Below, one piece after another: positions 1 to 64,000 of a stretch of 64,000 nt of DNA. The notes under the pieces were generated by a model that did no database searches, was not told the DNA's origin, and saw only the letters and a program-made list of their open reading frames with translations. Numbering within the stretch: the first letter of the stretch is position 1; each line of letters opens with the position of its first letter. Both the position numbers and the translations under genes were made by a program. The DNA is from Aequorivita xiaoshiensis (GTDB taxonomy: Bacteria; Bacteroidota; Bacteroidia; Flavobacteriales; Flavobacteriaceae): the NCBI RefSeq assembly GCF_022008395.1, contig NZ_JAIRBB010000002.1, positions 1 through 64,000 of the forward strand. Direction: 5' to 3'.

Positions 1-558
1 TTGGAGGTGATCAAAACTTCTTTTGCCCTAAACTGACAGTGTGGGTGGTGATTGCAGCGTTACCCAAGTAACCCTGCAAGAACCGTTTTTAACTCTTTTA
101 GCCGCTATCTTTTTTTGTAAACCTTTTAGTATTGGAGGTGATCAAAACTTCTTTTGCCCTAAACTGACAGTGTGGGTGGTGATTGCAGCGTTACCCAAGG
201 AACCCTGCAAGAACCGTTTTTAACCCTCAAGCCGTTATACTTTTTTGCAAACCTTATAGTATTGGAGGTGATTAAAGCTTTTTTTGCCCTAAACTGACAG
301 TGTGGGTGGTGATTGCAGCGTTACCCAAGTAACCCTGCAAGAACCGTTTTTACTCCTCCAGCCGCCTTCCTTTTTTGCAAACCTTATAGTATTAAAAGTG
401 ATTAAAACTTCTATTTGTTCTAAAATGACAGCGTGGGTGGTAATTGCAGCGTTACCCAAATAATCCTGTAAGAACCGTTTTTAACTCCTTAAGCCGCCTT
501 TCTTTTTTGTAAACCTTTTAGTATTGGAGGTGATTAAAATTTTTTTGTTCTAATCTGA
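1..558. repeat. 130-bp direct tandem repeat, about 4.3 copies
   Basis: Copies begin at about 1, 132, 262, 392 and 524, so the period is 130 to 132 bases. The last copy is cut at about 558 and the first touches the window edge, so the array probably extends to the left. Each unit holds a conserved core around GCAGCGTTACCCAAGTAACC, which contains the short inverted repeat GTTAC/GTAAC. The unit opens with TTGGAGGTGATYAAA (copy 4 is altered there). The period is not a multiple of three, so the array is not a coding repeat; the short ORF across it is accidental. Copies 1 to 3 are nearly identical and copies 4 and 5 are more diverged. Confidence 0.9.
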
Positions 559-759
559 AATAACAGGAAGCATAATAGAGGTTGCAGCATAACCAAAATA
601 GTTTAGGTGCTATTCTTAAGGTTCAAACCACTAGTTTATAAATAAAAAAGCCACTATAAAGATATATATTGGCCTCTTTTAAATATGTAAACTTTATCTT
701 CTTATATATAATAAGCAGGAATAAAAGCTAGAATGAATTTGTCATAAATGAATACAATT
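559..759. other. AT-rich spacer with a degenerate dispersed element
   Basis: There is no gene here. Bases 635 to 718 resemble 7431 to 7533: both contain TATAAATAAAAAAGCCA, then a weak GCC...GGC hairpin, then TATGTAAACTTT, then TATA..ATAAGCA. The shared order of blocks suggests two diverged copies of one short element, possibly an old terminator-like sequence. Confidence 0.4.
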
Positions 760-984
760 TTAAAATATAGATTTCATGATTGTATTTATACCTTTGAAAC
801 ATAGGAATATTGCTCCTACACATGTAATAAGAGCCACAGGAAGAATCATATAGATAATATTAGTGTCTTTATTCAAAAATGCTAAAGTAAGTAAATAAGG
901 ACCTAAAAAGAGCAATGGTAAGGCAATTGCCATATATTTTAATCCTTTTTTCAATAAATTAAAATCTGTGTGTCCTTTACTCAT
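760..984 (-). CDS. DUF6095 family small membrane protein
   Basis: This is a 74-residue protein with two hydrophobic segments (about residues 17-36 and 43-63), a short polar linker and a basic C-terminus. The LLKKGLKYMAIALPLLFLGP stretch and the closing phrase CFKGINTIMKSIF match what I recall of the DUF6095 family, which is common in Flavobacteriaceae and has no known function. Its start overlaps the end of murQ by 8 bases, so the two are translationally coupled at the end of the operon. A role in the inner membrane next to cell-wall sugar recycling is only an inference from position. Confidence 0.8.
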   Translation of the reverse strand: MSKGHTDFNLLKKGLKYMAIALPLLFLGPYLLTLAFLNKDTNIIYMILPVALITCVGAIFLCFKGINTIMKSIF

Positions 985-1792
985 TGTGGTAATTATTTAA
1001 AACGTTTCTAACATTATTATATTTCGTTAAAAGTTTTTCAGCTTCTTCATTCGAGATATTTAGTTCAGCAGTAATCATCTTAATAGCGCGATTTACAAGT
1101 TTATTATTACTCAATTGCATATCTACCATTTTATTTCCCTTAACTCGTCCTAACTGAATCATTGTAGCAGTTGAAATCATATTTAAAACAAGTTTCTGGG
1201 CTGTACCAGCCTTCATACGTGAACTTCCTGTAACAAATTCTGGACCTACAGTAACAACTACTGGAAACTGTGCAGTTAAGGCTAATGGACTTCCTTCATT
1301 ACAAGTGATACAACCTGTAGCAATATTATTTTTATTGCATTTTTCTAATGCACCAATAACATAAGGTGTGGTGCCAGAAGCAGCAATTCCTATCACTATA
1401 TCTTTTTCATTAATGTTTTCTTTAGTAAGATCTTCCCAACCTTGGTTTTCAGAATCTTCAGCAAATTCAACAGCGTTTCGTATGGCTGAATCTCCTCCCG
1501 CGATTAACCCAATAACCAAGTCGGGAGATACTCCAAAGGTAGGAGGACATTCACTTGCATCTACAATTCCTAATCTACCGCTTGTTCCTGCTCCTATATA
1601 AAACAATCTACCACCAGTATTTAATTTTTCAACTATCTTTTCGGTTAAAGTTTCTATTTCAGGTAGCGCCTTCTCAACAGAAAAAGCTACTGTTTTGTCT
1701 TCGTTATTTATATTTTGAAGCAGTTCTTGTACCCCCATTTTTTCTAAATGATTGTATTTTGAATCTGATTCAGTGGTTTTTAAAAAATTCAT
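977..1792 (-). CDS. murQ: N-acetylmuramic acid 6-phosphate etherase MurQ
   Basis: MurQ cleaves the D-lactyl ether of MurNAc-6-phosphate to give GlcNAc-6-phosphate, a cytoplasmic step in peptidoglycan sugar recycling. The 271-residue protein has the SIS fold signature: IGAGTSGRLGIVDASECPP at about residues 66-84, with Glu81 at the position of the family's catalytic glutamate, then the AGG and AASGTTPYV phosphosugar-binding loops. The motif TGSSRMKAGTAQKLVLNM is also typical. Length is slightly below the usual 300 because the C-terminal helical tail is short. It lies 26 bases after the DUF4249 gene and overlaps DUF6095, so it looks like the third gene of an operon headed by a TonB receptor. No MurNAc kinase or PTS gene is visible in the window. 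Confidence 0.95.
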   Translation of the reverse strand: MNFLKTTESDSKYNHLEKMGVQELLQNINNEDKTVAFSVEKALPEIETLTEKIVEKLNTGGRLFYIGAGTSGRLGIVDASECPPTFGVSPDLVIGLIAGGDSAIRNAVEFAEDSENQGWEDLTKENINEKDIVIGIAASGTTPYVIGALEKCNKNNIATGCITCNEGSPLALTAQFPVVVTVGPEFVTGSSRMKAGTAQKLVLNMISTATMIQLGRVKGNKMVDMQLSNNKLVNRAIKMITAELNISNEEAEKLLTKYNNVRNVLNNYHNE

Positions 1793-1818
1793 CTATAAAC
1801 TTAAGGCTAATATTAATG

Positions 1819-2619
1819 TTATTGAACTATATAATTGAGTGTTGATACTTCAGATATTCTAAAATATCCTAACGGATAGTTTTCAGGATTTGTTTCATTA
1901 ATTATATTTCCTCTTACAGTCGCTGGTTGCGTGTCAAAAGGTCCACTCCCTCCACCGGTTTGTTGTAAAAGAACAAACATATAATTATAAAATTCTTCAT
2001 CAACACCATAAAGATTAAAAATAACACTATCTCCAGGAGCTAAATCTTCTACTACAAAATATCCAAAATTTAAATTTCCGTTAGAAAACTCATCGTTGTA
2101 AACGCTACGTACAGTCCCTTTTTCTGTAATTCCGGTAAAATAATAAAAATTCTCTTCGTTTATAGGATCATTAAAAAAGACTTTTAGTTCGATATCCTCT
2201 CCACTAAAACCTCCGTCGTCACGCTGATTAACATATTCTAAGGTAGCTGTTGTTTGAAGTTGTGTTGTAGCTGTATAAACTTCGTTGTCGTAAATTATTT
2301 TAAGGGAATAGTCTATGTCTTCTTGTGGTAGAAAAGTTCCTTGATAAAGTCCTTCACCGCGGTATTCAAACGGATATTCAACGCCATTTTCATCAGTAAT
2401 TAGAACAATTGCATCTTCAACTATAGGGACAACATTATCAAAAAATGGAGCTGTAGTTGTAAGTTTCACCAAACTACTCAATGAAGAGCCATCTTCTAGA
2501 ATATTAATATTGGCTTCAATAACTAATCGGGGAGGAGCGTCATTAAGTTCAACTTCTATAACATCTTGACAAGAAGTAAGAATTCCGAAGAAAAAAACTA
2601 ATAAATATATTTTTTTCAT
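1819..2619 (-). CDS. DUF4249 family lipoprotein
   Basis: This is a 266-residue predicted lipoprotein. A signal peptide ends in the lipobox LTSC with Cys17 as the lipidated residue. The mature start QDVIEVELNDAPPRLVIEA is the classic opening of DUF4249 proteins, which accompany TonB-dependent receptors in Bacteroidota. The rest is beta-rich with no catalytic motif. It starts 4 bases after the receptor's stop codon, so both are surely co-transcribed and probably form an outer-membrane pair. The substrate is unknown. Confidence 0.88.
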   Translation of the reverse strand: MKKIYLLVFFFGILTSCQDVIEVELNDAPPRLVIEANINILEDGSSLSSLVKLTTTAPFFDNVVPIVEDAIVLITDENGVEYPFEYRGEGLYQGTFLPQEDIDYSLKIIYDNEVYTATTQLQTTATLEYVNQRDDGGFSGEDIELKVFFNDPINEENFYYFTGITEKGTVRSVYNDEFSNGNLNFGYFVVEDLAPGDSVIFNLYGVDEEFYNYMFVLLQQTGGGSGPFDTQPATVRGNIINETNPENYPLGYFRISEVSTLNYIVQ

Positions 2620-2623
2620 AGTA

Positions 2624-4984
2624 TTAAAATTTGAAATTATAAGTAACTGACGGAATTATACCAAATATAGATAGTCTAACCGCTTCATTTTTTCCGATAT
2701 CTGTATTTTCGCTAAATCTAATAGACGCTGCATTTTTACGATTGTAAGCGTTATAGACGCTAAACACCCATTCGCCTTTCCAGCGTTTTGTACTTTCAGG
2801 TTTTGGAGTCCAAGTGGCTGATAGATCTAAACGATGAAACGGAGATAGACGACTACTATTACGGGCTTCATAAACTGGAACAACCATTCCGTTATATACA
2901 TATTGTCCTTCTGGATAAGTGGTTGGTATCCCTGTTTGGAAAATAAAATTGGCACCAAAAGACCATTTTTTTGAAAGTTCATATTGTCCTGTAACCGATA
3001 TATCATGCGATTTATCCCACGGACTATTATACCATTCACCATTATTTATACCGCTTTCAAATTCCGTACGCCCAGGTGTTCTTTGTTCACTTTTAGACAA
3101 TGTATAAGCTAGCCAACCTTGAAACCTACCAGTTGTTTTTTTGAATAAAACCTCTAATCCATAAGCTCTTGCTTCCCCGTTTAATACAATTTGCTCAATG
3201 GCATTATTTGCAATTAAATCGGCATCATCTATATAGTCTAGTCTGTTTTTTACTTCCTTATAAAAAGTTTCAACCTCTAAAGAATAATTTTTAAAATTTC
3301 TGAAATATCCCAAAGCTACCTGATCTGCCAATTGTGGGTCAATATACTTTCCACTTGGTGCATAAATATCAAAAGGAGTAGGAGAGGTAGTATTACTTAT
3401 TAGGTGAATATATTGCGACATCCTGTTGTAACTCGCCTTTATAGAAGAATTTTCATTTAATAAATAGGAAATAGAAAATCGAGGTTCTAAGTTTATAAAT
3501 GATTTAATAGTTTCACTTCTACTATATGATACTGTATCGATAGGTTTTGCTTTTCGGTATATCTTAAGATTAGAATCGTAATTTAAAGGATTGTTGTTTT
3601 CATAAAGAAACAATTCATCTTGTCCTAAACGATTAAATGTAGATAGTCGAAGTCCAGCCTGTAATGAAATTTTATCGGAAAATTCTATTTTAGCATCTAC
3701 GTAAGCCGCGTTCTCCCATGCGTATTTATCGGTTAGCTTAAAAGGATTAATTCCTGAATCTTCAGTGGTTGGATTTACATCTCCTGGATTAAACTTGTAG
3801 TAAATACTATTTAGTCCGTAACGCAAATCGATATTATTTGATATATAATGTGTGAAATCGTATTTTAAGTTGAAATTACGAATACCACTATCAAAATCGA
3901 ACTCAACAAATTTCAGCGCTAGGCCGTAATAATAATCTGAGTAGATTAAAGATAAATTTGAAAACAACTTATCGGAGTAAAGGTGATTCCAACGAAGATT
4001 TAAAGTTGTGTTTCCAAAGTTATTTGTAAAACTATCTGAAATTTCAAAAACATCTCTTCCAAAATATCCGGATAGGAAAAGACGATTATTGTCGTTTATA
4101 TTATAGCTTAGTTTTGTATTTAGATCGTAGAAGTAAGCAATGTTATCGTTATCAAATAACGGAAGAAATAAGTGTGCATAACTACTTCGGCCACCAATCA
4201 AAAAAGAAGCTTTGTCTTTTTTTATTGGGCCTTCTAATAATAATCTGCTTGCAACTAAACCAATTCCTCCACTTGCGTGATATTCTCGTTTATTACCATC
4301 TTTTTGATAAATATCTAAAACTGAAGATGCTCTTCCTCCATATCGAGCAGGAATTCCCCCTTTATACAATGTAAGGTCTTTAATAGCATCTGGATTGAAG
4401 ACAGAAAAGAAACCAAATAAATGTGAGGAATTATAAATGGTAGCTTCGTCTAATAGTATTAAATTTTGATCAGACGCACCACCTCTAACATTAAAACCGC
4501 TAGCTCCTTCACCCGCACTGGTAACTCCAGGAAGTAATGTAATGGCTTTTATAACGTCAACTTCACCTAGAACCACTGGGATTTTTTTAATTGTTCTCGA
4601 TGAAAGAGTGTTTGCGCTCATTTGAGAACTGCGAACACTTAAGCTTTCTGCATTTGCTTTAATAACCACTTCATCTAAGTTTTCAGTATCTGTAGCAAGT
4701 TCTAAGTCTAACTTTATGTTTTCTGAAAGAGCAACATCAATAGTTTGGGATGCGAACCCTATATTACTGTAGGTAACATTATAATTCCCTTTAGGAAGTG
4801 TAATTGAATAATATCCATATTGATTAGTTATCGTCCCTGTTTGTAATTCGGGAATAATAACGTTTACTCCAAAAAGTGTTTCGCCAGAACTTGCTTCTGA
4901 AACAGTCCCACTAAGTGTAAATTTTTCTTGAGAAAAGATTACAACAGTTGTAAAAAAAAATAGGAATACGAGTATTTTTTTCAA
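2624..4984 (-). CDS. TonB-dependent receptor with carboxypeptidase-regulatory N-domain
   Basis: This 786-residue outer-membrane receptor has a signal peptide (residues 1-18), a CarboxypepD_reg-like beta-sandwich (about 22-110), a plug domain (about 120-225) containing FNVRGGASDQNLILLDEATI, and a long beta-barrel. It ends in an aromatic residue (VTYNFKF), as expected for an outer-membrane beta-barrel. It is the first gene of a minus-strand run with DUF4249, murQ and DUF6095. It is not obviously SusC-like in size or motif. The ligand cannot be read from sequence; cell-wall fragments are one guess from the presence of murQ. Confidence 0.9.
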   Translation of the reverse strand: MKKILVFLFFFTTVVIFSQEKFTLSGTVSEASSGETLFGVNVIIPELQTGTITNQYGYYSITLPKGNYNVTYSNIGFASQTIDVALSENIKLDLELATDTENLDEVVIKANAESLSVRSSQMSANTLSSRTIKKIPVVLGEVDVIKAITLLPGVTSAGEGASGFNVRGGASDQNLILLDEATIYNSSHLFGFFSVFNPDAIKDLTLYKGGIPARYGGRASSVLDIYQKDGNKREYHASGGIGLVASRLLLEGPIKKDKASFLIGGRSSYAHLFLPLFDNDNIAYFYDLNTKLSYNINDNNRLFLSGYFGRDVFEISDSFTNNFGNTTLNLRWNHLYSDKLFSNLSLIYSDYYYGLALKFVEFDFDSGIRNFNLKYDFTHYISNNIDLRYGLNSIYYKFNPGDVNPTTEDSGINPFKLTDKYAWENAAYVDAKIEFSDKISLQAGLRLSTFNRLGQDELFLYENNNPLNYDSNLKIYRKAKPIDTVSYSRSETIKSFINLEPRFSISYLLNENSSIKASYNRMSQYIHLISNTTSPTPFDIYAPSGKYIDPQLADQVALGYFRNFKNYSLEVETFYKEVKNRLDYIDDADLIANNAIEQIVLNGEARAYGLEVLFKKTTGRFQGWLAYTLSKSEQRTPGRTEFESGINNGEWYNSPWDKSHDISVTGQYELSKKWSFGANFIFQTGIPTTYPEGQYVYNGMVVPVYEARNSSRLSPFHRLDLSATWTPKPESTKRWKGEWVFSVYNAYNRKNAASIRFSENTDIGKNEAVRLSIFGIIPSVTYNFKF

Positions 4985-5003
4985 TTGAAATATTATTAGG
5001 TAT

Positions 5004-5032
5004 AAAAAACCTCCAGCAATGCTGAAGGTTTT
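5004..5032 (-). terminator. Rho-independent terminator after icd
   Basis: Read on the minus strand, AACCTTCAGC, loop ATT, GCTGGAGGTT forms a hairpin with one mismatch, followed by a run of T. It lies 17 bases past the isocitrate dehydrogenase stop codon and before the TonB receptor, so it separates the two units. Confidence 0.8.
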
Positions 5033-5048
5033 ATAACGTTTTATAATC

Positions 5049-7932
<2,884 letters not shown>

Positions 7933-7958
7933 AAAAGCCCTGTTAAAACAGGGCTTTT
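7933..7958 (-). terminator. Rho-independent terminator after rplS
   Basis: AAAAGCCCTG, loop TTAAAA, CAGGGCTTTT is a perfect 10-bp stem about 23 bases past the rplS stop codon on the minus strand. Confidence 0.85.
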
Positions 7959-7981
7959 GAGAGTTTTCAACAAAGAATACC

Positions 7982-8332
7982 TTATGAACGCTTTTCTTTG
8001 ATACGGGCTTTTTTTCCAGTAAGGCCTCTAAAGTAGTAAATACGAGCTCTACGCACGCTACCTCTTTTATTAACCTCGATTTTTTGAAGTGCTGGCATAT
8101 TGATTGGGAAAATACGCTCTACACCAATAGTTCCACTCATTTTACGGATTGTAAAAGTTTTTGTAGTTCCAGTTCCTTTTACTTGGATTACAACACCTCT
8201 AAAAAACTGAGTTCTTGTTTTTTCACCTTCACGGATTTCGTAGTACACAGTAATAGTGTCTCCAGCTCCGAATTCAGGAAATTCGTTTTTTGTAACAAAT
8301 TCGTCTTCAACAAATTTAATTAACTCTTCCAT
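7982..8332 (-). CDS. rplS: 50S ribosomal protein L19
   Basis: L19 is a component of the large ribosomal subunit at the interface with 30S. The 116-residue sequence shows the family core: FGAGDTITVYYEIREGEKTR, QFFRGVVIQVKGTGTTKTFT, SGTIGVERIFPINMP and the basic tail RRARIYYFRGLTGKKARIKE. It is full length. It stands alone between its own promoter (8404-8433) and terminator (7933-7958), not in the rpsP-rimM-trmD-rplS operon known from other bacteria. The 5' leader has a CAAC...GTTG hairpin that could be regulatory. Confidence 0.98.
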   Translation of the reverse strand: MEELIKFVEDEFVTKNEFPEFGAGDTITVYYEIREGEKTRTQFFRGVVIQVKGTGTTKTFTIRKMSGTIGVERIFPINMPALQKIEVNKRGSVRRARIYYFRGLTGKKARIKEKRS

Positions 8333-8403
8333 TTTGTTAAATTGATAGGGTTTAATTTAAAGCAACATTCGCGGTTTTCGCCAGAGGTTGAATTAAGTGG
8401 GTG

Positions 8404-8433
8404 CAAAAGTAAGCAATTTATTATATGTGACAA
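8404..8433 (-). promoter_or_regulatory. rplS promoter
   Basis: Read on the minus strand: TTG (8433-8431), 19 bases, TACTTTTG (8411-8404). This is an exact match to the flavobacterial TTG-N17..20-TAnnTTTG form. It sits about 70 bases before the rplS start. Confidence 0.8.
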
Positions 8434-8705
8434 GTTTTTTTGAGTTTAAAACAACATCTTTAATTAGTATTAAACGAGTTAAGTTGTCAAAAATTCAATC
8501 AGCATTATCGCTTTAAATATGAAAAGCTTAGTAAAGACTTCAAAGATACTTCTTATCTATTCACAAGTTTTATAATCTTATAATAGGACTCTTATTGTTA
8601 AAAGAAGTTTAGTGATGATAAATCTTTAACCGATTTGTTGTTTAGAAATATAGCTGATGTTAGTTTTAACAAAAAATTAATAACAATAAATCAAACTTAA
8701 ATTTT

Positions 8706-9050
8706 ATGATTAAAAACTCCCTTCTAACTCTAGTAACTTTTCTTGCTATATTTTGGCAAGCAAGTGCTCAACAATCCCCACATAATGTTGGTACTTGGAA
8801 AGACAAAGCTCCTACGTAACCTTTGGAAACGTTCAACTTTTAACAATTCTAAAGCGCTTTTATTAGATTTAAATATGTCTCCGTTTACAGCTCTTGTAAT
8901 CAAATTACTTCTGTACCCCCAGTTATTGAGGAGGGTATTCCAATTATAGGAGAAGTATAAATTGCCAACAACTTAATGGTTCCGAACAATGGACTATTAA
9001 GCTGCAAATTTACTATTCCATCAAATCAGGATTTAGGAATTTTTTATATT
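8706..9050 (+). pseudogene. Decayed gene for a secreted protein (tentative)
   Basis: ATG at 8706 opens a 37-residue reading frame with a convincing signal peptide (MIKNSLLTLVTFLAIFWQ, then ASA-QQ cleavage site) that hits TAA at 8817. A second open stretch follows in another frame at 8853-8957 (35 codons, contains SCNQITSVPPVIEEGIP), and a third at about 8970-9050. No single frame is continuous. This pattern fits a secreted protein gene broken by frameshifts. I cannot name the family, and chance ORFs in AT-rich DNA remain possible. Confidence 0.3.
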
Positions 9051-9060
9051 GTAGAATTAT

Positions 9061-9231
9061 CTATTTTTTTTCTTTTTCTCGTTCCTTTTTACGTTCGTAA
9101 TAACTGCTTCTAAAGGATTTATTTCTGCGATTACGCAGTTTGGAAGCGTTGCTCTTATTCCAGAAATATAGCAATGCAAGTAAAAGTACACCTCCAACAA
9201 TTAATACGATAGGATTTGAAAGATCAATCAT
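9061..9231 (-). CDS. Small membrane-anchored basic protein (56 aa)
   Basis: ATG at 9231 opens a 56-residue frame ending at TAG 9061. It has an N-terminal hydrophobic segment (IVLIVGGVLLLALLYFW, about residues 8-24) and a strongly basic, Arg/Lys/Glu-rich tail (RNRRNKSF, KKEREKEKK). It follows the ABC ATPase by 19 bases in the same direction, so the two are likely co-transcribed. The N-in membrane anchor with a charged cytoplasmic tail looks like a real conserved small protein. I do not recognise a function. Confidence 0.75.
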   Translation of the reverse strand: MIDLSNPIVLIVGGVLLLALLYFWNKSNASKLRNRRNKSFRSSYYERKKEREKEKK

Positions 9232-9250
9232 ATTGGTGATATTTAATAAA

Positions 9251-9955
9251 TTATAGCTGTTCAGTTATAACTTCTTTTCTAGTGTCGCTTTCCACTTTTC
9301 CGTCACGAAGCCTAATAATTCTATGCGCATTATCGGCAATATCTTCTTCGTGCGTAACTAGTATAACAGTGTTTCCTGCTTTGTGAATTTCATTAAAGAG
9401 ATTCATTATTTCCACAGATGTTTTAGAATCCAAATTTCCTGTTGGTTCATCAGCAAGAATAATAGAAGGTCTATTTACTAATGCTCTTCCAACAGCAACT
9501 CTTTGTCGTTGTCCACCCGAAAGCTGATTAGGTTTGTGGTCCATTCTGTCTGCTAAGCCTACATTGGTAAGCACTTCTTTAGCCCTTTCGGTACGTGCTG
9601 CTTTTGATGCTCCCGCATATATCATTGGCAAGGCTACATTTTCAAGGGCAGTTGTTCTAGGTAGTAAGTTAAAAGTTTGAAATACAAAACCAATTTCTTT
9701 GTTTCGAATTTCGGCAAGTTCATCATCACTCATACTGCTAACGTCTTTTCCGTTAAGCTCGTAGCTTCCAGAAGTAGGAGTGTCTAAACATCCAAGTAAA
9801 TTCATTAATGTAGATTTTCCAGAACCAGATGGTCCCATTAACGCTACGTATTCACCACGTTCTATGTCTAAATCTATTCCTTTTAAAACTTTTACAGTTT
9901 CTGATCCTAAAGGAAAATCTCTAGTTATATTTCGAATTTTAATTACTAAACTCAT
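9251..9955 (-). CDS. ABC transporter ATP-binding protein, MacB/LolD type
   Basis: This 234-residue ATPase has Walker [10 protein letters not shown] (about residue 41), Q-loop [17 protein letters not shown], signature [15 protein letters not shown], Walker [11 protein letters not shown] and the switch His in LVTHEED. The [20 protein letters not shown] wording is characteristic of the MacB/LolD/FtsE branch, whose partners are MacB/FtsX-type permeases that act on lipoproteins, peptides or drugs. No permease gene adjoins it here, so the partner must be encoded elsewhere. A 56-residue membrane protein follows it. Confidence 0.9.
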
Positions 9956-10071
9956 ATTTTATTAGTTCTAGATTTAGGAGCTATGTTTATCGCGACTATA
10001 GGACGCAAAGTTAAGATATCTGTTACAACTTCTGTTTTTAAATGTTTTGAGCGAGCTTTAGTGAGTCTATT

Positions 10072-10902
10072 TTATACTCTAATTACAAAATGTTGCTTAA
10101 GCTGTTCTTTTCTAAAAAACACTAATCCCCATTGAAAGGTGTCGATACTTACGGTAACCTTTTCATTCTTTATAATTTTTTCCCAAGCTTCGGTCATTCC
10201 TTTACTCCAATAAATATCATCAAAAACAATTACAGTGTCATTATGTGTAAAAGCTAATAACTTTTCAAAATACTTTAAAGTGCGTTCCCCATTATGATCA
10301 CCATCAATAAAAATTAAGTCGTATTTATCTTGAGAAGGAGTTGATAAAAAATTAATAAAAGTGTTTTGCTCAAGTTGAATATTATTCAAATTAAATTCTT
10401 CAAATAAACCCTCTGCTTTTTTAGCAGTGTTTGGGCATCCTTCAACAGTTAAAATTTTTCCTTTTTTGGTTCCTAAAGCTAAGGCTGCTGTGCTAATCCC
10501 TAATGAGGTTCCTAGTTCTAAATTATTTTTAGTTTCTAAATAGGAAGCTAGGCGAAATAAAAGCTTTTGGCGCTTTAATTTCATTCCAGCTTGCTTTGCT
10601 ACTCTTGAAGTTTTCCTCCTAGTTCCTTTAAAAACTCTTGAGCCTTGCCCGAAATCTGTCATGTTGAATTCAGACTTATCTTGTTTCAAAGTTTTTTTAT
10701 ACTGTCTTAAAATCTTGTATTCAGGATGCTTAGTTTTATCATTAAAACATTTCGTGATAAGGTCGAACACAAATGGGGAGTGAACCCCGTGCTTGTTCTT
10801 AGAACGTCTTAAAAACTCAAGATAGCTTTTTGATTGGTGAATCATTGTGGAAAAATAATCCGAATTAAGTTTCTGTTTAAATGAATTGGTAGATTTTTTC
10901 AA
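10072..10902 (-). CDS. Class I SAM-dependent methyltransferase
   Basis: This 276-residue cytoplasmic protein has the Rossmann methyltransferase motifs: LELGTSLGISTAALAL (motif I, about residues 134-150), ILTVEGCPNTA (motif II acidic residue) and YDLIFIDGDHNGERTL (about 194-210). The IDGDH motif matches the O-methyltransferase/Methyltransf_24 group. The N-terminal part, with KHGVHSPFVFDLITKC, is typical of a flavobacterial clade. The substrate is unknown. It is transcribed divergently from the YfhO gene. Confidence 0.85.
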   Translation of the reverse strand: MKKSTNSFKQKLNSDYFSTMIHQSKSYLEFLRRSKNKHGVHSPFVFDLITKCFNDKTKHPEYKILRQYKKTLKQDKSEFNMTDFGQGSRVFKGTRRKTSRVAKQAGMKLKRQKLLFRLASYLETKNNLELGTSLGISTAALALGTKKGKILTVEGCPNTAKKAEGLFEEFNLNNIQLEQNTFINFLSTPSQDKYDLIFIDGDHNGERTLKYFEKLLAFTHNDTVIVFDDIYWSKGMTEAWEKIIKNEKVTVSIDTFQWGLVFFRKEQLKQHFVIRV

Positions 10903-11077
10903 ATTTAATCTAGGCTACAAAGTAATTCTAACCGTGGCATTGCGCCAAATTTTCTTGAAGAAGATTTATTTCAAGATTAAAAATGGCTGTTGTTTTTGCT
11001 TCATACTCTCGCCTGTTGCCATAGATTAATGATATTTTTTTGCTAATTTCCCCGATTCAAATTATACACGCTTTATT

Positions 11078-13513
11078 ATGCAGTTTAACTACAAAAAGTT
11101 ACTTCCACATTTAGTTGTCTTCGTGTTATTCATAGTGACTTCCTTGGCCTATTTTAACCCGGTTTTACAAGGTAAAAAAATATTCCAAAGTGATATTGTT
11201 CAATATACTGGAATGGCCAAACAGCAAAATGATTTTCGTAAAAATACCGGGGAAGAAACTTTTTGGACAGACGCTGCTTTTGGTGGAATGCCAACTTATC
11301 AACTTGGTGCAAAATACCCGAATAACTATATAAAAGAGCTAGATCTTGCTATTCGATTTTTGCCGAGACCTGCAGATTATCTATTCCTTTATTTTATAGG
11401 AATGTATATTCTTTTCCTAGTGTTGAAAGTAGATTACAAACTTGCTTTTCTAGGGGCTTTAGCCTTTGGGTTTTCAACGTATTTAATAATAATATTAGGT
11501 GTCGGGCATAATGCTAAAGCACACGCTATAGCTTATATGCCATTGGTATTAAGCGGTATATTTCTCACTTTCCAGAGTAAATATCTTTGGGGGTTTTTAT
11601 TACTAACAGTTGCTATGGGATTGGAATTGACTGCAAATCACTTCCAAATGACATATTATTTAATGCTTCTGGTGATTATAATAGGTATTGTATATTTAAT
11701 TGATGCTTATAAAAAGAAAGAACTACCTCATTTCTTTAAAGCTGTTGGGTTAATGTGTATTTCGGTTATAATAGCCATTGGATTAAATGCGACTAATATT
11801 CTAGCAACAAAAGAATATGCCGACACTTCAACTCGTGGAAAATCGGAATTAACTATCAATGCAAACGGTACTCCAAAAGATAATAAAACTGGTTTAGATT
11901 ATGATTATATAACTGAATACAGCTACGGAAAGCTTGAAAGTTTCAATCTCTTTATCCCTCGTTTTATGGGAGGAAGTTCAACTGAAGACTTTCCTGAAGA
12001 TTCGAAAACTGTCGAAACCCTTCTGCGAATGGGCGCTTCACCTCAAGAAGCAAATCAAATGTTAAGTCAGATACCTATGTATTGGGGAGATCAATCGTTT
12101 GTTGGTGCACCTGCATACATTGGGGCGGTTATAATATTTCTTGCTGTCTTGGCTCTGTTTTTAGTTAGAGGTAGATTAAAATGGTGGTCTGTTTCTGCTT
12201 TTATTTTAATCTTACTACTTTCATGGGGTAAGAACTTTAGTGGGCTAACCGAATTCTTTATAGATTACGTGCCGCTTTACAATAAGTTTAGAGCCGTTTC
12301 TTCTATTCAAGTAATACTAGAGCTTATAATTCCTATTCTTGCTGTAGTTGGGCTTCATCAATTTTTCAATAATTTTGAAAGAGAAGAAGAAAAGAAAAAG
12401 GCATTGTTGTATTCTACTGGAATCGTAGGAGGGCTTACCTTGATATTTATACTATTTAAATCGACGCTTTTTGATTTTGCAAGTCCATATGATAGTTATT
12501 TTAGGGAGGAAATGGGACTACCATTTTTAGAAGCAATTCGTGAAGATAGAATGTCGCTTTTTACTTCTGATGCTATCCGATCACTAATATTTGTTATTCT
12601 ATCGGCTGCAGTTCTTTGGTTTTTTATGAAAGGAACCTTGAAAAAAGGAATTGCAATTGCAGGACTTTGCGTTTTGGTGTTAGTTGATTTAGTTGGCGTT
12701 GATAGACGATATGTAAACGAAGATGATTTTGTACAAGCTAGATTGGTTGAAGAACCATTTCAGAAAAATGGAGCCGATATTCAAATCTTAGAAGACGATG
12801 GTCATTTCAGGGTTTATGATGCTACTACAAATGCATTCAATAGTGCACGTGCAAGCTTTTATCACAATGCATTAGGAGGATATCACGCTGCAAAGCCGGG
12901 AAGAATTCAGGATTTGTTTGAGTTTTATATCAGCCAAGGAAATATTGGAATTCTGAATATGATGAATGTTCGTTACATCATTGCACAAAATAAAAATGGA
13001 GGTCCAGTAGCGCAACGAAATCCTTATGCAAATGGAAATGCTTGGTTTGTAGATAACGTACAACCGGCAGAAAATGCAGATCAGGAAATTCGACTTTTAG
13101 ATAGTTTAGATACTAAAAAGACTGCTGTAATAAACAAGGAGTTCCTTTCTAAAATACCTGCTAAAAATGTAGCCAGAGATAGTACAGCTTCTATTGAACT
13201 TGTAAGCTATAAGCCAAATTACTTAGTGTATGAAGCTTCAACCAAAACCGAGCAACTAGCAGTATTTTCGGAGGTTTATTATTCTAAAGGATGGAATGCT
13301 TATATTAACGGGAAACCTGTAGAATATTTTAGAGCAAACTATGTTTTAAGAGCTATGATTGTACCTGAAGGTAATAATAAGATAGAGTTCAAATTTGAGC
13401 CTAAGGTAATCCAAACAGGTAGTACAATTTCTACCATAAGTAGCATTATTCTCCTATTAATTTTATTAAGCGGGTTATATTTTTCATTTCGAAAGAAGGA
13501 AATTAAGAATTAA
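11078..13513 (+). CDS. YfhO family multi-pass membrane protein
   Basis: This 811-residue integral membrane protein has about a dozen hydrophobic segments in its first 540 residues, a periplasmic region (about 550-780) and a last TM helix near 785-803. Landmarks such as the DIVQYTGMAKQQ loop after TM1, GHNAKAHAIAYMP and the C-terminal SKGWNAYINGKPVEYFRANY match the YfhO family, thought to act in glycosylation of envelope polymers (YfhO of Bacillus is linked to lipoteichoic acid glycosylation). The GT-C-like architecture supports a polyprenyl-sugar-using transferase. The glycosyltransferase gene starts immediately after its stop codon. Confidence 0.88.
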   Translation: MQFNYKKLLPHLVVFVLFIVTSLAYFNPVLQGKKIFQSDIVQYTGMAKQQNDFRKNTGEETFWTDAAFGGMPTYQLGAKYPNNYIKELDLAIRFLPRPADYLFLYFIGMYILFLVLKVDYKLAFLGALAFGFSTYLIIILGVGHNAKAHAIAYMPLVLSGIFLTFQSKYLWGFLLLTVAMGLELTANHFQMTYYLMLLVIIIGIVYLIDAYKKKELPHFFKAVGLMCISVIIAIGLNATNILATKEYADTSTRGKSELTINANGTPKDNKTGLDYDYITEYSYGKLESFNLFIPRFMGGSSTEDFPEDSKTVETLLRMGASPQEANQMLSQIPMYWGDQSFVGAPAYIGAVIIFLAVLALFLVRGRLKWWSVSAFILILLLSWGKNFSGLTEFFIDYVPLYNKFRAVSSIQVILELIIPILAVVGLHQFFNNFEREEEKKKALLYSTGIVGGLTLIFILFKSTLFDFASPYDSYFREEMGLPFLEAIREDRMSLFTSDAIRSLIFVILSAAVLWFFMKGTLKKGIAIAGLCVLVLVDLVGVDRRYVNEDDFVQARLVEEPFQKNGADIQILEDDGHFRVYDATTNAFNSARASFYHNALGGYHAAKPGRIQDLFEFYISQGNIGILNMMNVRYIIAQNKNGGPVAQRNPYANGNAWFVDNVQPAENADQEIRLLDSLDTKKTAVINKEFLSKIPAKNVARDSTASIELVSYKPNYLVYEASTKTEQLAVFSEVYYSKGWNAYINGKPVEYFRANYVLRAMIVPEGNNKIEFKFEPKVIQTGSTISTISSIILLLILLSGLYFSFRKKEIKN

Positions 13514-14800
13514 ATGAAACGCGCTCTTATCGTTACATATTATTGGCCTCCAGCAGGTGGTCCCGGTGTTCAGCGCTGGTTAAAATTCGTGAAATACTTC
13601 AAGGAATTCGGCGTAGCGCCAATTGTTTATATCCCGGAAAATCCGAATTATCCGTTAGTTGATGAAAACTTTTCTGCCGAGATACCTTCAGACACTGAGA
13701 TTTTAAAACATCCTATAAAGGAACCCTATCGATTTGCTAAATTCTTTTCAAAAAAGAAAACTAAGCAGATGAGCAGTGGAATCATTCCTAAAAAAGATTC
13801 ATCTGCAATTGAGAAGGTAATGCTATATGTGCGCGGTAATTTTTTTATTCCCGATGCAAGAGTAGGATGGGTGAAGCCTTCGGTTAAGTATTTAACAGAT
13901 TACATTGAGAATAATTCAGTAGATGTTGTTATTACAACAGGGCCTCCACATAGTCTTCACTTAATTGGGATGAAGCTTCAGAAAGCGATGAATGTAAAAT
14001 GGATTGCAGATTTTCGCGATCCTTGGACAACGATACATTACCATAAATCACTTCGGTTAAATAAATCTTCAGAAAAAAAGCACAAAGCATTAGAAGCCGC
14101 CGTGTTAAATGCTGCGGATGTTGTAACCGTTACAAGCCCTACCACCAAAAAGGAGTTTGAGGTAATTACAAATAGACCAATTGAAGTAATTACAAACGGA
14201 TTCGATAGTTGGAAAGAGATGGAATACAATTTAGATATAAAGTTTTCTATTTCTCATATTGGTTCTTTATTAAGTGAGCGAAATCCAAAGAACTTATGGA
14301 ATGTTCTTGCCGAAATTTGTAATGAAAACAGTTCATTTAAAAGAGATTTAGAACTGAAATTTGCTGGCGCCGTTAGCGATGAAGTAAAAGAAAGTCTATC
14401 TGAGTTTAATCTAGATGAAAACAGCAACTTTTTAGGATATGTATCACACTCGGAAGCTTTAAAACTGCAAAATGAAAGTCAGGTGCTACTTTTAGTTGAA
14501 ATAAATAGTGCTGAAACTCGAGCTATAATTCCAGGAAAACTCTTCGAATACTTAGCTGCAAAACGTCCAATTATTGCTTTAGGACCAAATAAAAGTGATA
14601 TAGAAGCGATAGTGGATGAAACAAAATCTGGAAAATTCTTTGATTACTCTGAAGACAAAGAATTAAAAAATGAAATTCTCCGACTTTATGAACAGTATAA
14701 AACAGGTGATTTAAAAGTTGCTTCCGAAGGAGTTGATAGGTTTAGTCGCAAACAACTTACCAAACAGATGTCGGCTTTGATAAAGGATGTTAGCTTATAA
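13514..14800 (+). CDS. Glycosyltransferase, GT4/GT1-like fold
   Basis: This 428-residue GT-B type transferase has an N-terminal YYWPPAGGPGVQRWLKFVKY motif typical of family 4 glycosyltransferases in Bacteroidota. WIADFRDPW lies near residue 166, and a C-terminal nucleotide-sugar region contains PGKLFEYLAAKRPIIALGP with the conserved Glu. It directly abuts the YfhO gene (0 bases), so both likely build or decorate the same envelope glycan. Donor and acceptor are unknown. Confidence 0.88.
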   Translation: MKRALIVTYYWPPAGGPGVQRWLKFVKYFKEFGVAPIVYIPENPNYPLVDENFSAEIPSDTEILKHPIKEPYRFAKFFSKKKTKQMSSGIIPKKDSSAIEKVMLYVRGNFFIPDARVGWVKPSVKYLTDYIENNSVDVVITTGPPHSLHLIGMKLQKAMNVKWIADFRDPWTTIHYHKSLRLNKSSEKKHKALEAAVLNAADVVTVTSPTTKKEFEVITNRPIEVITNGFDSWKEMEYNLDIKFSISHIGSLLSERNPKNLWNVLAEICNENSSFKRDLELKFAGAVSDEVKESLSEFNLDENSNFLGYVSHSEALKLQNESQVLLLVEINSAETRAIIPGKLFEYLAAKRPIIALGPNKSDIEAIVDETKSGKFFDYSEDKELKNEILRLYEQYKTGDLKVASEGVDRFSRKQLTKQMSALIKDVSL

Positions 14801-14824
14801 AGTTCTACTTATTAGTTCAAACTA

Positions 14825-16003
14825 CTATTTCTTTCCTAAGTAATATACTAAAAATATATAGCGAATTGCCAAAGCAATTAGTAATGGCAATAGGCCAATT
14901 GCAAACACTTGTACGCCTGTAATCCAATGAAGGGTAAGTAGGCTTAAAAGCACTAATAGAAGCATAAAATAACGCTTCATATTTGGTGAAATATCCTTCT
15001 TTGCAACTGCTACAATTACGAAAATTGAAATAGGAAAAGCCCACAACAAATTGTAATTATTGGCAGTCGCACTATGGTCTGTAGCAAACCAAAGAAGGAA
15101 AAGTAGAATTCCTATAATACCTGTAGATAAAAAAATAATTAAGTCTAAGTAGCGGCTTCGTTTATTTGTTTTAAAGTCTCTATAGGTTATGAAAATGATT
15201 AAAGCTCCAATAAGCCCGAAAATAAATAGTGGACTTAAAAAGAAATTACTTTGTGATGGAGTAGGAGTGTTTTCGTATAAACTGTTGGTTGTTTTAACTA
15301 AAGAAACCTTTTCTCCATTTCTATTAATATATGCGTTAGCGGCTCCTTGGAATACATATTCTGGTAGGAACTGATATTCAATCGGTTTTGCTTTTGTGTC
15401 TATTATAGCACCAAGAGCTGTGTCTATTCCTAAACTTCCCCAAGAATTTGCTTCAAGGTTTAATTGAATGAGTTGCCTAAAAGTTAGTTCTTCGGTGATA
15501 TGGTCATCATTAAACTCCAATTGTTTCCCGAGTACTATCCATAAAACATCGCGCATTTTAGTGGCGCAGTTGTCGTAAAAGAAATCGTATTTGTATTTTT
15601 TATTTTCAGGACGCGCATTATTCCATAGGAAGTCTGAGAGTTCTTGCTTTTCAGAATGCGTAAGGTTTAGAACTTGCTCTTTCATCCAGCGATTTTGCGC
15701 TACATAACGAGGATAGAAGTTTTTGTAATAATCTACGCCAAGTTGATAAAGTAATTTTCCTTGAGCGAACTTAAGGTAGAAATTCGGTGTATTAAAATCG
15801 TATTCACCGTAGTTGAACACTACATCCATTCCGTTAATACTATCTTGAATCCTAAAAGCGCTATGTCCAAACTTGTCGTAAAGTTCAGCTCCGGGACCAA
15901 TTGTGATAATACTTATTTCGGAAGTTTCTGATAATTGCGCAAACTGGGCATTTACTGAAACTGAAAAAAATAAAAGAAGTAATACTATGTAATTTTTCAC
16001 CAC
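14825..16003 (-). CDS. DUF4105 (Lnb N-terminal type) membrane protein
   Basis: This 392-residue protein has a signal peptide ending VNA-QF, a periplasmic domain (about 25-210) and several C-terminal TM helices (from about 258). The periplasmic part holds GHSAFRI (His47) and FFYDNCATKMRD (Cys146), the His/Cys pair of the DUF4105/Lnb_N domain. That NlpC/P60-related domain is the acyltransferase domain of Lnb, which makes lyso-form lipoproteins in some Firmicutes. The architecture, periplasmic domain plus TM bundle, also fits Lnb. The start is GTG at 16003 or the next GTG at 16000. An acyl-transfer role is an inference. Confidence 0.8.
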   Translation of the reverse strand: MVKNYIVLLLLFFSVSVNAQFAQLSETSEISIITIGPGAELYDKFGHSAFRIQDSINGMDVVFNYGEYDFNTPNFYLKFAQGKLLYQLGVDYYKNFYPRYVAQNRWMKEQVLNLTHSEKQELSDFLWNNARPENKKYKYDFFYDNCATKMRDVLWIVLGKQLEFNDDHITEELTFRQLIQLNLEANSWGSLGIDTALGAIIDTKAKPIEYQFLPEYVFQGAANAYINRNGEKVSLVKTTNSLYENTPTPSQSNFFLSPLFIFGLIGALIIFITYRDFKTNKRSRYLDLIIFLSTGIIGILLFLLWFATDHSATANNYNLLWAFPISIFVIVAVAKKDISPNMKRYFMLLLVLLSLLTLHWITGVQVFAIGLLPLLIALAIRYIFLVYYLGKK

Positions 16004-16053
16004 CTATAAACGATTATATGTTTTTTAAATATCTAATAAAAAGTTCAATTTTA

Positions 16054-17148
16054 TTATCTGAAAATTTCCCAATCTAATTTCAGCGAGAACACATTTGAAT
16101 ACAGTGCTGCACTTTGATCACCAATATCAGTTAATGCGTAATCTACTTGTATCCCTTTATATCTAAATCCTACGCCAATATTAGGCTGAAACCCTACAGC
16201 GTCAGAATTATCAAGTTGCTTTATATTTTGAAAATTACCAACTCCACCTCGAACATAAATCATGTCAATATATGCGAATTCAAGTCCTAGAGAAGGGGTG
16301 ATACTTGCAAATGAAGTGGAGATAATGTCGTTGGTTTCAGCAAATCTGAAATTTAAATCCACTTCAGCTAAAAGAGAAAAATCGTGGCGATAAACAAATT
16401 TTCGAGCTACCCCTAATTGAAGTTTTGGAATAGTAATTTCGGTGGTTTCAGGTAACTCTTGATTTTGACCTTCTACGGCTCCTTGAATTTCTGCAAACTT
16501 TTCTTCGTCTATGCTCCATGCGTTAAACGTTGTAGTAATATCTCGAGCCATAATTCCAAACATCCAATTTTCAGTTCTAAACTGCACAGCTGCATCCAAG
16601 CCAAATCCCCAAGATGATGCAAAATCACCTATAACTCTTCTAATAACTTTAGCATTAACACCATAGTTAAGACCATCTAAAGGGAGTCTTCGAGCGTATG
16701 AAAATGTAAACCCATAATCTGCTGTAGAGAATTTACTAATTCGATCGTATCTTATATTTCCTTCATCGTCAATAAGCTGAGTGGTGTTTAAAATATCGTC
16801 AACTCCAAAACGAATTGCAGAAAGTGCAACCGCGCTTCTGTCGTCTAGCGGCATTGCAAAGGCTGCGTAATCGTAATTAGCGATGTTTGCAAAGTACGAT
16901 GCGTGCATTAAGGATAACTGTTTGTCGTTGAGGTTTACTAATCCAGCGGGGTTCCAGTATCCAGAATTTACGTCGTTAGTTGAAGCAACCACAGCGTTGG
17001 CCATACCAAATGCAGCAGCATCTACACCAATGTTCATGAATTCGTTGGAATATTTACGTGCGGTTTGTGCTTGAGCAAAAACCGAGATAAGTACGATAAG
17101 TAGGAATAATCTATCTTTCAAGCCTGGAAATTTGGGCAAATATGACAC
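16054..17148 (-). CDS. PorV/PorQ-family outer-membrane protein
   Basis: This is a 364-residue predicted beta-barrel with a signal peptide (RLFLLIVLISVFAQA) and the N-terminal phrase MNIGVDAAAFGMANAVVAST followed by VNSGYWNPAGLVNL. That phrase is typical of the FadL-like PorV/PorQ family, which includes type IX secretion components. Many flavobacteria have several paralogues, so I do not call it PorV itself. The annotated start is GTG at 17148. A TTG at 17121 (giving MKDRLFLLIVLI) would place the signal peptide at the very N-terminus and is a credible alternative. Confidence 0.75.
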   Translation of the reverse strand: MSYLPKFPGLKDRLFLLIVLISVFAQAQTARKYSNEFMNIGVDAAAFGMANAVVASTNDVNSGYWNPAGLVNLNDKQLSLMHASYFANIANYDYAAFAMPLDDRSAVALSAIRFGVDDILNTTQLIDDEGNIRYDRISKFSTADYGFTFSYARRLPLDGLNYGVNAKVIRRVIGDFASSWGFGLDAAVQFRTENWMFGIMARDITTTFNAWSIDEEKFAEIQGAVEGQNQELPETTEITIPKLQLGVARKFVYRHDFSLLAEVDLNFRFAETNDIISTSFASITPSLGLEFAYIDMIYVRGGVGNFQNIKQLDNSDAVGFQPNIGVGFRYKGIQVDYALTDIGDQSAALYSNVFSLKLDWEIFR

Positions 17149-17248
17149 TATTTTATAAAATATTAAACTTAAAATTTATAGACATATTGCCTTAAATTAG
17201 CATAGGACGAAAATACTTTGTTATTTTTACACTTCCTACCAATAAATT

Positions 17249-17986
17249 ATGATAAAACAAATACCAAATATCATCACATCTTTAAACATTTTGTGTGGAT
17301 GTGTAGCAGTGCTTTTCGCTGTTTCAGGCGATTTAATAATAGCTTCAGTTTTTGCATTTCTAGGAATATTCTTTGATTTTTTTGACGGACTTGCAGCGCG
17401 TTTGCTAAAGGCGCAAAGTGAAATCGGACTTCAGTTAGATTCTCTTGCAGATGTTATTACAAGTGGAGTAGTACCAGGAGTTGTAATGTTTCAGTTATTG
17501 AATCTTTCTATCTTCGGACATATGCAAACGCTAACAGCGATTTTTTCGTTAGACGGGTGGAATGTAAGTTTTAATAATTACTTACCTCTTTTAGGGTTAA
17601 TGATTGTAATTGCCTCTGCTTACCGCTTGGCTAAGTTTAATGTAGATACGCGCCAAACCTCTGGATTTATTGGATTGCCAACGCCTGCTAATACTTTATT
17701 GATTTTAAGCCTTCCGCTAATTTTACAGTTTCAATATTCAGATTTAGCTGAAACGATAATTCTTAATAAATGGTTTTTAATTGGGATGACATTATTAAGT
17801 TGTATTCTGCTAAATGCCGAAATACCACTTTTCGCTTTAAAGTTTAAAACTTGGGATTTTAAAAGCAATACAATTCGTTATGTGTTTTTAGTATTGTGTG
17901 TTGTGCTTTTAGTCTTTATGAAGTTTTTAGCAATACCTTTTATAATCTTAATTTATATATTGCTTTCAATGTTCAGGAAAAGCTAA
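17249..17986 (+). CDS. pssA: CDP-diacylglycerol--serine O-phosphatidyltransferase
   Basis: PssA makes phosphatidylserine from CDP-diacylglycerol and L-serine, the first step to phosphatidylethanolamine. The 245-residue membrane protein has the complete CDP-alcohol phosphotransferase motif: D43-x2-D46-G47-x2-A50-R51-x8-G60-x3-D64-x3-D68 (the D64 to D68 stretch reads DSLAD). N-terminal PNIITSLNILCGC is typical of the type II (Bacillus-like) enzyme. About seven TM helices follow. It is divergent from the PorV/PorQ gene. Confidence 0.94.
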   Translation: MIKQIPNIITSLNILCGCVAVLFAVSGDLIIASVFAFLGIFFDFFDGLAARLLKAQSEIGLQLDSLADVITSGVVPGVVMFQLLNLSIFGHMQTLTAIFSLDGWNVSFNNYLPLLGLMIVIASAYRLAKFNVDTRQTSGFIGLPTPANTLLILSLPLILQFQYSDLAETIILNKWFLIGMTLLSCILLNAEIPLFALKFKTWDFKSNTIRYVFLVLCVVLLVFMKFLAIPFIILIYILLSMFRKS

Positions 17987-18126
17987 AGTATTAGGGTAAA
18001 AAGATTTGATGTTTGCTATTGAACACTCCTGAGTTTACAATTGAACAATAGGCTGGTTATATTTTAAAATTATAATTGAAGTTTAAAATTCCATCTGAAA
18101 AGATTAATATAAGGTGGGTTGAAAAA

Positions 18127-18867
18127 TTAGAATTCCAACTTCTTCTTTCTAAGCTCAAAGTTTTGACCTAGATATACTTTACGCACCATTTCATCAGCAG
18201 CTAATTCTTCTGGAACTCCATGTTTTAAAATACTTCCTTCAAACATAAGGTAGGTTCTGTCTGTAATAGCGAGCGTCTCTTGAACATTGTGGTCGGTAAT
18301 AAGGATTCCGATGTTTTTGTTTTTAAGCTTCGCTACAATACGCTGTATGTCTTCTACAGCTACAGGGTCAACTCCTGCAAAAGGTTCATCTAGCAAAATA
18401 AAGTGAGGGTCGGTTGCTAGCGCTCTTGCAATTTCAGTTCTACGTCTTTCTCCACCACTTAAAAGATCACCGCGGTTTTTGCGTATATGTCCCAAACCGA
18501 ATTCTTCGATTAAGGATTCCATTTTGGCATGTTGTTCTTTTTTAGAGAGTTTAGTGAGTTGTAAAACGCTTAAAATGTTATCTTCTACGCTTAGTTTTCT
18601 AAAAACTGAAGCTTCCTGCGCTAAATAACCAATACCATTTTGAGCACGTTTGTACATTGGATATTTGGTGATTTCTGTTCCTTCTAAATAAATATTACCG
18701 CCATTGGGTTTAATCAACCCTACTATCATATAAAACGAGGTGGTTTTACCGGCCCCATTGGGCCCCAGCAAACCTACAATTTCTCCTTGGTTTACTTCAA
18801 CTGTGATGCCTTTAACAACCTTTCGGCCTTTATACGATTTTACTAAGTTTTCGGCTTTTAGTTTCAT
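18127..18867 (-). CDS. lptB: LPS export ABC transporter ATPase LptB
   Basis: LptB powers extraction of lipopolysaccharide from the inner membrane with LptFG. The 246-residue protein has Walker [10 protein letters not shown] (about residue 35), [18 protein letters not shown] after the Q-loop, signature [16 protein letters not shown], Walker [14 protein letters not shown] and switch [11 protein letters not shown]. The EASVFRKL and [13 protein letters not shown] wording is diagnostic of LptB. No lptF/G/C/A gene adjoins; it sits downstream of an MsbA-like exporter. Confidence 0.95.
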
Positions 18868-18933
18868 TTATTCTTTTTCTGAAGGTTCGACCACTCCCAA
18901 AGTTTCGGGATACGAAGATATTAATTATTTAAA

Positions 18934-20763
18934 TTACGCTAGCGATTGCATCTCAACCAAATTGTAATAAACTCCTTTTTTCTCTAAAAGTTCTTGGTGT
19001 TTACCTTGTTCTACAATCTCACCTTTCGAAAGTACCACTATTTTATCTGCATTTTGAATGGTAGAAAGTCTATGCGCAATTACAATTGAAGTTCTATTTT
19101 GCATCATTTTTTCTAATGCATCTTGAACCAAACGCTCACTTTCTGTGTCTAGGGCAGAGGTAGCTTCATCCAATATCATAATTGGCGGATTTTTAAGTAC
19201 AGCTCTAGCAATACTCAATCGTTGCTTTTGACCTCCACTTAATTTGTTCCCGCTATCACCAATATTTGTATTAAAGCCATCGGGTAGATTTTTAATGAAT
19301 TCATACGAATTACTAATTTCAGCAGCTTCCATTAATTCTACATCAGTAGCTAAGGGTTTCCCAAGCTTTAAATTGTTGGCAACGGAATCATTAAAGAGAA
19401 TAGAATCTTGTGATACAATTCCCATTAAACCGCGTAAAGATTTTTTCGAAATATTTTTAATATCAACACCATCAATCTCTATGCTCCCTTTGTTTACATC
19501 GTAAAAGCGTGTTAGCAAATTGGCGATGGTACTTTTTCCACTACCAGATTGCCCAACGAGCGCCACAGTTTTGCCTTTAGGGATTTCTAACGAAAAGTCT
19601 TTAAGTACGTATTGATCTTCGTACTTAAACGAAATATTCTTAATTGAAATTGTGCTGTCAAAACCTTCTTTTTGAACAGGATTTTCAATATCGGTAATTG
19701 TATTTTCGGCTTCTAACAATTCTAATATACGTTCCGCAGAACCATTTGCACGTTTTAAAGAGTAACTAGCTTTAGCGATCGCCTTTGCCGGGGTAAGAAT
19801 ATTATAAGCCAGCATTATATACCCAATAAAGAAACTAGCTTCTAAAGTTTCATCGATAAAAACTAAATACCCTCCGTAAACTAGCAAGATTCCGATTGTT
19901 ATAATCCCTAGAAGTTCACTTAAAGGTGAAGCTAGGTTTTGCCTGTTCATTACCTGATTGGAGTGTTTGTAGAATCGCTCGTTGCTATCTTCAAATTTCT
20001 TTTGAAAAAGTTCTTCGGCATGAAATGCTTTAATAATGCGAAGTCCACCCATTGTTTCTTCCAAAATAGAAAGGAAAACACCTTGTTCTTGTTGAACTTT
20101 TAAAGATTTCTTTTTTAGGGATTTTCCAACTTTTGAAATTAAAAACCCTGAAATAGGTAAAAACAGAAATACAAAAAGCGTAAGCTTAGCGCTTATAAAA
20201 AGCATAAATATCAAGGCGGCAATGATAGTTAAAGGCTCTCGAACAATCATTTCTAATACAGAAAGCACCGAATTTTTTACTTCATCTACATCCCCGCTTA
20301 ATCTTGAAATTGTATCTCCTTTTCTCTTTTCAGAATAAAATGCAAGTGGAAAACTAACAACTTTACTATAAAGTGCATTACGAAGGTCTTTTAATACGCC
20401 ATTGCGAAGAAAAGTTGCATAAAAAAGTGCTAAATAGTTACTTAGGTTTTTTAATAGGAATAGCGAAATAATAACGCCTACCATATACATAAGCACCATA
20501 AACTCACCGTGATTATTGATACTTTCAATTATAAAATAATTGAGATATTCCTGCGCATAATCCTTTGCGCTAGTAATACCTTCATAAATAGGTTTTGGTC
20601 CTAGGCTACGCTCATTACTGAATATTATTTCCAAAACGGGAATTAATGCTACAAAAGAAAGTGTGCTAAACAATGCGTACAATATGTTAAAAAATATGTT
20701 CAGATATGCATATTTTTTATACGGGTAGGCGTAACGCAGTATTTTTTTGAAGTAATGATTCAT
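18934..20763 (-). CDS. MsbA-like ABC exporter (fused permease and ATPase)
   Basis: This 609-residue half-transporter has six TM helices in about residues 18-325 and a C-terminal ATPase with Walker A GQSGSGKST, signature LSGGQKQRLSIARA, Walker B MILDEATSALD and His switch VIAHRLS. It resembles MsbA, the lipid A flippase, and its position beside lptB supports a lipid or LPS role, but paralogues of this family are numerous. Its ATG overlaps the stop codon of the phospho-sugar mutase by one base, so the two are translationally coupled. Confidence 0.88.
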   Translation of the reverse strand: MNHYFKKILRYAYPYKKYAYLNIFFNILYALFSTLSFVALIPVLEIIFSNERSLGPKPIYEGITSAKDYAQEYLNYFIIESINNHGEFMVLMYMVGVIISLFLLKNLSNYLALFYATFLRNGVLKDLRNALYSKVVSFPLAFYSEKRKGDTISRLSGDVDEVKNSVLSVLEMIVREPLTIIAALIFMLFISAKLTLFVFLFLPISGFLISKVGKSLKKKSLKVQQEQGVFLSILEETMGGLRIIKAFHAEELFQKKFEDSNERFYKHSNQVMNRQNLASPLSELLGIITIGILLVYGGYLVFIDETLEASFFIGYIMLAYNILTPAKAIAKASYSLKRANGSAERILELLEAENTITDIENPVQKEGFDSTISIKNISFKYEDQYVLKDFSLEIPKGKTVALVGQSGSGKSTIANLLTRFYDVNKGSIEIDGVDIKNISKKSLRGLMGIVSQDSILFNDSVANNLKLGKPLATDVELMEAAEISNSYEFIKNLPDGFNTNIGDSGNKLSGGQKQRLSIARAVLKNPPIMILDEATSALDTESERLVQDALEKMMQNRTSIVIAHRLSTIQNADKIVVLSKGEIVEQGKHQELLEKKGVYYNLVEMQSLA

Positions 20764-22478
20764 TAACTTATGTTTAGTTGTGCTGCAATAGCCTCTATTT
20801 TCTTTTGAAGAATCCCTTCAAAATTTTCTTTCTCTGAAGTGTTTACGCTAATGTAGAACTTTATTTTTGGTTCAGTACCACTTGGTCTTGCTGCAATTTT
20901 ACTTCCGTCTTCAGTATAGAAAATTAATACATTAGATTTTGGAAGGTTTAATTCTGAAGTTTCATTTTTAACGAAGTCTGTAGTTTCATTTTTAGAAACA
21001 TCATCCATTCTTACAACCTTACTTCCAGCAATTTCTTTAAATGGATTAGCGCGGAGTTCTTTCATCATTTCAGAAATTTCCTCAGCACCTTGTTTCCCTT
21101 TTTTTGTAAGGGAAATTAAGTGTTCGCGATAATTTCCAAATTGGTTGTAAACGTCATTAAGGTATTGAAACATACTGTTTCCAGCGTGTTTTTTCTGGGC
21201 TGCAATTTCACAAGCTAAAAGGGTAGCGGTAACTGCATCTTTATCGCGAACAAAATCGCCAACTAAATACCCGAAACTTTCTTCCCCGCCGCCAATAAAT
21301 TCCAACTCAGGATTGTCTTTAATCATTTTTGCTATCCATTTAAAGCCTGTTAGCCCTTCAAGATATTTCACATTATAGTGATTAGCAATTTTTTCAACCA
21401 TTGGGGTGGAAACTATCGTAGAAGCTACAAACTGATTTCCGTTCAGCTTTCCTGCTTTTTGCCATTGTTCAATAAGGAAATGCGTCATTAAAACCATAGT
21501 TTGGTTTCCGTTTAAAAGAACCATTTCATTATTACTATTTCTAACCGCAATCCCTAATCGATCGCAATCTGGGTCCGTTCCAATAACAATATCTGCATTT
21601 TCTTTTTCAGCGAGTTCCAATGCCATTTTTAAGGCTGCAGGTTCTTCAGGGTTTGGAGATGTTACCGTAGGGAAATCTCCATTTGGTTCTGCCTGTTCTT
21701 CAACAATTAACACATTGTTATAGCCAGCTTGTTCCAAAACCTTTGGAATCATTGTGATTGAAGTTCCGTGAAGCGAAGTGAAAACGATTTTTAGGTTTTT
21801 ACGAGCTTCTTCTGAAGTATTGAAAGTTCCATTTTCTACAGATGCCTTGGCGAAAGCCTCATCTACTTCTGAATCTATATTCTGAATCAAACTTTCATTT
21901 GCTTCAAACTTTATGTCTTCGTATTTAAGAGAATTAATTTCAGAAATGATTTCTCCGTCTTGTGGTGGCACTAATTGTCCTCCATCTTCCCAATAAACTT
22001 TGTAACCATTGTATTCAGGAGGGTTGTGTGAAGCTGTAAGTACAATTCCCGCTTGACATCCTAGGTGTTTTACTGCGAATGAAAGCTCTGGAGTAGGGCG
22101 TAGGTCTGAAAAAAGGAAAACTTTTATTCCATTAGCCGAAAAAACATTAGCAACAACTTTTGCAAAACTTTTGCTATTGTGCCTACAATCGTATGCAATG
22201 GCTACTTTTATATCTTGGTTAGGGAATTTTTCTTTCAGGTAATTAGAAAGACCTTGAGTGTTTTTTCCTAAGGTATATTTATTAATTCTATTGTCGCCAA
22301 GCCCCATAATGCCTCGCATTCCACCAGTTCCGAACTCAAGGTTCTTGTAGAAACTGTCTTCCAACCCCTCAGGATCGTTTGCGATCATTTCTTTAATATC
22401 GTGTTGAGTTTTCTCGTCGAAAAAAGGGGTGAGCCATTGGTTAACGCGGTCTAAAATTTTCGGATCTACGTAAATCAT
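20763..22478 (-). CDS. Phospho-sugar mutase (phosphoglucomutase/phosphomannomutase)
   Basis: This 571-residue alpha-D-phosphohexomutase interconverts sugar 1- and 6-phosphates, supplying precursors for envelope sugars and central metabolism. All four signature loops are present: phosphoserine loop TASHNPPEYNGYKVYW, metal loop GTDPDCDRLGIA, sugar loop GGGEESFGYLVG and phosphate loop RPSGTEPKIKFY. Length and N-terminal DGLEDSFYKNLEFGTGGMRG-like phrasing match the long PgcA-type enzyme of Firmicutes and Bacteroidota. Confidence 0.93.
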   Translation of the reverse strand: MIYVDPKILDRVNQWLTPFFDEKTQHDIKEMIANDPEGLEDSFYKNLEFGTGGMRGIMGLGDNRINKYTLGKNTQGLSNYLKEKFPNQDIKVAIAYDCRHNSKSFAKVVANVFSANGIKVFLFSDLRPTPELSFAVKHLGCQAGIVLTASHNPPEYNGYKVYWEDGGQLVPPQDGEIISEINSLKYEDIKFEANESLIQNIDSEVDEAFAKASVENGTFNTSEEARKNLKIVFTSLHGTSITMIPKVLEQAGYNNVLIVEEQAEPNGDFPTVTSPNPEEPAALKMALELAEKENADIVIGTDPDCDRLGIAVRNSNNEMVLLNGNQTMVLMTHFLIEQWQKAGKLNGNQFVASTIVSTPMVEKIANHYNVKYLEGLTGFKWIAKMIKDNPELEFIGGGEESFGYLVGDFVRDKDAVTATLLACEIAAQKKHAGNSMFQYLNDVYNQFGNYREHLISLTKKGKQGAEEISEMMKELRANPFKEIAGSKVVRMDDVSKNETTDFVKNETSELNLPKSNVLIFYTEDGSKIAARPSGTEPKIKFYISVNTSEKENFEGILQKKIEAIAAQLNIS

Positions 22479-22526
22479 TTTCTTAAATTAAAAGTGCAAA
22501 AATAGGCATAAATATAGTGCCTAAAG

Positions 22527-22594
22527 TCTGCTAAAGTTAAAAAGTACTTAAAGTTGGATCTCTCCATACTCTAAGTACTTTGCCTTTTAGCAGA
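22527..22594. repeat. 68-nt bipartite inverted repeat between two minus-strand genes
   Basis: An outer 9-bp stem TCTGCTAAA (22527-22535) / TTTAGCAGA (22586-22594) encloses an inner perfect 10-bp stem AAAGTACTTA (22541-22550) / TAAGTACTTT (22572-22581), with short internal loops and a 21-base apical loop. It fills most of the gap between the GT2 gene and the mutase. There is no T-run after it on the minus strand, so it is not a standard terminator. It could be an RNA processing or regulatory structure, or a relic of a small mobile repeat. Confidence 0.75.
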
Positions 22595-22596
22595 TA

Positions 22597-23544
22597 TTAA
22601 GTGTTTATAATTTCTTTAATTATATAGTTTTTTGATTCTTTTTTGCTTCTAAGAATCAACTCTCCTAAGAATCCTGCTAAGAAAAGTTGTGAACCTAGCA
22701 CCATTGCAGTTAAGGCTATAAAAAACTCTGGACGTTCTGCTATTAATCTGCCAGTTGGGTTTAAGAACAGCTTGTCTACACCTAAATACAACGCAAAACA
22801 AAACCCGATGAATAACATTAAAGCTCCCCAAGCTCCAAATAAGTGCATTGGACGTTTGCCGAAGCGAGATAAAAACCAAATAGTTATTAAGTCTAAAAAC
22901 CCACGAATAAAACGCTCAGCGCCAAACTTTGTAGTCCCGTATTTTCGGGCTTGGTGAATTACTGGTTTTTCTGAAATTTTAGTAAAACCTGCATTTTTAG
23001 CCAAAACTGGAATGTATCGATGCATTTCTCCAGTTACTTCTATACTCTTTACAACGTCTTTTTTATACGCTTTTAATCCACAATTAAAGTCGTGTAATTT
23101 TACGCCTGAAGTTTTTCGAGCAGCATAATTAAAAAGCTTTGAAGGTAAATTTTTACTAATTACAGAATCGTAGCGTTTCTTTTTCCATCCTGAAACTAAA
23201 TCGTAACCTTCTTCGGTAACCATTTTGTATAATTCAGGAATTTCTTCAGGACTATCTTGTAAATCGGCATCCATGGTGATGACTACATCTCCTTTTGCCA
23301 TTGCAAAGCCAGCGTGTAGCGCTTGTGATTTTCCGTAATTTTTTTGAAACCGAATACCTTTTACGTCCGGATCTTCAGATGAAATTTTATCGATTATATC
23401 CCAAGAACCATCAGTACTTCCGTCGTCGATAAAAATTAGCTCGTATGCGAAACTATTTGCTTGCATTACAGATGTAATCCAGCGATAAAGTTCATTAAGA
23501 GACTCTTCTTCGTTAAGAAGTGGGATGACTATGGAAATATTCAT
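22597..23544 (-). CDS. GT2 family glycosyltransferase with C-terminal membrane anchor
   Basis: This 315-residue protein has a GT-A domain (about 1-230) opening with ISIVIPLLNEEESLNELY, the metal/nucleotide motif MDADLQD (about residue 92), then two TM helices (about 238-258 and 273-297). This layout is that of dolichyl/undecaprenyl-phosphate sugar synthases (DPM1/ArnC/GtrB type), which charge a lipid carrier with a sugar at the inner membrane. It lies 8 bases after the DUF4199 gene. Confidence 0.9.
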   Translation of the reverse strand: MNISIVIPLLNEEESLNELYRWITSVMQANSFAYELIFIDDGSTDGSWDIIDKISSEDPDVKGIRFQKNYGKSQALHAGFAMAKGDVVITMDADLQDSPEEIPELYKMVTEEGYDLVSGWKKKRYDSVISKNLPSKLFNYAARKTSGVKLHDFNCGLKAYKKDVVKSIEVTGEMHRYIPVLAKNAGFTKISEKPVIHQARKYGTTKFGAERFIRGFLDLITIWFLSRFGKRPMHLFGAWGALMLFIGFCFALYLGVDKLFLNPTGRLIAERPEFFIALTAMVLGSQLFLAGFLGELILRSKKESKNYIIKEIINT

Positions 23545-23552
23545 TTAGTAAA

Positions 23553-24080
23553 TTAAAGTTGTGGAGGGTTTTTCTTTAAAATCATACCAGCAACAAGCGA
23601 TATTATAAAACCGAAAAACAGTGTTGCTAAAATCCCCATAGCCGACATTATAGTAGGGGTCATAAATTTAGCTGAAATTTCAAGACTATTTTCCATTTGC
23701 TCCTCTGTCATGTTAGGAAAATCAGTAATCATTTGCTCTCTAGAGAAGTCTAATGTTTTCTGGATAAAATCAGGATCTATATAATTGATGAAAATATAAT
23801 TGAAGATAACTGATATAATCCCTGCCACAAGGCTAATTGCTAGGCCTGTTTTTAGAGCCTGAGCGATTGTAAGAAACCCAGCATTGTCAGTTTTAAACGC
23901 TTTAATTCCATAAACTAGTACACCTATAGATATTACTAATTGTAAAATGGTAAGCCACCAAGGTCTATCTATGTGTGCGTCAAGAACAAACGATATAACT
24001 TGTAATACAATTGAAAGTAAAGCTAAAAGTACTCCGAAGTTAAGGGCGATTTTTTTTAATGATGCGGTTTGATTTTCCAT
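23553..24080 (-). CDS. DUF4199 family membrane protein
   Basis: This 175-residue protein has four predicted TM helices (about 11-30, 41-60, 77-98, 142-166). The layout with LTIAQALKTGLAISLVAGIISVIFN and a helical loop (residues 100-135, DFSREQMITDFPNMTEEQM) matches DUF4199, a Bacteroidota family of unknown function. It leads an operon with the GT2 transferase, from a promoter at 24145-24172. A short hairpin TCTACCA/TGGTAGA (24102-24122) lies in its leader. Confidence 0.88.
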   Translation of the reverse strand: MENQTASLKKIALNFGVLLALLSIVLQVISFVLDAHIDRPWWLTILQLVISIGVLVYGIKAFKTDNAGFLTIAQALKTGLAISLVAGIISVIFNYIFINYIDPDFIQKTLDFSREQMITDFPNMTEEQMENSLEISAKFMTPTIMSAMGILATLFFGFIISLVAGMILKKNPPQL

Positions 24081-24144
24081 AATTATAAATTGGTTTAATA
24101 ATCTACCAAAATTGGTGGTAGAAAAGGTTCGGTTTGTTAGTAAA

Positions 24145-24172
24145 CAAAGATAGTAAAACGTTACATTTGCAA
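24145..24172 (-). promoter_or_regulatory. Promoter of the DUF4199-GT2 operon
   Basis: On the minus strand: TTG (24172-24170), 17 bases, TATCTTTG (24152-24145). It matches the flavobacterial consensus and is divergent from the L31 promoter about 40 bases away. Confidence 0.75.
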
Positions 24173-24209
24173 CTGAATTTATTGTGAATTAAAAAAGTGC
24201 AATATTTTG

Positions 24210-24239
24210 TTGCTATTTTCTAATTATTGATTAAATTTG
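24210..24239 (+). promoter_or_regulatory. rpmE promoter and leader hairpin
   Basis: TTG (24210-24212), 19 bases, TAAATTTG (24232-24239). The likely transcript begins near 24246, and its first bases form the hairpin TTCCGA-AAGG-TCGGAA (24249-24264), which may be regulatory. Because the promoter covers 24227, the in-frame ATG there cannot be the L31 start. Confidence 0.8.
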
Positions 24240-24295
24240 CAAACTCAATTCCGAAAGGTCGGAAGAGTACATTTATAAAAAATAATATTACAGAG

Positions 24296-24577
24296 ATGAA
24301 AAAAGGTATCCACCCAGATAATTATAGAGTAGTTGCTTTTAAGGATATGAGTAACGAAGAAATTTTCCTTACTAAGTCAACAGCTGATACTAAAGAAACT
24401 ATTGAAGTTGATGGTGTTGAATATCCTTTAGTAAAAATGGAGATTTCACGTACATCACACCCTTTCTACACAGGAAAAGCAAAACTTATTGATACTGCTG
24501 GACGTATTGATAAATTCAAAAACAAATACGACAAGTTTAAAAAACCTGCAAAAGCAGCAGAAAAAACTGAAGAGTAG
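24296..24577 (+). CDS. rpmE: 50S ribosomal protein L31, type B
   Basis: This is a ribosomal protein of the central protuberance. The 93-residue sequence starts [20 protein letters not shown] and contains [24 protein letters not shown], the hallmark of L31. It lacks the CxxC zinc ligands, so it is the zinc-free type B form (length also type B). The start at 24296 is chosen over 24227 because homologues begin with MKKGIHP and the promoter overlaps the longer start. It is a single-gene unit followed by a strong terminator. Confidence 0.96.
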
Positions 24578-24663
24578 GTTTCGATTCAATTTTAATATTG
24601 ATGCTGATACATATCAGAATCATTTATTGAAATTAGTCAATCCACTCTAAATAGATAATTTAC

Positions 24664-24695
24664 AAAAGCCTTCGAGAAATCGAAGGCTTTTTTGA
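24664..24695 (+). terminator. Rho-independent terminator after rpmE
   Basis: AAAAGCCTTCGA, loop GAAA, TCGAAGGCTTTTTT is a perfect 12-bp stem capped by a GNRA tetraloop and followed by T residues. Confidence 0.9.
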
Positions 24696-24806
24696 TTTGT
24701 TATATTTAATTGACTCTTGCAGATTTTTAAGTAAAATTGGTTTTGTATTTTTACTGCTACGATTTTTAAAGAATCGCAAACCTAATATCGAAAATCTAAA
24801 ATCAAA

Positions 24807-25982
24807 ATGAACTATATTCTTTTCGACGGAAACGTCCGCAATCAACTTTTACCATTTACTTTTACCCGACCAGTAGCCGATATCCGAGTTGGAGTTTTAA
24901 CCATTCGTGAAAAATGGGAACATTATTTAGGTTTTACTACAACAACAGTAACTGAAGATTATCTTTCAGATAAATATCCGTTTCTAGAATTAGACAAGAA
25001 CATTTTTATAAACGCTTCTTTTCTGCCTTCACAAAATTTAGTGAATATTATTAAACATTTAGAGGAGAATCAAGCCGTATTTTTTGATGATGAACCGCTT
25101 GCTTTTTTCACTTCGGATGGTCAAGAAGTAGATTTTAATACCTATGACGTTATCCAATACGAGCACAAAGATGTGTTACGAATTGAAAACACTTGGGATA
25201 TCTTTTCTAAAAATGGCGAAGCGATAAAACGCGATTTTGAAATGCTAACGGAAGGAAGACAATCACAACCAATCCCCGATGGCGTTTGGGCAAAAAATCC
25301 AGAGAATATTTTTATTGAAGAAGGAGCAAAAATTGAGTTTTGTACACTAAATGCATCTAATGGTCCTATATATATAGGTAAAGAAGCCGAAATCATGGAA
25401 GGTTCGTTAGTTCGTGGTCCCTTTGCACTTTGCGAAAACGCGACTTTAAAAATGGGCGCTAAAATATATTCAGATACAACTATAGGTCCACATAGTAAAG
25501 TGGGAGGTGAGGTGAATAACTCAGTAATTTTCGGTTTTTCAAATAAAGGTCACGACGGGTTTTTAGGTAATGCTGTTTTAGGAGAGTGGTGTAATTTGGG
25601 TGCCGATACTAATAATTCAAATTTAAAGAATAATTACGCTGAAGTTCGTCTATGGAATTACGAAACAGAAGGATTTGCAAAAACAGGGTTGCAATTTTGT
25701 GGTTTAATGATGGGGGATCACAGTAAATGTGGTATCAATACAATGTTTAACACAGGAACTGTTGTAGGTGTAAGCGCAAATATTTTTGGCAGTGGATTTC
25801 CACGAAATTTTGTGCCAAGTTTTAGTTGGGGTGGAAGCAGTGGTTTCACAACTTATAAAACAAGTAAAGCTTTTGAAGTAGCTAAAGTAGTAATGAGTCG
25901 TAGAAATATTGAGTTTACTGAAACAGATGAAAAAATATTAGAACACGTATTTGAAGAAACAGCAAAGTGGAGAAAGGATTAA
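24807..25982 (+). CDS. GlmU-family putative sugar nucleotidyltransferase
   Basis: This 391-residue protein opens with NYILFDGNVRNQLLPFTFTR, the start typical of the Bacteroidota GlmU-like family, which has a degenerate nucleotidyltransferase-like N-domain (no GxGxR pyrophosphorylase loop is visible). The C-terminal half (about 180-340) is a left-handed beta-helix of hexapeptide repeats (GPIYIGKEAEIMEGSLVRGP, LGADTNNSNLKNNY, CGINTMFNTGTVVGV), as in acyltransferases. A role in amino-sugar nucleotide synthesis is possible, but the active-site loop cannot be confirmed by eye. It overlaps the convergent 91-residue gene by 4 bases. Confidence 0.85.
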   Translation: MNYILFDGNVRNQLLPFTFTRPVADIRVGVLTIREKWEHYLGFTTTTVTEDYLSDKYPFLELDKNIFINASFLPSQNLVNIIKHLEENQAVFFDDEPLAFFTSDGQEVDFNTYDVIQYEHKDVLRIENTWDIFSKNGEAIKRDFEMLTEGRQSQPIPDGVWAKNPENIFIEEGAKIEFCTLNASNGPIYIGKEAEIMEGSLVRGPFALCENATLKMGAKIYSDTTIGPHSKVGGEVNNSVIFGFSNKGHDGFLGNAVLGEWCNLGADTNNSNLKNNYAEVRLWNYETEGFAKTGLQFCGLMMGDHSKCGINTMFNTGTVVGVSANIFGSGFPRNFVPSFSWGGSSGFTTYKTSKAFEVAKVVMSRRNIEFTETDEKILEHVFEETAKWRKD

Positions 25983-26254
25983 TAATAAAATAAGAAGTAA
26001 ATAATTGCACTTAATATTATAGTCATTACGCCACCAAAGATCACAATTAATCGTTTTTGGCGGCGTAATTCGTTTTCTTTTAATTGCTGTTTAAAAGCCA
26101 CAAACTGAGCAGGAGACATTTTTTTATGATCTACAATTTTCTTTGAGTTAGAACTTTTAGAATCAACATCTTTTTCAAAGTAACTTTTTCGTTTGACGAG
26201 CTGCTTCGCATTATTGCGAATAGATTGAATCATCCCTGAACTTCCAAATCCCAT
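25979..26254 (-). CDS. Conserved small membrane protein, function unknown
   Basis: This 91-residue protein has a charged N-terminal part (Lys/Ser-rich, MSPAQFVAFKQQLKENELRRQKR) and one C-terminal TM helix (IVIFGGVMTIILSAIIYFLF). The N-terminus is probably cytoplasmic. Its ATG follows directly on the stop codon of the peptide-binding lipoprotein gene, so they form an operon. I do not recognise a named family. Confidence 0.75.
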   Translation of the reverse strand: MGFGSSGMIQSIRNNAKQLVKRKSYFEKDVDSKSSNSKKIVDHKKMSPAQFVAFKQQLKENELRRQKRLIVIFGGVMTIILSAIIYFLFYY

Positions 26255-27874
26255 TTACTTTTCTTTTTTGACCTTTTTTAAAATTAAAAAATTCTGAGGA
26301 TTAATGCCTAAGCCAGAAACTTTATTATTTACAAAACGTACTGCCATATCGTAAAACAAAGGCACTACAGGTGCTTCCTCAATTATAATGGAGTCCATTT
26401 TTGTGTAGAGTAGTTTGCGTTCGTCAATATTTGAAACGGAAAGTGAATTTACATAAAGACTATCGTATACCTCATTTTTAAAGTGCGTATAATTTGGCCC
26501 ATTAGGTGTAAAATTTTGGCTGTAAAAAAGCGATAAATAGTTTTCAGCATCAGGATAATCTGCAATCCAGCTACCGCGAAAAATATCAAGTTCTCCGCTG
26601 CTTCTCATTTGTCTGAGTGTGGAAGGAGGCATCACATCTATGGTTACATTTATTCCAATTTTCTCTAATTCCCGTTGAACATATTCACATATATCTAGAT
26701 ATTGACTGTTTGTACCAATGGTAATTTCTGGTTTAGAATCGCCGGTTTCTGTTTGGTACTGTTCTATTAATTGCTTTGCTTTTTCCGGTTGGTAAGTATA
26801 TCCGTTAATTTCTTCATAACCAGGCAGCCCTTTTGGGATGAAGCCGTGAATGGCAGGTATACCCATTCCGTTTCGTAAATAGGTAACCATTTTTTTACGG
26901 TCGAAACCGTAATTTATGGCTTGACGTAAGGTTTTGTTTTGTATTTCGGTTGTTTTACTCCCTAGAAAAATACCTAAGTATTCTGTATTTAAATATGGCC
27001 CCGTAATCATATAAGCCATATCGTTATATTTTGACTGCAGTTTGCCTTCGGTAGTTAATAACTCATCTTTATAACTACCATCTAAACCGGAGATAAAATC
27101 TAATTTACCTTGCGCAAATTGTAGAAATTCACTTTGCTTATCGGGAAGAAATGTAATTGCAACAGCTTCAAGATGAGGGAGTCTTTTTCCATTTTCATCA
27201 CGCTCAAAATAAAGCGGGTTTTTAGTAAAAACTAATTTTACATTTTCTTCCCACATCTTAAATTGAAAAGGACCAGTACCTACAGGGTTTCTTCTAAATT
27301 CATTTCCGTAATACTCTACAGCTTCTTTAGGGACTACTGAACAATAGCGCATTGAAAGCAATCCTAGAAAGGCAGGGAATGGTTTTTTTAAATTTATTAT
27401 TAGGGTTGAGTCGTTTACAGCTTTATAATTTTCTACGTTATTCATAACCCAGCTTCCAGAAGAAGCAACACCTTCGTCCAACAGTCTATCGAAGCTATAA
27501 ACAAAATCTTCAGCTACTACCTTTCTTGTATATCTTTTTGAGTTTTGGGTTCCTTCTTGTGCAAAAGCTCTATTCTGATGAAAATAGACATCTGTACGAA
27601 GGTAGAAAGTATAGGTGTTAGTAGAATCGTCAATCGTCCAGCGCTTTGCAATGTCTGGCATAATATTTAACGAATCATCTAGTTGTACTAGGCCATTATA
27701 AAGTTGATTATCAGGCCAAATTGCTTGCGGATTACGAGCAAATGCAGGATCTAAAGTGGGGATGTTTCCGTGCTCATTGTAGTGAAAAACAAGATGATCA
27801 CGTTCAGTTTCTGCTTTATTTTGGCAAGAAAGAAATGAAGATATAATTGTAAAAAATAAGATAATTCTAATCAT
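26255..27874 (-). CDS. Oligopeptide ABC transporter substrate-binding lipoprotein
   Basis: This 539-residue lipoprotein has lipobox FLSC (Cys17), then a SBP_bac_5 (OppA/DppA) domain through the rest: HYNEHGNIPTLDPAFARNPQ near the N-terminus, GTGPFQFKMWEENVKLVFTKN in the middle and DIFRGSWIADYPDAENYLSLFYS near residue 455. It should capture peptides for an inner-membrane ABC importer, but no Opp/Dpp permease genes are nearby. It is followed without a gap by a small membrane protein. Confidence 0.93.
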   Translation of the reverse strand: MIRIILFFTIISSFLSCQNKAETERDHLVFHYNEHGNIPTLDPAFARNPQAIWPDNQLYNGLVQLDDSLNIMPDIAKRWTIDDSTNTYTFYLRTDVYFHQNRAFAQEGTQNSKRYTRKVVAEDFVYSFDRLLDEGVASSGSWVMNNVENYKAVNDSTLIINLKKPFPAFLGLLSMRYCSVVPKEAVEYYGNEFRRNPVGTGPFQFKMWEENVKLVFTKNPLYFERDENGKRLPHLEAVAITFLPDKQSEFLQFAQGKLDFISGLDGSYKDELLTTEGKLQSKYNDMAYMITGPYLNTEYLGIFLGSKTTEIQNKTLRQAINYGFDRKKMVTYLRNGMGIPAIHGFIPKGLPGYEEINGYTYQPEKAKQLIEQYQTETGDSKPEITIGTNSQYLDICEYVQRELEKIGINVTIDVMPPSTLRQMRSSGELDIFRGSWIADYPDAENYLSLFYSQNFTPNGPNYTHFKNEVYDSLYVNSLSVSNIDERKLLYTKMDSIIIEEAPVVPLFYDMAVRFVNNKVSGLGINPQNFLILKKVKKEK

Positions 27875-28219
27875 AATTAAATGTCACCACGAATGCACGA
27901 ATATAGATGTTTATTGCCTTTTTTTGAGAATAAAATGGAGGAAATCAAGGTGGTTTTTAAGATTTGATTGAAGAATAGAATTTTCTGATGTAATAAATGC
28001 GAGTGAGCCTACAACTCTTCTTAATTAAATAGTAAGGTAAAATTCCTCTTTTCTGCAAATGCTTATACTATTGTGTTCTTTTCTTCACCTAATGTAGTTG
28101 CTTTTTGCAAATATAACTCAGCTTTGTGTACAAAATAAAACCTAAAATCATCCTTTAACCCCCACATCTATCATCTACTAATTAAAAGAGAATACCGTAT
28201 ATTTGCCGTAATAATTTTC
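27875..28219. other. Intergenic region with mtaB -7 element
   Basis: This 345-base divergent spacer has no gene. TATATTTG at 28198-28205 is a good -7 element 15 bases before the first mtaB ATG, so the mtaB leader would be very short. No TTG at the standard spacing was found. Confidence 0.55.
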
Positions 28220-29581
28220 ATGATGGAAAAAAATAAGAAAGTCGCCTTCTATACCCTAGGGTGTAAATTAAATTTCAGTGAAACTTCTACTATTGCGAGA
28301 GGTTTTGAAGGGGAAGGATTTGAACGTGTAGATTTTTCAGAAAAAGCTGATATATATGTGATTAATACTTGTAGTGTAACTGAAAATGCAGATAAGCGTT
28401 TTAAAACCATTGTAAAACAAGCGCAGAAGGTTAATCCGGCTGCATTTGTTGCTGCGATAGGCTGTTACGCACAACTTAAGCCACACGAATTGGCCGATGT
28501 TGATGGTGTGGATTTGGTTTTAGGAGCTACTGAAAAGTTTAAATTAACATCATATTTAAACGATCTTTTATCTCGTCCAGAGCGCGGTAGGGGTGCGGGG
28601 GTAGTGCATTCATGCGAAATTGAAGAAGCAGATTTTTATGTGGGTTCGTATTCTATTGGAGATAGAACACGTGCTTTTTTGAAAGTTCAAGATGGGTGTG
28701 ATTATAAATGTACGTACTGTACAATTCCTTTAGCTAGAGGGATTTCAAGAAGTGATACTCTAGAAAACGTTTTAAAGAATGCCTTTGAAATTTCACAACA
28801 AGGAATTAAAGAAATTGTTTTAACTGGAGTAAATATAGGGGATTACGGGAAAGGTGAGTTTGGAAATAAAAAACACGAACACACATTTTTAGATCTCGTA
28901 AAAGCATTAGATGAGGTAGAAGGAATTGAGAGACTGCGAATTTCTTCTATAGAGCCGAACTTACTTAAGAATGAAACTATTGAGTTTGTTTCAAAATCGA
29001 GAACTTTTGTACCTCATTTTCATATCCCGCTTCAAAGTGGAAGCAATGATATTTTAAAGCTAATGCGTCGCAGGTATATGCGTGAGTTATATACTGAAAG
29101 AGTGGCAAAGATTCGTGAAGTTATGCCAGATGCTTGTATTGGTGTTGATGTTATTGTTGGTTTTCCAGGAGAAACAGATGAGCGATTTTTAGAAACGTAC
29201 CACTTCCTCAACGAATTGGATATCTCGTATTTACACGTTTTTACTTATTCTGAAAGGGATAATACTCCTGCTGCCGAAATGGAAGGTGTAGTACCTAAAA
29301 AAGTGAGAAACAAGCGCAGTAAAATGTTTCGGGGGCTTTCAGCTAAGAAGAGAAGAGCGTTTTATGAAAGCCAACTTGGGACTACTCACACTGTACTTTT
29401 TGAAGGTGAAAATAAAGAAGGCTATATTCATGGGTTTACTGAAAATTACGTAAAAGTAAAAGCACCATGGAATCCTGAATTGGTAAATACGTTACAAGAA
29501 ATCACACTAACAAAAATTGATGAAGATGGATTAGTGAGGTTTGAGAATGTTGTACATGAAGTTGCAAATACAACACTTTAA
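28220..29581 (+). CDS. mtaB: tRNA t6A37 methylthiotransferase MtaB
   Basis: MtaB converts t6A to ms2t6A at position 37 of ANN-decoding tRNAs. The 453-residue protein has the three cysteines of the MTTase N-domain (GCKLN, NTCSVTENADKR, IGCYAQLKP), then the radical SAM motif GCDYKCTYCTIPLARG (CxxxCxxC), and a C-terminal TRAM-like region (about 380-450). The TLGCKLNFSE start marks MtaB rather than MiaB or RimO. ATG codons lie at 28220 and 28223; the first is used here. Confidence 0.95.
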   Translation: MMEKNKKVAFYTLGCKLNFSETSTIARGFEGEGFERVDFSEKADIYVINTCSVTENADKRFKTIVKQAQKVNPAAFVAAIGCYAQLKPHELADVDGVDLVLGATEKFKLTSYLNDLLSRPERGRGAGVVHSCEIEEADFYVGSYSIGDRTRAFLKVQDGCDYKCTYCTIPLARGISRSDTLENVLKNAFEISQQGIKEIVLTGVNIGDYGKGEFGNKKHEHTFLDLVKALDEVEGIERLRISSIEPNLLKNETIEFVSKSRTFVPHFHIPLQSGSNDILKLMRRRYMRELYTERVAKIREVMPDACIGVDVIVGFPGETDERFLETYHFLNELDISYLHVFTYSERDNTPAAEMEGVVPKKVRNKRSKMFRGLSAKKRRAFYESQLGTTHTVLFEGENKEGYIHGFTENYVKVKAPWNPELVNTLQEITLTKIDEDGLVRFENVVHEVANTTL

Positions 29582-29617
29582 GACATTTAAACTCATAAAT
29601 TAGAATATAATAAAAAT

Positions 29618-29654
29618 AATTGCGCTAGCATTTTTTTAAAACGCTAGCGCAATT
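29618..29654. terminator. Bidirectional terminator between mtaB and a GNAT gene
   Basis: AATTGCGCTAGC (29618-29629) and GCTAGCGCAATT (29643-29654) form a perfect 12-bp stem with a 13-base loop. The hairpin is followed by CTTTTT on the plus strand and lies 13 bases from the convergent gene's stop codon. Confidence 0.85.
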
Positions 29655-29667
29655 CTTTTTAATCGGG

Positions 29668-29967
29668 TTATATATTAATTCCTACAGGAAGTAATGATTT
29701 GTATTTTCTACGATTTTTACGCATAAATCCGACAATCTCAGGGCTTGTAGGCACTAAGCTAATTTCCCTGTCTTTTACTTCTTTAAAAACAGCTTCAATA
29801 AAAACTTCACGATAACCTTTTTCTTCCAACTCCTGAGGCATATCGTATTTTGTTAGGAATATTTTTCGGTCTTGAAGTGCGTATTCAATACGCGCCATTT
29901 TGCCTTCGATTTCAAGTTCAAATTGTCTTAAAAATTCGTTGTCGATAATTGCTACATCTTCAGTCAT
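29668..29967 (-). CDS. Small GNAT-family N-acetyltransferase (YjdJ-like)
   Basis: This 99-residue protein matches the compact Gcn5-related acetyltransferase-like family: FELEIEGKMARIEYALQDRK then LTKYDMPQELEEKGY, FIEAVFKEVKDREISLVPTS and a short basic C-terminal part. The family usually reads EG..A...Y......i.h..VP.e..G.Gi...L, and this copy keeps that order. The substrate is unknown. It is a single gene between a shared terminator and a divergent hydrolase. Confidence 0.8.
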   Translation of the reverse strand: MTEDVAIIDNEFLRQFELEIEGKMARIEYALQDRKIFLTKYDMPQELEEKGYREVFIEAVFKEVKDREISLVPTSPEIVGFMRKNRRKYKSLLPVGINI

Positions 29968-30147
29968 ACAGAGTTATTTAAGTATTATATCAAGAATTGT
30001 TATGTTTGTTAAATGTCTTTGCCACCACACATCTCAGAATAGAATGAGGTTTAATAAAATCTTATTTAAGTTGATTAGAGTTGTTTTCAAAGTAACCTAT
30101 TGTAAGAAATATAATTAGTTTAACAGATCCTTCGCAAGAATGATAAA

Positions 30148-30178
30148 TTGGTATGTGTAAATTTACGAAATATCTTTG
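30148..30178 (+). promoter_or_regulatory. Promoter of the alpha/beta hydrolase gene
   Basis: TTG (30148-30150), 20 bases, TATCTTTG (30171-30178). The promoter sits where a longer TTG-initiated reading frame would begin, so translation must start downstream, at 30208. Confidence 0.65.
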
Positions 30179-30207
30179 GGCTTTACCATTTTCTTCTTAA
30201 AAGACTT

Positions 30208-30867
30208 ATGAGTTATCAAAAAAATCACATTTATTTTGTTCCAGGAATGGCCGCTGGAGCCGAAATCTTCAAGAATCTTACATTTCCGGATAATTATGAA
30301 ACCCACGTATTAGAGTGGCTTATTCCTGAGAAAGAGGAATCGCTAGCAGATTATGCTAAAAGGATGGCTAGTCGTATTAAGGAGCCAGATGCGATTCTTA
30401 TTGGTGTTTCTTTTGGAGGAGTAGTGGTGCAAGAAATGTGCAATTTCTACGCTCCTAAAAAGATAATAATAATATCTAGTGTGAAAACTAGCAAAGAACT
30501 TCCGCGTAGAATGAAATTGGCTAGTCTAACAAAAGCTTATAAATTGATTCCTACAAGTTTAGTGTTAAGTGTGGATGATTTAACAAAACTCTCTGTAGGT
30601 CCAAGATCTAAAAAACGATTAACGCTTTACCAAGAATATCTTCACGTTCGAGATAAGCGATATTTAGATTGGGCATTAGAAAAAATGATTACGTGGGATA
30701 ACACAGAGGCAAAAGAAGGGATTATTCATATTCACGGTGAAAAAGACCCGGTATTTCCTATTAAATATATCAATGGCTCCATTATTATTAAGGGGGGGAC
30801 TCATATTATGATATTAAATAAAGCAAGAAAAATATCAAAAATACTCTACGAGCTTATTGAAGAATAA
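30208..30867 (+). CDS. Alpha/beta hydrolase
   Basis: This is a 219-residue alpha/beta-hydrolase-fold protein. The nucleophile elbow is GVSFGG with Ser68; the acid lies in HGEKDPVFP and the base in KGGTHIMI, which completes a likely Ser-Asp-His triad. No signal peptide is present, so it is cytoplasmic. The ATG at 30208 (MSYQKNHIYFVPG) is chosen because it lies 30 bases after the promoter and begins the first beta-strand. The substrate is unknown. Confidence 0.85.
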   Translation: MSYQKNHIYFVPGMAAGAEIFKNLTFPDNYETHVLEWLIPEKEESLADYAKRMASRIKEPDAILIGVSFGGVVVQEMCNFYAPKKIIIISSVKTSKELPRRMKLASLTKAYKLIPTSLVLSVDDLTKLSVGPRSKKRLTLYQEYLHVRDKRYLDWALEKMITWDNTEAKEGIIHIHGEKDPVFPIKYINGSIIIKGGTHIMILNKARKISKILYELIEE

Positions 30868-30926
30868 TAGATACTTATTTTTCGAAGGTTTCTTATTTCA
30901 GTATCTTTAGCGAAAATTATAACATT

Positions 30927-31847
30927 ATGAAATTGATTAGTAAAATAGGTTTAGGAGTTGTGATTTTAGCAGTAAGTGCTGTTAGCATTAATGCTGTTCA
31001 AGATATCCAAACAGATGAAGTTGTAGAGAGAAAAATAATAAACGATTACAACGTTTATGCATTGCCAATTCCAGAAAAAATGGATTTTGCTGGAGAAGAA
31101 GTTCCTTTACACAATCCTGATATTCGAGAAAGAATAGATAGAGAGTTGCTTGTAAATGCATATTGGCAATCTAATGGTTTGTTGTTGTTTAAAAGAGCAA
31201 ATAAATATTTCCCGTTACTAGAACCTTTATTGGAAAAGTATGGCCTACCTGATGATTTTAAATATTTAGCAGTTGCTGAAAGTGCTTTGGAATATAAGAG
31301 TTCTCCTGCTGGCGCTAGTGGCATTTGGCATTTTATGAAAGGTACAGGTTTGGAATATGGACTTGAAATTAACGATTACGTGGATGAGCGTTACAATTTA
31401 GAAAAGGCTACCATGGTTGCAGCAGAATATCTTAAAAAGTCTAAAAAACGTTTTGGAAGTTGGACTATGGCAGCTGCATCATATAATGCAGGAGTAGGAG
31501 GTATGAATAAGCAGATTAGAAGACAAAAACAAACAGATTATTACGATTTGCTTTTAAATAGTGAAACCAGTAGGTATGTTTTTAGAATTATTGCTATTAA
31601 AGAAATTATGAGTAATCCTAAAAAATACGGCTTTAATTTTAGAGAAAAAGATTTATACCAAACGATCCCTACTTACAAAGTGATGGTTGATACTCCAGTT
31701 GAAGATTGGGCTGAATGGGTAAAACCTTATGGTATCAATTATAAAATTTTGAAAATTCACAATCCCTGGCTTAGAGATACATATTTAAAAAATGCTTCAG
31801 GAAAAGAATATTTTGTTGAAATTCCCGAAAATGGTTATTATCAATAA
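30927..31847 (+). CDS. Lytic transglycosylase (MltD/SLT-like)
   Basis: This 306-residue exported enzyme cleaves peptidoglycan glycan strands with 1,6-anhydroMurNAc formation. A signal peptide (residues 1-23) precedes an SLT domain with the catalytic Glu118 in AVAESALEYKSSPAGASGIW, then MAAASYNAGVGG and the Tyr-containing ETSRYVFRIIAIKEI motif. It has no LysM repeat, unlike many MltD proteins. It may connect with murQ in cell-wall turnover, though the genes are far apart. Confidence 0.92.
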   Translation: MKLISKIGLGVVILAVSAVSINAVQDIQTDEVVERKIINDYNVYALPIPEKMDFAGEEVPLHNPDIRERIDRELLVNAYWQSNGLLLFKRANKYFPLLEPLLEKYGLPDDFKYLAVAESALEYKSSPAGASGIWHFMKGTGLEYGLEINDYVDERYNLEKATMVAAEYLKKSKKRFGSWTMAAASYNAGVGGMNKQIRRQKQTDYYDLLLNSETSRYVFRIIAIKEIMSNPKKYGFNFREKDLYQTIPTYKVMVDTPVEDWAEWVKPYGINYKILKIHNPWLRDTYLKNASGKEYFVEIPENGYYQ

Positions 31848-31867
31848 TATCAATAAGGAGTAAAACT

Positions 31868-31906
31868 AAAAGAAAACCCGTAAAATAACGTTACGGGTTT
31901 TCTTTT
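31868..31906. terminator. Bidirectional terminator that contains a stop codon
   Basis: AAAAGAAAACCCGTAA, loop AATAACG, TTACGGGTTTTCTTTT is a perfect 16-bp stem. The TAA of the convergent thioredoxin-fold gene (31893-31891) is part of the stem, so the hairpin serves both genes. Confidence 0.9.
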
Positions 31907-32598
31907 ACCACTAATTGTTGATTGTCTTCAATATTAAAGTTTTTAAGTAGGGTAATTCCGTTTAAAAAGGAATTTAAATTTAGTTGATAGGAAATCTCAT
32001 ACTTTTCATTGTAAGGGTGGAGAATACCTCTACGAACATCGACTATGCGTTTATTTTTGTCCATAAAAAAAGAAGTAGGGAAGCCTAAACTGTGCTTCAT
32101 AACTTCAATAATATGGTTGTTCGTATTTTCTCTTTCGTCTATATATATGATGTTTATGTTTTTTGAATAGGCTTTTGCAACCTTGCGTACGTTTTCTTTG
32201 GAATCCCAAAATAGAATAACAAAATCAATAGTGTTTTTGTTTTCTTCGGCGATTTCATTCAATGCAGGGATTTCTCCTGAACCAGGTGTGCACCAAGAGG
32301 CATAGGTCATTAAAAACATGGGTTTTTCAAACTTATGAAGTTGAGTTTTCCTTCCCGATAATTTTCTAACCTTAAAGTTGTCTAAATAGCTACCGGTAAC
32401 TACGTGCTTTATGAGGGAGTCAAATAAAAAGTCCGCACGTTTAAAATCCTGATTGTAGTACGCTTTTTCAGAATTCTTCGTGTATTTCTTAATATTCTTT
32501 CCGATTGCTTCAGATAAATACGTGCGTTGCTCAACCTGTGATTGAGCTAAAAAAGAAAATAAAAAGAGGAGATATAGTAGATTTCTACCCATAAGCAT
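31891..32598 (-). CDS. Thioredoxin-fold (TlpA-like) exported protein lacking the second active-site Cys
   Basis: This 235-residue protein has an N-terminal signal peptide (LLYLLFLFSFLAQSQ) and a redoxin/TlpA-type fold from about residue 80. The active-site stretch is ASWCTPGSGEIPALNEIA: Cys103 is present, but the usual second Cys (WCxPC) is Gly106. The cis-Pro loop LGFPTSFFMD is intact. It may act as a monothiol reductase or isomerase, or bind thiols, rather than as a classical disulfide reductase. Residues 22-79 are helical with no known domain. A second start (Met3) is equally likely. Confidence 0.82.
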   Translation of the reverse strand: MLMGRNLLYLLFLFSFLAQSQVEQRTYLSEAIGKNIKKYTKNSEKAYYNQDFKRADFLFDSLIKHVVTGSYLDNFKVRKLSGRKTQLHKFEKPMFLMTYASWCTPGSGEIPALNEIAEENKNTIDFVILFWDSKENVRKVAKAYSKNINIIYIDERENTNNHIIEVMKHSLGFPTSFFMDKNKRIVDVRRGILHPYNEKYEISYQLNLNSFLNGITLLKNFNIEDNQQLVVKENP

Positions 32599-32704
32599 TT
32601 GCTTTGCTTAAAGGTAGTGAAAAAATAAAGTTTTAACAATACAATTGAATTAAGTTCATTTAAATTGTTAAAACTTAAAAAAAAGGTTGTTTGCTTATGT
32701 GAGG

Positions 32705-33274
32705 CTAGAAGCGTCTTCCTCCTCTTCCACGACCACCTCCAAATTGTTGTCTTGGCTGCCCCATTTTTTTCATTTGCTGTTTCATCATTTTAATCTGATC
32801 GTCTAGCATATTGTGTTTATCAAGTCTTTTAGCTTCTTCCATAAGCTTTTCAGCGTCTCTCTTGCGGTTTTTTGTCATCGCTATTCCAGCGAGATTTAGC
32901 TTTGTCATTGCCATGTCGGCGTCCATATTTAAACCTAAAGTTTCAGCTCTTTTAAAGTATTTTTCAGCCTCAACCATATTGGTTTGAGAAATCATCAACC
33001 CATTTAAGTAGTTGTAGTAGCCTTCTTGTTTTGGAACTAAAGCGCTTGAAGGGTTTTTAATTTTATCTAGCCAATTTTTGGCACCCGCAAAATCTTGTTT
33101 ACGCAGTCTGAGAAATGCAAGTAGGATAATTTCATTTTTAAAATATAGAAAAACGAATATTAAAGAGAGGAGAATAAGCATAATTCCATTCCCAATATTT
33201 GTTTCTGTAAATTGCCATACTGCTGCTCCTATAATTAATGCAGCTAAAACTAGTTTTATGTTTTTGTTGAACAT
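32705..33274 (-). CDS. DUF2892/TPR-like membrane protein with RGG tail
   Basis: This 189-residue protein has two N-terminal TM segments (about 6-22 and 28-55), then an alpha-helical tetratricopeptide-like region (about 57-160), and an Arg/Gly-rich tail FGGGRGRGGRRF. The TM part resembles DUF2892-type proteins of flavobacteria. The helical part faces the cytoplasm by the positive-inside rule. The RGG tail could bind RNA or acidic lipids, which is inference. It is one base downstream of the DUF6263 gene and clearly co-transcribed. Confidence 0.75.
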   Translation of the reverse strand: MFNKNIKLVLAALIIGAAVWQFTETNIGNGIMLILLSLIFVFLYFKNEIILLAFLRLRKQDFAGAKNWLDKIKNPSSALVPKQEGYYNYLNGLMISQTNMVEAEKYFKRAETLGLNMDADMAMTKLNLAGIAMTKNRKRDAEKLMEEAKRLDKHNMLDDQIKMMKQQMKKMGQPRQQFGGGRGRGGRRF

Positions 33275-33275
33275 T

Positions 33276-34163
33276 TTATAATGATTTGTAAGTTATCGTA
33301 GATTTTAGCGTTGTCGGTATTTTTATATTATTCATTTCTAGCGCAATAGATACTCCTTCTAGTTGCTGAGTAACGGTCATCGTTTCAATGAATCCAGTAG
33401 CTGTATTTGTAACGGCTTTTGTTTTTTGATTGCCAGATAATTCCATAATTACAGAATCCTCAGTGGTATTTAGTTTAATTATCGCATCAGATTTAAGGTT
33501 GATGTTTGTTTTTGAGTAATTCATCAACTTCCAAGTGTTCTTCGCTGTAAAATCACCAGTGTATGTGTTTTCCCAAGTTTCATTAGTTTTTACAGACTTT
33601 TCAGGGTAAATAAATGTAAACTGTTGCATGCTTTCAACCATATCGTGATTGTTAAACTCCTTTTCAACACTCTTTCTCATCATTGCTTTGGTGAAATCAT
33701 CTATTTCTTCAACATTATTTATCATACCTTCAACAAGGTTTTCAGTTCCAGTAATAGATTCTATTTCACCGGTAGGCAATAATATCATTTGAAATTTTGG
33801 TCCCACTAAGCCCTCAAAAATTTTTGCTTCTACATTGCCTTCCGTTGCAGGAATACTAGTGTCAATATCCGTTAACACACCGTATAGATTAGAGTCTAGT
33901 TTTAATTTAAATTTTTCAAAGTTAACATCCAATACAAATTTGCTACCTAAAACGTTTACAACTTCCATCTTAAAAATTCCGTATAAGGTATTGGTCATAA
34001 GGTGTTCGTTATTGTCAATATTTTGAGTTATATTTTGAATAGCGTTTTGCTCAATCATAAATACATCTCCTTTTTTAAAGTTGTATTGGATTTTTTCTTG
34101 TGCAGCTACACTGTATAAGTTTGCAAAACTTAAAAAAAAGAATAAGTAGTAGATTGATTTCAT
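33276..34163 (-). CDS. DUF6263 family exported protein
   Basis: This 295-residue protein has a signal peptide ending VAA-QE and a beta-rich body. YNFKKGDVFMIEQNAIQNITQ near the mature N-terminus and GTENLVEGMINNVEEIDDFTKAMM in the middle match DUF6263, a Bacteroidota family of unknown function. There is no lipobox, so it is probably soluble in the periplasm or outer-membrane associated. Confidence 0.83.
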   Translation of the reverse strand: MKSIYYLFFFLSFANLYSVAAQEKIQYNFKKGDVFMIEQNAIQNITQNIDNNEHLMTNTLYGIFKMEVVNVLGSKFVLDVNFEKFKLKLDSNLYGVLTDIDTSIPATEGNVEAKIFEGLVGPKFQMILLPTGEIESITGTENLVEGMINNVEEIDDFTKAMMRKSVEKEFNNHDMVESMQQFTFIYPEKSVKTNETWENTYTGDFTAKNTWKLMNYSKTNINLKSDAIIKLNTTEDSVIMELSGNQKTKAVTNTATGFIETMTVTQQLEGVSIALEMNNIKIPTTLKSTITYKSL

Positions 34164-34236
34164 TGATTGAAAGTATGAGAATTTGTAAAGGCCGACAAAG
34201 GTATGAAAAACAAATAAAAATAAATTGATATTTAGA

Positions 34237-34267
34237 TTTGGGAAAATAAAAATTGATTGTATATTTG
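34237..34267 (+). promoter_or_regulatory. rpmH promoter and leader hairpin
   Basis: TTTG (34237-34240), 19 bases, TATATTTG (34260-34267): a perfect Bacteroidota promoter. The transcript leader of about 90 bases contains the inverted repeat CCACTTTA/TAAAGTGG (34306-34323), a candidate regulatory hairpin. Confidence 0.85.
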
Positions 34268-34363
34268 CACCCGCCTAAGCAGATAAAAAGCTATGGTAAA
34301 CACGCCCACTTTAAGTAAAGTGGTATTTAAAAAAAAATATTACAGAAGTTAAAGCATATTAAA

Positions 34364-34525
34364 ATGAGTAAAAGAACATTTCAGCCATCAAAGAGAAAAA
34401 GAAAGAACAAACACGGTTTTAGAGAGCGTATGGCTTCTGTAAACGGAAGAAAAGTATTAGCTGCCCGCAGAGCGAAAGGCAGAAAGAAACTTTCTGTTTC
34501 ATCAGAAGGCCGTCACAAAAAATAA
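34364..34525 (+). CDS. rpmH: 50S ribosomal protein L34
   Basis: This is a 53-residue very basic ribosomal protein. [20 protein letters not shown] at the N-terminus and [18 protein letters not shown] at the C-terminus are the family hallmarks (usual length 44-53). It is not followed by rnpA here, unlike in many bacteria; instead a terminator and carB follow. Confidence 0.97.
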
Positions 34526-34543
34526 TGTTTATAAGTTATAAAT

Positions 34544-34579
34544 AAAAAGGTGTTGTTTATCTAAGCAACACCTTTTTTT
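34544..34579 (+). terminator. Rho-independent terminator after rpmH
   Basis: GGTGTTG (34549-34555) and CAACACC (34566-34572), flanked by five A and seven T residues, form a classic hairpin plus T-tract. Confidence 0.9.
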
Positions 34580-34630
34580 ATACCCAAGAGCGTCGTAATT
34601 TTGCGACACTAAAAAAAAACCTTTTAAAAA

Positions 34631-37483
34631 ATGCCTAAAAATCCCTCCATTAAATCCGTTTTAATTATTGGTTCCGGGCCTATCGTAATTGGACAAGCTT
34701 GTGAGTTCGATTACTCTGGTTCGCAAGCCTTACGTTCTTTGCGTGAAGATGGTATAGAAACTATTTTAATCAATAGTAACCCAGCCACAATTATGACCGA
34801 CCCTTCAATGGCCGATCATATTTATTTACTACCACTTACAACAAAATCACTTATAAAAATTCTAAAGGAGCATCCTCAAATTGATGCAGTATTGCCAACT
34901 ATGGGTGGGCAAACAGCATTAAACTTGTGTATTGAAGCCGACGAAAAAGGAATTTGGAAAGATTTCAATGTAAAACTTATTGGTGTAGATATAGACGCTA
35001 TAAATATTACTGAAGACAGAGAGCAGTTTAGAGAATTGATGGAGAAGATTGGAGTAGGTATGGCACCACAGGCTACTGCAACCTCTTATTTAGAAGGGAA
35101 GGAGATAGCTCAGGAATTTGGTTTTCCTTTAGTTATTAGAGCTTCATACACTCTTGGTGGGGCTGGAGCGTCAATTGTTCATAAAGAAGAAGATTTTGAC
35201 GAACTATTATCGCAAGGTCTAGAAATATCTCCAATTCACGAGGTAATGATAGACAAAGCTTTAATAGGCTGGAAAGAATACGAATTAGAATTGTTACGTG
35301 ATAATAACGACAACGTTGTAATTATCTGTACAATTGAAAATATGGATCCAATGGGAATCCATACGGGTGACTCTATTACAGTTGCACCTGCAATGACACT
35401 AAACGATCGCACTTTCCAAAAAATGCGTGATATGGCAATTCATATGATGCGTAGTATCGGTGATTTTGCCGGTGGTTGTAATGTGCAGTTTGCAGTTAGC
35501 CCAGATAATGATGAGGAAATTATTGCAATTGAAATCAACCCTCGTGTTTCACGTTCATCTGCCTTAGCTTCTAAAGCAACAGGTTATCCTATTGCTAAAA
35601 TTGCTACAAAACTTGCGATTGGTTACCACTTAGACGAATTAAACAACCAGATTACTAAATCTACTTCAGCTTTATTTGAGCCTACTTTGGATTATGTAAT
35701 TGTGAAAATACCACGTTGGAATTTCGATAAATTCGAAGGTTCTGACCGTACTCTAGGGCTTCAAATGAAATCTGTTGGAGAAGTTATGGGTATTGGCCGA
35801 TCTTTCCAAGAAGCACTTCATAAAGCTACCCAATCTCTTGAGATTAAACGAAACGGAATTGGAGCTGACGGAAAAGGATATACCAATTACGAGCAGATTC
35901 TAGATAAGTTGAAAAATGCTAGCTGGGATCGTGTTTTTGTGATTTATGACGCTATTCAAATTGGAATTCCATTAAGTAGAATTCACGAGATCACTAAAAT
36001 TGATATTTGGTTCCTTCGTCAATATGAAGAGCTATTCCTGCTTGAAAAAGAAATTTCTAGTTACACTTTAGATACACTTCCAAGAGAATTGTTATTGGAA
36101 GCTAAGCAAAAAGGTTATGGGGATCGTCAGATTGCTCATATGTTGAAATGCTTAGAAAGCCAAATCTATACAAAACGTGAGGAGATGAATATTCAACGCG
36201 TTTATAAATTAGTAGATACTTGTGCGGCAGAATTTAAAGCTGAAACTCCTTACTATTACTCAACTTTTGAGAATGATATGCAGCGTGAAGGCGAGAAGCC
36301 TTATGCTGAAAATGACAGTATAGTAACCGACAAAAAGAAAATTATTGTTCTTGGTTCAGGTCCAAATAGAATAGGGCAGGGTATTGAATTTGATTACTGC
36401 TGTGTGCATGGTGTTTTAGCTGCTGCAGAATGTGGATATGAAACAATAATGATTAACTGTAACCCAGAAACTGTATCTACAGATTTCGACGTTGCTGATA
36501 AATTGTATTTCGAACCAGTTTTCTGGGAACATATTTACGATATTATTCGTCATGAAAAACCTGAAGGTGTAATCGTTCAGTTAGGTGGGCAAACTGCACT
36601 GAAACTTGCTGAAAAACTTGACAGATATGGAATCAATATAATTGGAACAACATATCAATCACTTGATTTGGCTGAAGATCGTGGAAGTTTCTCAAAACTT
36701 TTACAAGAAAATGATATTCCTTATCCAAGGTTTGGAGTAGCTGAAACTACAGATCAAGCGCTAAAACTTGCTGATGAACTCGACTTCCCATTGTTAATTC
36801 GTCCTTCTTACGTGTTAGGAGGTCAAGGGATGAAAATTGTAATCAATAAACAAGAATTAGAAGAGCACGTTGTAGATTTACTTCGTACTATTCCAAATAA
36901 TAAATTACTTCTAGATCATTATTTAGATGGTGCAATTGAAGCCGAAGCAGATGCAATCTGTGATGGTGAAAATGTATATATTATAGGGATAATGGAGCAT
37001 ATAGAGCCTTGTGGAGTTCACTCTGGAGATTCTAACGCAACATTGCCTCCGTTTAATATTGGAGAATTTGTGTTACAGCAAATAAAAGATCACACAATTA
37101 AAATTGCGAAATCTTTGAAGACTGTAGGACTTATAAATGTGCAGTTTGCAATAAAAGATGATGTAGTTTATATTATTGAAGCAAACCCACGTGCATCTAG
37201 AACGGTACCATTTATTGCGAAAGCTTACGGCGAACCTTATGTAAACTATGCTACCAAGGTAATGCTAGGCCATAAAAAAGTAACTGATTTTGACTTTAAC
37301 CCAAAACTTGAAGGATTTGCTATTAAGCAACCTGTGTTTAGTTTCAATAAATTCCCGAACGTAAATAAGCAACTAGGGCCTGAAATGAAAAGTACAGGAG
37401 AGAGTATCTTGTTTATTGACAGCTTAAAAGACGATGCTTTTTACGATTTATACGCAAGAAGAAAAATGTATTTAAGTAAATAA
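34631..37483 (+). CDS. carB: Carbamoyl-phosphate synthase large subunit
   Basis: CarB makes carbamoyl phosphate from bicarbonate, ammonia (from CarA) and two ATP, for arginine and pyrimidine synthesis. The 950-residue protein has both ATP-grasp halves: the first opens VLIIGSGPIVIGQACEFDYS and has INPRVSRSSALASKATGYPI; the second opens IIVLGSGPNRIGQGIEFDYC and has EANPRASRTVPFIAKA. It ends at about the position where the C-terminal MGS-like regulatory domain begins in the 1070-residue enzymes, so this allosteric domain is absent. I recall about 950 residues as usual for flavobacteria, so this is probably not a damaged gene. carA is not in the window. Confidence 0.96.
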   Translation: MPKNPSIKSVLIIGSGPIVIGQACEFDYSGSQALRSLREDGIETILINSNPATIMTDPSMADHIYLLPLTTKSLIKILKEHPQIDAVLPTMGGQTALNLCIEADEKGIWKDFNVKLIGVDIDAINITEDREQFRELMEKIGVGMAPQATATSYLEGKEIAQEFGFPLVIRASYTLGGAGASIVHKEEDFDELLSQGLEISPIHEVMIDKALIGWKEYELELLRDNNDNVVIICTIENMDPMGIHTGDSITVAPAMTLNDRTFQKMRDMAIHMMRSIGDFAGGCNVQFAVSPDNDEEIIAIEINPRVSRSSALASKATGYPIAKIATKLAIGYHLDELNNQITKSTSALFEPTLDYVIVKIPRWNFDKFEGSDRTLGLQMKSVGEVMGIGRSFQEALHKATQSLEIKRNGIGADGKGYTNYEQILDKLKNASWDRVFVIYDAIQIGIPLSRIHEITKIDIWFLRQYEELFLLEKEISSYTLDTLPRELLLEAKQKGYGDRQIAHMLKCLESQIYTKREEMNIQRVYKLVDTCAAEFKAETPYYYSTFENDMQREGEKPYAENDSIVTDKKKIIVLGSGPNRIGQGIEFDYCCVHGVLAAAECGYETIMINCNPETVSTDFDVADKLYFEPVFWEHIYDIIRHEKPEGVIVQLGGQTALKLAEKLDRYGINIIGTTYQSLDLAEDRGSFSKLLQENDIPYPRFGVAETTDQALKLADELDFPLLIRPSYVLGGQGMKIVINKQELEEHVVDLLRTIPNNKLLLDHYLDGAIEAEADAICDGENVYIIGIMEHIEPCGVHSGDSNATLPPFNIGEFVLQQIKDHTIKIAKSLKTVGLINVQFAIKDDVVYIIEANPRASRTVPFIAKAYGEPYVNYATKVMLGHKKVTDFDFNPKLEGFAIKQPVFSFNKFPNVNKQLGPEMKSTGESILFIDSLKDDAFYDLYARRKMYLSK

Positions 37484-37568
37484 AACCTATTTACTTTTAT
37501 TAAACATCTATTTTTTATGTTAATTTTTTTGCTTAAATTAGATAGTTAACCCGTCATTTAAAGCTTTT

Positions 37569-38144
37569 ATGAATAAAATTACTTTGTTCTTATGTTTTTT
37601 AATCATGAATGTTCTCACTGCGCAGAATGTTGTGGAAATTCCATGGGGACAAGGGATTAATGAATCTGTAGCAAGTCCTACTATAGAAGTTGGAGATACA
37701 GTGTTATGGACTTGGAAAGATAATTCTCAAAAAAGTGTTAGCAGTATTTACGGAGGAAGTGAAGATTTTGATAGTGGGTTGTTAACCGGTTCAAAAAGTC
37801 GATTTTCACATACCTTCAATAAAACAGGGGTAACCGAATATCAAAGTCACGGCAATTCGACATTACAGGGCAAAATAACGGTAGTAAATAAACTTTCAAC
37901 TGAAGATAAGTTTATTAAAAATCTGAACTTTTATCCAAATCCAGTAAAATCAGATTTGACTATTGCCTCAATTTTTAAAGTAGATAGTTATCAAATTTAC
38001 AATGTTTTAGGATCCTTAATTTCTGAAGGAAAAGGAGGGGGTAATTACGTTCAAGTGGATATGAGGAGACTAAACAGTGGATTTTATTTTCTGAAAATAA
38101 TTTCAGGAAGTATGCAAACAACTTTGAAGATTGCTAAAAAATAG
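37569..38144 (+). CDS. Cupredoxin-like protein with T9SS sorting domain
   Basis: This 191-residue protein has a signal peptide (1-18), a cupredoxin-like domain (about 20-115: EVGDTVLWTWKDN, FDSGLLTGSKSRFSHTFNKT, GKITVVNK) and a C-terminal type A sorting domain (FYPNPVKSD, YNVLGSLISEG, LNSGFYFLKI, TLKIAKK) for export by the type IX system. Aligned to plastocyanin-like proteins, the Cu ligands His, Cys, His, Met appear as Lys, Ser, Asn, Leu (QKSVSS and YQSHGNSTLQG). It should therefore not bind type 1 copper and may be an adhesin or scaffold. It is a single gene. Confidence 0.85.
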   Translation: MNKITLFLCFLIMNVLTAQNVVEIPWGQGINESVASPTIEVGDTVLWTWKDNSQKSVSSIYGGSEDFDSGLLTGSKSRFSHTFNKTGVTEYQSHGNSTLQGKITVVNKLSTEDKFIKNLNFYPNPVKSDLTIASIFKVDSYQIYNVLGSLISEGKGGGNYVQVDMRRLNSGFYFLKIISGSMQTTLKIAKK

Positions 38145-38165
38145 ACAACTAAAGATTAAATAATT

Positions 38166-38209
38166 AAAATTCGCCTCAGTTTAATTTCGGTTAAAATGGG
38201 GCGAATTTT
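38166..38209. terminator. Shared convergent terminator
   Basis: AAAATTCGCC (38166-38175) and GGCGAATTTT (38200-38209) form a 10-bp stem; the loop contains the stop codon of the convergent minus-strand gene. Confidence 0.7.
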
Positions 38210-38549
38210 CTTTTTCTACTTTTGTGATGAAATATTTTGTGTCTCCCCATATAGCGAATGAAGCATAGCGTTCAATATAGGTAACTTTAACATAGCTACC
38301 TTGATATTCTTTAAGCTTTTCAATAACTTCTTTGTCTTTGTCTAAAACCGAAAAAGAAAATATTTGAGCACCGCTAATCCCCTGACTTATCTCACCTTCC
38401 CAGGTTTTTATCGCCACTCCTCGGTTGCTAAATTTTATTAATTCACCCGCACGAGTTCCTTCACTATAAGGTACATAGTACAAAAATGCAAAGTATAGTA
38501 TAAACAATGCTGTTAGACTTCCTAGAATTATGAATAGAATTTTTTTCAT
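38181..38549 (-). CDS. Conserved small protein with N-terminal membrane anchor
   Basis: This 122-residue protein has an N-terminal TM helix (ILFIILGSLTALFILYFAFLY), then a conserved soluble part: VPYSEGTRAGELIKFSNRGV, KTWEGEISQGISGAQIFSFS, YQGSYVKVTYIERYASFAIWGDTKYFIT. I recall the same sequence pattern widely in Flavobacteriia, where it is sometimes labelled 6-phosphogluconate dehydrogenase, which is certainly wrong for a protein of this size. The ATG at 38549 (MKKILF) is preferred over 38564 because it opens the anchor. Function unknown. Confidence 0.8.
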   Translation of the reverse strand: MKKILFIILGSLTALFILYFAFLYYVPYSEGTRAGELIKFSNRGVAIKTWEGEISQGISGAQIFSFSVLDKDKEVIEKLKEYQGSYVKVTYIERYASFAIWGDTKYFITKVEKENSPHFNRN

Positions 38550-38631
38550 TGAATAAATGTACATAAATTATATGTGGACTAAAAGAGGATATTTATCAAA
38601 AAAATATTGTTATTTAACATTTCCGCCTTAT

Positions 38632-39942
38632 TTACTCCTCAGAATTTTTCAATAATTTTTGATCAATATTTTTACTTGTAATTGCCCCGAGCTTTTTTAA
38701 CTTTTCAACTCTTCTCACTAAATTTCCTTTCCCTTCAAGTTTTACCAAGGCATTGTCAAAAGAGCCTTGAACGGTACCTAGTTGTCTCTTTATCTTGTTT
38801 AGCTCATCTAGTAAACTCACAAACGAATCATAAAGTCTACCAGCTTCTGTTGCTATTTCTAGGGTATTTTTCTTCTGGTTGTCGTTCTCCCATAAGTTTT
38901 CTACCAAGCGTAAGGCTGCTAAAAGCGTGGAAGGTGTAACAATCATAACTTTTCGTTTAAAAGCTTCTTGGTATAAATTTTTTTGATTGGCAACTGCAAT
39001 TGCAAATGCTGGTTCAATAGGAACAAACATAAATATGGTATCTGGGCTATCATTAATAGCGTGATAATATTTTTTCTCGCTTAGAGTAAGGATGTGTTTT
39101 TTAATGGAATCAATATGTTTCTTAAGATAAACAGGCTTGATCTTTTCATCTTCCTCTGAAACGTATCTTTCAAAATCGGTAAGGGAAACTTTACTGTCGA
39201 TTATCATTTTCTTACCATCGGGAAGATGAATAATTACATCGGTTTGTAATCTCCCGCCATCAGGATTATCATGACTATCTTGAATTGTATATTCGCGGCC
39301 TTTCTCTAACCCCGACTCTTCTAAAACCCTGGATAAAATCATTTCACCCCAATTCCCCTGAATCTTCGAATCGCCTTTTAATGCCTTAGTAAGATTATCG
39401 GCTTCTTGACTAATTTTAATGTTTTGCTCATTTAGTATTTGAAGTTGTTTCCCTAATTCTGCATGTGTTTTTACGAAATCGATATTGTTTTTCCCGACTT
39501 TCTCTTCAAACTCCTTAATTTTTTGATTTAATGGCTTGAGTATTCCTTCAATATTCTCTTTGTTGGTTTCAGTGAATTTTTCGGTTTTATCAATCAAAAT
39601 TTTATCGGCTAAAACTGAAAATTTTGCTTCAAAGTCCTTCTCGAAATTTTTAAAACGTTCCTTCTCCTTATTTAATTCGGCATAGAGTGAATCATACTCA
39701 GCACTTTGACGAGATAGCTGAATATTCAGCTGTTCTTTTTCTTTTTGTAAGTTTTCTTTATCAGAAGTAAGCTTATTAAATCTTTCATTTAATTGATCTT
39801 CCAACTTCTTAGAATTAAGCAGTCTTTCTTCAAATTTACTAGTTTCAACTTTGTTTTTTAAGCGAGCAAAATAACCACCAATTAATGCTCCAATAAACAG
39901 GCAAGCTACTGCAATAAGTAAGAATACAAGGGTTTCGTTCAA
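38632..39942 (-). CDS. rmuC: DNA recombination protein RmuC
   Basis: RmuC limits inversions at short repeats, and a nuclease-like fold has been proposed for it. The 436-residue protein has an N-terminal TM helix (about 3-25), a long coiled coil (about 30-180) and the RmuC domain: WGEMILSRVLEESGLEKGRE, GGRLQTDVIIHLPDGKKMII, DSKVSLTDFERYV and FMFVPIEPAFAIAV. The DVIIHLP...IDSK stretch matches the PD-(D/E)xK-like core. It stands alone between two unrelated units. Confidence 0.94.
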   Translation of the reverse strand: MNETLVFLLIAVACLFIGALIGGYFARLKNKVETSKFEERLLNSKKLEDQLNERFNKLTSDKENLQKEKEQLNIQLSRQSAEYDSLYAELNKEKERFKNFEKDFEAKFSVLADKILIDKTEKFTETNKENIEGILKPLNQKIKEFEEKVGKNNIDFVKTHAELGKQLQILNEQNIKISQEADNLTKALKGDSKIQGNWGEMILSRVLEESGLEKGREYTIQDSHDNPDGGRLQTDVIIHLPDGKKMIIDSKVSLTDFERYVSEEDEKIKPVYLKKHIDSIKKHILTLSEKKYYHAINDSPDTIFMFVPIEPAFAIAVANQKNLYQEAFKRKVMIVTPSTLLAALRLVENLWENDNQKKNTLEIATEAGRLYDSFVSLLDELNKIKRQLGTVQGSFDNALVKLEGKGNLVRRVEKLKKLGAITSKNIDQKLLKNSEE

Positions 39943-40039
39943 TTTTGTAGAATTAAGTTATGTTGTAAAGGAAGTTTCAGTTTTTTTTGATTGTGAATAA
40001 AGATAAGAAGTTAAAAGTAATCGGAAATATTAAAACTTA

Positions 40040-40834
40040 TTAACTTTTAATAATGAAACGTCCTGTTTCTCTATCAAAATCAATGGTTTCTTTTGGAAAT
40101 AAAGCATCGAATTTCCCTAACTCTATTAATTTACACGGACTTTCAAAATGGTTTTCATCATTTGCCATTACCAACATTTTATCTGTCAGCTGAATTGCCA
40201 AATCTATTTCGTGCGTAGAAAAGAATATCGTTTTTTGGGTTTCTGAAGCTAGTTTCTTTAATAATTTAAGAACATAGGCCCGATGATAAAGGTCGAGATG
40301 TGTTGTTGGTTCGTCTAGAATTATTATAGGAGTATCCTGCGCTATTGCTCGTGCTATAGCCACTCGTTGCATCTGTCCATCACTTAGTTCAAAACATTTT
40401 CGATGGGCTAGTGTAGTGGTTTCAGTTGCTTCTAAAGCGAAATTTATAGCATTTTTATCTTCTACTGTTATCGTGCCAATCCAGTTGGTGTAAGGTTGCC
40501 TTCCCAGGGATATCATTTCTAAAACTGATAAGTTTTTAGAGGCTGGGGCTTCAGTTAATACAACGCTTAATTCAGTTGCAAGTTCAAAAGAAGTATAGCT
40601 GTTAATGTATTTTTCCTTCAGAAGCACATCGCCTCTTAAAGGGGTTTGCATTCCAGTTAAAGTACGTAAAAGTGTAGATTTTCCAATGCCATTGGCACCT
40701 ACAAGCCCGACTAATTCGCCTTTTTTAATTGAAAAGTTAATGTCTTTGGCAATTACAGAATCCCTCTTTTTGTTGGAGTAGCCAACAGCAAGATTTTTAG
40801 CTTCTAAAATGATATTTTTTTCTACCGAAGCCAT
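40040..40834 (-). CDS. ABC transporter ATPase, BtuD/FecE type
   Basis: This 264-residue ATPase belongs to the cobalamin/iron-siderophore importer group. Walker A is GANGIGKST (about residue 45), the signature is LSDGQMQRVAIARAI, Walker B is IIILDEPTTHLDL and the switch is FSTHEIDLA. It overlaps the permease stop codon by one base (TAATG), so the three genes SBP, permease and ATPase form one tight operon. The neighbouring B12 riboswitch, receptor and BtuG-like gene favour cobalamin as substrate. Confidence 0.9.
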   Translation of the reverse strand: MASVEKNIILEAKNLAVGYSNKKRDSVIAKDINFSIKKGELVGLVGANGIGKSTLLRTLTGMQTPLRGDVLLKEKYINSYTSFELATELSVVLTEAPASKNLSVLEMISLGRQPYTNWIGTITVEDKNAINFALEATETTTLAHRKCFELSDGQMQRVAIARAIAQDTPIIILDEPTTHLDLYHRAYVLKLLKKLASETQKTIFFSTHEIDLAIQLTDKMLVMANDENHFESPCKLIELGKFDALFPKETIDFDRETGRFIIKS

Positions 40835-41865
40835 TAAAAAAATAGTTTTCGTTTACGTACTAAAAGCCAAATTACCACCGGAGCGCCTATTAATGAGGTT
40901 ATTGCATTAATTGGTAAAGTGAACTCGCTGAAGGGTAATTGAGCAATAGTGTCGCAGATTAGCATTAACAAACTCCCACAAAGTAAAACAGCCGGAAGTA
41001 AAATTAGGTGATTTGAAGTTTTGTAAAACTGTCGCACCAAATGCGGTACTGCTAAACCAACAAAGGCAATCGGACCAACAAATGCCGTAATTCCTCCTGC
41101 CAAAATACTTGTTGCTAATATGATTATAAAGGTTGTTTTTTTTATGTGAATTCCCATACTTTTCGCATAGTTTTCACCTAATAATAGCGCGTTTAAAGAC
41201 TTACTGCTTATGATGCTTAAGATTAGCCCAGCGAAAAAACAAAGGCTTAATATAGTAACACCTTGCCAAGATTGATTTCCTAAGCTGCCAAACGACCAAA
41301 AGATATACTGCTGTAATTGTTCTGCATTACTAAAATATGAGAGTACCGAAACTACCGCTGTAGTAACACTCCCAAACATAAGTCCGATAATTAAAATAGC
41401 CATAGTATCCTTTATTTTGAATGTTACAGCTAACACTGCCAACAACACTAAAAAGCTACCTAAAGCAGAAGCGATAACTAAGCTCCATTGGCTTAGTAAC
41501 ATTGTTCCAAAAAAGCCTCCAAATGCACTTGCGCCTAAAATTAAAATAGCAACTCCTAAGCTTGCTCCACTGCTTAAACCTAAAACAAATGGACCTGCTA
41601 GAGGATTTCTAAATAAGGTTTGCATCAACAATCCCGAAATTGCTAATCCGCCTCCTGCTAGCATTGCTGTAATTGCTTTTGGGAGTCGATAATCAATTAA
41701 TATATATTCCCAAGTAGTTTTTGTTGAGCCATTTCCAACGAATACTGAAATGATTTCTTTAAGTGGAATTGAAACAGAACCCATACTCAAATTAACCAAA
41801 AATGCAGCGAGCAGTATGAGTAGAAGTACCAAAAAATGAATTCGATATGATGGCGAAGTCTGCAT
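40834..41865 (-). CDS. FecCD/BtuC-type ABC permease
   Basis: This 343-residue FecCD-family permease has about ten TM helices. Landmarks are IDYRLPKAITAMLAGGGLAI, NPLAGPFVLGLSSGASLG and GPIAFVGLAVPHLVRQFYKTSNHLILLPA, which contains the coupling helix region. The overall signature is shared by BtuC and siderophore permeases, so substrate is inferred from context (B12 locus). It overlaps the genes on both sides by one base. Confidence 0.92.
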   Translation of the reverse strand: MQTSPSYRIHFLVLLLILLAAFLVNLSMGSVSIPLKEIISVFVGNGSTKTTWEYILIDYRLPKAITAMLAGGGLAISGLLMQTLFRNPLAGPFVLGLSSGASLGVAILILGASAFGGFFGTMLLSQWSLVIASALGSFLVLLAVLAVTFKIKDTMAILIIGLMFGSVTTAVVSVLSYFSNAEQLQQYIFWSFGSLGNQSWQGVTILSLCFFAGLILSIISSKSLNALLLGENYAKSMGIHIKKTTFIIILATSILAGGITAFVGPIAFVGLAVPHLVRQFYKTSNHLILLPAVLLCGSLLMLICDTIAQLPFSEFTLPINAITSLIGAPVVIWLLVRKRKLFF

Positions 41866-43013
41866 TAATTTAGTTTATCGAAAAAATGAAATTTATGATT
41901 TGGCAACATTTCAGGATGTAGAATTTTAATCAAATCCTTTAGCACTAAGTCTGGTCTATTTGGAGCTAATTCGTAATAAATTACACCTCCCTTTTCACCT
42001 TTTTTCATACTATAGGAATATACTTCCCCAGTTTTATAGGCTTTGAATTGGGCGTAAGCTTTACTGCCTTCTTTTAACTCTTCTAGAGAATTAAACTGCG
42101 CTGGACCAATCCAAAAATCTGCTTCAATACCTCTGTCTAACACCGATTCTAAACTTAAAGAAAGGCTTCCAGTTCCTTCAGAATCTCTCCAGAGGTAATC
42201 TCCGTTAGCATCTTGTATAAACTGTGCTCCCCAACTATTTCCCTGTGGCATATACCAAACATCTTTGTACATAGCACCACTAATTACGGTGGGCTTGTTT
42301 TTGGCTTCAGAAGCTAAATTCTTAGCTGAGATATATTCCGATTCAATTTTATTGAAAATGCTGTCGGCTTCTTTTTCTTTGTTGTAAAGTGCTCCAAAAA
42401 ACTTTATCCATTCAGCTTTTCCTAAAGGAGAAACCTCTGTCCAATCTGAATTATAAAGAACAGGAATTCTTGCATTTTGTATTGTTGAAAACGCAGAATT
42501 ATTACCATCAACGGCAAAACCAATAACAGCATCGGGGGAAAGATCGATAAGAATTTCAGTGTTTATGTCTTCGTTTTTACCCAACTCCTTAATTTCATTG
42601 TTTGAAATTCGTTTTCTAGTCTCTTCAGAAGAAATATAATTTAAATTAGGAAAACCGATTAGAGAATTTGTTTCTCCTAACATTTCTAAGGAAGGAATGT
42701 GAGTAGTAGAAGTTACAACTATTTGCTTTATAGGAATTTCAACCACTGCATCATAGTTTTCTTGATTTGGAAGGGTGGCATTTCTTTCAACTAAAGCATA
42801 GGTGAAAGTTTTATCTGTTCCTGGCCAAGGATTTTTTAAAGTGATTGTCTTATAACCTTCGAATGCTTTAATTTCAAAGCCCTTAGCATATTTTACTTCC
42901 AGTTTTTTGCCTTCAACTGAAACACTTTCTATAGATTCTTTAGTTTCATTTTTACAAGAGATAAATACTAAAGTGAAAAAGAATAAAACAATAAGATTTT
43001 TAAAACTTGGCAT
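41865..43013 (-). CDS. Substrate-binding lipoprotein, BtuF-like
   Basis: This 382-residue lipoprotein has a lipobox near residue 20 (TLVFISC) and a class III periplasmic-binding fold: the first lobe contains IVVTSTTHIPSLEMLGETNSLIGF, and the linker helix and second lobe follow. DLSPDAVIGF and ADFWIGPAQFNSLEEL are typical of the BtuF/FhuD family. It leads the operon, transcribed divergently from the riboswitch-controlled receptor. Cobalamin is the likely ligand by context, but a ferric chelate cannot be excluded. Confidence 0.85.
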   Translation of the reverse strand: MPSFKNLIVLFFFTLVFISCKNETKESIESVSVEGKKLEVKYAKGFEIKAFEGYKTITLKNPWPGTDKTFTYALVERNATLPNQENYDAVVEIPIKQIVVTSTTHIPSLEMLGETNSLIGFPNLNYISSEETRKRISNNEIKELGKNEDINTEILIDLSPDAVIGFAVDGNNSAFSTIQNARIPVLYNSDWTEVSPLGKAEWIKFFGALYNKEKEADSIFNKIESEYISAKNLASEAKNKPTVISGAMYKDVWYMPQGNSWGAQFIQDANGDYLWRDSEGTGSLSLSLESVLDRGIEADFWIGPAQFNSLEELKEGSKAYAQFKAYKTGEVYSYSMKKGEKGGVIYYELAPNRPDLVLKDLIKILHPEMLPNHKFHFFDKLN

Positions 43014-43156
43014 TATTGGCTATTTAAAGTTTTCGAGATGCGCAAAGGTATCATAAAGTTGTAGAAAGAATCAATAGCTTATTTTTTAAAATAGTATTCA
43101 AAAATACCAATCTTTAATCTTTACAGTAATTTCTTTTCATCGCTGAAATTAACGAC

Positions 43157-43164
43157 TATCTTTG
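43157..43164 (+). promoter_or_regulatory. -7 element of the riboswitch transcript
   Basis: TATCTTTG, a perfect TAnnTTTG element, lies a few bases before the riboswitch aptamer. The -33 box is weak (no TTG at the usual spacing). Confidence 0.6.
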
Positions 43165-43171
43165 CATCGAA

Positions 43172-43405
43172 TTTTGGTGAGCATATTTAAAAGTGCTCTT
43201 AAAAGGGAAATAGGTAAACGATTTTAATGCTTTTTACTCGAATGTTTAATTCGGCATTATAAAGATAACAATAATCCTATGCTGTTCCCGCAACTGTGAG
43301 TCGGCCTTAATACAATTTAAGGCGTGCATACTTCAAAACCACTGTCTTGATAATTTTTAGGATGGGAAGGTAGCACAAAAGACAAGCCAGGAGACCTGCC
43401 AGATT
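43172..43405 (+). promoter_or_regulatory. Cobalamin (B12) riboswitch
   Basis: The aptamer carries the family's conserved blocks in order: AAAAGGGAAATAGGT (43200s), GCTGTTCCCGCAACTGTGAG (about 43280), and the closing GCCAGGAGACCTGCC (43386-43400). Length of about 230 bases is normal. It lies 43 bases before the BtuB-like receptor start on the same strand, so adenosylcobalamin binding should repress the receptor and the BtuG-like gene when B12 is plentiful. Confidence 0.95.
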
Positions 43406-43447
43406 CATAACATAAAAACATCAAACTTTCGGGATAAAGGTTGAATT

Positions 43448-45280
43448 ATGAAAAATTTACATTACCATTTTATTTTGGCTATTTTTTTGTGCTCAACTTC
43501 AGTTGTGGCACAATTAGATTCTATTCAGCAGTTACCTGAAGTATTGCTTACCGACTCAAAACTTGTACACTTTTCTAAAGGATTCAAGGTAGAGAAGGTA
43601 AATGATTCAATTGTTGAACGAAACGCTACGTCGTTAACTGAAACTCTAACCTATAATTCTTTAATCTATTTTAAAGAAAATGGATTTGGGATGGTTTCAT
43701 CTCCTTCCTTTAGAGGCACGAATGCATCACAAACAGCTGTAATTTGGAATGGAATTAATATAAATTCAATTTTTACAGGTCAAACTGATTTTAATGTGAT
43801 TTCTCCTTTAAACTACGATAATATATCAATCCGAAGTGGTGGTGGTGGAGTTCAATATGGAAGTGGAGCAGTAGGTGGTAGTATTCATCTAAACAATACT
43901 TATACTTTTAAAAAAACAAATAAAACCAATGTAGGAATGCGCTACGGAAGCTTTTCTACGATAGCTGCAAATGCAAATACCACACAAACTTGGGATAATC
44001 ATTATCTAAATGTAGGTGTAGATTTTTTACGTTCAGAAAATGATTATGATTATGTAGGAAAGGGTAAAATAAATAAACATGGACAGTTTTTACGTTTTTC
44101 TGCCAAAGTAAATGAAGCTCGACGTATAAGAAATGGTGTTGTTACTTGGAATTCGAAGTACGTATATAGCGATAGAAATTTTTCAGGTAGTTTAAATACC
44201 ATTGGAAAGGATGCTTATAAAGATATTGCTACGAGAAACTTATGGCAGTTACAAAAACAAATAGGAATATTTAAAACAAAAGCTAGTTTCGCACACCTGT
44301 ACGAACAGTTTAGGTATATTCCAGATAGTGAAAAATCAAATTACGACCAAGGACAAGCAAACAGCTTTATTGGTGGATTGCAAACAGAGGTTTTATTTAA
44401 AAATAAAATTCGTTTAAACGGAAAAGCTGAATACACTTTGATAAATGGAAATGGTGATAATGTTGGCGATAATTCTCGTAGAACTTTGGCTGCAGTTTTA
44501 TTGCTAAATCATAAAGTTTCGGATGATTTTAATTATGGAGTAAACATTAGAAAAGAGTTTCTAAATGATTATGACAACCCCATTCTGTATTCAGCAGATG
44601 CAAAATTGAAGGTTTCCGACTTTTATTCACTTCGAATTAATGGTTCTAAAAACTACAGAATCCCAACCTTTAACGACCTTTATTGGTATGCTGGTGGAAA
44701 TATTGATTTAAAACCAGAAACCTCGTATCAGGTAGCGTTTGGACAACAGTTTTCCACTGGAAATTTAAAGACTGATGTTGCTGTTTACTATATTACCTCT
44801 GAAGATTTGATTAAATGGGTTCCTAAAAACGGAGGTATTTGGGAACCTGAAAATATAAGTGAAACTAGAAATTTTGGAGCTGAAGTTACTTTTGATTATA
44901 CTGTGGATATAGGCAAATCACAGATTTTAAATTTAAATGCCAACTATTCCTATACTAAGGCTGAAGATTTAAAAAAAGAGAAACAACTAATTTATGTACC
45001 TTTTCACAAAGCAACTGGATCGATATCATATAGCTATAAGAAGCTTTCAATTTATCTACAAGGATTGTTTAATGGGGAAGCTTACACAACTACCGATAAC
45101 AGTGATGTTGTAGATGCTTATTCTTTATTGAATCTGGGTGTAGATTACACATTTCCTGTCAATCCGAATATAAAACTAGGCGGTCGAGTAAAAAATGTTT
45201 TCAACAAATATTATGAAAATGTAGCGTATAGACCAATGCCTTCACGAAGTGTCGAAATATTTTTAAACTTTAATATATAA
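43448..45280 (+). CDS. btuB: TonB-dependent cobalamin receptor, BtuB-like
   Basis: This 610-residue outer-membrane receptor has a signal peptide ending VVA-QL, a plug domain (about 48-150) with SPSFRGTNASQTAVIWNGI and SGGGGVQYGSGAVGGSIHL, and a 22-strand type barrel ending SVEIFLNFNI. The length is that of BtuB, and there is no CarboxypepD N-domain. The cobalamin riboswitch 43 bases upstream and the BtuG-like gene 4 bases downstream make B12 the likely ligand. Confidence 0.9.
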   Translation: MKNLHYHFILAIFLCSTSVVAQLDSIQQLPEVLLTDSKLVHFSKGFKVEKVNDSIVERNATSLTETLTYNSLIYFKENGFGMVSSPSFRGTNASQTAVIWNGININSIFTGQTDFNVISPLNYDNISIRSGGGGVQYGSGAVGGSIHLNNTYTFKKTNKTNVGMRYGSFSTIAANANTTQTWDNHYLNVGVDFLRSENDYDYVGKGKINKHGQFLRFSAKVNEARRIRNGVVTWNSKYVYSDRNFSGSLNTIGKDAYKDIATRNLWQLQKQIGIFKTKASFAHLYEQFRYIPDSEKSNYDQGQANSFIGGLQTEVLFKNKIRLNGKAEYTLINGNGDNVGDNSRRTLAAVLLLNHKVSDDFNYGVNIRKEFLNDYDNPILYSADAKLKVSDFYSLRINGSKNYRIPTFNDLYWYAGGNIDLKPETSYQVAFGQQFSTGNLKTDVAVYYITSEDLIKWVPKNGGIWEPENISETRNFGAEVTFDYTVDIGKSQILNLNANYSYTKAEDLKKEKQLIYVPFHKATGSISYSYKKLSIYLQGLFNGEAYTTTDNSDVVDAYSLLNLGVDYTFPVNPNIKLGGRVKNVFNKYYENVAYRPMPSRSVEIFLNFNI

Positions 45281-45284
45281 CTAA

Positions 45285-46340
45285 ATGAAAACAATAAAAA
45301 GATCACTCTTAATTGCTTTATCAACATTATTTTTTGTCGCTTGTAGCAGTGATGATGACAATCAGCCAGTTTACGAACCTGCTGCATATGAGAATGGGGT
45401 TCTAGTTACTAATGAAGGTCCGTTTATGAACGGAAGCGGATCAATAACTTATATATCTAATGACTATGCAACTGTTTCTCAAAATATTTACAGAACTGTA
45501 AATGGTACAGAACTTGGAAATATTGTACAGTCTATGGGTTTTAATAACGAAAACGCTTACATAGTAGTAAATAATTCGAATAAAATTATGGTAGCCAACC
45601 GTTATAGTTTTGAAGCTATAGACTCTATTACAACAGGACTTGTTAATCCAAGATTTTTTGAAAGTATGGACGGGAATAAGGGGTACGTTACAAATTGGGG
45701 GGATCCAAACGACAACTCTGATGATTATGTAGCTGTTGTTGACTTGAGAACTAACGAAATTTCTGCAAATATTTCAGTAGGATTTGGACCAGAAAAAATG
45801 ATTTCTCATAACAATAAAGTATATGTAGCTCACCAAGGAGGTTATGGACAAAATAATTTAATTTCTGTAATTTCTGGAACATCTGTAGAGAGTACTATTA
45901 CTGTAGGTGATGTTCCAAATTCGATGGTAGTTAAAGACAATAATCTTTATGTACTTTGTGGAGGAATGCCTAGTTATGCGGGAACTGAAACTGCAGGTTC
46001 GTTAGTGAAAATAGACCTGTCATCGGGTCAGGTTTCAGAAACTTTTGCTTTTGAAACTATACAACACCCAAGTAACTTAACAATTGATGGTGATAACTTA
46101 TTATACAGCTTAGATGGCAAAGTTTACAAAGTAAATACTTCATCAATAACATTACCAGGAACAGAAATTATTGAAGGATACTTTTATGCACTACAAGCCA
46201 ATGATGGTAAGCTTTACGCTTCAGACGCGGGTGATTTTGCTAGTAAAGGTTCTTTATATATTTATGACCTTTCTACAAATCAACAAATACAAGATTTTCA
46301 AACAGGAATAGTTCCTGGCGGAATTTATTTCAACAATTAA
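45285..46340 (+). CDS. BtuG-like surface beta-propeller lipoprotein
   Basis: This 351-residue lipoprotein has Cys20 in FVACSSDDD, where the acidic stretch after the Cys matches the surface-export signal known for Bacteroidota lipoproteins. The body is a YncE/DUF5074-type beta-propeller, with repeated blades such as NKIMVANRYSFEAIDSITTG, VAVVDLRTNEISANISVGFG and NLISVISGTSVESTITVGDV. BtuG of Bacteroides is a surface beta-propeller that captures cobalamin and passes it to BtuB. Position right behind BtuB under a B12 riboswitch makes this gene a strong BtuG candidate. Confidence 0.87.
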   Translation: MKTIKRSLLIALSTLFFVACSSDDDNQPVYEPAAYENGVLVTNEGPFMNGSGSITYISNDYATVSQNIYRTVNGTELGNIVQSMGFNNENAYIVVNNSNKIMVANRYSFEAIDSITTGLVNPRFFESMDGNKGYVTNWGDPNDNSDDYVAVVDLRTNEISANISVGFGPEKMISHNNKVYVAHQGGYGQNNLISVISGTSVESTITVGDVPNSMVVKDNNLYVLCGGMPSYAGTETAGSLVKIDLSSGQVSETFAFETIQHPSNLTIDGDNLLYSLDGKVYKVNTSSITLPGTEIIEGYFYALQANDGKLYASDAGDFASKGSLYIYDLSTNQQIQDFQTGIVPGGIYFNN

Positions 46341-46356
46341 TTGTTTTTATATAGCC

Positions 46357-46392
46357 AAAAAGTCCATTTGATTAGTTTCAAATGGACTTTTT
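46357..46392 (+). terminator. Terminator after the BtuG-like gene
   Basis: AAAAAGTCCATTTGA, loop TTAGTT, TCAAATGGACTTTTT is a perfect 15-bp stem with flanking A and T runs, so it can also serve oxyR from the other side. Confidence 0.9.
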
Positions 46393-46411
46393 AGTTTAAA
46401 AGTGTTTGATA

Positions 46412-47350
46412 TTATTTCTTTAAAGGACTAATTATCTTAACATCTTGAAATGCTATCGCACCACGAATTATACCTGAAATAACGTCGTATAGAACATTAG
46501 TGATTTGCATTTTAAGTTCACTTTTACTGTAAATTAAACTTACCTCACGAGCAGGAGATGGTTCTTTAAAGTATTTTAAATTTTTGGTTTGATTAGGGGA
46601 AACGTCTAATGTGTGAAGATAGGGTACAAGGGTCATTCCTAAACCTTCGTCAGCAAGTTTTACAAGCGTTTCAAAACTACCACTTTCAAGTTGGAATTTT
46701 TCGAAGCTACCATTTTTGGAAGCTTTACACAGGTTAATAATACCATCTCTGAAACAATGACCATCTTCTAATAACAATACATCTTCAATGTCTAAATCTT
46801 TCGCTTCTATAGTATCCTTAGGTGCTAATCGGTGATTTTCTGGGATGTAGGCTACAAACGGCTCGTAATAAATAGGGCGTTCTTTGATTCTTTCCTGTTT
46901 TAAAGGAGTTGCAGCAATAGCCGCATCCAAATATCCATCATTAATTTTAGTGATTATTTCATCTGTATTTAACTCCTCGATTTTTAATTGAACCTTAGGA
47001 TAACGAGTTGAAAATGTTTTTAAAAACATTGGCAACAAGGTTGGCATAACAGTAGGAATAATACCAAGCTTGTAAGAACCACCAATAAAACCCTTTTCCT
47101 GATCTACAACATCCTGCATGCGCTCAGATTCATTAACGATATTTCGGGCTTGTTCTACTATTCTTTGACCTACAGTGGTAAGCTCAATCGGCTTTTTTGT
47201 ACGATCAAAAATTTGAATTTCAAGTTCCTCCTCCAATTTTTGGATCTGCATACTAAGCGTAGGCTGAGTAACAAAGGTTTTTTCGGCGGCCTTTGTAAAA
47301 TTTTGGCTCTCTGCTACAGCCAAGACATATTTTAATTGAGTAATTGTCAT
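46412..47350 (-). CDS. oxyR: LysR-family peroxide sensor OxyR
   Basis: OxyR is a transcription factor that activates antioxidant genes on oxidation by hydrogen peroxide. The 312-residue protein has an N-terminal winged helix-turn-helix (about 1-62: FTKAAEKTFVTQPTLSMQIQ) and an effector domain containing GHCFRDGIINLC, with Cys199 and Cys208. These are the same positions and spacing as the redox pair of E. coli OxyR. No peroxidase or catalase gene adjoins it in this window. Confidence 0.95.
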   Translation of the reverse strand: MTITQLKYVLAVAESQNFTKAAEKTFVTQPTLSMQIQKLEEELEIQIFDRTKKPIELTTVGQRIVEQARNIVNESERMQDVVDQEKGFIGGSYKLGIIPTVMPTLLPMFLKTFSTRYPKVQLKIEELNTDEIITKINDGYLDAAIAATPLKQERIKERPIYYEPFVAYIPENHRLAPKDTIEAKDLDIEDVLLLEDGHCFRDGIINLCKASKNGSFEKFQLESGSFETLVKLADEGLGMTLVPYLHTLDVSPNQTKNLKYFKEPSPAREVSLIYSKSELKMQITNVLYDVISGIIRGAIAFQDVKIISPLKK

Positions 47351-47467
47351 CGTAAACTTTATTTATACAAATATATATCTATTATCAAATATTTCTATTT
47401 CCACCTTGAGATAAAAGCAGGCTTAGTTATAATGAAGTGAATAAATATTCAAAATAGAAATTAATAA

Positions 47468-48802
47468 TCAGATCATTCCTCGGGCTTTAATCTCTAAGTA
47501 TTTGTTGATAGTATTTACCGTTAGGTTTTCAGGTGAAGTTAAAATTGATTGAATTCCGTATTTGAGAAGCTCATTTACAATAAGTTTCTTTTCAAAAATA
47601 AATTTTTCGGCAATTGTCTTTTCAAAAACTTGATGCGTGGTTTTCGCTTCTTTATTTAAAAATGATTTTAATTCAGTGTTTTCGAAGAAAATAACTACTA
47701 ACAAATGTGTTTTGTTTATGGCCTGTAAATACGGTAACTGCCGATGAAGCGCATCCATGGTTTCAAAGTTTGTGTAGAGTAATAAAAGACTTCGCTGCTT
47801 AATGTTTCGCTTTACATCTACATATAAACGAGAAAAATCGCTTTCTGAAAAATCTGTTTCTATATTGTAAAGTGTTTCCAAAATTAAATGCATTTGCGCA
47901 TTTCTACGTTGGGCTATAACTCTATCGCTTACTTTTCTTGAAAAAGTGAACATTCCGGCTTTGTCGTGCTTCTTTAATACAATGTTAGAAATTACAAGGG
48001 TCGAATTTATAGCGTAATCTAATAAACTTAAATTATTAAAAGGCATTTTCATTACCCTTCCCTTATCAATTACAGAATAAACTGGCTGCGATTTTTCATC
48101 TTGAAATTGATTAACCATTAGGTTATTGCGCTTGGCAGTAGCCTTCCAATTAATGTTTCTTATGTCGTCTCCAATACTATAGTCTTTAATTTGTTCAAAT
48201 TCCATAGTGTGTCCAATTCTCCTAATCTTTTTAAGGCCAAACAACTTTAACTTATTGGAAAAAGCTATAAAATCATATTTTTTAAGCTGAAGAAACGACG
48301 GGTAGTTAGGAACCATACCTTCTGCCGAAAACTGCTGCTTTCGTACAACTAGCCCTAATACCGATGAAGTAAATACATTCAAGTTTCCAAAGTGATACTC
48401 GCCACGCTCTGTAGGTCTAACTTGATAGGTGAAAATTTTCTCATCTGAAGGATTTAATATCGCTTCAATTTTAAAGTCACGAATCTGCCATTGTACGGGT
48501 AATTCATCAATAATTTTAAGTGAAACTTTAAATTGATATCGATTAATAACCTTTATTTCAATCGGGTTTTCGTCGCCATTGGAAAGTTTTTCAGGTAAAA
48601 CTCGAGTAGCTTGAATTCCGATTCTATTTCGATAGAGTAAGAAAATATCAAAAGCGACTGCTAGAATAAACAAATAGAAAAACAGCCTAATTACACCAAA
48701 CAATTCCGGAAAGAAATACGCCCCCACAAACAAAACTGAAAGTGAGAACAACACGATAAAAAATCGCCGTTTTAAGTATAAGCTTTTAAGGAATTTTTTC
48801 AA
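47468..48802 (-). CDS. DUF58 domain protein
   Basis: This 444-residue protein has two N-terminal TM helices (about 14-30 and 33-53) and a DUF58 domain with GDDIRNINWKATAKRNNLMVNQ (about 208-230), its signature, within a von Willebrand A-like fold. DUF58 proteins occur with MoxR ATPases, as here (95 bases downstream of moxR on the same strand), and are thought to be chaperone or complex-assembly substrates or partners. Exact role unknown. Confidence 0.9.
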   Translation of the reverse strand: MKKFLKSLYLKRRFFIVLFSLSVLFVGAYFFPELFGVIRLFFYLFILAVAFDIFLLYRNRIGIQATRVLPEKLSNGDENPIEIKVINRYQFKVSLKIIDELPVQWQIRDFKIEAILNPSDEKIFTYQVRPTERGEYHFGNLNVFTSSVLGLVVRKQQFSAEGMVPNYPSFLQLKKYDFIAFSNKLKLFGLKKIRRIGHTMEFEQIKDYSIGDDIRNINWKATAKRNNLMVNQFQDEKSQPVYSVIDKGRVMKMPFNNLSLLDYAINSTLVISNIVLKKHDKAGMFTFSRKVSDRVIAQRRNAQMHLILETLYNIETDFSESDFSRLYVDVKRNIKQRSLLLLYTNFETMDALHRQLPYLQAINKTHLLVVIFFENTELKSFLNKEAKTTHQVFEKTIAEKFIFEKKLIVNELLKYGIQSILTSPENLTVNTINKYLEIKARGMI

Positions 48803-48897
48803 TTTATAAATTTAATCGGGGTTTCTATCTTATTATTTTCATTTTTCTTTCAACAGGCATTATGTGTTGGTAAGACTCAGCAAAATAGTTTTTAAGA

Positions 48898-49890
48898 CTA
48901 TCTAGGGATTTCAATAGTCTCTATAATCTGTTGTACCACTTTGTCTGCTGTAATTCCTTCCATTTCGCGCTCTGGGGTAAGCATAATTCTATGTCGAAGT
49001 ACCGATGGAGCGATTTTCTTTATGTCGTCTGGAGTAACAAAATCACGCCCGTTAATAGCTGCAAGTGCCTTGGAAGCATTCATAATTGCTAGAGAAGCTC
49101 GTGGAGATGCCCCTAGGTATAAGTTTGAGTTAGAACGCGTATTATCAACGATAGCGGCAATATATTTCAGTAAATTACTCTCGATAATTATTTGCTTAAT
49201 TGTGTCTTGATACTCGGCGATTTCTTGTGCATTGAGTATGGGTGAAATATTTTCTAAAACCAACCTATCCATACGATTGTGTTCGTTTTCTAAAATTCGA
49301 ATTTCTTCTTCTAGACTAGGGTAAGGTACATTTATTTTAAAGAGAAAACGGTCTAATTGCGCTTCAGGTAGTGCGTATGTTCCTTCTTGCTCTACCGGGT
49401 TTTGAGTAGCGAAGACCAAAAAAGGAGGTTTCATTTCATACTTTATTCCGTCCATAGTAACTTGACGTTCTTCCATTACTTCAAAAAGGGCGGCTTGAGT
49501 TTTTGCAGGTGCACGGTTTATTTCGTCAATTAAAATAATATTGGAAAAAACGGGACCCTTCTTAAATTCAAATTCGTTGGTTTTTACATTGAATATTGAT
49601 GTCCCTAAAATATCACTAGGCATTAAATCTGGTGTAAACTGAATTCTACTAAAGTCTACCGACATTGTTTTGGCTAAGAGTTTGGCAGTTAGAGTTTTTG
49701 CGACTCCTGGCACACCTTCAATTAATGAATGACCGTTGCTAAGTATCGAAATTATTAGCATTTCCAACATATCGTGTTGTCCAACTATAACTTTTCCCAG
49801 CTCGGTTTTTATTCTTTCGGTGGCTTCCTGTAGGTTTTTCAAATCAATTCGCGAGTTAAACTCTAACGGATTTTCCTGTGTATCTTCCAT
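48898..49890 (-). CDS. MoxR family AAA+ ATPase
   Basis: This 330-residue AAA+ ATPase has Walker A GVPGVAKT (about residue 60), Walker B IILIDEINRAPAKTQAALFE, sensor VFATQNPVEQEGTYALPEAQ and arginine-finger ASPRASL. MoxR proteins act as chaperones that assemble or activate complexes carrying vWA/DUF58 domains; the DUF58 gene is next in the operon. It lies 4 bases after the DUF4350 gene. Confidence 0.95.
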   Translation of the reverse strand: MEDTQENPLEFNSRIDLKNLQEATERIKTELGKVIVGQHDMLEMLIISILSNGHSLIEGVPGVAKTLTAKLLAKTMSVDFSRIQFTPDLMPSDILGTSIFNVKTNEFEFKKGPVFSNIILIDEINRAPAKTQAALFEVMEERQVTMDGIKYEMKPPFLVFATQNPVEQEGTYALPEAQLDRFLFKINVPYPSLEEEIRILENEHNRMDRLVLENISPILNAQEIAEYQDTIKQIIIESNLLKYIAAIVDNTRSNSNLYLGASPRASLAIMNASKALAAINGRDFVTPDDIKKIAPSVLRHRIMLTPEREMEGITADKVVQQIIETIEIPR

Positions 49891-49894
49891 AATT

Positions 49895-51082
49895 TTACAA
49901 TCTAAATTCTTCTATTTTTTTGTTCAGGGCAAGCAAGTCGGCCTCGCTATGAACAGTTTTTTCTTTTAAAATTTTAATAAGATGCATCAATTTTTGAGTG
50001 TCTTCTAGAGTGTTTCCACTTTTTAAAGCTAATTTCTTGATTAAGTCTTCTGTAATGTCAGTCGTATTCAAAAAGTATTTTGCTCTAAGTGTTTCAGAAA
50101 AGTACTTTATTTTTTTAGCAATTATATCGCTGTAATCTTTATGCTGAAAATATAAATCGGCAATAGTTTTGGTGAATTCTACTGAAGTGTTTTCTAGTGG
50201 TTCTATTACTTCTACAATGCGTTGTTCACGTTTACCTTTAAAGAGCACGAAAATTATTAACCCGCCAATCACAACGTAGTACGCCCAAGTAAGGGGTTCT
50301 TGATTTAACACAAATCGCATAGGTGAAGTAACAACTTTTCGACCCGACTTTAAATATTCATCTAAATATATATGGTCTGCTTCAATATACGATATCAAAT
50401 TTGCAGCGTATTGCTCGTTTTTTTTAAGGAGGTAATAGTTGGTGAAAGCTTCAGGCAAAGTATGGAGTAAAAACGCACCGTTGCCATATTTTACTTTTAT
50501 AAAGTTTAAGTCGTCTAATTTATCTTTATTTGAATCATAGTACCCTAAAGCTTTGGTTTTTAGGGTGTCTATTGCTGTAAAAGAAGTTTTGAATATTCCC
50601 TTTTTAAATTTTGGTAATTGCTTTTCTTTTAAAGAAGGTGAAAAGAATGTAGGAGTAACCTCTTCTTCTAAAACGCTGTAGCTTGTATGTAAATTAATTT
50701 TTAAAGTATCTTGTAAAATATTCCCATAACTACGTGAAGAAATAAAAACTGTATTACCTTTTTCAACGTATTTTAATAATATTTGAGTTTGTCTTTTATC
50801 AAAGTTCAGCTCTTCATTTATAAATATATATGCTGAGTTTTGGTTGTAAGTACTATCGACTAAAAACAAGTAAGGATCTTTGTCAATATTTTCTATTTCT
50901 GAATCTTTAAATAGTGAAGAAGCTTCTTCAAAAAACACAAAACTGCCAAAGGGGATTTTATCTATTGAGGTGTAACTCGGCCTCCAATCGATAGGTTTCG
51001 GCCTTACAATCTCTGTAACTAGGATTAACAATAATGTTAGCCCGAATATCCATAGTACCCTTTTAGAACGTTTATCTAGCAT
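49895..51082 (-). CDS. DUF4350 domain membrane protein
   Basis: This 395-residue protein has a TM helix near the N-terminus (VLWIFGLTLLLILVTEIV), an extracytoplasmic domain of DUF4350 type (about 25-260; SYTSIDKIPFGSFVFFEEAS, GNTVFISSRSYG, GNGAFLLHTLPEAFTNYYLL), a second TM helix (about 266-283) and a cytoplasmic helical tail. The DUF4350 fold resembles glutamine amidotransferase-like domains without catalytic residues. It overlaps the DUF4129 gene by 11 bases. Confidence 0.85.
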   Translation of the reverse strand: MLDKRSKRVLWIFGLTLLLILVTEIVRPKPIDWRPSYTSIDKIPFGSFVFFEEASSLFKDSEIENIDKDPYLFLVDSTYNQNSAYIFINEELNFDKRQTQILLKYVEKGNTVFISSRSYGNILQDTLKINLHTSYSVLEEEVTPTFFSPSLKEKQLPKFKKGIFKTSFTAIDTLKTKALGYYDSNKDKLDDLNFIKVKYGNGAFLLHTLPEAFTNYYLLKKNEQYAANLISYIEADHIYLDEYLKSGRKVVTSPMRFVLNQEPLTWAYYVVIGGLIIFVLFKGKREQRIVEVIEPLENTSVEFTKTIADLYFQHKDYSDIIAKKIKYFSETLRAKYFLNTTDITEDLIKKLALKSGNTLEDTQKLMHLIKILKEKTVHSEADLLALNKKIEEFRL

Positions 51083-51797
51083 TATTTAAGTTTTGATTTA
51101 AACGTTCAAAATCTCTTTGGGCACTTAAAAATCCTGTTTTGTTAAGTGCAAACTCTCCATACCAAATATTGTCGTATAGGTAGGATGCTTTTTTAAAATC
51201 TTCCTTTAGGTTTTGATTTTCAATCTCTCGGTAATAGTCGCTGTTAGTTTTTTCATAGTGCCAATCGATAAAATTATTTTGCGAAAGCAGTTTTAAAGAT
51301 TTTAAGTACATATATCGGATTGCCAATCGGTAATTTTCTTCTTGGAGAGCACTTTTAATATAGCTATCAAGATCGACGTTCTCTATATGCTGCTCTTTAA
51401 TGTTTAAGGGTGCTATTACTTCCTTTTCTCTACTGAATAATGAAGAAGCGTTATTGCCAACAAGTAATTTAACAATAATATAAATAGCAAAAAATATTAG
51501 TAATCCATAAATGAAATTCTTTATTAGCTCGAACATTTCAGGTGAAAGTTCGAACCCAAAAATTTCGCCTAAAGTTTTGAAAAACCAATTAATTGCACGG
51601 CCTAAATAATTTTCTGCTTCTCCTTCAATTTTATCATAATCAAAATCTCTGCCTGAATATTTTTCGGATAAGCCTTCAGAAAATTGCTTACGGACAACAT
51701 TTTCATTTTCGACAATTACCGATAGAGAATCTTTTACATATGCAGTTGCGGCAAATGAATTCAGTAAAAGAAATGATATGAAGATAAATCTATTCAC
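51072..51797 (-). CDS. DUF4129 domain protein
   Basis: This protein of about 241 residues has a signal peptide (MNRFIFISFLLLNSFAATA), a periplasmic part, a TM helix (about 90-112) and a C-terminal DUF4129 domain (NYRLAIRYMYLKSLKLLSQN, WHYEKTNSDYYREI, DNIWYGEFALN). DUF4129 proteins often lie in MoxR/DUF58 clusters. The start is placed at GTG 51797, which gives the signal peptide directly; a TTG at 51806 is the alternative. The GTG overlaps the previous gene's stop codon. Confidence 0.83.
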   Translation of the reverse strand: MNRFIFISFLLLNSFAATAYVKDSLSVIVENENVVRKQFSEGLSEKYSGRDFDYDKIEGEAENYLGRAINWFFKTLGEIFGFELSPEMFELIKNFIYGLLIFFAIYIIVKLLVGNNASSLFSREKEVIAPLNIKEQHIENVDLDSYIKSALQEENYRLAIRYMYLKSLKLLSQNNFIDWHYEKTNSDYYREIENQNLKEDFKKASYLYDNIWYGEFALNKTGFLSAQRDFERLNQNLNNAR

Positions 51798-52707
51798 TTG
51801 CTCCAATTTGATCTATACGTTCGCGAGTTGCTTCATTGTAGGTTTCTTCGTGAAGCGAATAATATAAAATACCGTTTATAAATTGAAGCATAGATTGATT
51901 AAGTGTATATAATATAAGTAAAATAGATAAGGCGATTGTCCAAACAATATTAGCTACAGCCGAATTTGCTAAATCTACACCTGAATCTAGCGAATGAAAT
52001 GCGTAAAGGCTAATTAAAACACCTGGAATAATAAGTACAACCATCATTAGTAAACTAAGCAGAATACTAATTATTAAGTTTGATAATACACATTTCCAGA
52101 AATACAGTTTTAATAATTTCCAACCCTCACCAAAGGCATCAGTGACCTCTCGATTGTCGTTAATTAACGCCATAAAAGATAGTCCACTCCAGCTGGTGAA
52201 TCCTAAAATCATAAGATAATATGCGAGGGTACCCAATAAAGGGATAAAAGAAATAATTAAACCTACCACTACTAGAACTATATACATCAACATCATTAAT
52301 ATAATGAAGAGTATAATTTTCCCGAGGTTATCCTTTACTACCTCCCAAACTTTTCTTTTTACAACTTCTTTTCCTTTATTTCCTTCATATTGAATAATAT
52401 AAACTGCGGCTAAACTGTAGTTTAAAATTGCTGTGAGTAGAAATAGAAAAATAAAACCCAAAGCTCCTAGCGCTATATAGATGTTATAAATTGAAGAGTT
52501 AGCCCCAGTTGTATTAGCGGAAATACTTCCTGCAAAGCCCGTAACCATCAAGTAGCTCACACCTAAAAAACCAAGAATAAATATTCCATTGTAACTAATA
52601 AATATGTTTAAGAAGGGTTTAAAGTTCTGTTTAAAAAAATCGAAATATGTAGTTATAATTTCACCTACATCTCGTTGTTGTTTAAGTGGTATATAGTTTT
52701 TTAGCAT
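51790..52707 (-). CDS. Multi-pass membrane protein of the MoxR cluster
   Basis: This 305-residue protein has about six hydrophobic segments. It starts MLKNYIPLKQQRDVGEIITT, with an amphipathic N-terminal helix in the cytoplasm. I do not recognise a named domain, though the arrangement resembles DUF975/glycerophosphodiester phosphodiesterase membrane-domain proteins. It overlaps the SpoIIM-like gene by 26 bases and the DUF4129 gene by 8, so it belongs to the same operon. Confidence 0.7.
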   Translation of the reverse strand: MLKNYIPLKQQRDVGEIITTYFDFFKQNFKPFLNIFISYNGIFILGFLGVSYLMVTGFAGSISANTTGANSSIYNIYIALGALGFIFLFLLTAILNYSLAAVYIIQYEGNKGKEVVKRKVWEVVKDNLGKIILFIILMMLMYIVLVVVGLIISFIPLLGTLAYYLMILGFTSWSGLSFMALINDNREVTDAFGEGWKLLKLYFWKCVLSNLIISILLSLLMMVVLIIPGVLISLYAFHSLDSGVDLANSAVANIVWTIALSILLILYTLNQSMLQFINGILYYSLHEETYNEATRERIDQIGASE

Positions 52708-53656
52708 TTGTTTTATGTAGGATAATTGGATATATAATGTAATAGTAAATAATTAGAATTAAAGACAAGAAAATAATAGTCAAAGCTAACCATACAGGCA
52801 TATTGCTATAACGTGTAATAAAACCTTCAATAAATCCAGCTATAATAAAAAAAGGTATTGTGCTAACTACGATTTTAAGTCCGTCTTTTGCACCTTTTAA
52901 AAATGAAACTTTCCTAGAATACGTTTTTGGGAAAAGTATGCTATTTCCCATTACCATTCCTGCGCATCCAGCAATTACGATTACTGAAATTTCAATAGTT
53001 CCGTGGAGCCAAATGTTTTTTGACGCTTCAAAGAGTAAATCTCGGTTATAGAAAAAAGTAAAAAAAGCTCCTAGCATTACTCCATTGCTAAACAGCACAT
53101 ACGCAGTTCCCACCGAGGTGATAACTCCGAATGCATAAGCCAAAAACGCAACTCGAATATTATTGATGGTTATTCCTAAAAACGTGCCTATCTCGCTTCC
53201 GCTTTTGTAAATAGCAGTAGGATCGCCTTTTTCAATATTATTTATTGTTTCGTTTACATAGGAATCCCCGAGGATTAGTCGAACAAATGAATCGTCGTTT
53301 ACTGCTGAAATCACTCCAATAGCCGTTGCTACTGCAAAAAGTAAAAACGAATAAAATAGCATTCGGTGGTGCTGGTAAAAGAATAAAGGAAACTCGTCCT
53401 TCCAAAAACTTACCAGCCGATTTTTGGATTCTTTTTTATTTTTATAAATCTTTTGATGCGCTTGTGAAGCTAATGAATTTAAGTACTGAAGTGTTTTGCT
53501 ATCAGGGTAATATGTCTGCGCATAAGCAAGGTCGTTTGTAAGCTGAATATAGTCGTCGGCAAGCTGATCTGGATTTATTTTTGAATTAAGTGTAATTGCT
53601 TTTTCAAATGCAATCCATTTTGCCTTATTTTGCTTGACGAATGCTGCCTCGCGCAT
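52682..53656 (-). CDS. SpoIIM/DUF95-type membrane protein
   Basis: This 324-residue protein has about five to six TM helices in residues 95-315, preceded by a soluble helical domain. GTFLGITINNIRVAFLAYAFGVITSVGTA and NIWLHGTIEISVIVIAGCAGMVMGN are typical of the stage II sporulation protein M family. The name does not imply sporulation; in Bacteroidota the family occurs in MoxR/RDD clusters. It leads the minus-strand operon, divergent from the RDD gene with only 38 bases between. Confidence 0.9.
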   Translation of the reverse strand: MREAAFVKQNKAKWIAFEKAITLNSKINPDQLADDYIQLTNDLAYAQTYYPDSKTLQYLNSLASQAHQKIYKNKKESKNRLVSFWKDEFPLFFYQHHRMLFYSFLLFAVATAIGVISAVNDDSFVRLILGDSYVNETINNIEKGDPTAIYKSGSEIGTFLGITINNIRVAFLAYAFGVITSVGTAYVLFSNGVMLGAFFTFFYNRDLLFEASKNIWLHGTIEISVIVIAGCAGMVMGNSILFPKTYSRKVSFLKGAKDGLKIVVSTIPFFIIAGFIEGFITRYSNMPVWLALTIIFLSLILIIYYYIIYPIILHKTNAKKLYTT

Positions 53657-53694
53657 CTTTTAATTTTTTGATAAATATAACCACTTGCTTTTAA

Positions 53695-54420
53695 ATGGCA
53701 AACCTAGAAATAAATACTTCTCAAAACGTAAATCTAGACTACAAGATTGTAAGTGTAGGGGAGAGGATTCTAGCCTTTTTGATAGATATCTTTCTGTTTT
53801 TTGTGTATTTCTATATTGTAGAATTAATTACTGAGGCAATGCATATGGCATTCAGTGATCAATGGACTGTATTTGGCCTACAACAACTATTGCTTTTACC
53901 AGTAATGTTTTACTCTTTGTATATGCATATTCTTTTTGATGGAAGAACAGTAGGGAAGATGGCAATGAAAATTAAGGTTGTAAAGGTTGATGGTAGTCCT
54001 GCTCATTGGAGTGATTACCTGATTCTATGGATGCTCAGATTGGTGGATTTATGGATATTTTTAGGTTCAATTGGTTTGTTATCTATAATTTTTTCAGACA
54101 AGCGACAAAGGGTAGGAGATCATGCAGCGGGCACCGTCGTAATAAGTACAAAAAATAAAGTAAATATTAGTCATACAATTTTAGAAGAAATTGAAGATAA
54201 CCATCAGCCAATGTTCTTGAACGTTACTGATCTTACAGATAAGGATGTGAGATTAATAAAAGAAACCTATAATATCGCATTAAAATCTAATGATTTTAAT
54301 ACCTTGAAATTACTTCGAAATAAAGTTGAAAGCGTATTAGGGACATCATCAGATTTATACGATAAACAGTATATTGATACAGTACTAAAAGATTATAACC
54401 ACTTTACACAAAACATGTGA
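53695..54420 (+). CDS. RDD family membrane protein
   Basis: This 241-residue protein has three TM helices in its first 160 residues, with the RDD signature AFLIDIFLFFVYFYIVELI, GRTVGKMAMKIKVVKVDGSP, WMLRLVDL and KRQRVGDHAAGTVV. The C-terminal 80 residues are soluble and helical. RDD proteins are often partners in the SpoIIM/MoxR/DUF58 cluster, which starts divergently 38 bases away. Its stop codon overlaps the GTG start of the next gene. Confidence 0.92.
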   Translation: MANLEINTSQNVNLDYKIVSVGERILAFLIDIFLFFVYFYIVELITEAMHMAFSDQWTVFGLQQLLLLPVMFYSLYMHILFDGRTVGKMAMKIKVVKVDGSPAHWSDYLILWMLRLVDLWIFLGSIGLLSIIFSDKRQRVGDHAAGTVVISTKNKVNISHTILEEIEDNHQPMFLNVTDLTDKDVRLIKETYNIALKSNDFNTLKLLRNKVESVLGTSSDLYDKQYIDTVLKDYNHFTQNM

Positions 54421-55040
54421 GTTTAATATTAGTTTTAGATATAATAGGAACATTGGCCTTTGCAATTTCTGGGGTGCTTACAGCACTTCATAAAAGGCTA
54501 GATGCATTTGGGATTTTAATAATTGCTTTCGTTGCAGCCGTAGGTGGGGGGACATTGCGAGACGTTTTAATTGGCGCTCCAATTGCTTGGATGGTAGATT
54601 TAACCTATGTGTATGTTATTTTTGGAGCTACGGTTTTTTCGGTAATTTTCAGAAAAAGACTAGGTTATGTTCGAAGATCTTTGTTCTTATTCGATACGAT
54701 TGGGATAGCACTTTATACAATTGTAGGTGTAGAAAAAGGTATAGCGGCAGGTTTTTCTCCAATTATATGTATTTCCTTAGGAACAATGACAGCGTGTTTT
54801 GGTGGAGTATTGCGAGATATTCTATGTAATGAAATCCCAATTATTTTTAGAAAAGAAATTTACGCAACTGCCTGTATTATAGGAGGAGTTGTATATTTTA
54901 TATTGTTGAAAACAGTAATTCCATTAGACTTTATTGTAATAATATCAGGGTCGATCGTATTTATAGTTCGTTTGTTGGCAGTATACTTTAGACTTTCATT
55001 ACCCAGCATCTATACAAAGGAAGAGTTGGAGCAGCAATAA
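54417..55040 (+). CDS. TRIC-type (UPF0126) cation channel protein
   Basis: This 207-residue protein has seven hydrophobic segments in two homologous halves: GTLAFAISGVLTALHKRLDA then FVAAVGGGTLRDVLIGAP in the first half, and DTIGIALYTIVGVEKGIAAG then GTMTACFGGVLRDILCNEIP in the second. These glycine-rich repeats are diagnostic of the bacterial TRIC/UPF0126 family of trimeric potassium-conducting channels. Start is GTG at 54417, overlapping the RDD stop codon (GTGA). Confidence 0.92.
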   Translation: MSLILVLDIIGTLAFAISGVLTALHKRLDAFGILIIAFVAAVGGGTLRDVLIGAPIAWMVDLTYVYVIFGATVFSVIFRKRLGYVRRSLFLFDTIGIALYTIVGVEKGIAAGFSPIICISLGTMTACFGGVLRDILCNEIPIIFRKEIYATACIIGGVVYFILLKTVIPLDFIVIISGSIVFIVRLLAVYFRLSLPSIYTKEELEQQ

Positions 55041-55070
55041 CGTTAGAATAAATTAAATTATAGGTATTTG

Positions 55071-55463
55071 ACTCCGTTAGGTAAGGCTTATTCGATTTTT
55101 ATAATTGTATATTTCATTCGAAATTTGTATAAACTCCATTTTTAATTTAATAAACGAGTTCAATACTTGACGTTATTTTTCTTCAAAACTTGGATTTAGT
55201 GCCAATTAAAATTTCTGATTAAGAATCCTTGTGGTTGGAATGTTTATAGAAAAATATTAGAAATGGTATTTGACCCCGTTGGGGTCGAGTGTTTTTTTTT
55301 GAAACCTATTGTTATAAATATGTAATCCCTTCGGGATTTAAACTGATTTCCTTTGTTTTTTTAATGAACTTGGGCTAATGATTATTAATTATTAAAAAGA
55401 ACCCGTAGGGCTTAAATGTTTATAGAATATATGTTTTGTTTAGCTTTCGACCCCGTTGGGGTC
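55071..55463. repeat. Cluster of short GC-rich REP-like palindromes in a gene-free spacer
   Basis: The 470-base spacer 55041-55513 has no gene but holds several short hairpins of one design: GACCCC-GTT-GGGGTC at 55272-55286 and again at 55449-55463, AATCCC-TTC-GGGATT at 55324-55338, an imperfect CCC-GTA-GGG hairpin at about 55400-55413, and a degenerate GACTCCGTTAGGT at 55071-55083. They are far richer in G+C than their surroundings and resemble repetitive extragenic palindromes. Confidence 0.75.
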
Positions 55464-55513
55464 TTATATTCACAACCTTGCTACTTGTTGTAATTAAATA
55501 AACCTTTTGCGGA

Positions 55514-56257
55514 TTATTCGATAACCTTCGCAGAAATATAAATATTTTCTAATGGCCAATCGCCATCGTCGGCTTTTACATTTGAAATTTTTTCCACTAC
55601 ATCCATTCCTTGAATAACGTTTCCAAAAATGGTGTACTTTCCATTTAAATGTGAGGTTGAAGACCTAGGGCCGTGGAATATAAAAAATTCATAAGGCGCT
55701 GTTCTGTGATCAGGATTTTCACGGTATTCTTTAGCTCCAGAAACAGTTCCATATTGGTGAATTCTACCTGGAATAATTTCTGCGGGTAATAAATACTTGT
55801 TGCCTAAGGCAGCCCGTTTACGAGGTGTAGAAACTAAATCACTATTTCCACCCTGAATTATAAAATTAGGAACTACACGATGGAAAAAGGTTTCGTCAAA
55901 GTACTTTTGTTTTACCAAATAAATGAAATTTGCTCGATGTAAGGGAGTGTCTTTATACAACTCAATTACAATGTCACCAAATCTACTTGTAATTAAAACC
56001 TTCGTTTCGGGATTGATTTTTCCGTATTCGGTTAAAAACTCAACTACGTTTTCATTTGTTATTTTTGGATAATCTGTCTTTTTATCTTTTTCAACTTTAG
56101 TTTCATCTTCATCTTCATCTTCATCTTCAACTTCAACCTTTTTCTCGATTTTAGTTTCAACCACCGTTTCAGTAGTCTTTTTCTTATCCTCACAACTTAT
56201 AAATATTACACAGCTAATAGCTAGATAGACGGAATAGACAATAAATTTCTTTTTCAT
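55514..56257 (-). CDS. Cyclophilin-type peptidyl-prolyl isomerase lipoprotein
   Basis: This 247-residue lipoprotein has Cys22 in FISC, then a charged linker with an acidic EDEDEDEDE run (about 44-52) and a cyclophilin domain from about 84: TSRFGDIVIELYKDTPLHRANF, FFHRVVPNFIIQGGNSD, YEFFIFHGPR and LNGKYTIFGNVIQGMDVVEKI. The catalytic Arg lies in FHRV. It should assist folding of envelope proteins. The acidic run is encoded by a TCATCT hexanucleotide repeat (56103-56128, minus-strand GAAGAT), which could slip in frame. Confidence 0.92.
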   Translation of the reverse strand: MKKKFIVYSVYLAISCVIFISCEDKKKTTETVVETKIEKKVEVEDEDEDEDETKVEKDKKTDYPKITNENVVEFLTEYGKINPETKVLITSRFGDIVIELYKDTPLHRANFIYLVKQKYFDETFFHRVVPNFIIQGGNSDLVSTPRKRAALGNKYLLPAEIIPGRIHQYGTVSGAKEYRENPDHRTAPYEFFIFHGPRSSTSHLNGKYTIFGNVIQGMDVVEKISNVKADDGDWPLENIYISAKVIE

Positions 56258-56340
56258 TTAATTAAATATTTGATAAAATTGAAGATGTAATGTTCAAATT
56301 CTTCATCTTCGTAGTTTAATAATTAATAGGTTTTTTATAA

Positions 56341-56982
56341 ATGAATTTCCGTGAGTTTGAAAAACGAATTGTAAAAGTAAGAAAAATGGAACTTCCAGGT
56401 GAAACAGTGCAGTTTAAAATGGCGCCTGAGGAGCGATTAAGGGAGCTAAAAGAATTCGCTAGACTTAAAAATACTGCAAAAAAAGCCGGAGTAATGTCGT
56501 TGTTTTATCCTACAGAAACGTTGGAAACACGTTTAATATTAATACTTCGGAAAACTTATAAGGGGGTGCATTCTGCACAAGTTGGTTTCCCTGGTGGAAA
56601 GATTGAAGCTGTAGACAATTCTTTGCAAGATGCTGCACTTCGCGAAACAGAAGAGGAGGTCGGGGTTTCGAGAAATACTATATCAGTATTAAAAGAACTT
56701 ACAGAAATTTATATTCCTCCGAGTAATTATTTTGTGCAGCCCTTCTTAGGAATTACAAAGGAGCCTCCAAAATTTGTAGCTGAAGAAAAAGAGGTTGAAG
56801 CTTTGATCGAAGTAACTTTAAAAGATTTTATGAATGATGAAAATATAATTACTCAAACACTATCCACTTCTTACGCTACAAGCATCAATGTGCCAGCTTT
56901 TAATCTCAATGGTTATATAGTATGGGGTGCTACTGCAATGATGCTCAATGAGGTGCGAGAAATGCTTAAAAAAGCTCTATAA
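56341..56982 (+). CDS. CoA pyrophosphatase (Nudix, NudL-like)
   Basis: This 213-residue Nudix hydrolase has the family's UPF0035-type lead-in HSAQVGFPGGKIEAVD and Nudix box LRETEEEVGV (about 85-109) with all conserved Glu residues. The order HxxQVxFPGGxxExxD followed by LREtxEEvG is that of CoA-pyrophosphatases (NudL/PCD1), which split coenzyme A to 4'-phosphopantetheine and 3',5'-ADP. It is cytoplasmic and precedes the acyltransferase gene, which has its own promoter. Confidence 0.9.
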   Translation: MNFREFEKRIVKVRKMELPGETVQFKMAPEERLRELKEFARLKNTAKKAGVMSLFYPTETLETRLILILRKTYKGVHSAQVGFPGGKIEAVDNSLQDAALRETEEEVGVSRNTISVLKELTEIYIPPSNYFVQPFLGITKEPPKFVAEEKEVEALIEVTLKDFMNDENIITQTLSTSYATSINVPAFNLNGYIVWGATAMMLNEVREMLKKAL

Positions 56983-56995
56983 AAGCATATTTTAG

Positions 56996-57003
56996 TATAT
57001 TTG
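56996..57003 (+). promoter_or_regulatory. -7 element of the PlsC-like gene
   Basis: TATATTTG at 56996-57003 fits TAnnTTTG and lies about 112 bases before the start codon, giving a leader of about 105 bases. No good -33 box was seen. Confidence 0.5.
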
Positions 57004-57114
57004 CGTTTAATCAACTTGATTGTTAATAAGTGTATTGCAGCATAAAAGAAAACAGCCTATCAACTATTATCTGCAATAATTTATTGTTTGCATTTAACGA
57101 AACTGAACTGATAA

Positions 57115-57918
57115 ATGAGTCTTTTTAAAAAGAATCCATTCGGGCATATAATTTTTTTTAAACTCTGGCTTATACGCATAGCTGGGGTTTTAACTCATAG
57201 ACGTTTTAAAGGGTTTAATGAGCTAAAAATTCATGGAAGTGAAATTATAAAAGACCTTCCAGATACCAATGTTCTCTTTGTAAGTAATCACCAAACTTAT
57301 TTTGCTGATGTTGCAGCGATGCTTCACGTCTTTAATGCTAGTTTAAGCGGAAGAGAGGATAGCATTAAAAACGTAGGTTATTTATGGCGTCCTAAACTCA
57401 ATATTTATTTTGTTGCCGCAAAAGAAACGATGAAGGCTGGATTACTGCCTAAGATTCTTGCTTATGCTGGATCGATTAGTATTGAAAGAACTTGGCGGGA
57501 AAAAGGAAAGGAAGTAAAAAAACAAGTAAAAATGAGTGATGTTAGCAACATCACAAAGGCGCTAAATGATGGTTGGGTCATTACTTTTCCACAGGGAACA
57601 ACAAAGCCTTGGAAGCCTATTCGCCGCGGTACAGCACATATTATCAAAAAGAACAAACCAATAGTAGTCCCTATTGTAATCGATGGTTTTAGAAGGTCTT
57701 TTGATAAAAAAGGACTTCGAATTAAAAAACGTGGTATCCTTCAAAGTATGGATATTAAAAAACCTTTAGAATTCGATTATGAAAACGATACCATTCAAGA
57801 TATAGTTGAAAAGTTAGAGTACGCTATCGAGCAACATCCTTCATTTCTTAAAGTGATTCCTTCTGAAGAAATTCAGAGTGAAGAAGAACTTAACAAAGAG
57901 AGACAGTGGCGTTATTAA
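57115..57918 (+). CDS. PlsC-type acyltransferase with HX5D motif
   Basis: This 267-residue protein resembles 1-acylglycerol-3-phosphate acyltransferases, which make phosphatidic acid. Motif I reads VSNHQTYFADVAAM: His59 to Asp65 is five residues apart, not the usual four (HX4D). Motif III is VITFPQGTTKPWKPIRRGTAH, with the FPxGT core. One N-terminal hydrophobic segment anchors it (about 10-27). I recall the NHQTYFAD form in other flavobacterial homologues, so the spacing is probably a clade feature, not damage. The function may be on a non-standard lipid. Confidence 0.85.
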   Translation: MSLFKKNPFGHIIFFKLWLIRIAGVLTHRRFKGFNELKIHGSEIIKDLPDTNVLFVSNHQTYFADVAAMLHVFNASLSGREDSIKNVGYLWRPKLNIYFVAAKETMKAGLLPKILAYAGSISIERTWREKGKEVKKQVKMSDVSNITKALNDGWVITFPQGTTKPWKPIRRGTAHIIKKNKPIVVPIVIDGFRRSFDKKGLRIKKRGILQSMDIKKPLEFDYENDTIQDIVEKLEYAIEQHPSFLKVIPSEEIQSEEELNKERQWRY

Positions 57919-57940
57919 GAGAAGTTTTAAGTAGGAATTT

Positions 57941-58585
57941 TTATAATTCCATTTTTTCTAACTCTTTATAATTCTTGTATAACCTTTTCATTAAGATACC
58001 ATAAATAATTCTGTAAAATAATAGTATAAGTACTATTAGTACGGTTCCAATTAATATTTGGCTTAAAAAAAACATGCTCATAAACCTTTCCTGAGTTACA
58101 TCACTCAAACCAAAATCTTCAACCATATATTTAAAAACTATATCTTGGTTTAGGTAGTAATAAAAATTAATACAGATAAGTAATACCGTTGTAGCAGTTA
58201 CATTGTAAATTACAAAGTATTTCACAGTTTTACGTGCGCGTAGAATATTCTGCATCAACTCCTTAACCGAGTCGGTTATCGATATTTTTCGATAATTTTT
58301 ATAAAATAGATAGATAAATACTCCAAATACTGAATAATTGAGGATGTTTACAACAATAAGGGTGTTGTGAATTCCAATATCATTATTAAACTTAGTGTTC
58401 GATTCTGGTACTAAGAATGCTAAAATTGTCCAAAAAATAATTTCAGCGATACTGATATAGAATATCCACTTCACAATGGAAGAAGACTTTTTCAACAACA
58501 TTTTATAAATGTCGTTAAAACTCAAATGTGGCAAATCCTGCTCACGGCTTTGCCATTGTTTTTTTAAAAGTTCTAATTCATCCAT
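57941..58585 (-). CDS. Membrane protein downstream of an ECF sigma factor
   Basis: This 214-residue protein has a soluble N-terminus (MDELELLKKQWQSREQDLPH, about 1-35) and four TM helices. It starts 6 bases after the sigma-70 family gene, so the pair is co-transcribed. The N-terminal helical region could hold the sigma factor as an anti-sigma domain, but no zinc-binding HxxxCxxC or FecR-like motif is present. Role as membrane anti-sigma is inferred from position only. Confidence 0.7.
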   Translation of the reverse strand: MDELELLKKQWQSREQDLPHLSFNDIYKMLLKKSSSIVKWIFYISIAEIIFWTILAFLVPESNTKFNNDIGIHNTLIVVNILNYSVFGVFIYLFYKNYRKISITDSVKELMQNILRARKTVKYFVIYNVTATTVLLICINFYYYLNQDIVFKYMVEDFGLSDVTQERFMSMFFLSQILIGTVLIVLILLFYRIIYGILMKRLYKNYKELEKMEL

Positions 58586-58591
58586 TATAAT

Positions 58592-59086
58592 CTACGGATT
58601 TAAAATTTTTTTTAATTTTCCTTTTATTCTATTCATTTTCACTCTTGCATTTACCTCACTAATACCTAGAGTCTCGGAAATTTCTTTGTAATTCTTGTCT
58701 TCTAAGTAAAGAAAGACAAGGGCTTTGTCTATATCATTTAAATCTTTAACAGCACGATACATTAACTTTAGTTGTTGTTCGGTAGTATCGTCATAAGGTT
58801 CGGAAGAAATTTTAAAACTAACTCCTTCAAAATCTTGTGTTTTTATGGTTCTTTTCGATTTTCTATAAAGTGTAATTGCTGTATTAAGAGCAACTCTGTA
58901 CATCCAAGTGCTAAACTTACTATCTCCTCTAAACTTTGGATATGCACGCCATAGTTGTATGGTTATTTCCTGAAACAGATCGTTGTGCGCTTCACTGTCG
59001 TTGGTGTATAGCCTGCAAATTTTATGTACAATGTTTTGATTTTCCTCAATTTGAGTGACAAAACTATGTTCCAGCTCTTTGTTCAA
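58592..59086 (-). CDS. ECF-type RNA polymerase sigma factor
   Basis: This 164-residue sigma factor has region 2 (about 28-75: NDLFQEITIQLWRAYPKFRG then FSTWMYRVALNTAI) and region 4 (about 104-160: MYRAVKDLNDIDKALVFLYL then YKEISETLGISEVNARVKMN). There is no sigma 1.1 or region 3, so it is ECF type. A membrane protein gene follows 6 bases after its stop codon. The target genes are unknown, and promoter elements upstream do not match a named ECF class by eye. Confidence 0.93.
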   Translation of the reverse strand: MNKELEHSFVTQIEENQNIVHKICRLYTNDSEAHNDLFQEITIQLWRAYPKFRGDSKFSTWMYRVALNTAITLYRKSKRTIKTQDFEGVSFKISSEPYDDTTEQQLKLMYRAVKDLNDIDKALVFLYLEDKNYKEISETLGISEVNARVKMNRIKGKLKKILNP

Positions 59087-59197
59087 AGTTATTTTATTGG
59101 TACTAGGTTAGTATATGCTAGTTTAGCTTTGTTACAAAAGTCATAAAAATTAAATGAAGCATCTTAACAATTTGTAACTTTAATAAAAATTAGAGCT

Positions 59198-60469
59198 ATG
59201 AATATTCCTAAAACCAAAAAGCAGCGTATAATTGTAATAGGAGGCGGATTTGCTGGGGTTTCCTTTATAAAAAAGCTTAGGAATGAAAATTTACAAATTG
59301 TACTTTTTGACAGACATAACTACCACACTTTTCAGCCATTGTTGTATCAAGTATCTACAGCTGGTCTTGAACCCGACTCTATAGCATATCCACTTCGGAA
59401 AATTTTTAGGAAAAATCTTGATTTTCACTTTAGATTAGCTGAGGTTGAACATATTAATACTGAAGAAAATACTATTTACACCTCAATAGGTAGCTTAACT
59501 TATGATTACTTGATAATTGCGACTGGTACGCGTACAAATTATTTTGGAAATGATAGTATAGCTGAAAACAGTATGCCGATGAAGACAGTTCCTCAAGCTT
59601 TAAATATCCGAAGTTTGATGCTACAAAATATTGAGAAAGCCGATATAACTTCTGATGAAAAAGAAAGAAAACGGCTTCTAAATTTTGTGATTGCAGGTGC
59701 TGGTCCTACGGGTGTTGAGTTAGCAGGAGCTTTAGCCGAATTTAGAAAGGGTATTTTGGAGTTCGATTACCCCGACATAGACGAAAAAGAAATGAATGTT
59801 CACCTTATTGAAGGGCAGGATAGAGTTTTGCCACCAATGAGTAAACAGGTTTCAAAAAAAGCACAAAAATTTTTAGAAAAACTTGGCGTTGAACTTCACC
59901 TGGAAACTTTTATTAGCAGTTATGATGGGAAAACGGTAACTACAAAAGATGGCAAAACATTCGAAACCGCAACATTTATATGGGCTGCAGGGGTAACTGG
60001 AGCTTTAATAAAAGGTATTGATGGAAAGGCTTTAATTGAAAAAGCAAATAGGTATAAAGTTGACGAATTTAATAAGGTTGAAGGTTTTGAAAATATTTAC
60101 GCCTTAGGAGATATAGCATTAATGAAAACTATAGACTTCCCTAAAGGTCATCCCCAGGTAGCTCAACCCGCAATCCAACAAGGAAAGAACTTGGGAGATA
60201 ATTTTAAAAAAATGCTGAACGGCAAAAAAATGAAACCTTTTAAATATAACGACAAAGGGACAATGGCTACCGTTGGAAGAAACAAGGCCGTTGTAGATAT
60301 AGGGAAATTACACTTTGGAGGTGCAATAGCCTGGTTTTTATGGATGTTTGTTCACTTGTGGTTTTTAGTTGGCTTTAGAAATAGGGTGGTAACTTTTTTT
60401 AATTGGACCTACAGTTATATCAATTACGATAAAGCAGCTAGATTAATTATTAGACCTTTCAAAAAATAA
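59198..60469 (+). CDS. ndh: Type II NADH dehydrogenase (NDH-2)
   Basis: NDH-2 oxidises NADH and reduces quinone without pumping protons, at the cytoplasmic face of the membrane. The 423-residue protein has the FAD-binding GGGFAGVSFIKKL (residue 18 on), the NAD-binding GAGPTGVELAGALAEF (about 170), ATFIWAAGVTGALIKG and the AQPAIQQGK quinone-site motif. The C-terminal 50 residues hold a hydrophobic stretch (GGAIAWFLWMFVHLWFLVGF), which anchors it. It is divergent from the sigma factor gene. Confidence 0.92.
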   Translation: MNIPKTKKQRIIVIGGGFAGVSFIKKLRNENLQIVLFDRHNYHTFQPLLYQVSTAGLEPDSIAYPLRKIFRKNLDFHFRLAEVEHINTEENTIYTSIGSLTYDYLIIATGTRTNYFGNDSIAENSMPMKTVPQALNIRSLMLQNIEKADITSDEKERKRLLNFVIAGAGPTGVELAGALAEFRKGILEFDYPDIDEKEMNVHLIEGQDRVLPPMSKQVSKKAQKFLEKLGVELHLETFISSYDGKTVTTKDGKTFETATFIWAAGVTGALIKGIDGKALIEKANRYKVDEFNKVEGFENIYALGDIALMKTIDFPKGHPQVAQPAIQQGKNLGDNFKKMLNGKKMKPFKYNDKGTMATVGRNKAVVDIGKLHFGGAIAWFLWMFVHLWFLVGFRNRVVTFFNWTYSYINYDKAARLIIRPFKK

Positions 60470-60484
60470 AATAACTCTAAAGAA

Positions 60485-60814
60485 TTACTTAATTTTTACA
60501 GGAATCGGGTTTCCACTTGGTATCCAACTCCCTCCAACTTCTTTTATATTCACATCCAATGCATTCGAGGATTCAACCTTTTTTATATTTACCTTCATTT
60601 CGTCGTAAGTGTCAATACTCTTCAGATTGACATTTAGCTTATCGTATGTATTAATGTCTACTAAACGTACATCCATTACATTATTTATAGGTTCAATTTC
60701 TTTGCTTTTGTTAGCATAAGCAGATGGAATTAAATTCAAATCTTTCACTAGGTTAAAAGTTAAACAAATTGCGATGATTGTTAAAATAGTCTTGGTGTAA
60801 GTATCTGTTTTCAT
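60485..60814 (-). CDS. Small protein with four 13-residue repeats
   Basis: This 109-residue protein has an N-terminal TM/signal helix (about 9-26) followed by four tandem repeats of 13 residues at about 46-58, 59-71, 72-84 and 85-97, with consensus [KEA][LM]xVN[LI]Kx[IV][DE]TYD. The C-terminal PIPVKIK ends the chain. The regular hydrophobic-polar alternation suggests an extended beta or beta-helical structure. I recall similar short proteins in other Bacteroidota but no known function. It is a single-gene unit on the minus strand. Confidence 0.72.
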   Translation of the reverse strand: MKTDTYTKTILTIIAICLTFNLVKDLNLIPSAYANKSKEIEPINNVMDVRLVDINTYDKLNVNLKSIDTYDEMKVNIKKVESSNALDVNIKEVGGSWIPSGNPIPVKIK

Positions 60815-60839
60815 AATTAAATAGATTAGGAATTATTTT

Positions 60840-61436
60840 TTAGCAATTTTTATATTTATCGTGTAAACCAACGCCTTTTTTAATTAATTCACTAGACTTA
60901 TCCAGGCGTTTTTGTTGGGTTGCTTCTCGTTTTGCTTCACTGATATATTCAGCATATTCTCTTTGCCTACCGGGGGTTAGTTTGTAAAAGCTTTTTTCTA
61001 AAATTTTATCAGTTGCTAATGCGCTTTTAAGTAAAAGAGGAATTGAAACATCTTTTTTCTTAACAGGCTTCATTTCTTTACCAGCCTTAGCGTTTTCAAT
61101 TGCCTCTTCTATATATTGGAAAATAAGCTTAGAATCAATTTTATCATCTTCTTTAAAGCGCCATTGCCTTAAAGTTTTAGTTACTCCTTCTTGGGCATTA
61201 ATAAGGGTTTTAGTTTCATCCTTTAAAAACACACCTTGATGAAACCAAAGTGCTAAATGATTTTTGAAATTAGCCATAGCAACTACTAATTTTCCATTAA
61301 GGGTGTAAGTTGGTTTGCCTCATTTCACTTCTTCCTTCAATTCGGTTTGTTGAATAACACTGCGTAGAAGTTGAAGCTTATCTTTCCACTTTGTCTGTTT
61401 ATGGATGAAAATATCTACTTTTTCTGAATCTGTCAT
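60840..61436 (-). pseudogene. DUF1801/OmdA-like gene interrupted by a TGA stop
   Basis: An ATG at 61436 opens a frame of 38 codons that then meets TGA at 61322-61320 and continues in the same frame to the stop at 60840. The first part (MTDSEKVDIFIHKQTKWKDK) and the part after the stop (GKPTYTLNGKLVVA, then ANFKNHLALWFHQG and QAQEGVTKTLRQWRF-like wording) together match DUF1801 (YdhG-like) proteins. The C-terminal part (YKLTPGRQREYAEYISEAKR) matches the YdeI/OmdA family. The family usually reads KWG at the break, so TGA probably replaces TGG (Trp39). A shorter protein could still begin at Met 61277, lacking about 53 residues. Confidence 0.85.
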
Positions 61437-61737
61437 TTTAAGATTGATTTAAACCGAAGATACAATAATTCTTTTTTTGTTCAGACTATGGATGATAGAG
61501 GCAAAACAACCATATCAGAAATTTGAATTTTACAAAATAGAATAAAGTATTAATTATAAACTTTTTAAGGATAATTCGTAGCTTGTGTGTTGATTATCAA
61601 TTTAATGTGAATTTTTAAAATCTAAGAAGAAATTTGAATTACAATTGAGCTATGTTTTTTTACAGTTCAGATTGTTTTATTCAGAAATGCCGTGTGGAAA
61701 ATTCATCTTTGAACCGTAAATCAAAATCCACCATTAG
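61437..61737. other. 300-bp gene-free upstream region of the last TonB receptor
   Basis: No gene, clear promoter or notable repeat was seen. It is plain AT-rich sequence that must contain the promoters for the receptor and the divergent gene. Confidence 0.5.
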
Positions 61738-63891
61738 ATGAAAGTTTCAGTAGTTTTTTTTCTAATAATTCTCTTTCCATTTTCCTTTTTTGCACAGAGC
61801 AAAATTTCGGGAATAGTAACCGATAAAAAAGGTGTTCCAATATTTGGGGCAAATGTTTATTTAACCGGAACTTATGATGGTACTACATCAGATCAAAATG
61901 GAAATTTCACATTTGAAACTACCGAAACTGGAGTACAAACCTTAACCGTATCCTATGTTTCATTTGAAACATTTACAATGATAGATGACGTTTTGAAACT
62001 AAAAAATCTTAAAGTTGTTCTGCGTGACGATGTAAATTCTTTAGAAACAGTAACAATTTCTGCAGGCTCCTTTTCAGCCGGTGATAATAGTAAAATTTCT
62101 GTTTTAAAGCCGATGGATATAGTTACAACAGCAAGTGCGGTTGGTGATTTTGTAGGAGCACTACAAACGCTTCCAGGAACTACAACCGTTGCTGAGGATG
62201 GACGCCTTTTTGTACGTGGTGGAGATGCAGGTGAAACGCAAATCTTTATTGATGGTATTCGAGTTTTTACACCCTATAGCCCTACAACCAATAACATCCC
62301 AACTCGCGGAAGATACAGTCCCTTTTTGTTTGATGGCATAACATTTTCTACTGGAGGTTATTCTGCAGAATACGGACAAGCGTTATCCTCAGTCTTACTA
62401 TTGAATACCATAGACGAACCTGTACAGGAAAAGACAAATATTGCTATTATGAGTGTTGGTGGAGGGGTAGGACACACCGAAAAGTGGGATAATTCATCAT
62501 TGAGTCTGAATACATCTTATGTAAATCTTGCTCCTTACATTGCTGTGCTTCCTGATAGAAACACTTGGGAAAAACCCTTTGAAACAGCTTCTGGAGAGGC
62601 TGTTTTTAGACAAAAAATTGGAGACGGATTATTAAAGGTTTATGGCGCTTTCGACTCTTCAAATTTTGAACTAACACAAGAAGATATTAATCTAGCAGAA
62701 GGCTTGTATTTTAAGTTGAATAATAAGAACTTCTATACTAATGCTAGTTACTCTGAAAAACTTAATAAAGGCTGGTCAATTTTTGGAGGTGGGAGTTATA
62801 CATACGCAAATACAAAGGTAAACATCGATAAAGCACATATAAAGGATGTTGAAAATTCGGCACATTTAAAATTAAAACTCAACAAACGTTTTAGTAATTA
62901 TTTCAAACTGAATTTTGGTGTGGAACAGTTTCTTACCGATTTTGATGAAAAATATAATGCGTCTGATTTTTCAGCAAATATTAGGTTTAAAAATAATTTG
63001 TCTGCCTTTTTCACCGAAGCAGATATCATTTTCTCACGAAAACTTGCATTAAAACTAGGTGCTCGTGGGGAGTATAGTGAATTGTTTAAGGAAGTTACAG
63101 TTTCACCTAGAGTATCATTTGCTTTTAAAACAGGTAAAAATAGTCAGCTTTCATTAGCTTATGGAGATTTCTTTCAACAACCAGATAATGAAATTTTAAA
63201 GTTTACTACAGACGTAGAAGCTCAACACACCCAACACTACATACTGAATTATCAATATGCTGCAAACAATAGAATATTTCGTGCTGAGTTGTTCAGAAAG
63301 CAATACAATAAGCTTGTAACATACAACGAAACCATTCCCGATGTAAATAGTTTATTTAATAATACAGGAAATGGCTATGCCCAAGGATTGGATGTTTTCT
63401 GGCGTGATAACGAAAGTATAAAGAATGTAGATTATTGGGTAAGCTATTCATATTTGGATACCGAAAGAAAATATAAAGACTACCCAATTAAGGCCACACC
63501 AAACTTTGCAAATACACATAATCTTTCGGTTGTTGCAAAATATTGGATTGACGATTGGAAAAGTCAGATAGGATTTAGCTATCAATACGGCAGTGGTAGA
63601 ACTTACACCGATTTAAATTCGCCTGGCTTTCTTCAGAAAAAAACAAGAGATTATAACAGTGTAAGTTTAAACTGGGCGTATTTATTATCGCAACAAAAGA
63701 TACTTTATTTCTCCATAAACAATGCTTTCGCTTTTAAAAATGTGAATGGATATCAGTACGCAAATACTCCTGATGCCAATGGGAATTTTGCTAGAAGGAA
63801 ATTACTTCCAGCAGCAGATCAATTCTTTTTTGTTGGTTTCTTTTGGACTATTAGTGAAGACGGGAAAAATAATCAACTAGATAATCTGTAG
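61738..63891 (+). CDS. TonB-dependent receptor with carboxypeptidase-regulatory N-domain
   Basis: This 717-residue outer-membrane receptor has a signal peptide ending FFA-QS, a CarboxypepD_reg-like domain (about 22-105: SGIVTDKKGVPIFGANVYLT), a plug domain (about 115-225: LPGTTTVAEDGRLFVRGGDA then TQIFIDGIRVFTPYSPTTNN) and a long barrel. The C-terminus, ISEDGKNNQLDNL, runs about a dozen residues past the last barrel strand. It is monocistronic as far as the window shows; the following 109 bases hold no gene. The ligand is unknown. Confidence 0.88.
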   Translation: MKVSVVFFLIILFPFSFFAQSKISGIVTDKKGVPIFGANVYLTGTYDGTTSDQNGNFTFETTETGVQTLTVSYVSFETFTMIDDVLKLKNLKVVLRDDVNSLETVTISAGSFSAGDNSKISVLKPMDIVTTASAVGDFVGALQTLPGTTTVAEDGRLFVRGGDAGETQIFIDGIRVFTPYSPTTNNIPTRGRYSPFLFDGITFSTGGYSAEYGQALSSVLLLNTIDEPVQEKTNIAIMSVGGGVGHTEKWDNSSLSLNTSYVNLAPYIAVLPDRNTWEKPFETASGEAVFRQKIGDGLLKVYGAFDSSNFELTQEDINLAEGLYFKLNNKNFYTNASYSEKLNKGWSIFGGGSYTYANTKVNIDKAHIKDVENSAHLKLKLNKRFSNYFKLNFGVEQFLTDFDEKYNASDFSANIRFKNNLSAFFTEADIIFSRKLALKLGARGEYSELFKEVTVSPRVSFAFKTGKNSQLSLAYGDFFQQPDNEILKFTTDVEAQHTQHYILNYQYAANNRIFRAELFRKQYNKLVTYNETIPDVNSLFNNTGNGYAQGLDVFWRDNESIKNVDYWVSYSYLDTERKYKDYPIKATPNFANTHNLSVVAKYWIDDWKSQIGFSYQYGSGRTYTDLNSPGFLQKKTRDYNSVSLNWAYLLSQQKILYFSINNAFAFKNVNGYQYANTPDANGNFARRKLLPAADQFFFVGFFWTISEDGKNNQLDNL

Positions 63892-64000
63892 GAGTTTAAT
63901 ATTACAATTCAGTCAATGTAATCAACATTTCAGCTGTTTCATTTTTAAATAATAGAAGTATTAAAGGAAATTTGAATAATAATAAAACTTTAAACCAAAA
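63892..64000. other. Spacer at the right edge, no gene seen
   Basis: AT-rich sequence after the receptor stop codon up to the window end, without a recognisable terminator hairpin or gene start. Confidence 0.5.

Follow-up and report, generated by a model that had tools for sequence, protein, structure and literature searches.

The closest described systems are BtuB2-BtuG2 and BtuB3-BtuG3 of Bacteroides thetaiotaomicron, for which the available parts of the reports describe a riboswitch, a receptor and an adjacent surface lipoprotein propeller (PMC6143338; PMC10404256). Loop EL8 of the receptor has a role in the BtuB-BtuG contact, and five residues of the BtuG2 pocket, Trp194, Trp272, Tyr239, Tyr316 and Tyr335, are named in the sections available (PMC10404256). 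Extracellular B12 binding is also attributed to the DUF4465 family, and the B. thetaiotaomicron members of this family, including BtuJ, are lipoproteins on vesicles (available parts of PMC12751083 and PMC13398666).

We analyzed a window of 64,000 nucleotides from Aequorivita xiaoshiensis. All parts of the locus named by the original prediction were found where it had placed them, and the presence and order of the genes, their homology, fold and export signals make it highly probable that this is a B12 uptake system with surface capture by BtuG, import by BtuB and delivery by BtuF/BtuCD. The likeness to the B. thetaiotaomicron systems includes the acidic export signal and an aromatic residue at the EL8 contact. 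The window locus differs in having no further lipoprotein genes beside btuB-btuG, and no DUF4465 was found in the genome.

Riboswitch, receptor and surface propeller

A cobalamin riboswitch aptamer (RF00174) was found on the forward strand at 43158..43417, with a score of 80.2 bits (gathering score 31.5, E 3.9e-18). A promoter-like element, TATCTTTG (43157..43164, forward strand), lies at the 5' edge of this match. It fits TAnnTTTG, the consensus of the flavobacterial -7 element. The same pattern was present in 24 of 36 stretches upstream of the riboswitches of relatives, where 6.6 were expected from mononucleotide shuffles. Just 5' of the btuB start a short hairpin carries CGGG in its loop (43421..43444, forward strand). 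This loop may pair with CCCGCAAC of the aptamer as a kissing loop, and hence btuB may be under translational control; the hairpin region (43401-43452) folds with -4.5 kcal/mol (z -0.67), no more stable than shuffles.

The btuB gene (43448..45280, forward strand) encodes a TonB-dependent receptor of 610 aa with Plug and TonB-dependent barrel domains. The best relatives in the PDB are B. thetaiotaomicron BtuB chains (8bmx_C), with E 5e-39 for BtuB2 and 1e-38 for BtuB3 compared to 2e-6 for YncD/PqqU. It is mainly this difference that ruled out a receptor for PQQ or siderophores. In NCBIfam the B12-receptor model TIGR01779 scored 90.9 bits (cut-off 599.7) and a general siderophore-receptor model 99.5 bits (cut-off 223.5); the NCBIfam B12-receptor models are of the E. 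coli type, and none of the NCBIfam B12 models reached its cut-off for a protein of the window. Trp465 aligns with Tyr538 of BtuB3, which makes the EL8 contact, and the residue at this position is aromatic in 48 of 49 flavobacterial BtuBs and in 37 of 40 from other families.

The btuG gene (45285..46340, forward strand) starts after a gap of four bases, as had been claimed, and encodes a surface lipoprotein propeller of 351 aa. DUF5074 was recognized with 56.5 bits (cut-off 27.2). A sequence search of the PDB returned BtuG2 (8bmx_D, E 1.8e-28), followed by 8bn0, 8bmy, 8p97 and 8okv with E values up to 6.2e-26. The original prediction had proposed comparing a structure model of this protein with BtuG. 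The AlphaFold2 model (pLDDT 86, pTM 0.84) was found by Foldseek to have BtuG chains, most of them solved with cobalamin, at PDB ranks 1-16 (TM 0.74-0.80), with BtuK1 at ranks 17, 18 and 20 (TM 0.68-0.70). The lipid cysteine, Cys20, is followed by the export signal SSDDDN. With the BtuF lipoproteins of the same loci as internal control, two or more of the six residues that follow the lipid cysteine were acidic in 48 of 49 BtuGs compared to 12 of 39 BtuFs; lipoboxes were identified by a crude pattern, which found one in 49 of the 55 BtuGs and 39 of the 47 BtuFs examined. The assignment to BtuG thus combines homology to BtuG1-3, the propeller fold, adjacency to btuB under a riboswitch, and a lipobox with export signal; further traits of BtuG surface lipoproteins are cobalamin affinity in the femtomolar to picomolar range and a lid position on BtuB. 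The longer BtuGs of other flavobacteria (431-474 aa, L056-L062), considered as T9SS forms, turned out to be lipoproteins with an N-terminal insertion.

Among 40 loci of Flavobacteriaceae, btuB was followed by btuG in 38, the riboswitch was located directly 5' of btuB in 36, and btuF was divergent in 28. All 28 loci submitted to Rfam, 11 of them from Aequorivita or Arenibacter, had the riboswitch. The arrangement in the window is not due to chance, because the same layout recurs across the family. The layout is ordinary for Flavobacteriaceae, and the B12 set of this marine-type organism consists of standard capture-and-import genes common to many relatives. The proposed BtuG-type capture system is thus supported by its sequence and fold, by the export signal and by synteny across the family, and the BtuB-BtuG mechanism defined in gut bacteria is extended to a family where this layout is the common arrangement.

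The binding pocket of BtuG

Tyr316 of BtuG2 is kept in the window BtuG (Tyr301), while Tyr335 is replaced by Phe318, Trp272 by His261, Tyr239 by Pro229 and Trp194 by His183, the alignment being uncertain by one residue. Affinity or preferred corrinoid may therefore differ from BtuG2. The change of Trp272, at the upper-ligand site, to His was found in all 60 flavobacterial propellers compared (54/54 lipoprotein BtuGs and 6/6 of the secreted type), in contrast to the B. thetaiotaomicron BtuGs. Tyr316 was kept in 50 of 54 flavobacterial BtuGs; the divergent BtuG-like protein of locus L063 (65 bits) was left out of the pocket count. Since BtuG3, solved with cyanocobalamin, carries Ala at position 272, Trp272 does not define BtuGs.

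A propeller for another ligand (haem, PQQ or a sugar, for example) that only accompanies btuB is highly improbable: the two Trp positions that narrow the upper-ligand cavity of BtuG2 are unconserved and the top NCBIfam model describes a PQQ-associated propeller, its 40.8 bits being far below the cut-off of 287, but BtuGs, mostly cobalamin-bound, rank first by both sequence and fold, the family keeps the gene downstream of btuB and its riboswitch, Tyr316 is largely retained, and BtuG3 also lacks Trp272.

For a corrinoid-binding BtuG, we hypothesize from the alignment that the invariant His (His261) may ligate cobalt and favor aquo- or hydroxocobalamin. This is the form expected in sunlit water. 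A precedent for a His at cobalamin is human transcobalamin, where the available text describes a "Cbl-binding His173" in a loop (PMC4947154); no fold relation between transcobalamin and BtuG is claimed.

The divergent btuF-btuC-btuD operon

The predicted divergent operon (43013-40040, reverse strand) was recovered with its Peripla_BP_2, FecCD and ABC_tran domains. The btuF-like gene (41865..43013) encodes a binding lipoprotein of 382 aa with Peripla_BP_2. Its lipid Cys is followed by KNETKE, without the acidic run seen in BtuG, so the protein presumably faces the periplasm. The btuC-like gene (40834..41865) encodes a FecCD family permease of 343 aa, for which a BtuC model scored best in NCBIfam (207.7 bits, cut-off 334), and the btuD-like gene (40040..40834) an ATPase of 264 aa that scored 179 bits with the FecE model and 167 with a corrinoid ATPase model, both below cut-off. 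Binding protein, permease and ATPase thus lie in one operon, with NCBIfam scores below the B12 cut-offs.

The original prediction had described the locus as complete and under riboswitch control. This holds for btuB-btuG but not for the ABC operon, since the riboswitch is located on the btuB strand only. Control of the operon by the btuB riboswitch was rejected: none was found on the btuF side here, and a pattern search of the 28 relatives that have a divergent btuF found none there either. A promoter-like element, TACCTTTG, is located upstream of btuF (43043..43050, reverse strand), with a second fit to the pattern at 43099-43106; the pattern was found upstream of btuF in 16 of these 28 relatives compared to 3.0 from shuffles.

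The operon might instead import a ferric siderophore or haem, its place beside btuB being historical. The FecCD/FecE affinity of permease and ATPase, which reach no B12 cut-off, would fit this, as would a btuF side without riboswitch and a BtuF-like protein with no meaningful solved relative by phmmer. We consider it unlikely, however, given the divergent btuF beside riboswitch-btuB-btuG in 28 of 40 family loci and a BtuC as the best model for the permease. A B12 ABC operon of B. thetaiotaomicron also has no recognized riboswitch, yet is regulated like the others according to the authors in the available part of their report (PMC12751083). The window operon resembles this operon 4 and the E. 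coli-type BtuFCD in being a three-gene ABC importer with no riboswitch, but differs in that its BtuF is a lipoprotein and its model scores are below the B12 cut-offs.

Under the B12 uptake reading, expression, binding, hand-over and import are modeled on the Bacteroides homologues. Low cellular cobalamin would permit expression of btuB and btuG through the riboswitch. The acidic export signal would flip BtuG, a seven-bladed propeller with a lipid anchor, to the outer face of the cell, where BtuG would capture the corrinoid, form a lid on BtuB and pass the corrinoid on. BtuB would import it using TonB energy, and BtuF would hand it to BtuCD, the divergent operon being outside control of the btuB riboswitch.

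A second riboswitch operon and its T9SS-tailed proteins

The only other cobalamin riboswitch of the genome (90 bits) is located on another contig, where it heads an operon without btuB. The operon encodes a BtuG-type propeller with a T9SS tail, followed by a T9SS-tailed companion protein, the main domain of which had no match in Pfam, NCBIfam or PDB. Type A sorting domains were recognized in both proteins (PF18962, 47.5 and 45.4 bits, cut-off 27; TIGR04183, 51 and 45.5 bits, cut-off 23), and the SprA gene of the T9SS is present. We read the pair as a putative B12-repressed, secreted capture arm, with binding and secretion predicted from sequence. With a second riboswitch operon and its predicted T9SS cargo, the B12 regulon is thus probably two-armed, one arm cell-anchored and one secreted. 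No published report of a secreted B12 capture arm was found in the literature searched.

The companion domain, about 225 residues and highly conserved, was found in 90 of 295 genomes of the class Bacteroidia. Among 67 loci examined, a T9SS tail was present in 64, and in 47 the companion shared its operon with btuB, btuG or DUF4465. A viral occurrence was not confirmed for any of 56 pattern stretches in viral contigs, and a single-sequence structure model (pLDDT 31.8) was left out of the analysis. Identity with Bacteroides BtuL is unsupported, as the domain is absent from a locus with a 73% identical BtuG2 (L164) and that genome (G370) is unmatched; no profile-profile match indicated a divergent DUF4465 (probability 0.2%).

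Export of the T9SS-tailed proteins for another purpose, such as adhesion or matrix, with the riboswitch shared by accident, would suit the 16 companion loci whose operon lacks btu genes and for which neither a riboswitch pattern nor cobT-cobS-cobC was found. It is an improbable account, as in the other 51 the companion sits with btuB, btuG, DUF4465, cobT-cobS-cobC or a riboswitch, and the domain is fused twice to DUF4465 and once to a BtuG propeller. Doubtful, too, is that the second locus is a decaying remnant that has lost btuB and the lipoprotein btuG, its T9SS-tailed genes silent or no longer corrinoid-binding. A short frame with a btuB start and signal-like N-terminus does lie between riboswitch and propeller, and tree and leader sequence both relate the operon to a btuB-btuG type that occurs elsewhere. 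However, four Aequorivita genomes carry full-length copies of both T9SS-tailed genes, two of these genomes having the same btuB-less locus, the upper-ligand His is retained in 6/6 T9SS propellers, and the riboswitch still scores 90 bits. The T9SS pair is present in A. capsosiphonis, among others.

We lean toward a joint reading in which riboswitch-controlled T9SS export of corrinoid binders and the companion domain forms a second B12 arm in Bacteroidia, with cobalt possibly ligated by His261. The binders would often be DUF4465 proteins, with a BtuG-type propeller in this role in Aequorivita and a few of its relatives, and the companion domain would usually accompany them. The arm could take the form of a capture layer anchored by A-LPS, or of a released protein "corrinophore", to be emptied afterwards by a BtuB-BtuG complex like that of the window. 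If so, Bacteroidia place B12-binding proteins outside the cell via a dedicated secretion system when B12 is scarce, a protein counterpart of siderophores that would influence which members of natural communities obtain B12, and a conserved unnamed domain would have its first function.

The secreted arm would resemble BtuJ/DUF4465 in comprising extracellular B12 binders linked to riboswitches, whereas its cargo is T9SS-tailed and in this genome a BtuG-type propeller instead. T9SS-tailed DUF4465 proteins of other Bacteroidia have solved DUF4465 structures as matches, the top one being the D5EK51 protein (9hmu, E 3.7e-34), which was solved as a B12 complex (PMC13398666). At locus L172, a T9SS-tailed protein beside btuG is a possible BtuG propeller, with a BLASTP match of 1e-11 in which the aligned region extends into the tail and a profile score of 24 bits.

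As to B12 demand, B. thetaiotaomicron needs B12 for MetH, whereas the MetH activation domain (PF02965) and MetE (PF01717) had no match in this genome. Its recognized B12 enzymes are AdoCbl-dependent acyl-CoA mutases, and genes for methylmalonyl-CoA mutase and isobutyryl-CoA mutase are present.

The btuB-btuG locus of the window

Gene, Rfam and domain annotation agreed with the coordinates originally predicted for the locus at 40040-46340. A cobalamin riboswitch (43158-43417, plus strand; RF00174, 80.2 bits) is followed on the same strand by btuB, encoding a TonB-dependent receptor of 610 residues (43448-45280), and, 4 bases behind it, by btuG, encoding a DUF5074 lipoprotein of 351 residues (45285-46340). 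An ABC operon for a Peripla_BP_2 lipoprotein, a FecCD permease and an ABC ATPase starts at 43013 and ends at 40040 on the minus strand. The A. sinensis propeller (L006) is 98% identical to that of the window.

The best solved relatives of the receptor in a sequence search were BtuB2, BtuB3 and BtuB1 of Bacteroides thetaiotaomicron (E 5e-39, 1e-38 and 1e-19), with YncD/PqqU far behind (2e-6). The general siderophore-receptor model of NCBIfam scored higher than the B12-receptor model (99.5 versus 90.9 bits), both being far under cut-off. For the propeller, the nine top solved relatives had E values of 1.8e-28 to 1.2e-25; among them are the BtuG2 and BtuG3 chains as well as 3DSM, a homologue from B. 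uniformis. The structure of 45285-46340 was predicted with AlphaFold2 from 16 sequences (window, Aequorivita, Arenibacter and one paralogue tailed for the type IX secretion system, T9SS), giving pLDDT 86 and pTM 0.84. Foldseek against the PDB placed BtuG chains, most of them solved with cobalamin bound, at ranks 1-16, and BtuK1 at ranks 17, 18 and 20. The predicted combination of riboswitch, BtuB and BtuG-like lipoprotein is thereby borne out, as is the acidic surface-export signal of the propeller (Cys20 followed by SSDDDN). In Aequorivita, Arenibacter and 40 further Flavobacteriaceae loci, BtuG averaged 3.1 acidic and 0.2 basic residues over the six positions after the cysteine (49 recognised of 55; in five of the other six a cysteine is plainly seen at the correct place), compared to 1.2 and 1.9 in BtuF, the internal control (39 of 47, the crude lipobox pattern choosing a wrong cysteine in a few). 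The signal therefore marks BtuG and not BtuF.

Riboswitch control, proposed for the locus, is supported for btuB-btuG, the genes that the riboswitch covers, but not for the ABC operon; no riboswitch was found on the btuF side, and the operon has its own element on the minus strand resembling TAnnTTTG, the flavobacterial -7 promoter consensus. Located between the aptamer and the btuB start codon, a hairpin whose loop contains CGGG would fit the expectation for a kissing-loop partner in translational control; its stability is no higher than that of shuffled sequences.

Among the 40 Flavobacteriaceae loci (L053-L092; 13 chosen for long propeller frames, the others from the best propeller matches, and thus not random), 38 have btuG next after btuB, and 36 have a riboswitch immediately before btuB. 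A divergent btuF is present in 28, none with a riboswitch on the btuF side. In an Rfam search of 28 loci, 11 of them from Aequorivita or Arenibacter, all had a riboswitch match. At least 101 of 299 Flavobacteriaceae genomes had a propeller match of E 4e-17 or better, a minimum, as no more than five candidates per genome were scored; weaker matches were mostly to the T9SS tail of the query. This arrangement and these counts argue that the locus is a common B12 importer of the family, and the window locus alone is another of this BtuB-BtuG type. No paper on BtuG in flavobacteria was found by title, and passages of PMC12578637 do not treat it either; in Flavobacterium psychrophilum a cobalamin riboswitch is reported ahead of an unknown TonB receptor (PMC9723704). 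The lipoprotein BtuGs of L056-L062 carry about 100 additional residues between lipid anchor and propeller.

Predicted ligand pocket and hand-over loop

The pocket was compared in an alignment of 95 BtuGs. Trp272 of BtuG2 is reported to constrict the upper-ligand cavity and to rotate to let adenosyl in (PMC10404256). The corresponding window residue is His261 (ungapped match, WPS/HPS), and His occupies this position in 54/54 flavobacterial lipoprotein BtuGs (some 16 of which are closely similar copies from Aequorivita or Arenibacter) as well as in 6/6 T9SS-tailed BtuGs; in other families it is Ser, Gly, Asn or Tyr in 25/33. Trp194 aligns with His183 (His in 48/54 lipoprotein and 6/6 T9SS-tailed BtuGs), which pairwise phmmer places one residue off, and Tyr316 is conserved in the window and in 50/54 lipoprotein BtuGs. 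Trp272 is not essential, since BtuG3, solved with cyanocobalamin, has Ala there. By analogy with the "Cbl-binding His173" of transcobalamin (PMC4947154), His261 could ligate the cobalt.

In B. thetaiotaomicron the BtuB loop EL8 reportedly reaches into the BtuG pocket and is required for growth on B12, with Tyr538 of BtuB3 contacting the vitamin (PMC10404256). Its alignment counterpart is Trp465 in the window, and an aromatic residue is found at this position in 48/49 flavobacterial and 37/40 other-family BtuBs. This supports the view that the window pair may work by the same lid-and-loop mechanism.

A second riboswitch operon

Besides the riboswitch of the window, the 3.06 Mb genome (99.9% complete) contains a single cobalamin riboswitch match, on contig C3 at 27747-27979 (90 bits). 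It heads an operon (C3:27747-30557, L003:9748-12558) for two T9SS-tailed proteins, a BtuG paralogue and a companion. The paralogue (430 residues, 41% identical to the window BtuG) begins with a signal-like stretch that lacks a cysteine, continues with a DUF5074 propeller and ends in a T9SS sorting tail. The companion (324 residues), whose start overlaps the propeller's stop, also ends in a T9SS tail. A receptor gene is absent from the operon and DUF4465 from the genome, which encodes the T9SS component SprA. Between riboswitch and propeller lies a short open frame (L003:10015-10233, 72 aa) that resembles a signal peptide; in an alignment to the related operon L054 its start coincides with that of btuB. 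The equivalent frame of sister genome G597 (L151) is likewise open and differs in length without a frameshift. The short frame may be a relic or a leader peptide.

The propeller-companion pair stands directly behind btuB-btuG under a single riboswitch in A. capsosiphonis (L016/L152) and another Aequorivita (L153), and likewise in L053 and L054, which come from two genomes of a different genus; in L055 the two are fused into one 657-residue protein. A maximum-likelihood tree of 69 BtuGs places all seven T9SS propellers in a single clade (support 100/100). Its sister group (100/97) comprises the lipoprotein BtuGs of L053, L054, L055, L153 and L066, and the window's BtuG is separate from both. 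Most simply, then, the T9SS form arose once, by duplication in such a btuB-btuG operon, of which the window's genome carries a btuB-less derivative. T9SS-tailed BtuGs are rare, being present in at least 4/299 Flavobacteriaceae genomes (G000, which is the window's, G287, G076 and G121); the remaining long propeller frames inspected were lipoproteins. The companion occurs in 4/28 Aequorivita, each time with an adjacent T9SS-tailed propeller.

The companion domain and a proposed secreted capture of B12

Apart from the tail, the companion matched no Pfam or NCBIfam model at useful scores, and its main domain of about 225 residues had no match in the PDB. It is strongly conserved, with 45 invariant columns among 21 sequences from several families (alignment A2). 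Of 295 genomes of the class Bacteroidia, 99 have a match, and in 90 of these it is strong (E 4e-45 or better). With the window's genome set aside, loci were examined in 67 of 89 strong genomes. The companion has a T9SS tail in 64/67, and its operon contains a btu gene or DUF4465 in 47/67 (42 btuB, 42 btuG, 31 DUF4465). By sequence pattern a riboswitch heads at least 39/67, a lower bound since seven others begin at a contig edge and Rfam adds L131, L190 and L203. The most frequent order is riboswitch, btuB, DUF4465-T9SS, companion-T9SS, btuG, and in L140 and L141 companion and DUF4465 are fused. No btu gene was found in the companion operon of 20/67 loci. Three of these have a riboswitch by pattern (L209, also by Rfam, L211 and L222), and cobT-cobS-cobC lies directly downstream of the companion in L130, L211 and L222, operons without btuB; neither was found in the other 16.

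A DUF4465 profile built from five T9SS-tailed members and one lipoprotein matched solved DUF4465 structures, the top one being 9hmu (E 3.7e-34), a B12 complex; eight divergent members are reported to bind B12 (PMC13398666). The main text of that paper never contains "T9SS", "type IX" or "secret", and among open-access papers found for T9SS with B12 uptake or DUF4465 with secretion, no title or abstract start mentions secreted B12 binders apart from the vesicle paper PMC12751083. In ten loci (L125, L166, L177, L179, L185, L188, L189, L199, L210, L223) the companion is preceded by another T9SS-tailed protein, which the profile does not recognise and which in the four scanned (L125, L166, L177, L179) has 418-430 aa and the tail as its only Pfam domain. 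It may represent an additional family of secreted corrinoid binders. The probable B12 regulon of the window locus, with a T9SS-tailed BtuG and an undescribed partner domain, is new in the literature searched.

PF02310 was found twice in the genome, in methylmalonyl-CoA mutase (1323 bits, cut-off 876) and the fused isobutyryl-CoA mutase IcmF (1761, cut-off 1500). MetE (PF01717; positive in 10/14 controls) and the MetH activation domain (PF02965; 7/14) were not found. The recognised B12 demand is therefore that of adenosylcobalamin mutases, unlike in Bacteroides.

Judged from genes, gene order, signals, riboswitches, homology and tree, low cobalamin most likely opens both riboswitches for expression, and import of the vitamin would be the task of BtuFCD and of BtuG and BtuB in a lipid-anchored complex. 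Where a lineage has the second arm, its T9SS would carry a propeller or DUF4465 binder, together with the companion, into the medium or onto the polysaccharide layer of the cell surface. This would extend capture, and after binding the vitamin would be transferred from secreted binder to BtuG. An analogous role has been proposed for BtuJ on vesicles (PMC12751083).

Elsewhere in the window, an L19-Flavobacteria ribosomal protein leader (RF03130, 41 bits) lies at 8363-8390 on the minus strand. A small T9SS-tailed protein of plastocyanin-like appearance is encoded at 37569-38144 on the plus strand, and similar T9SS-tailed proteins are encoded close to the btu genes of L068, L070, L076, L082 and L084.
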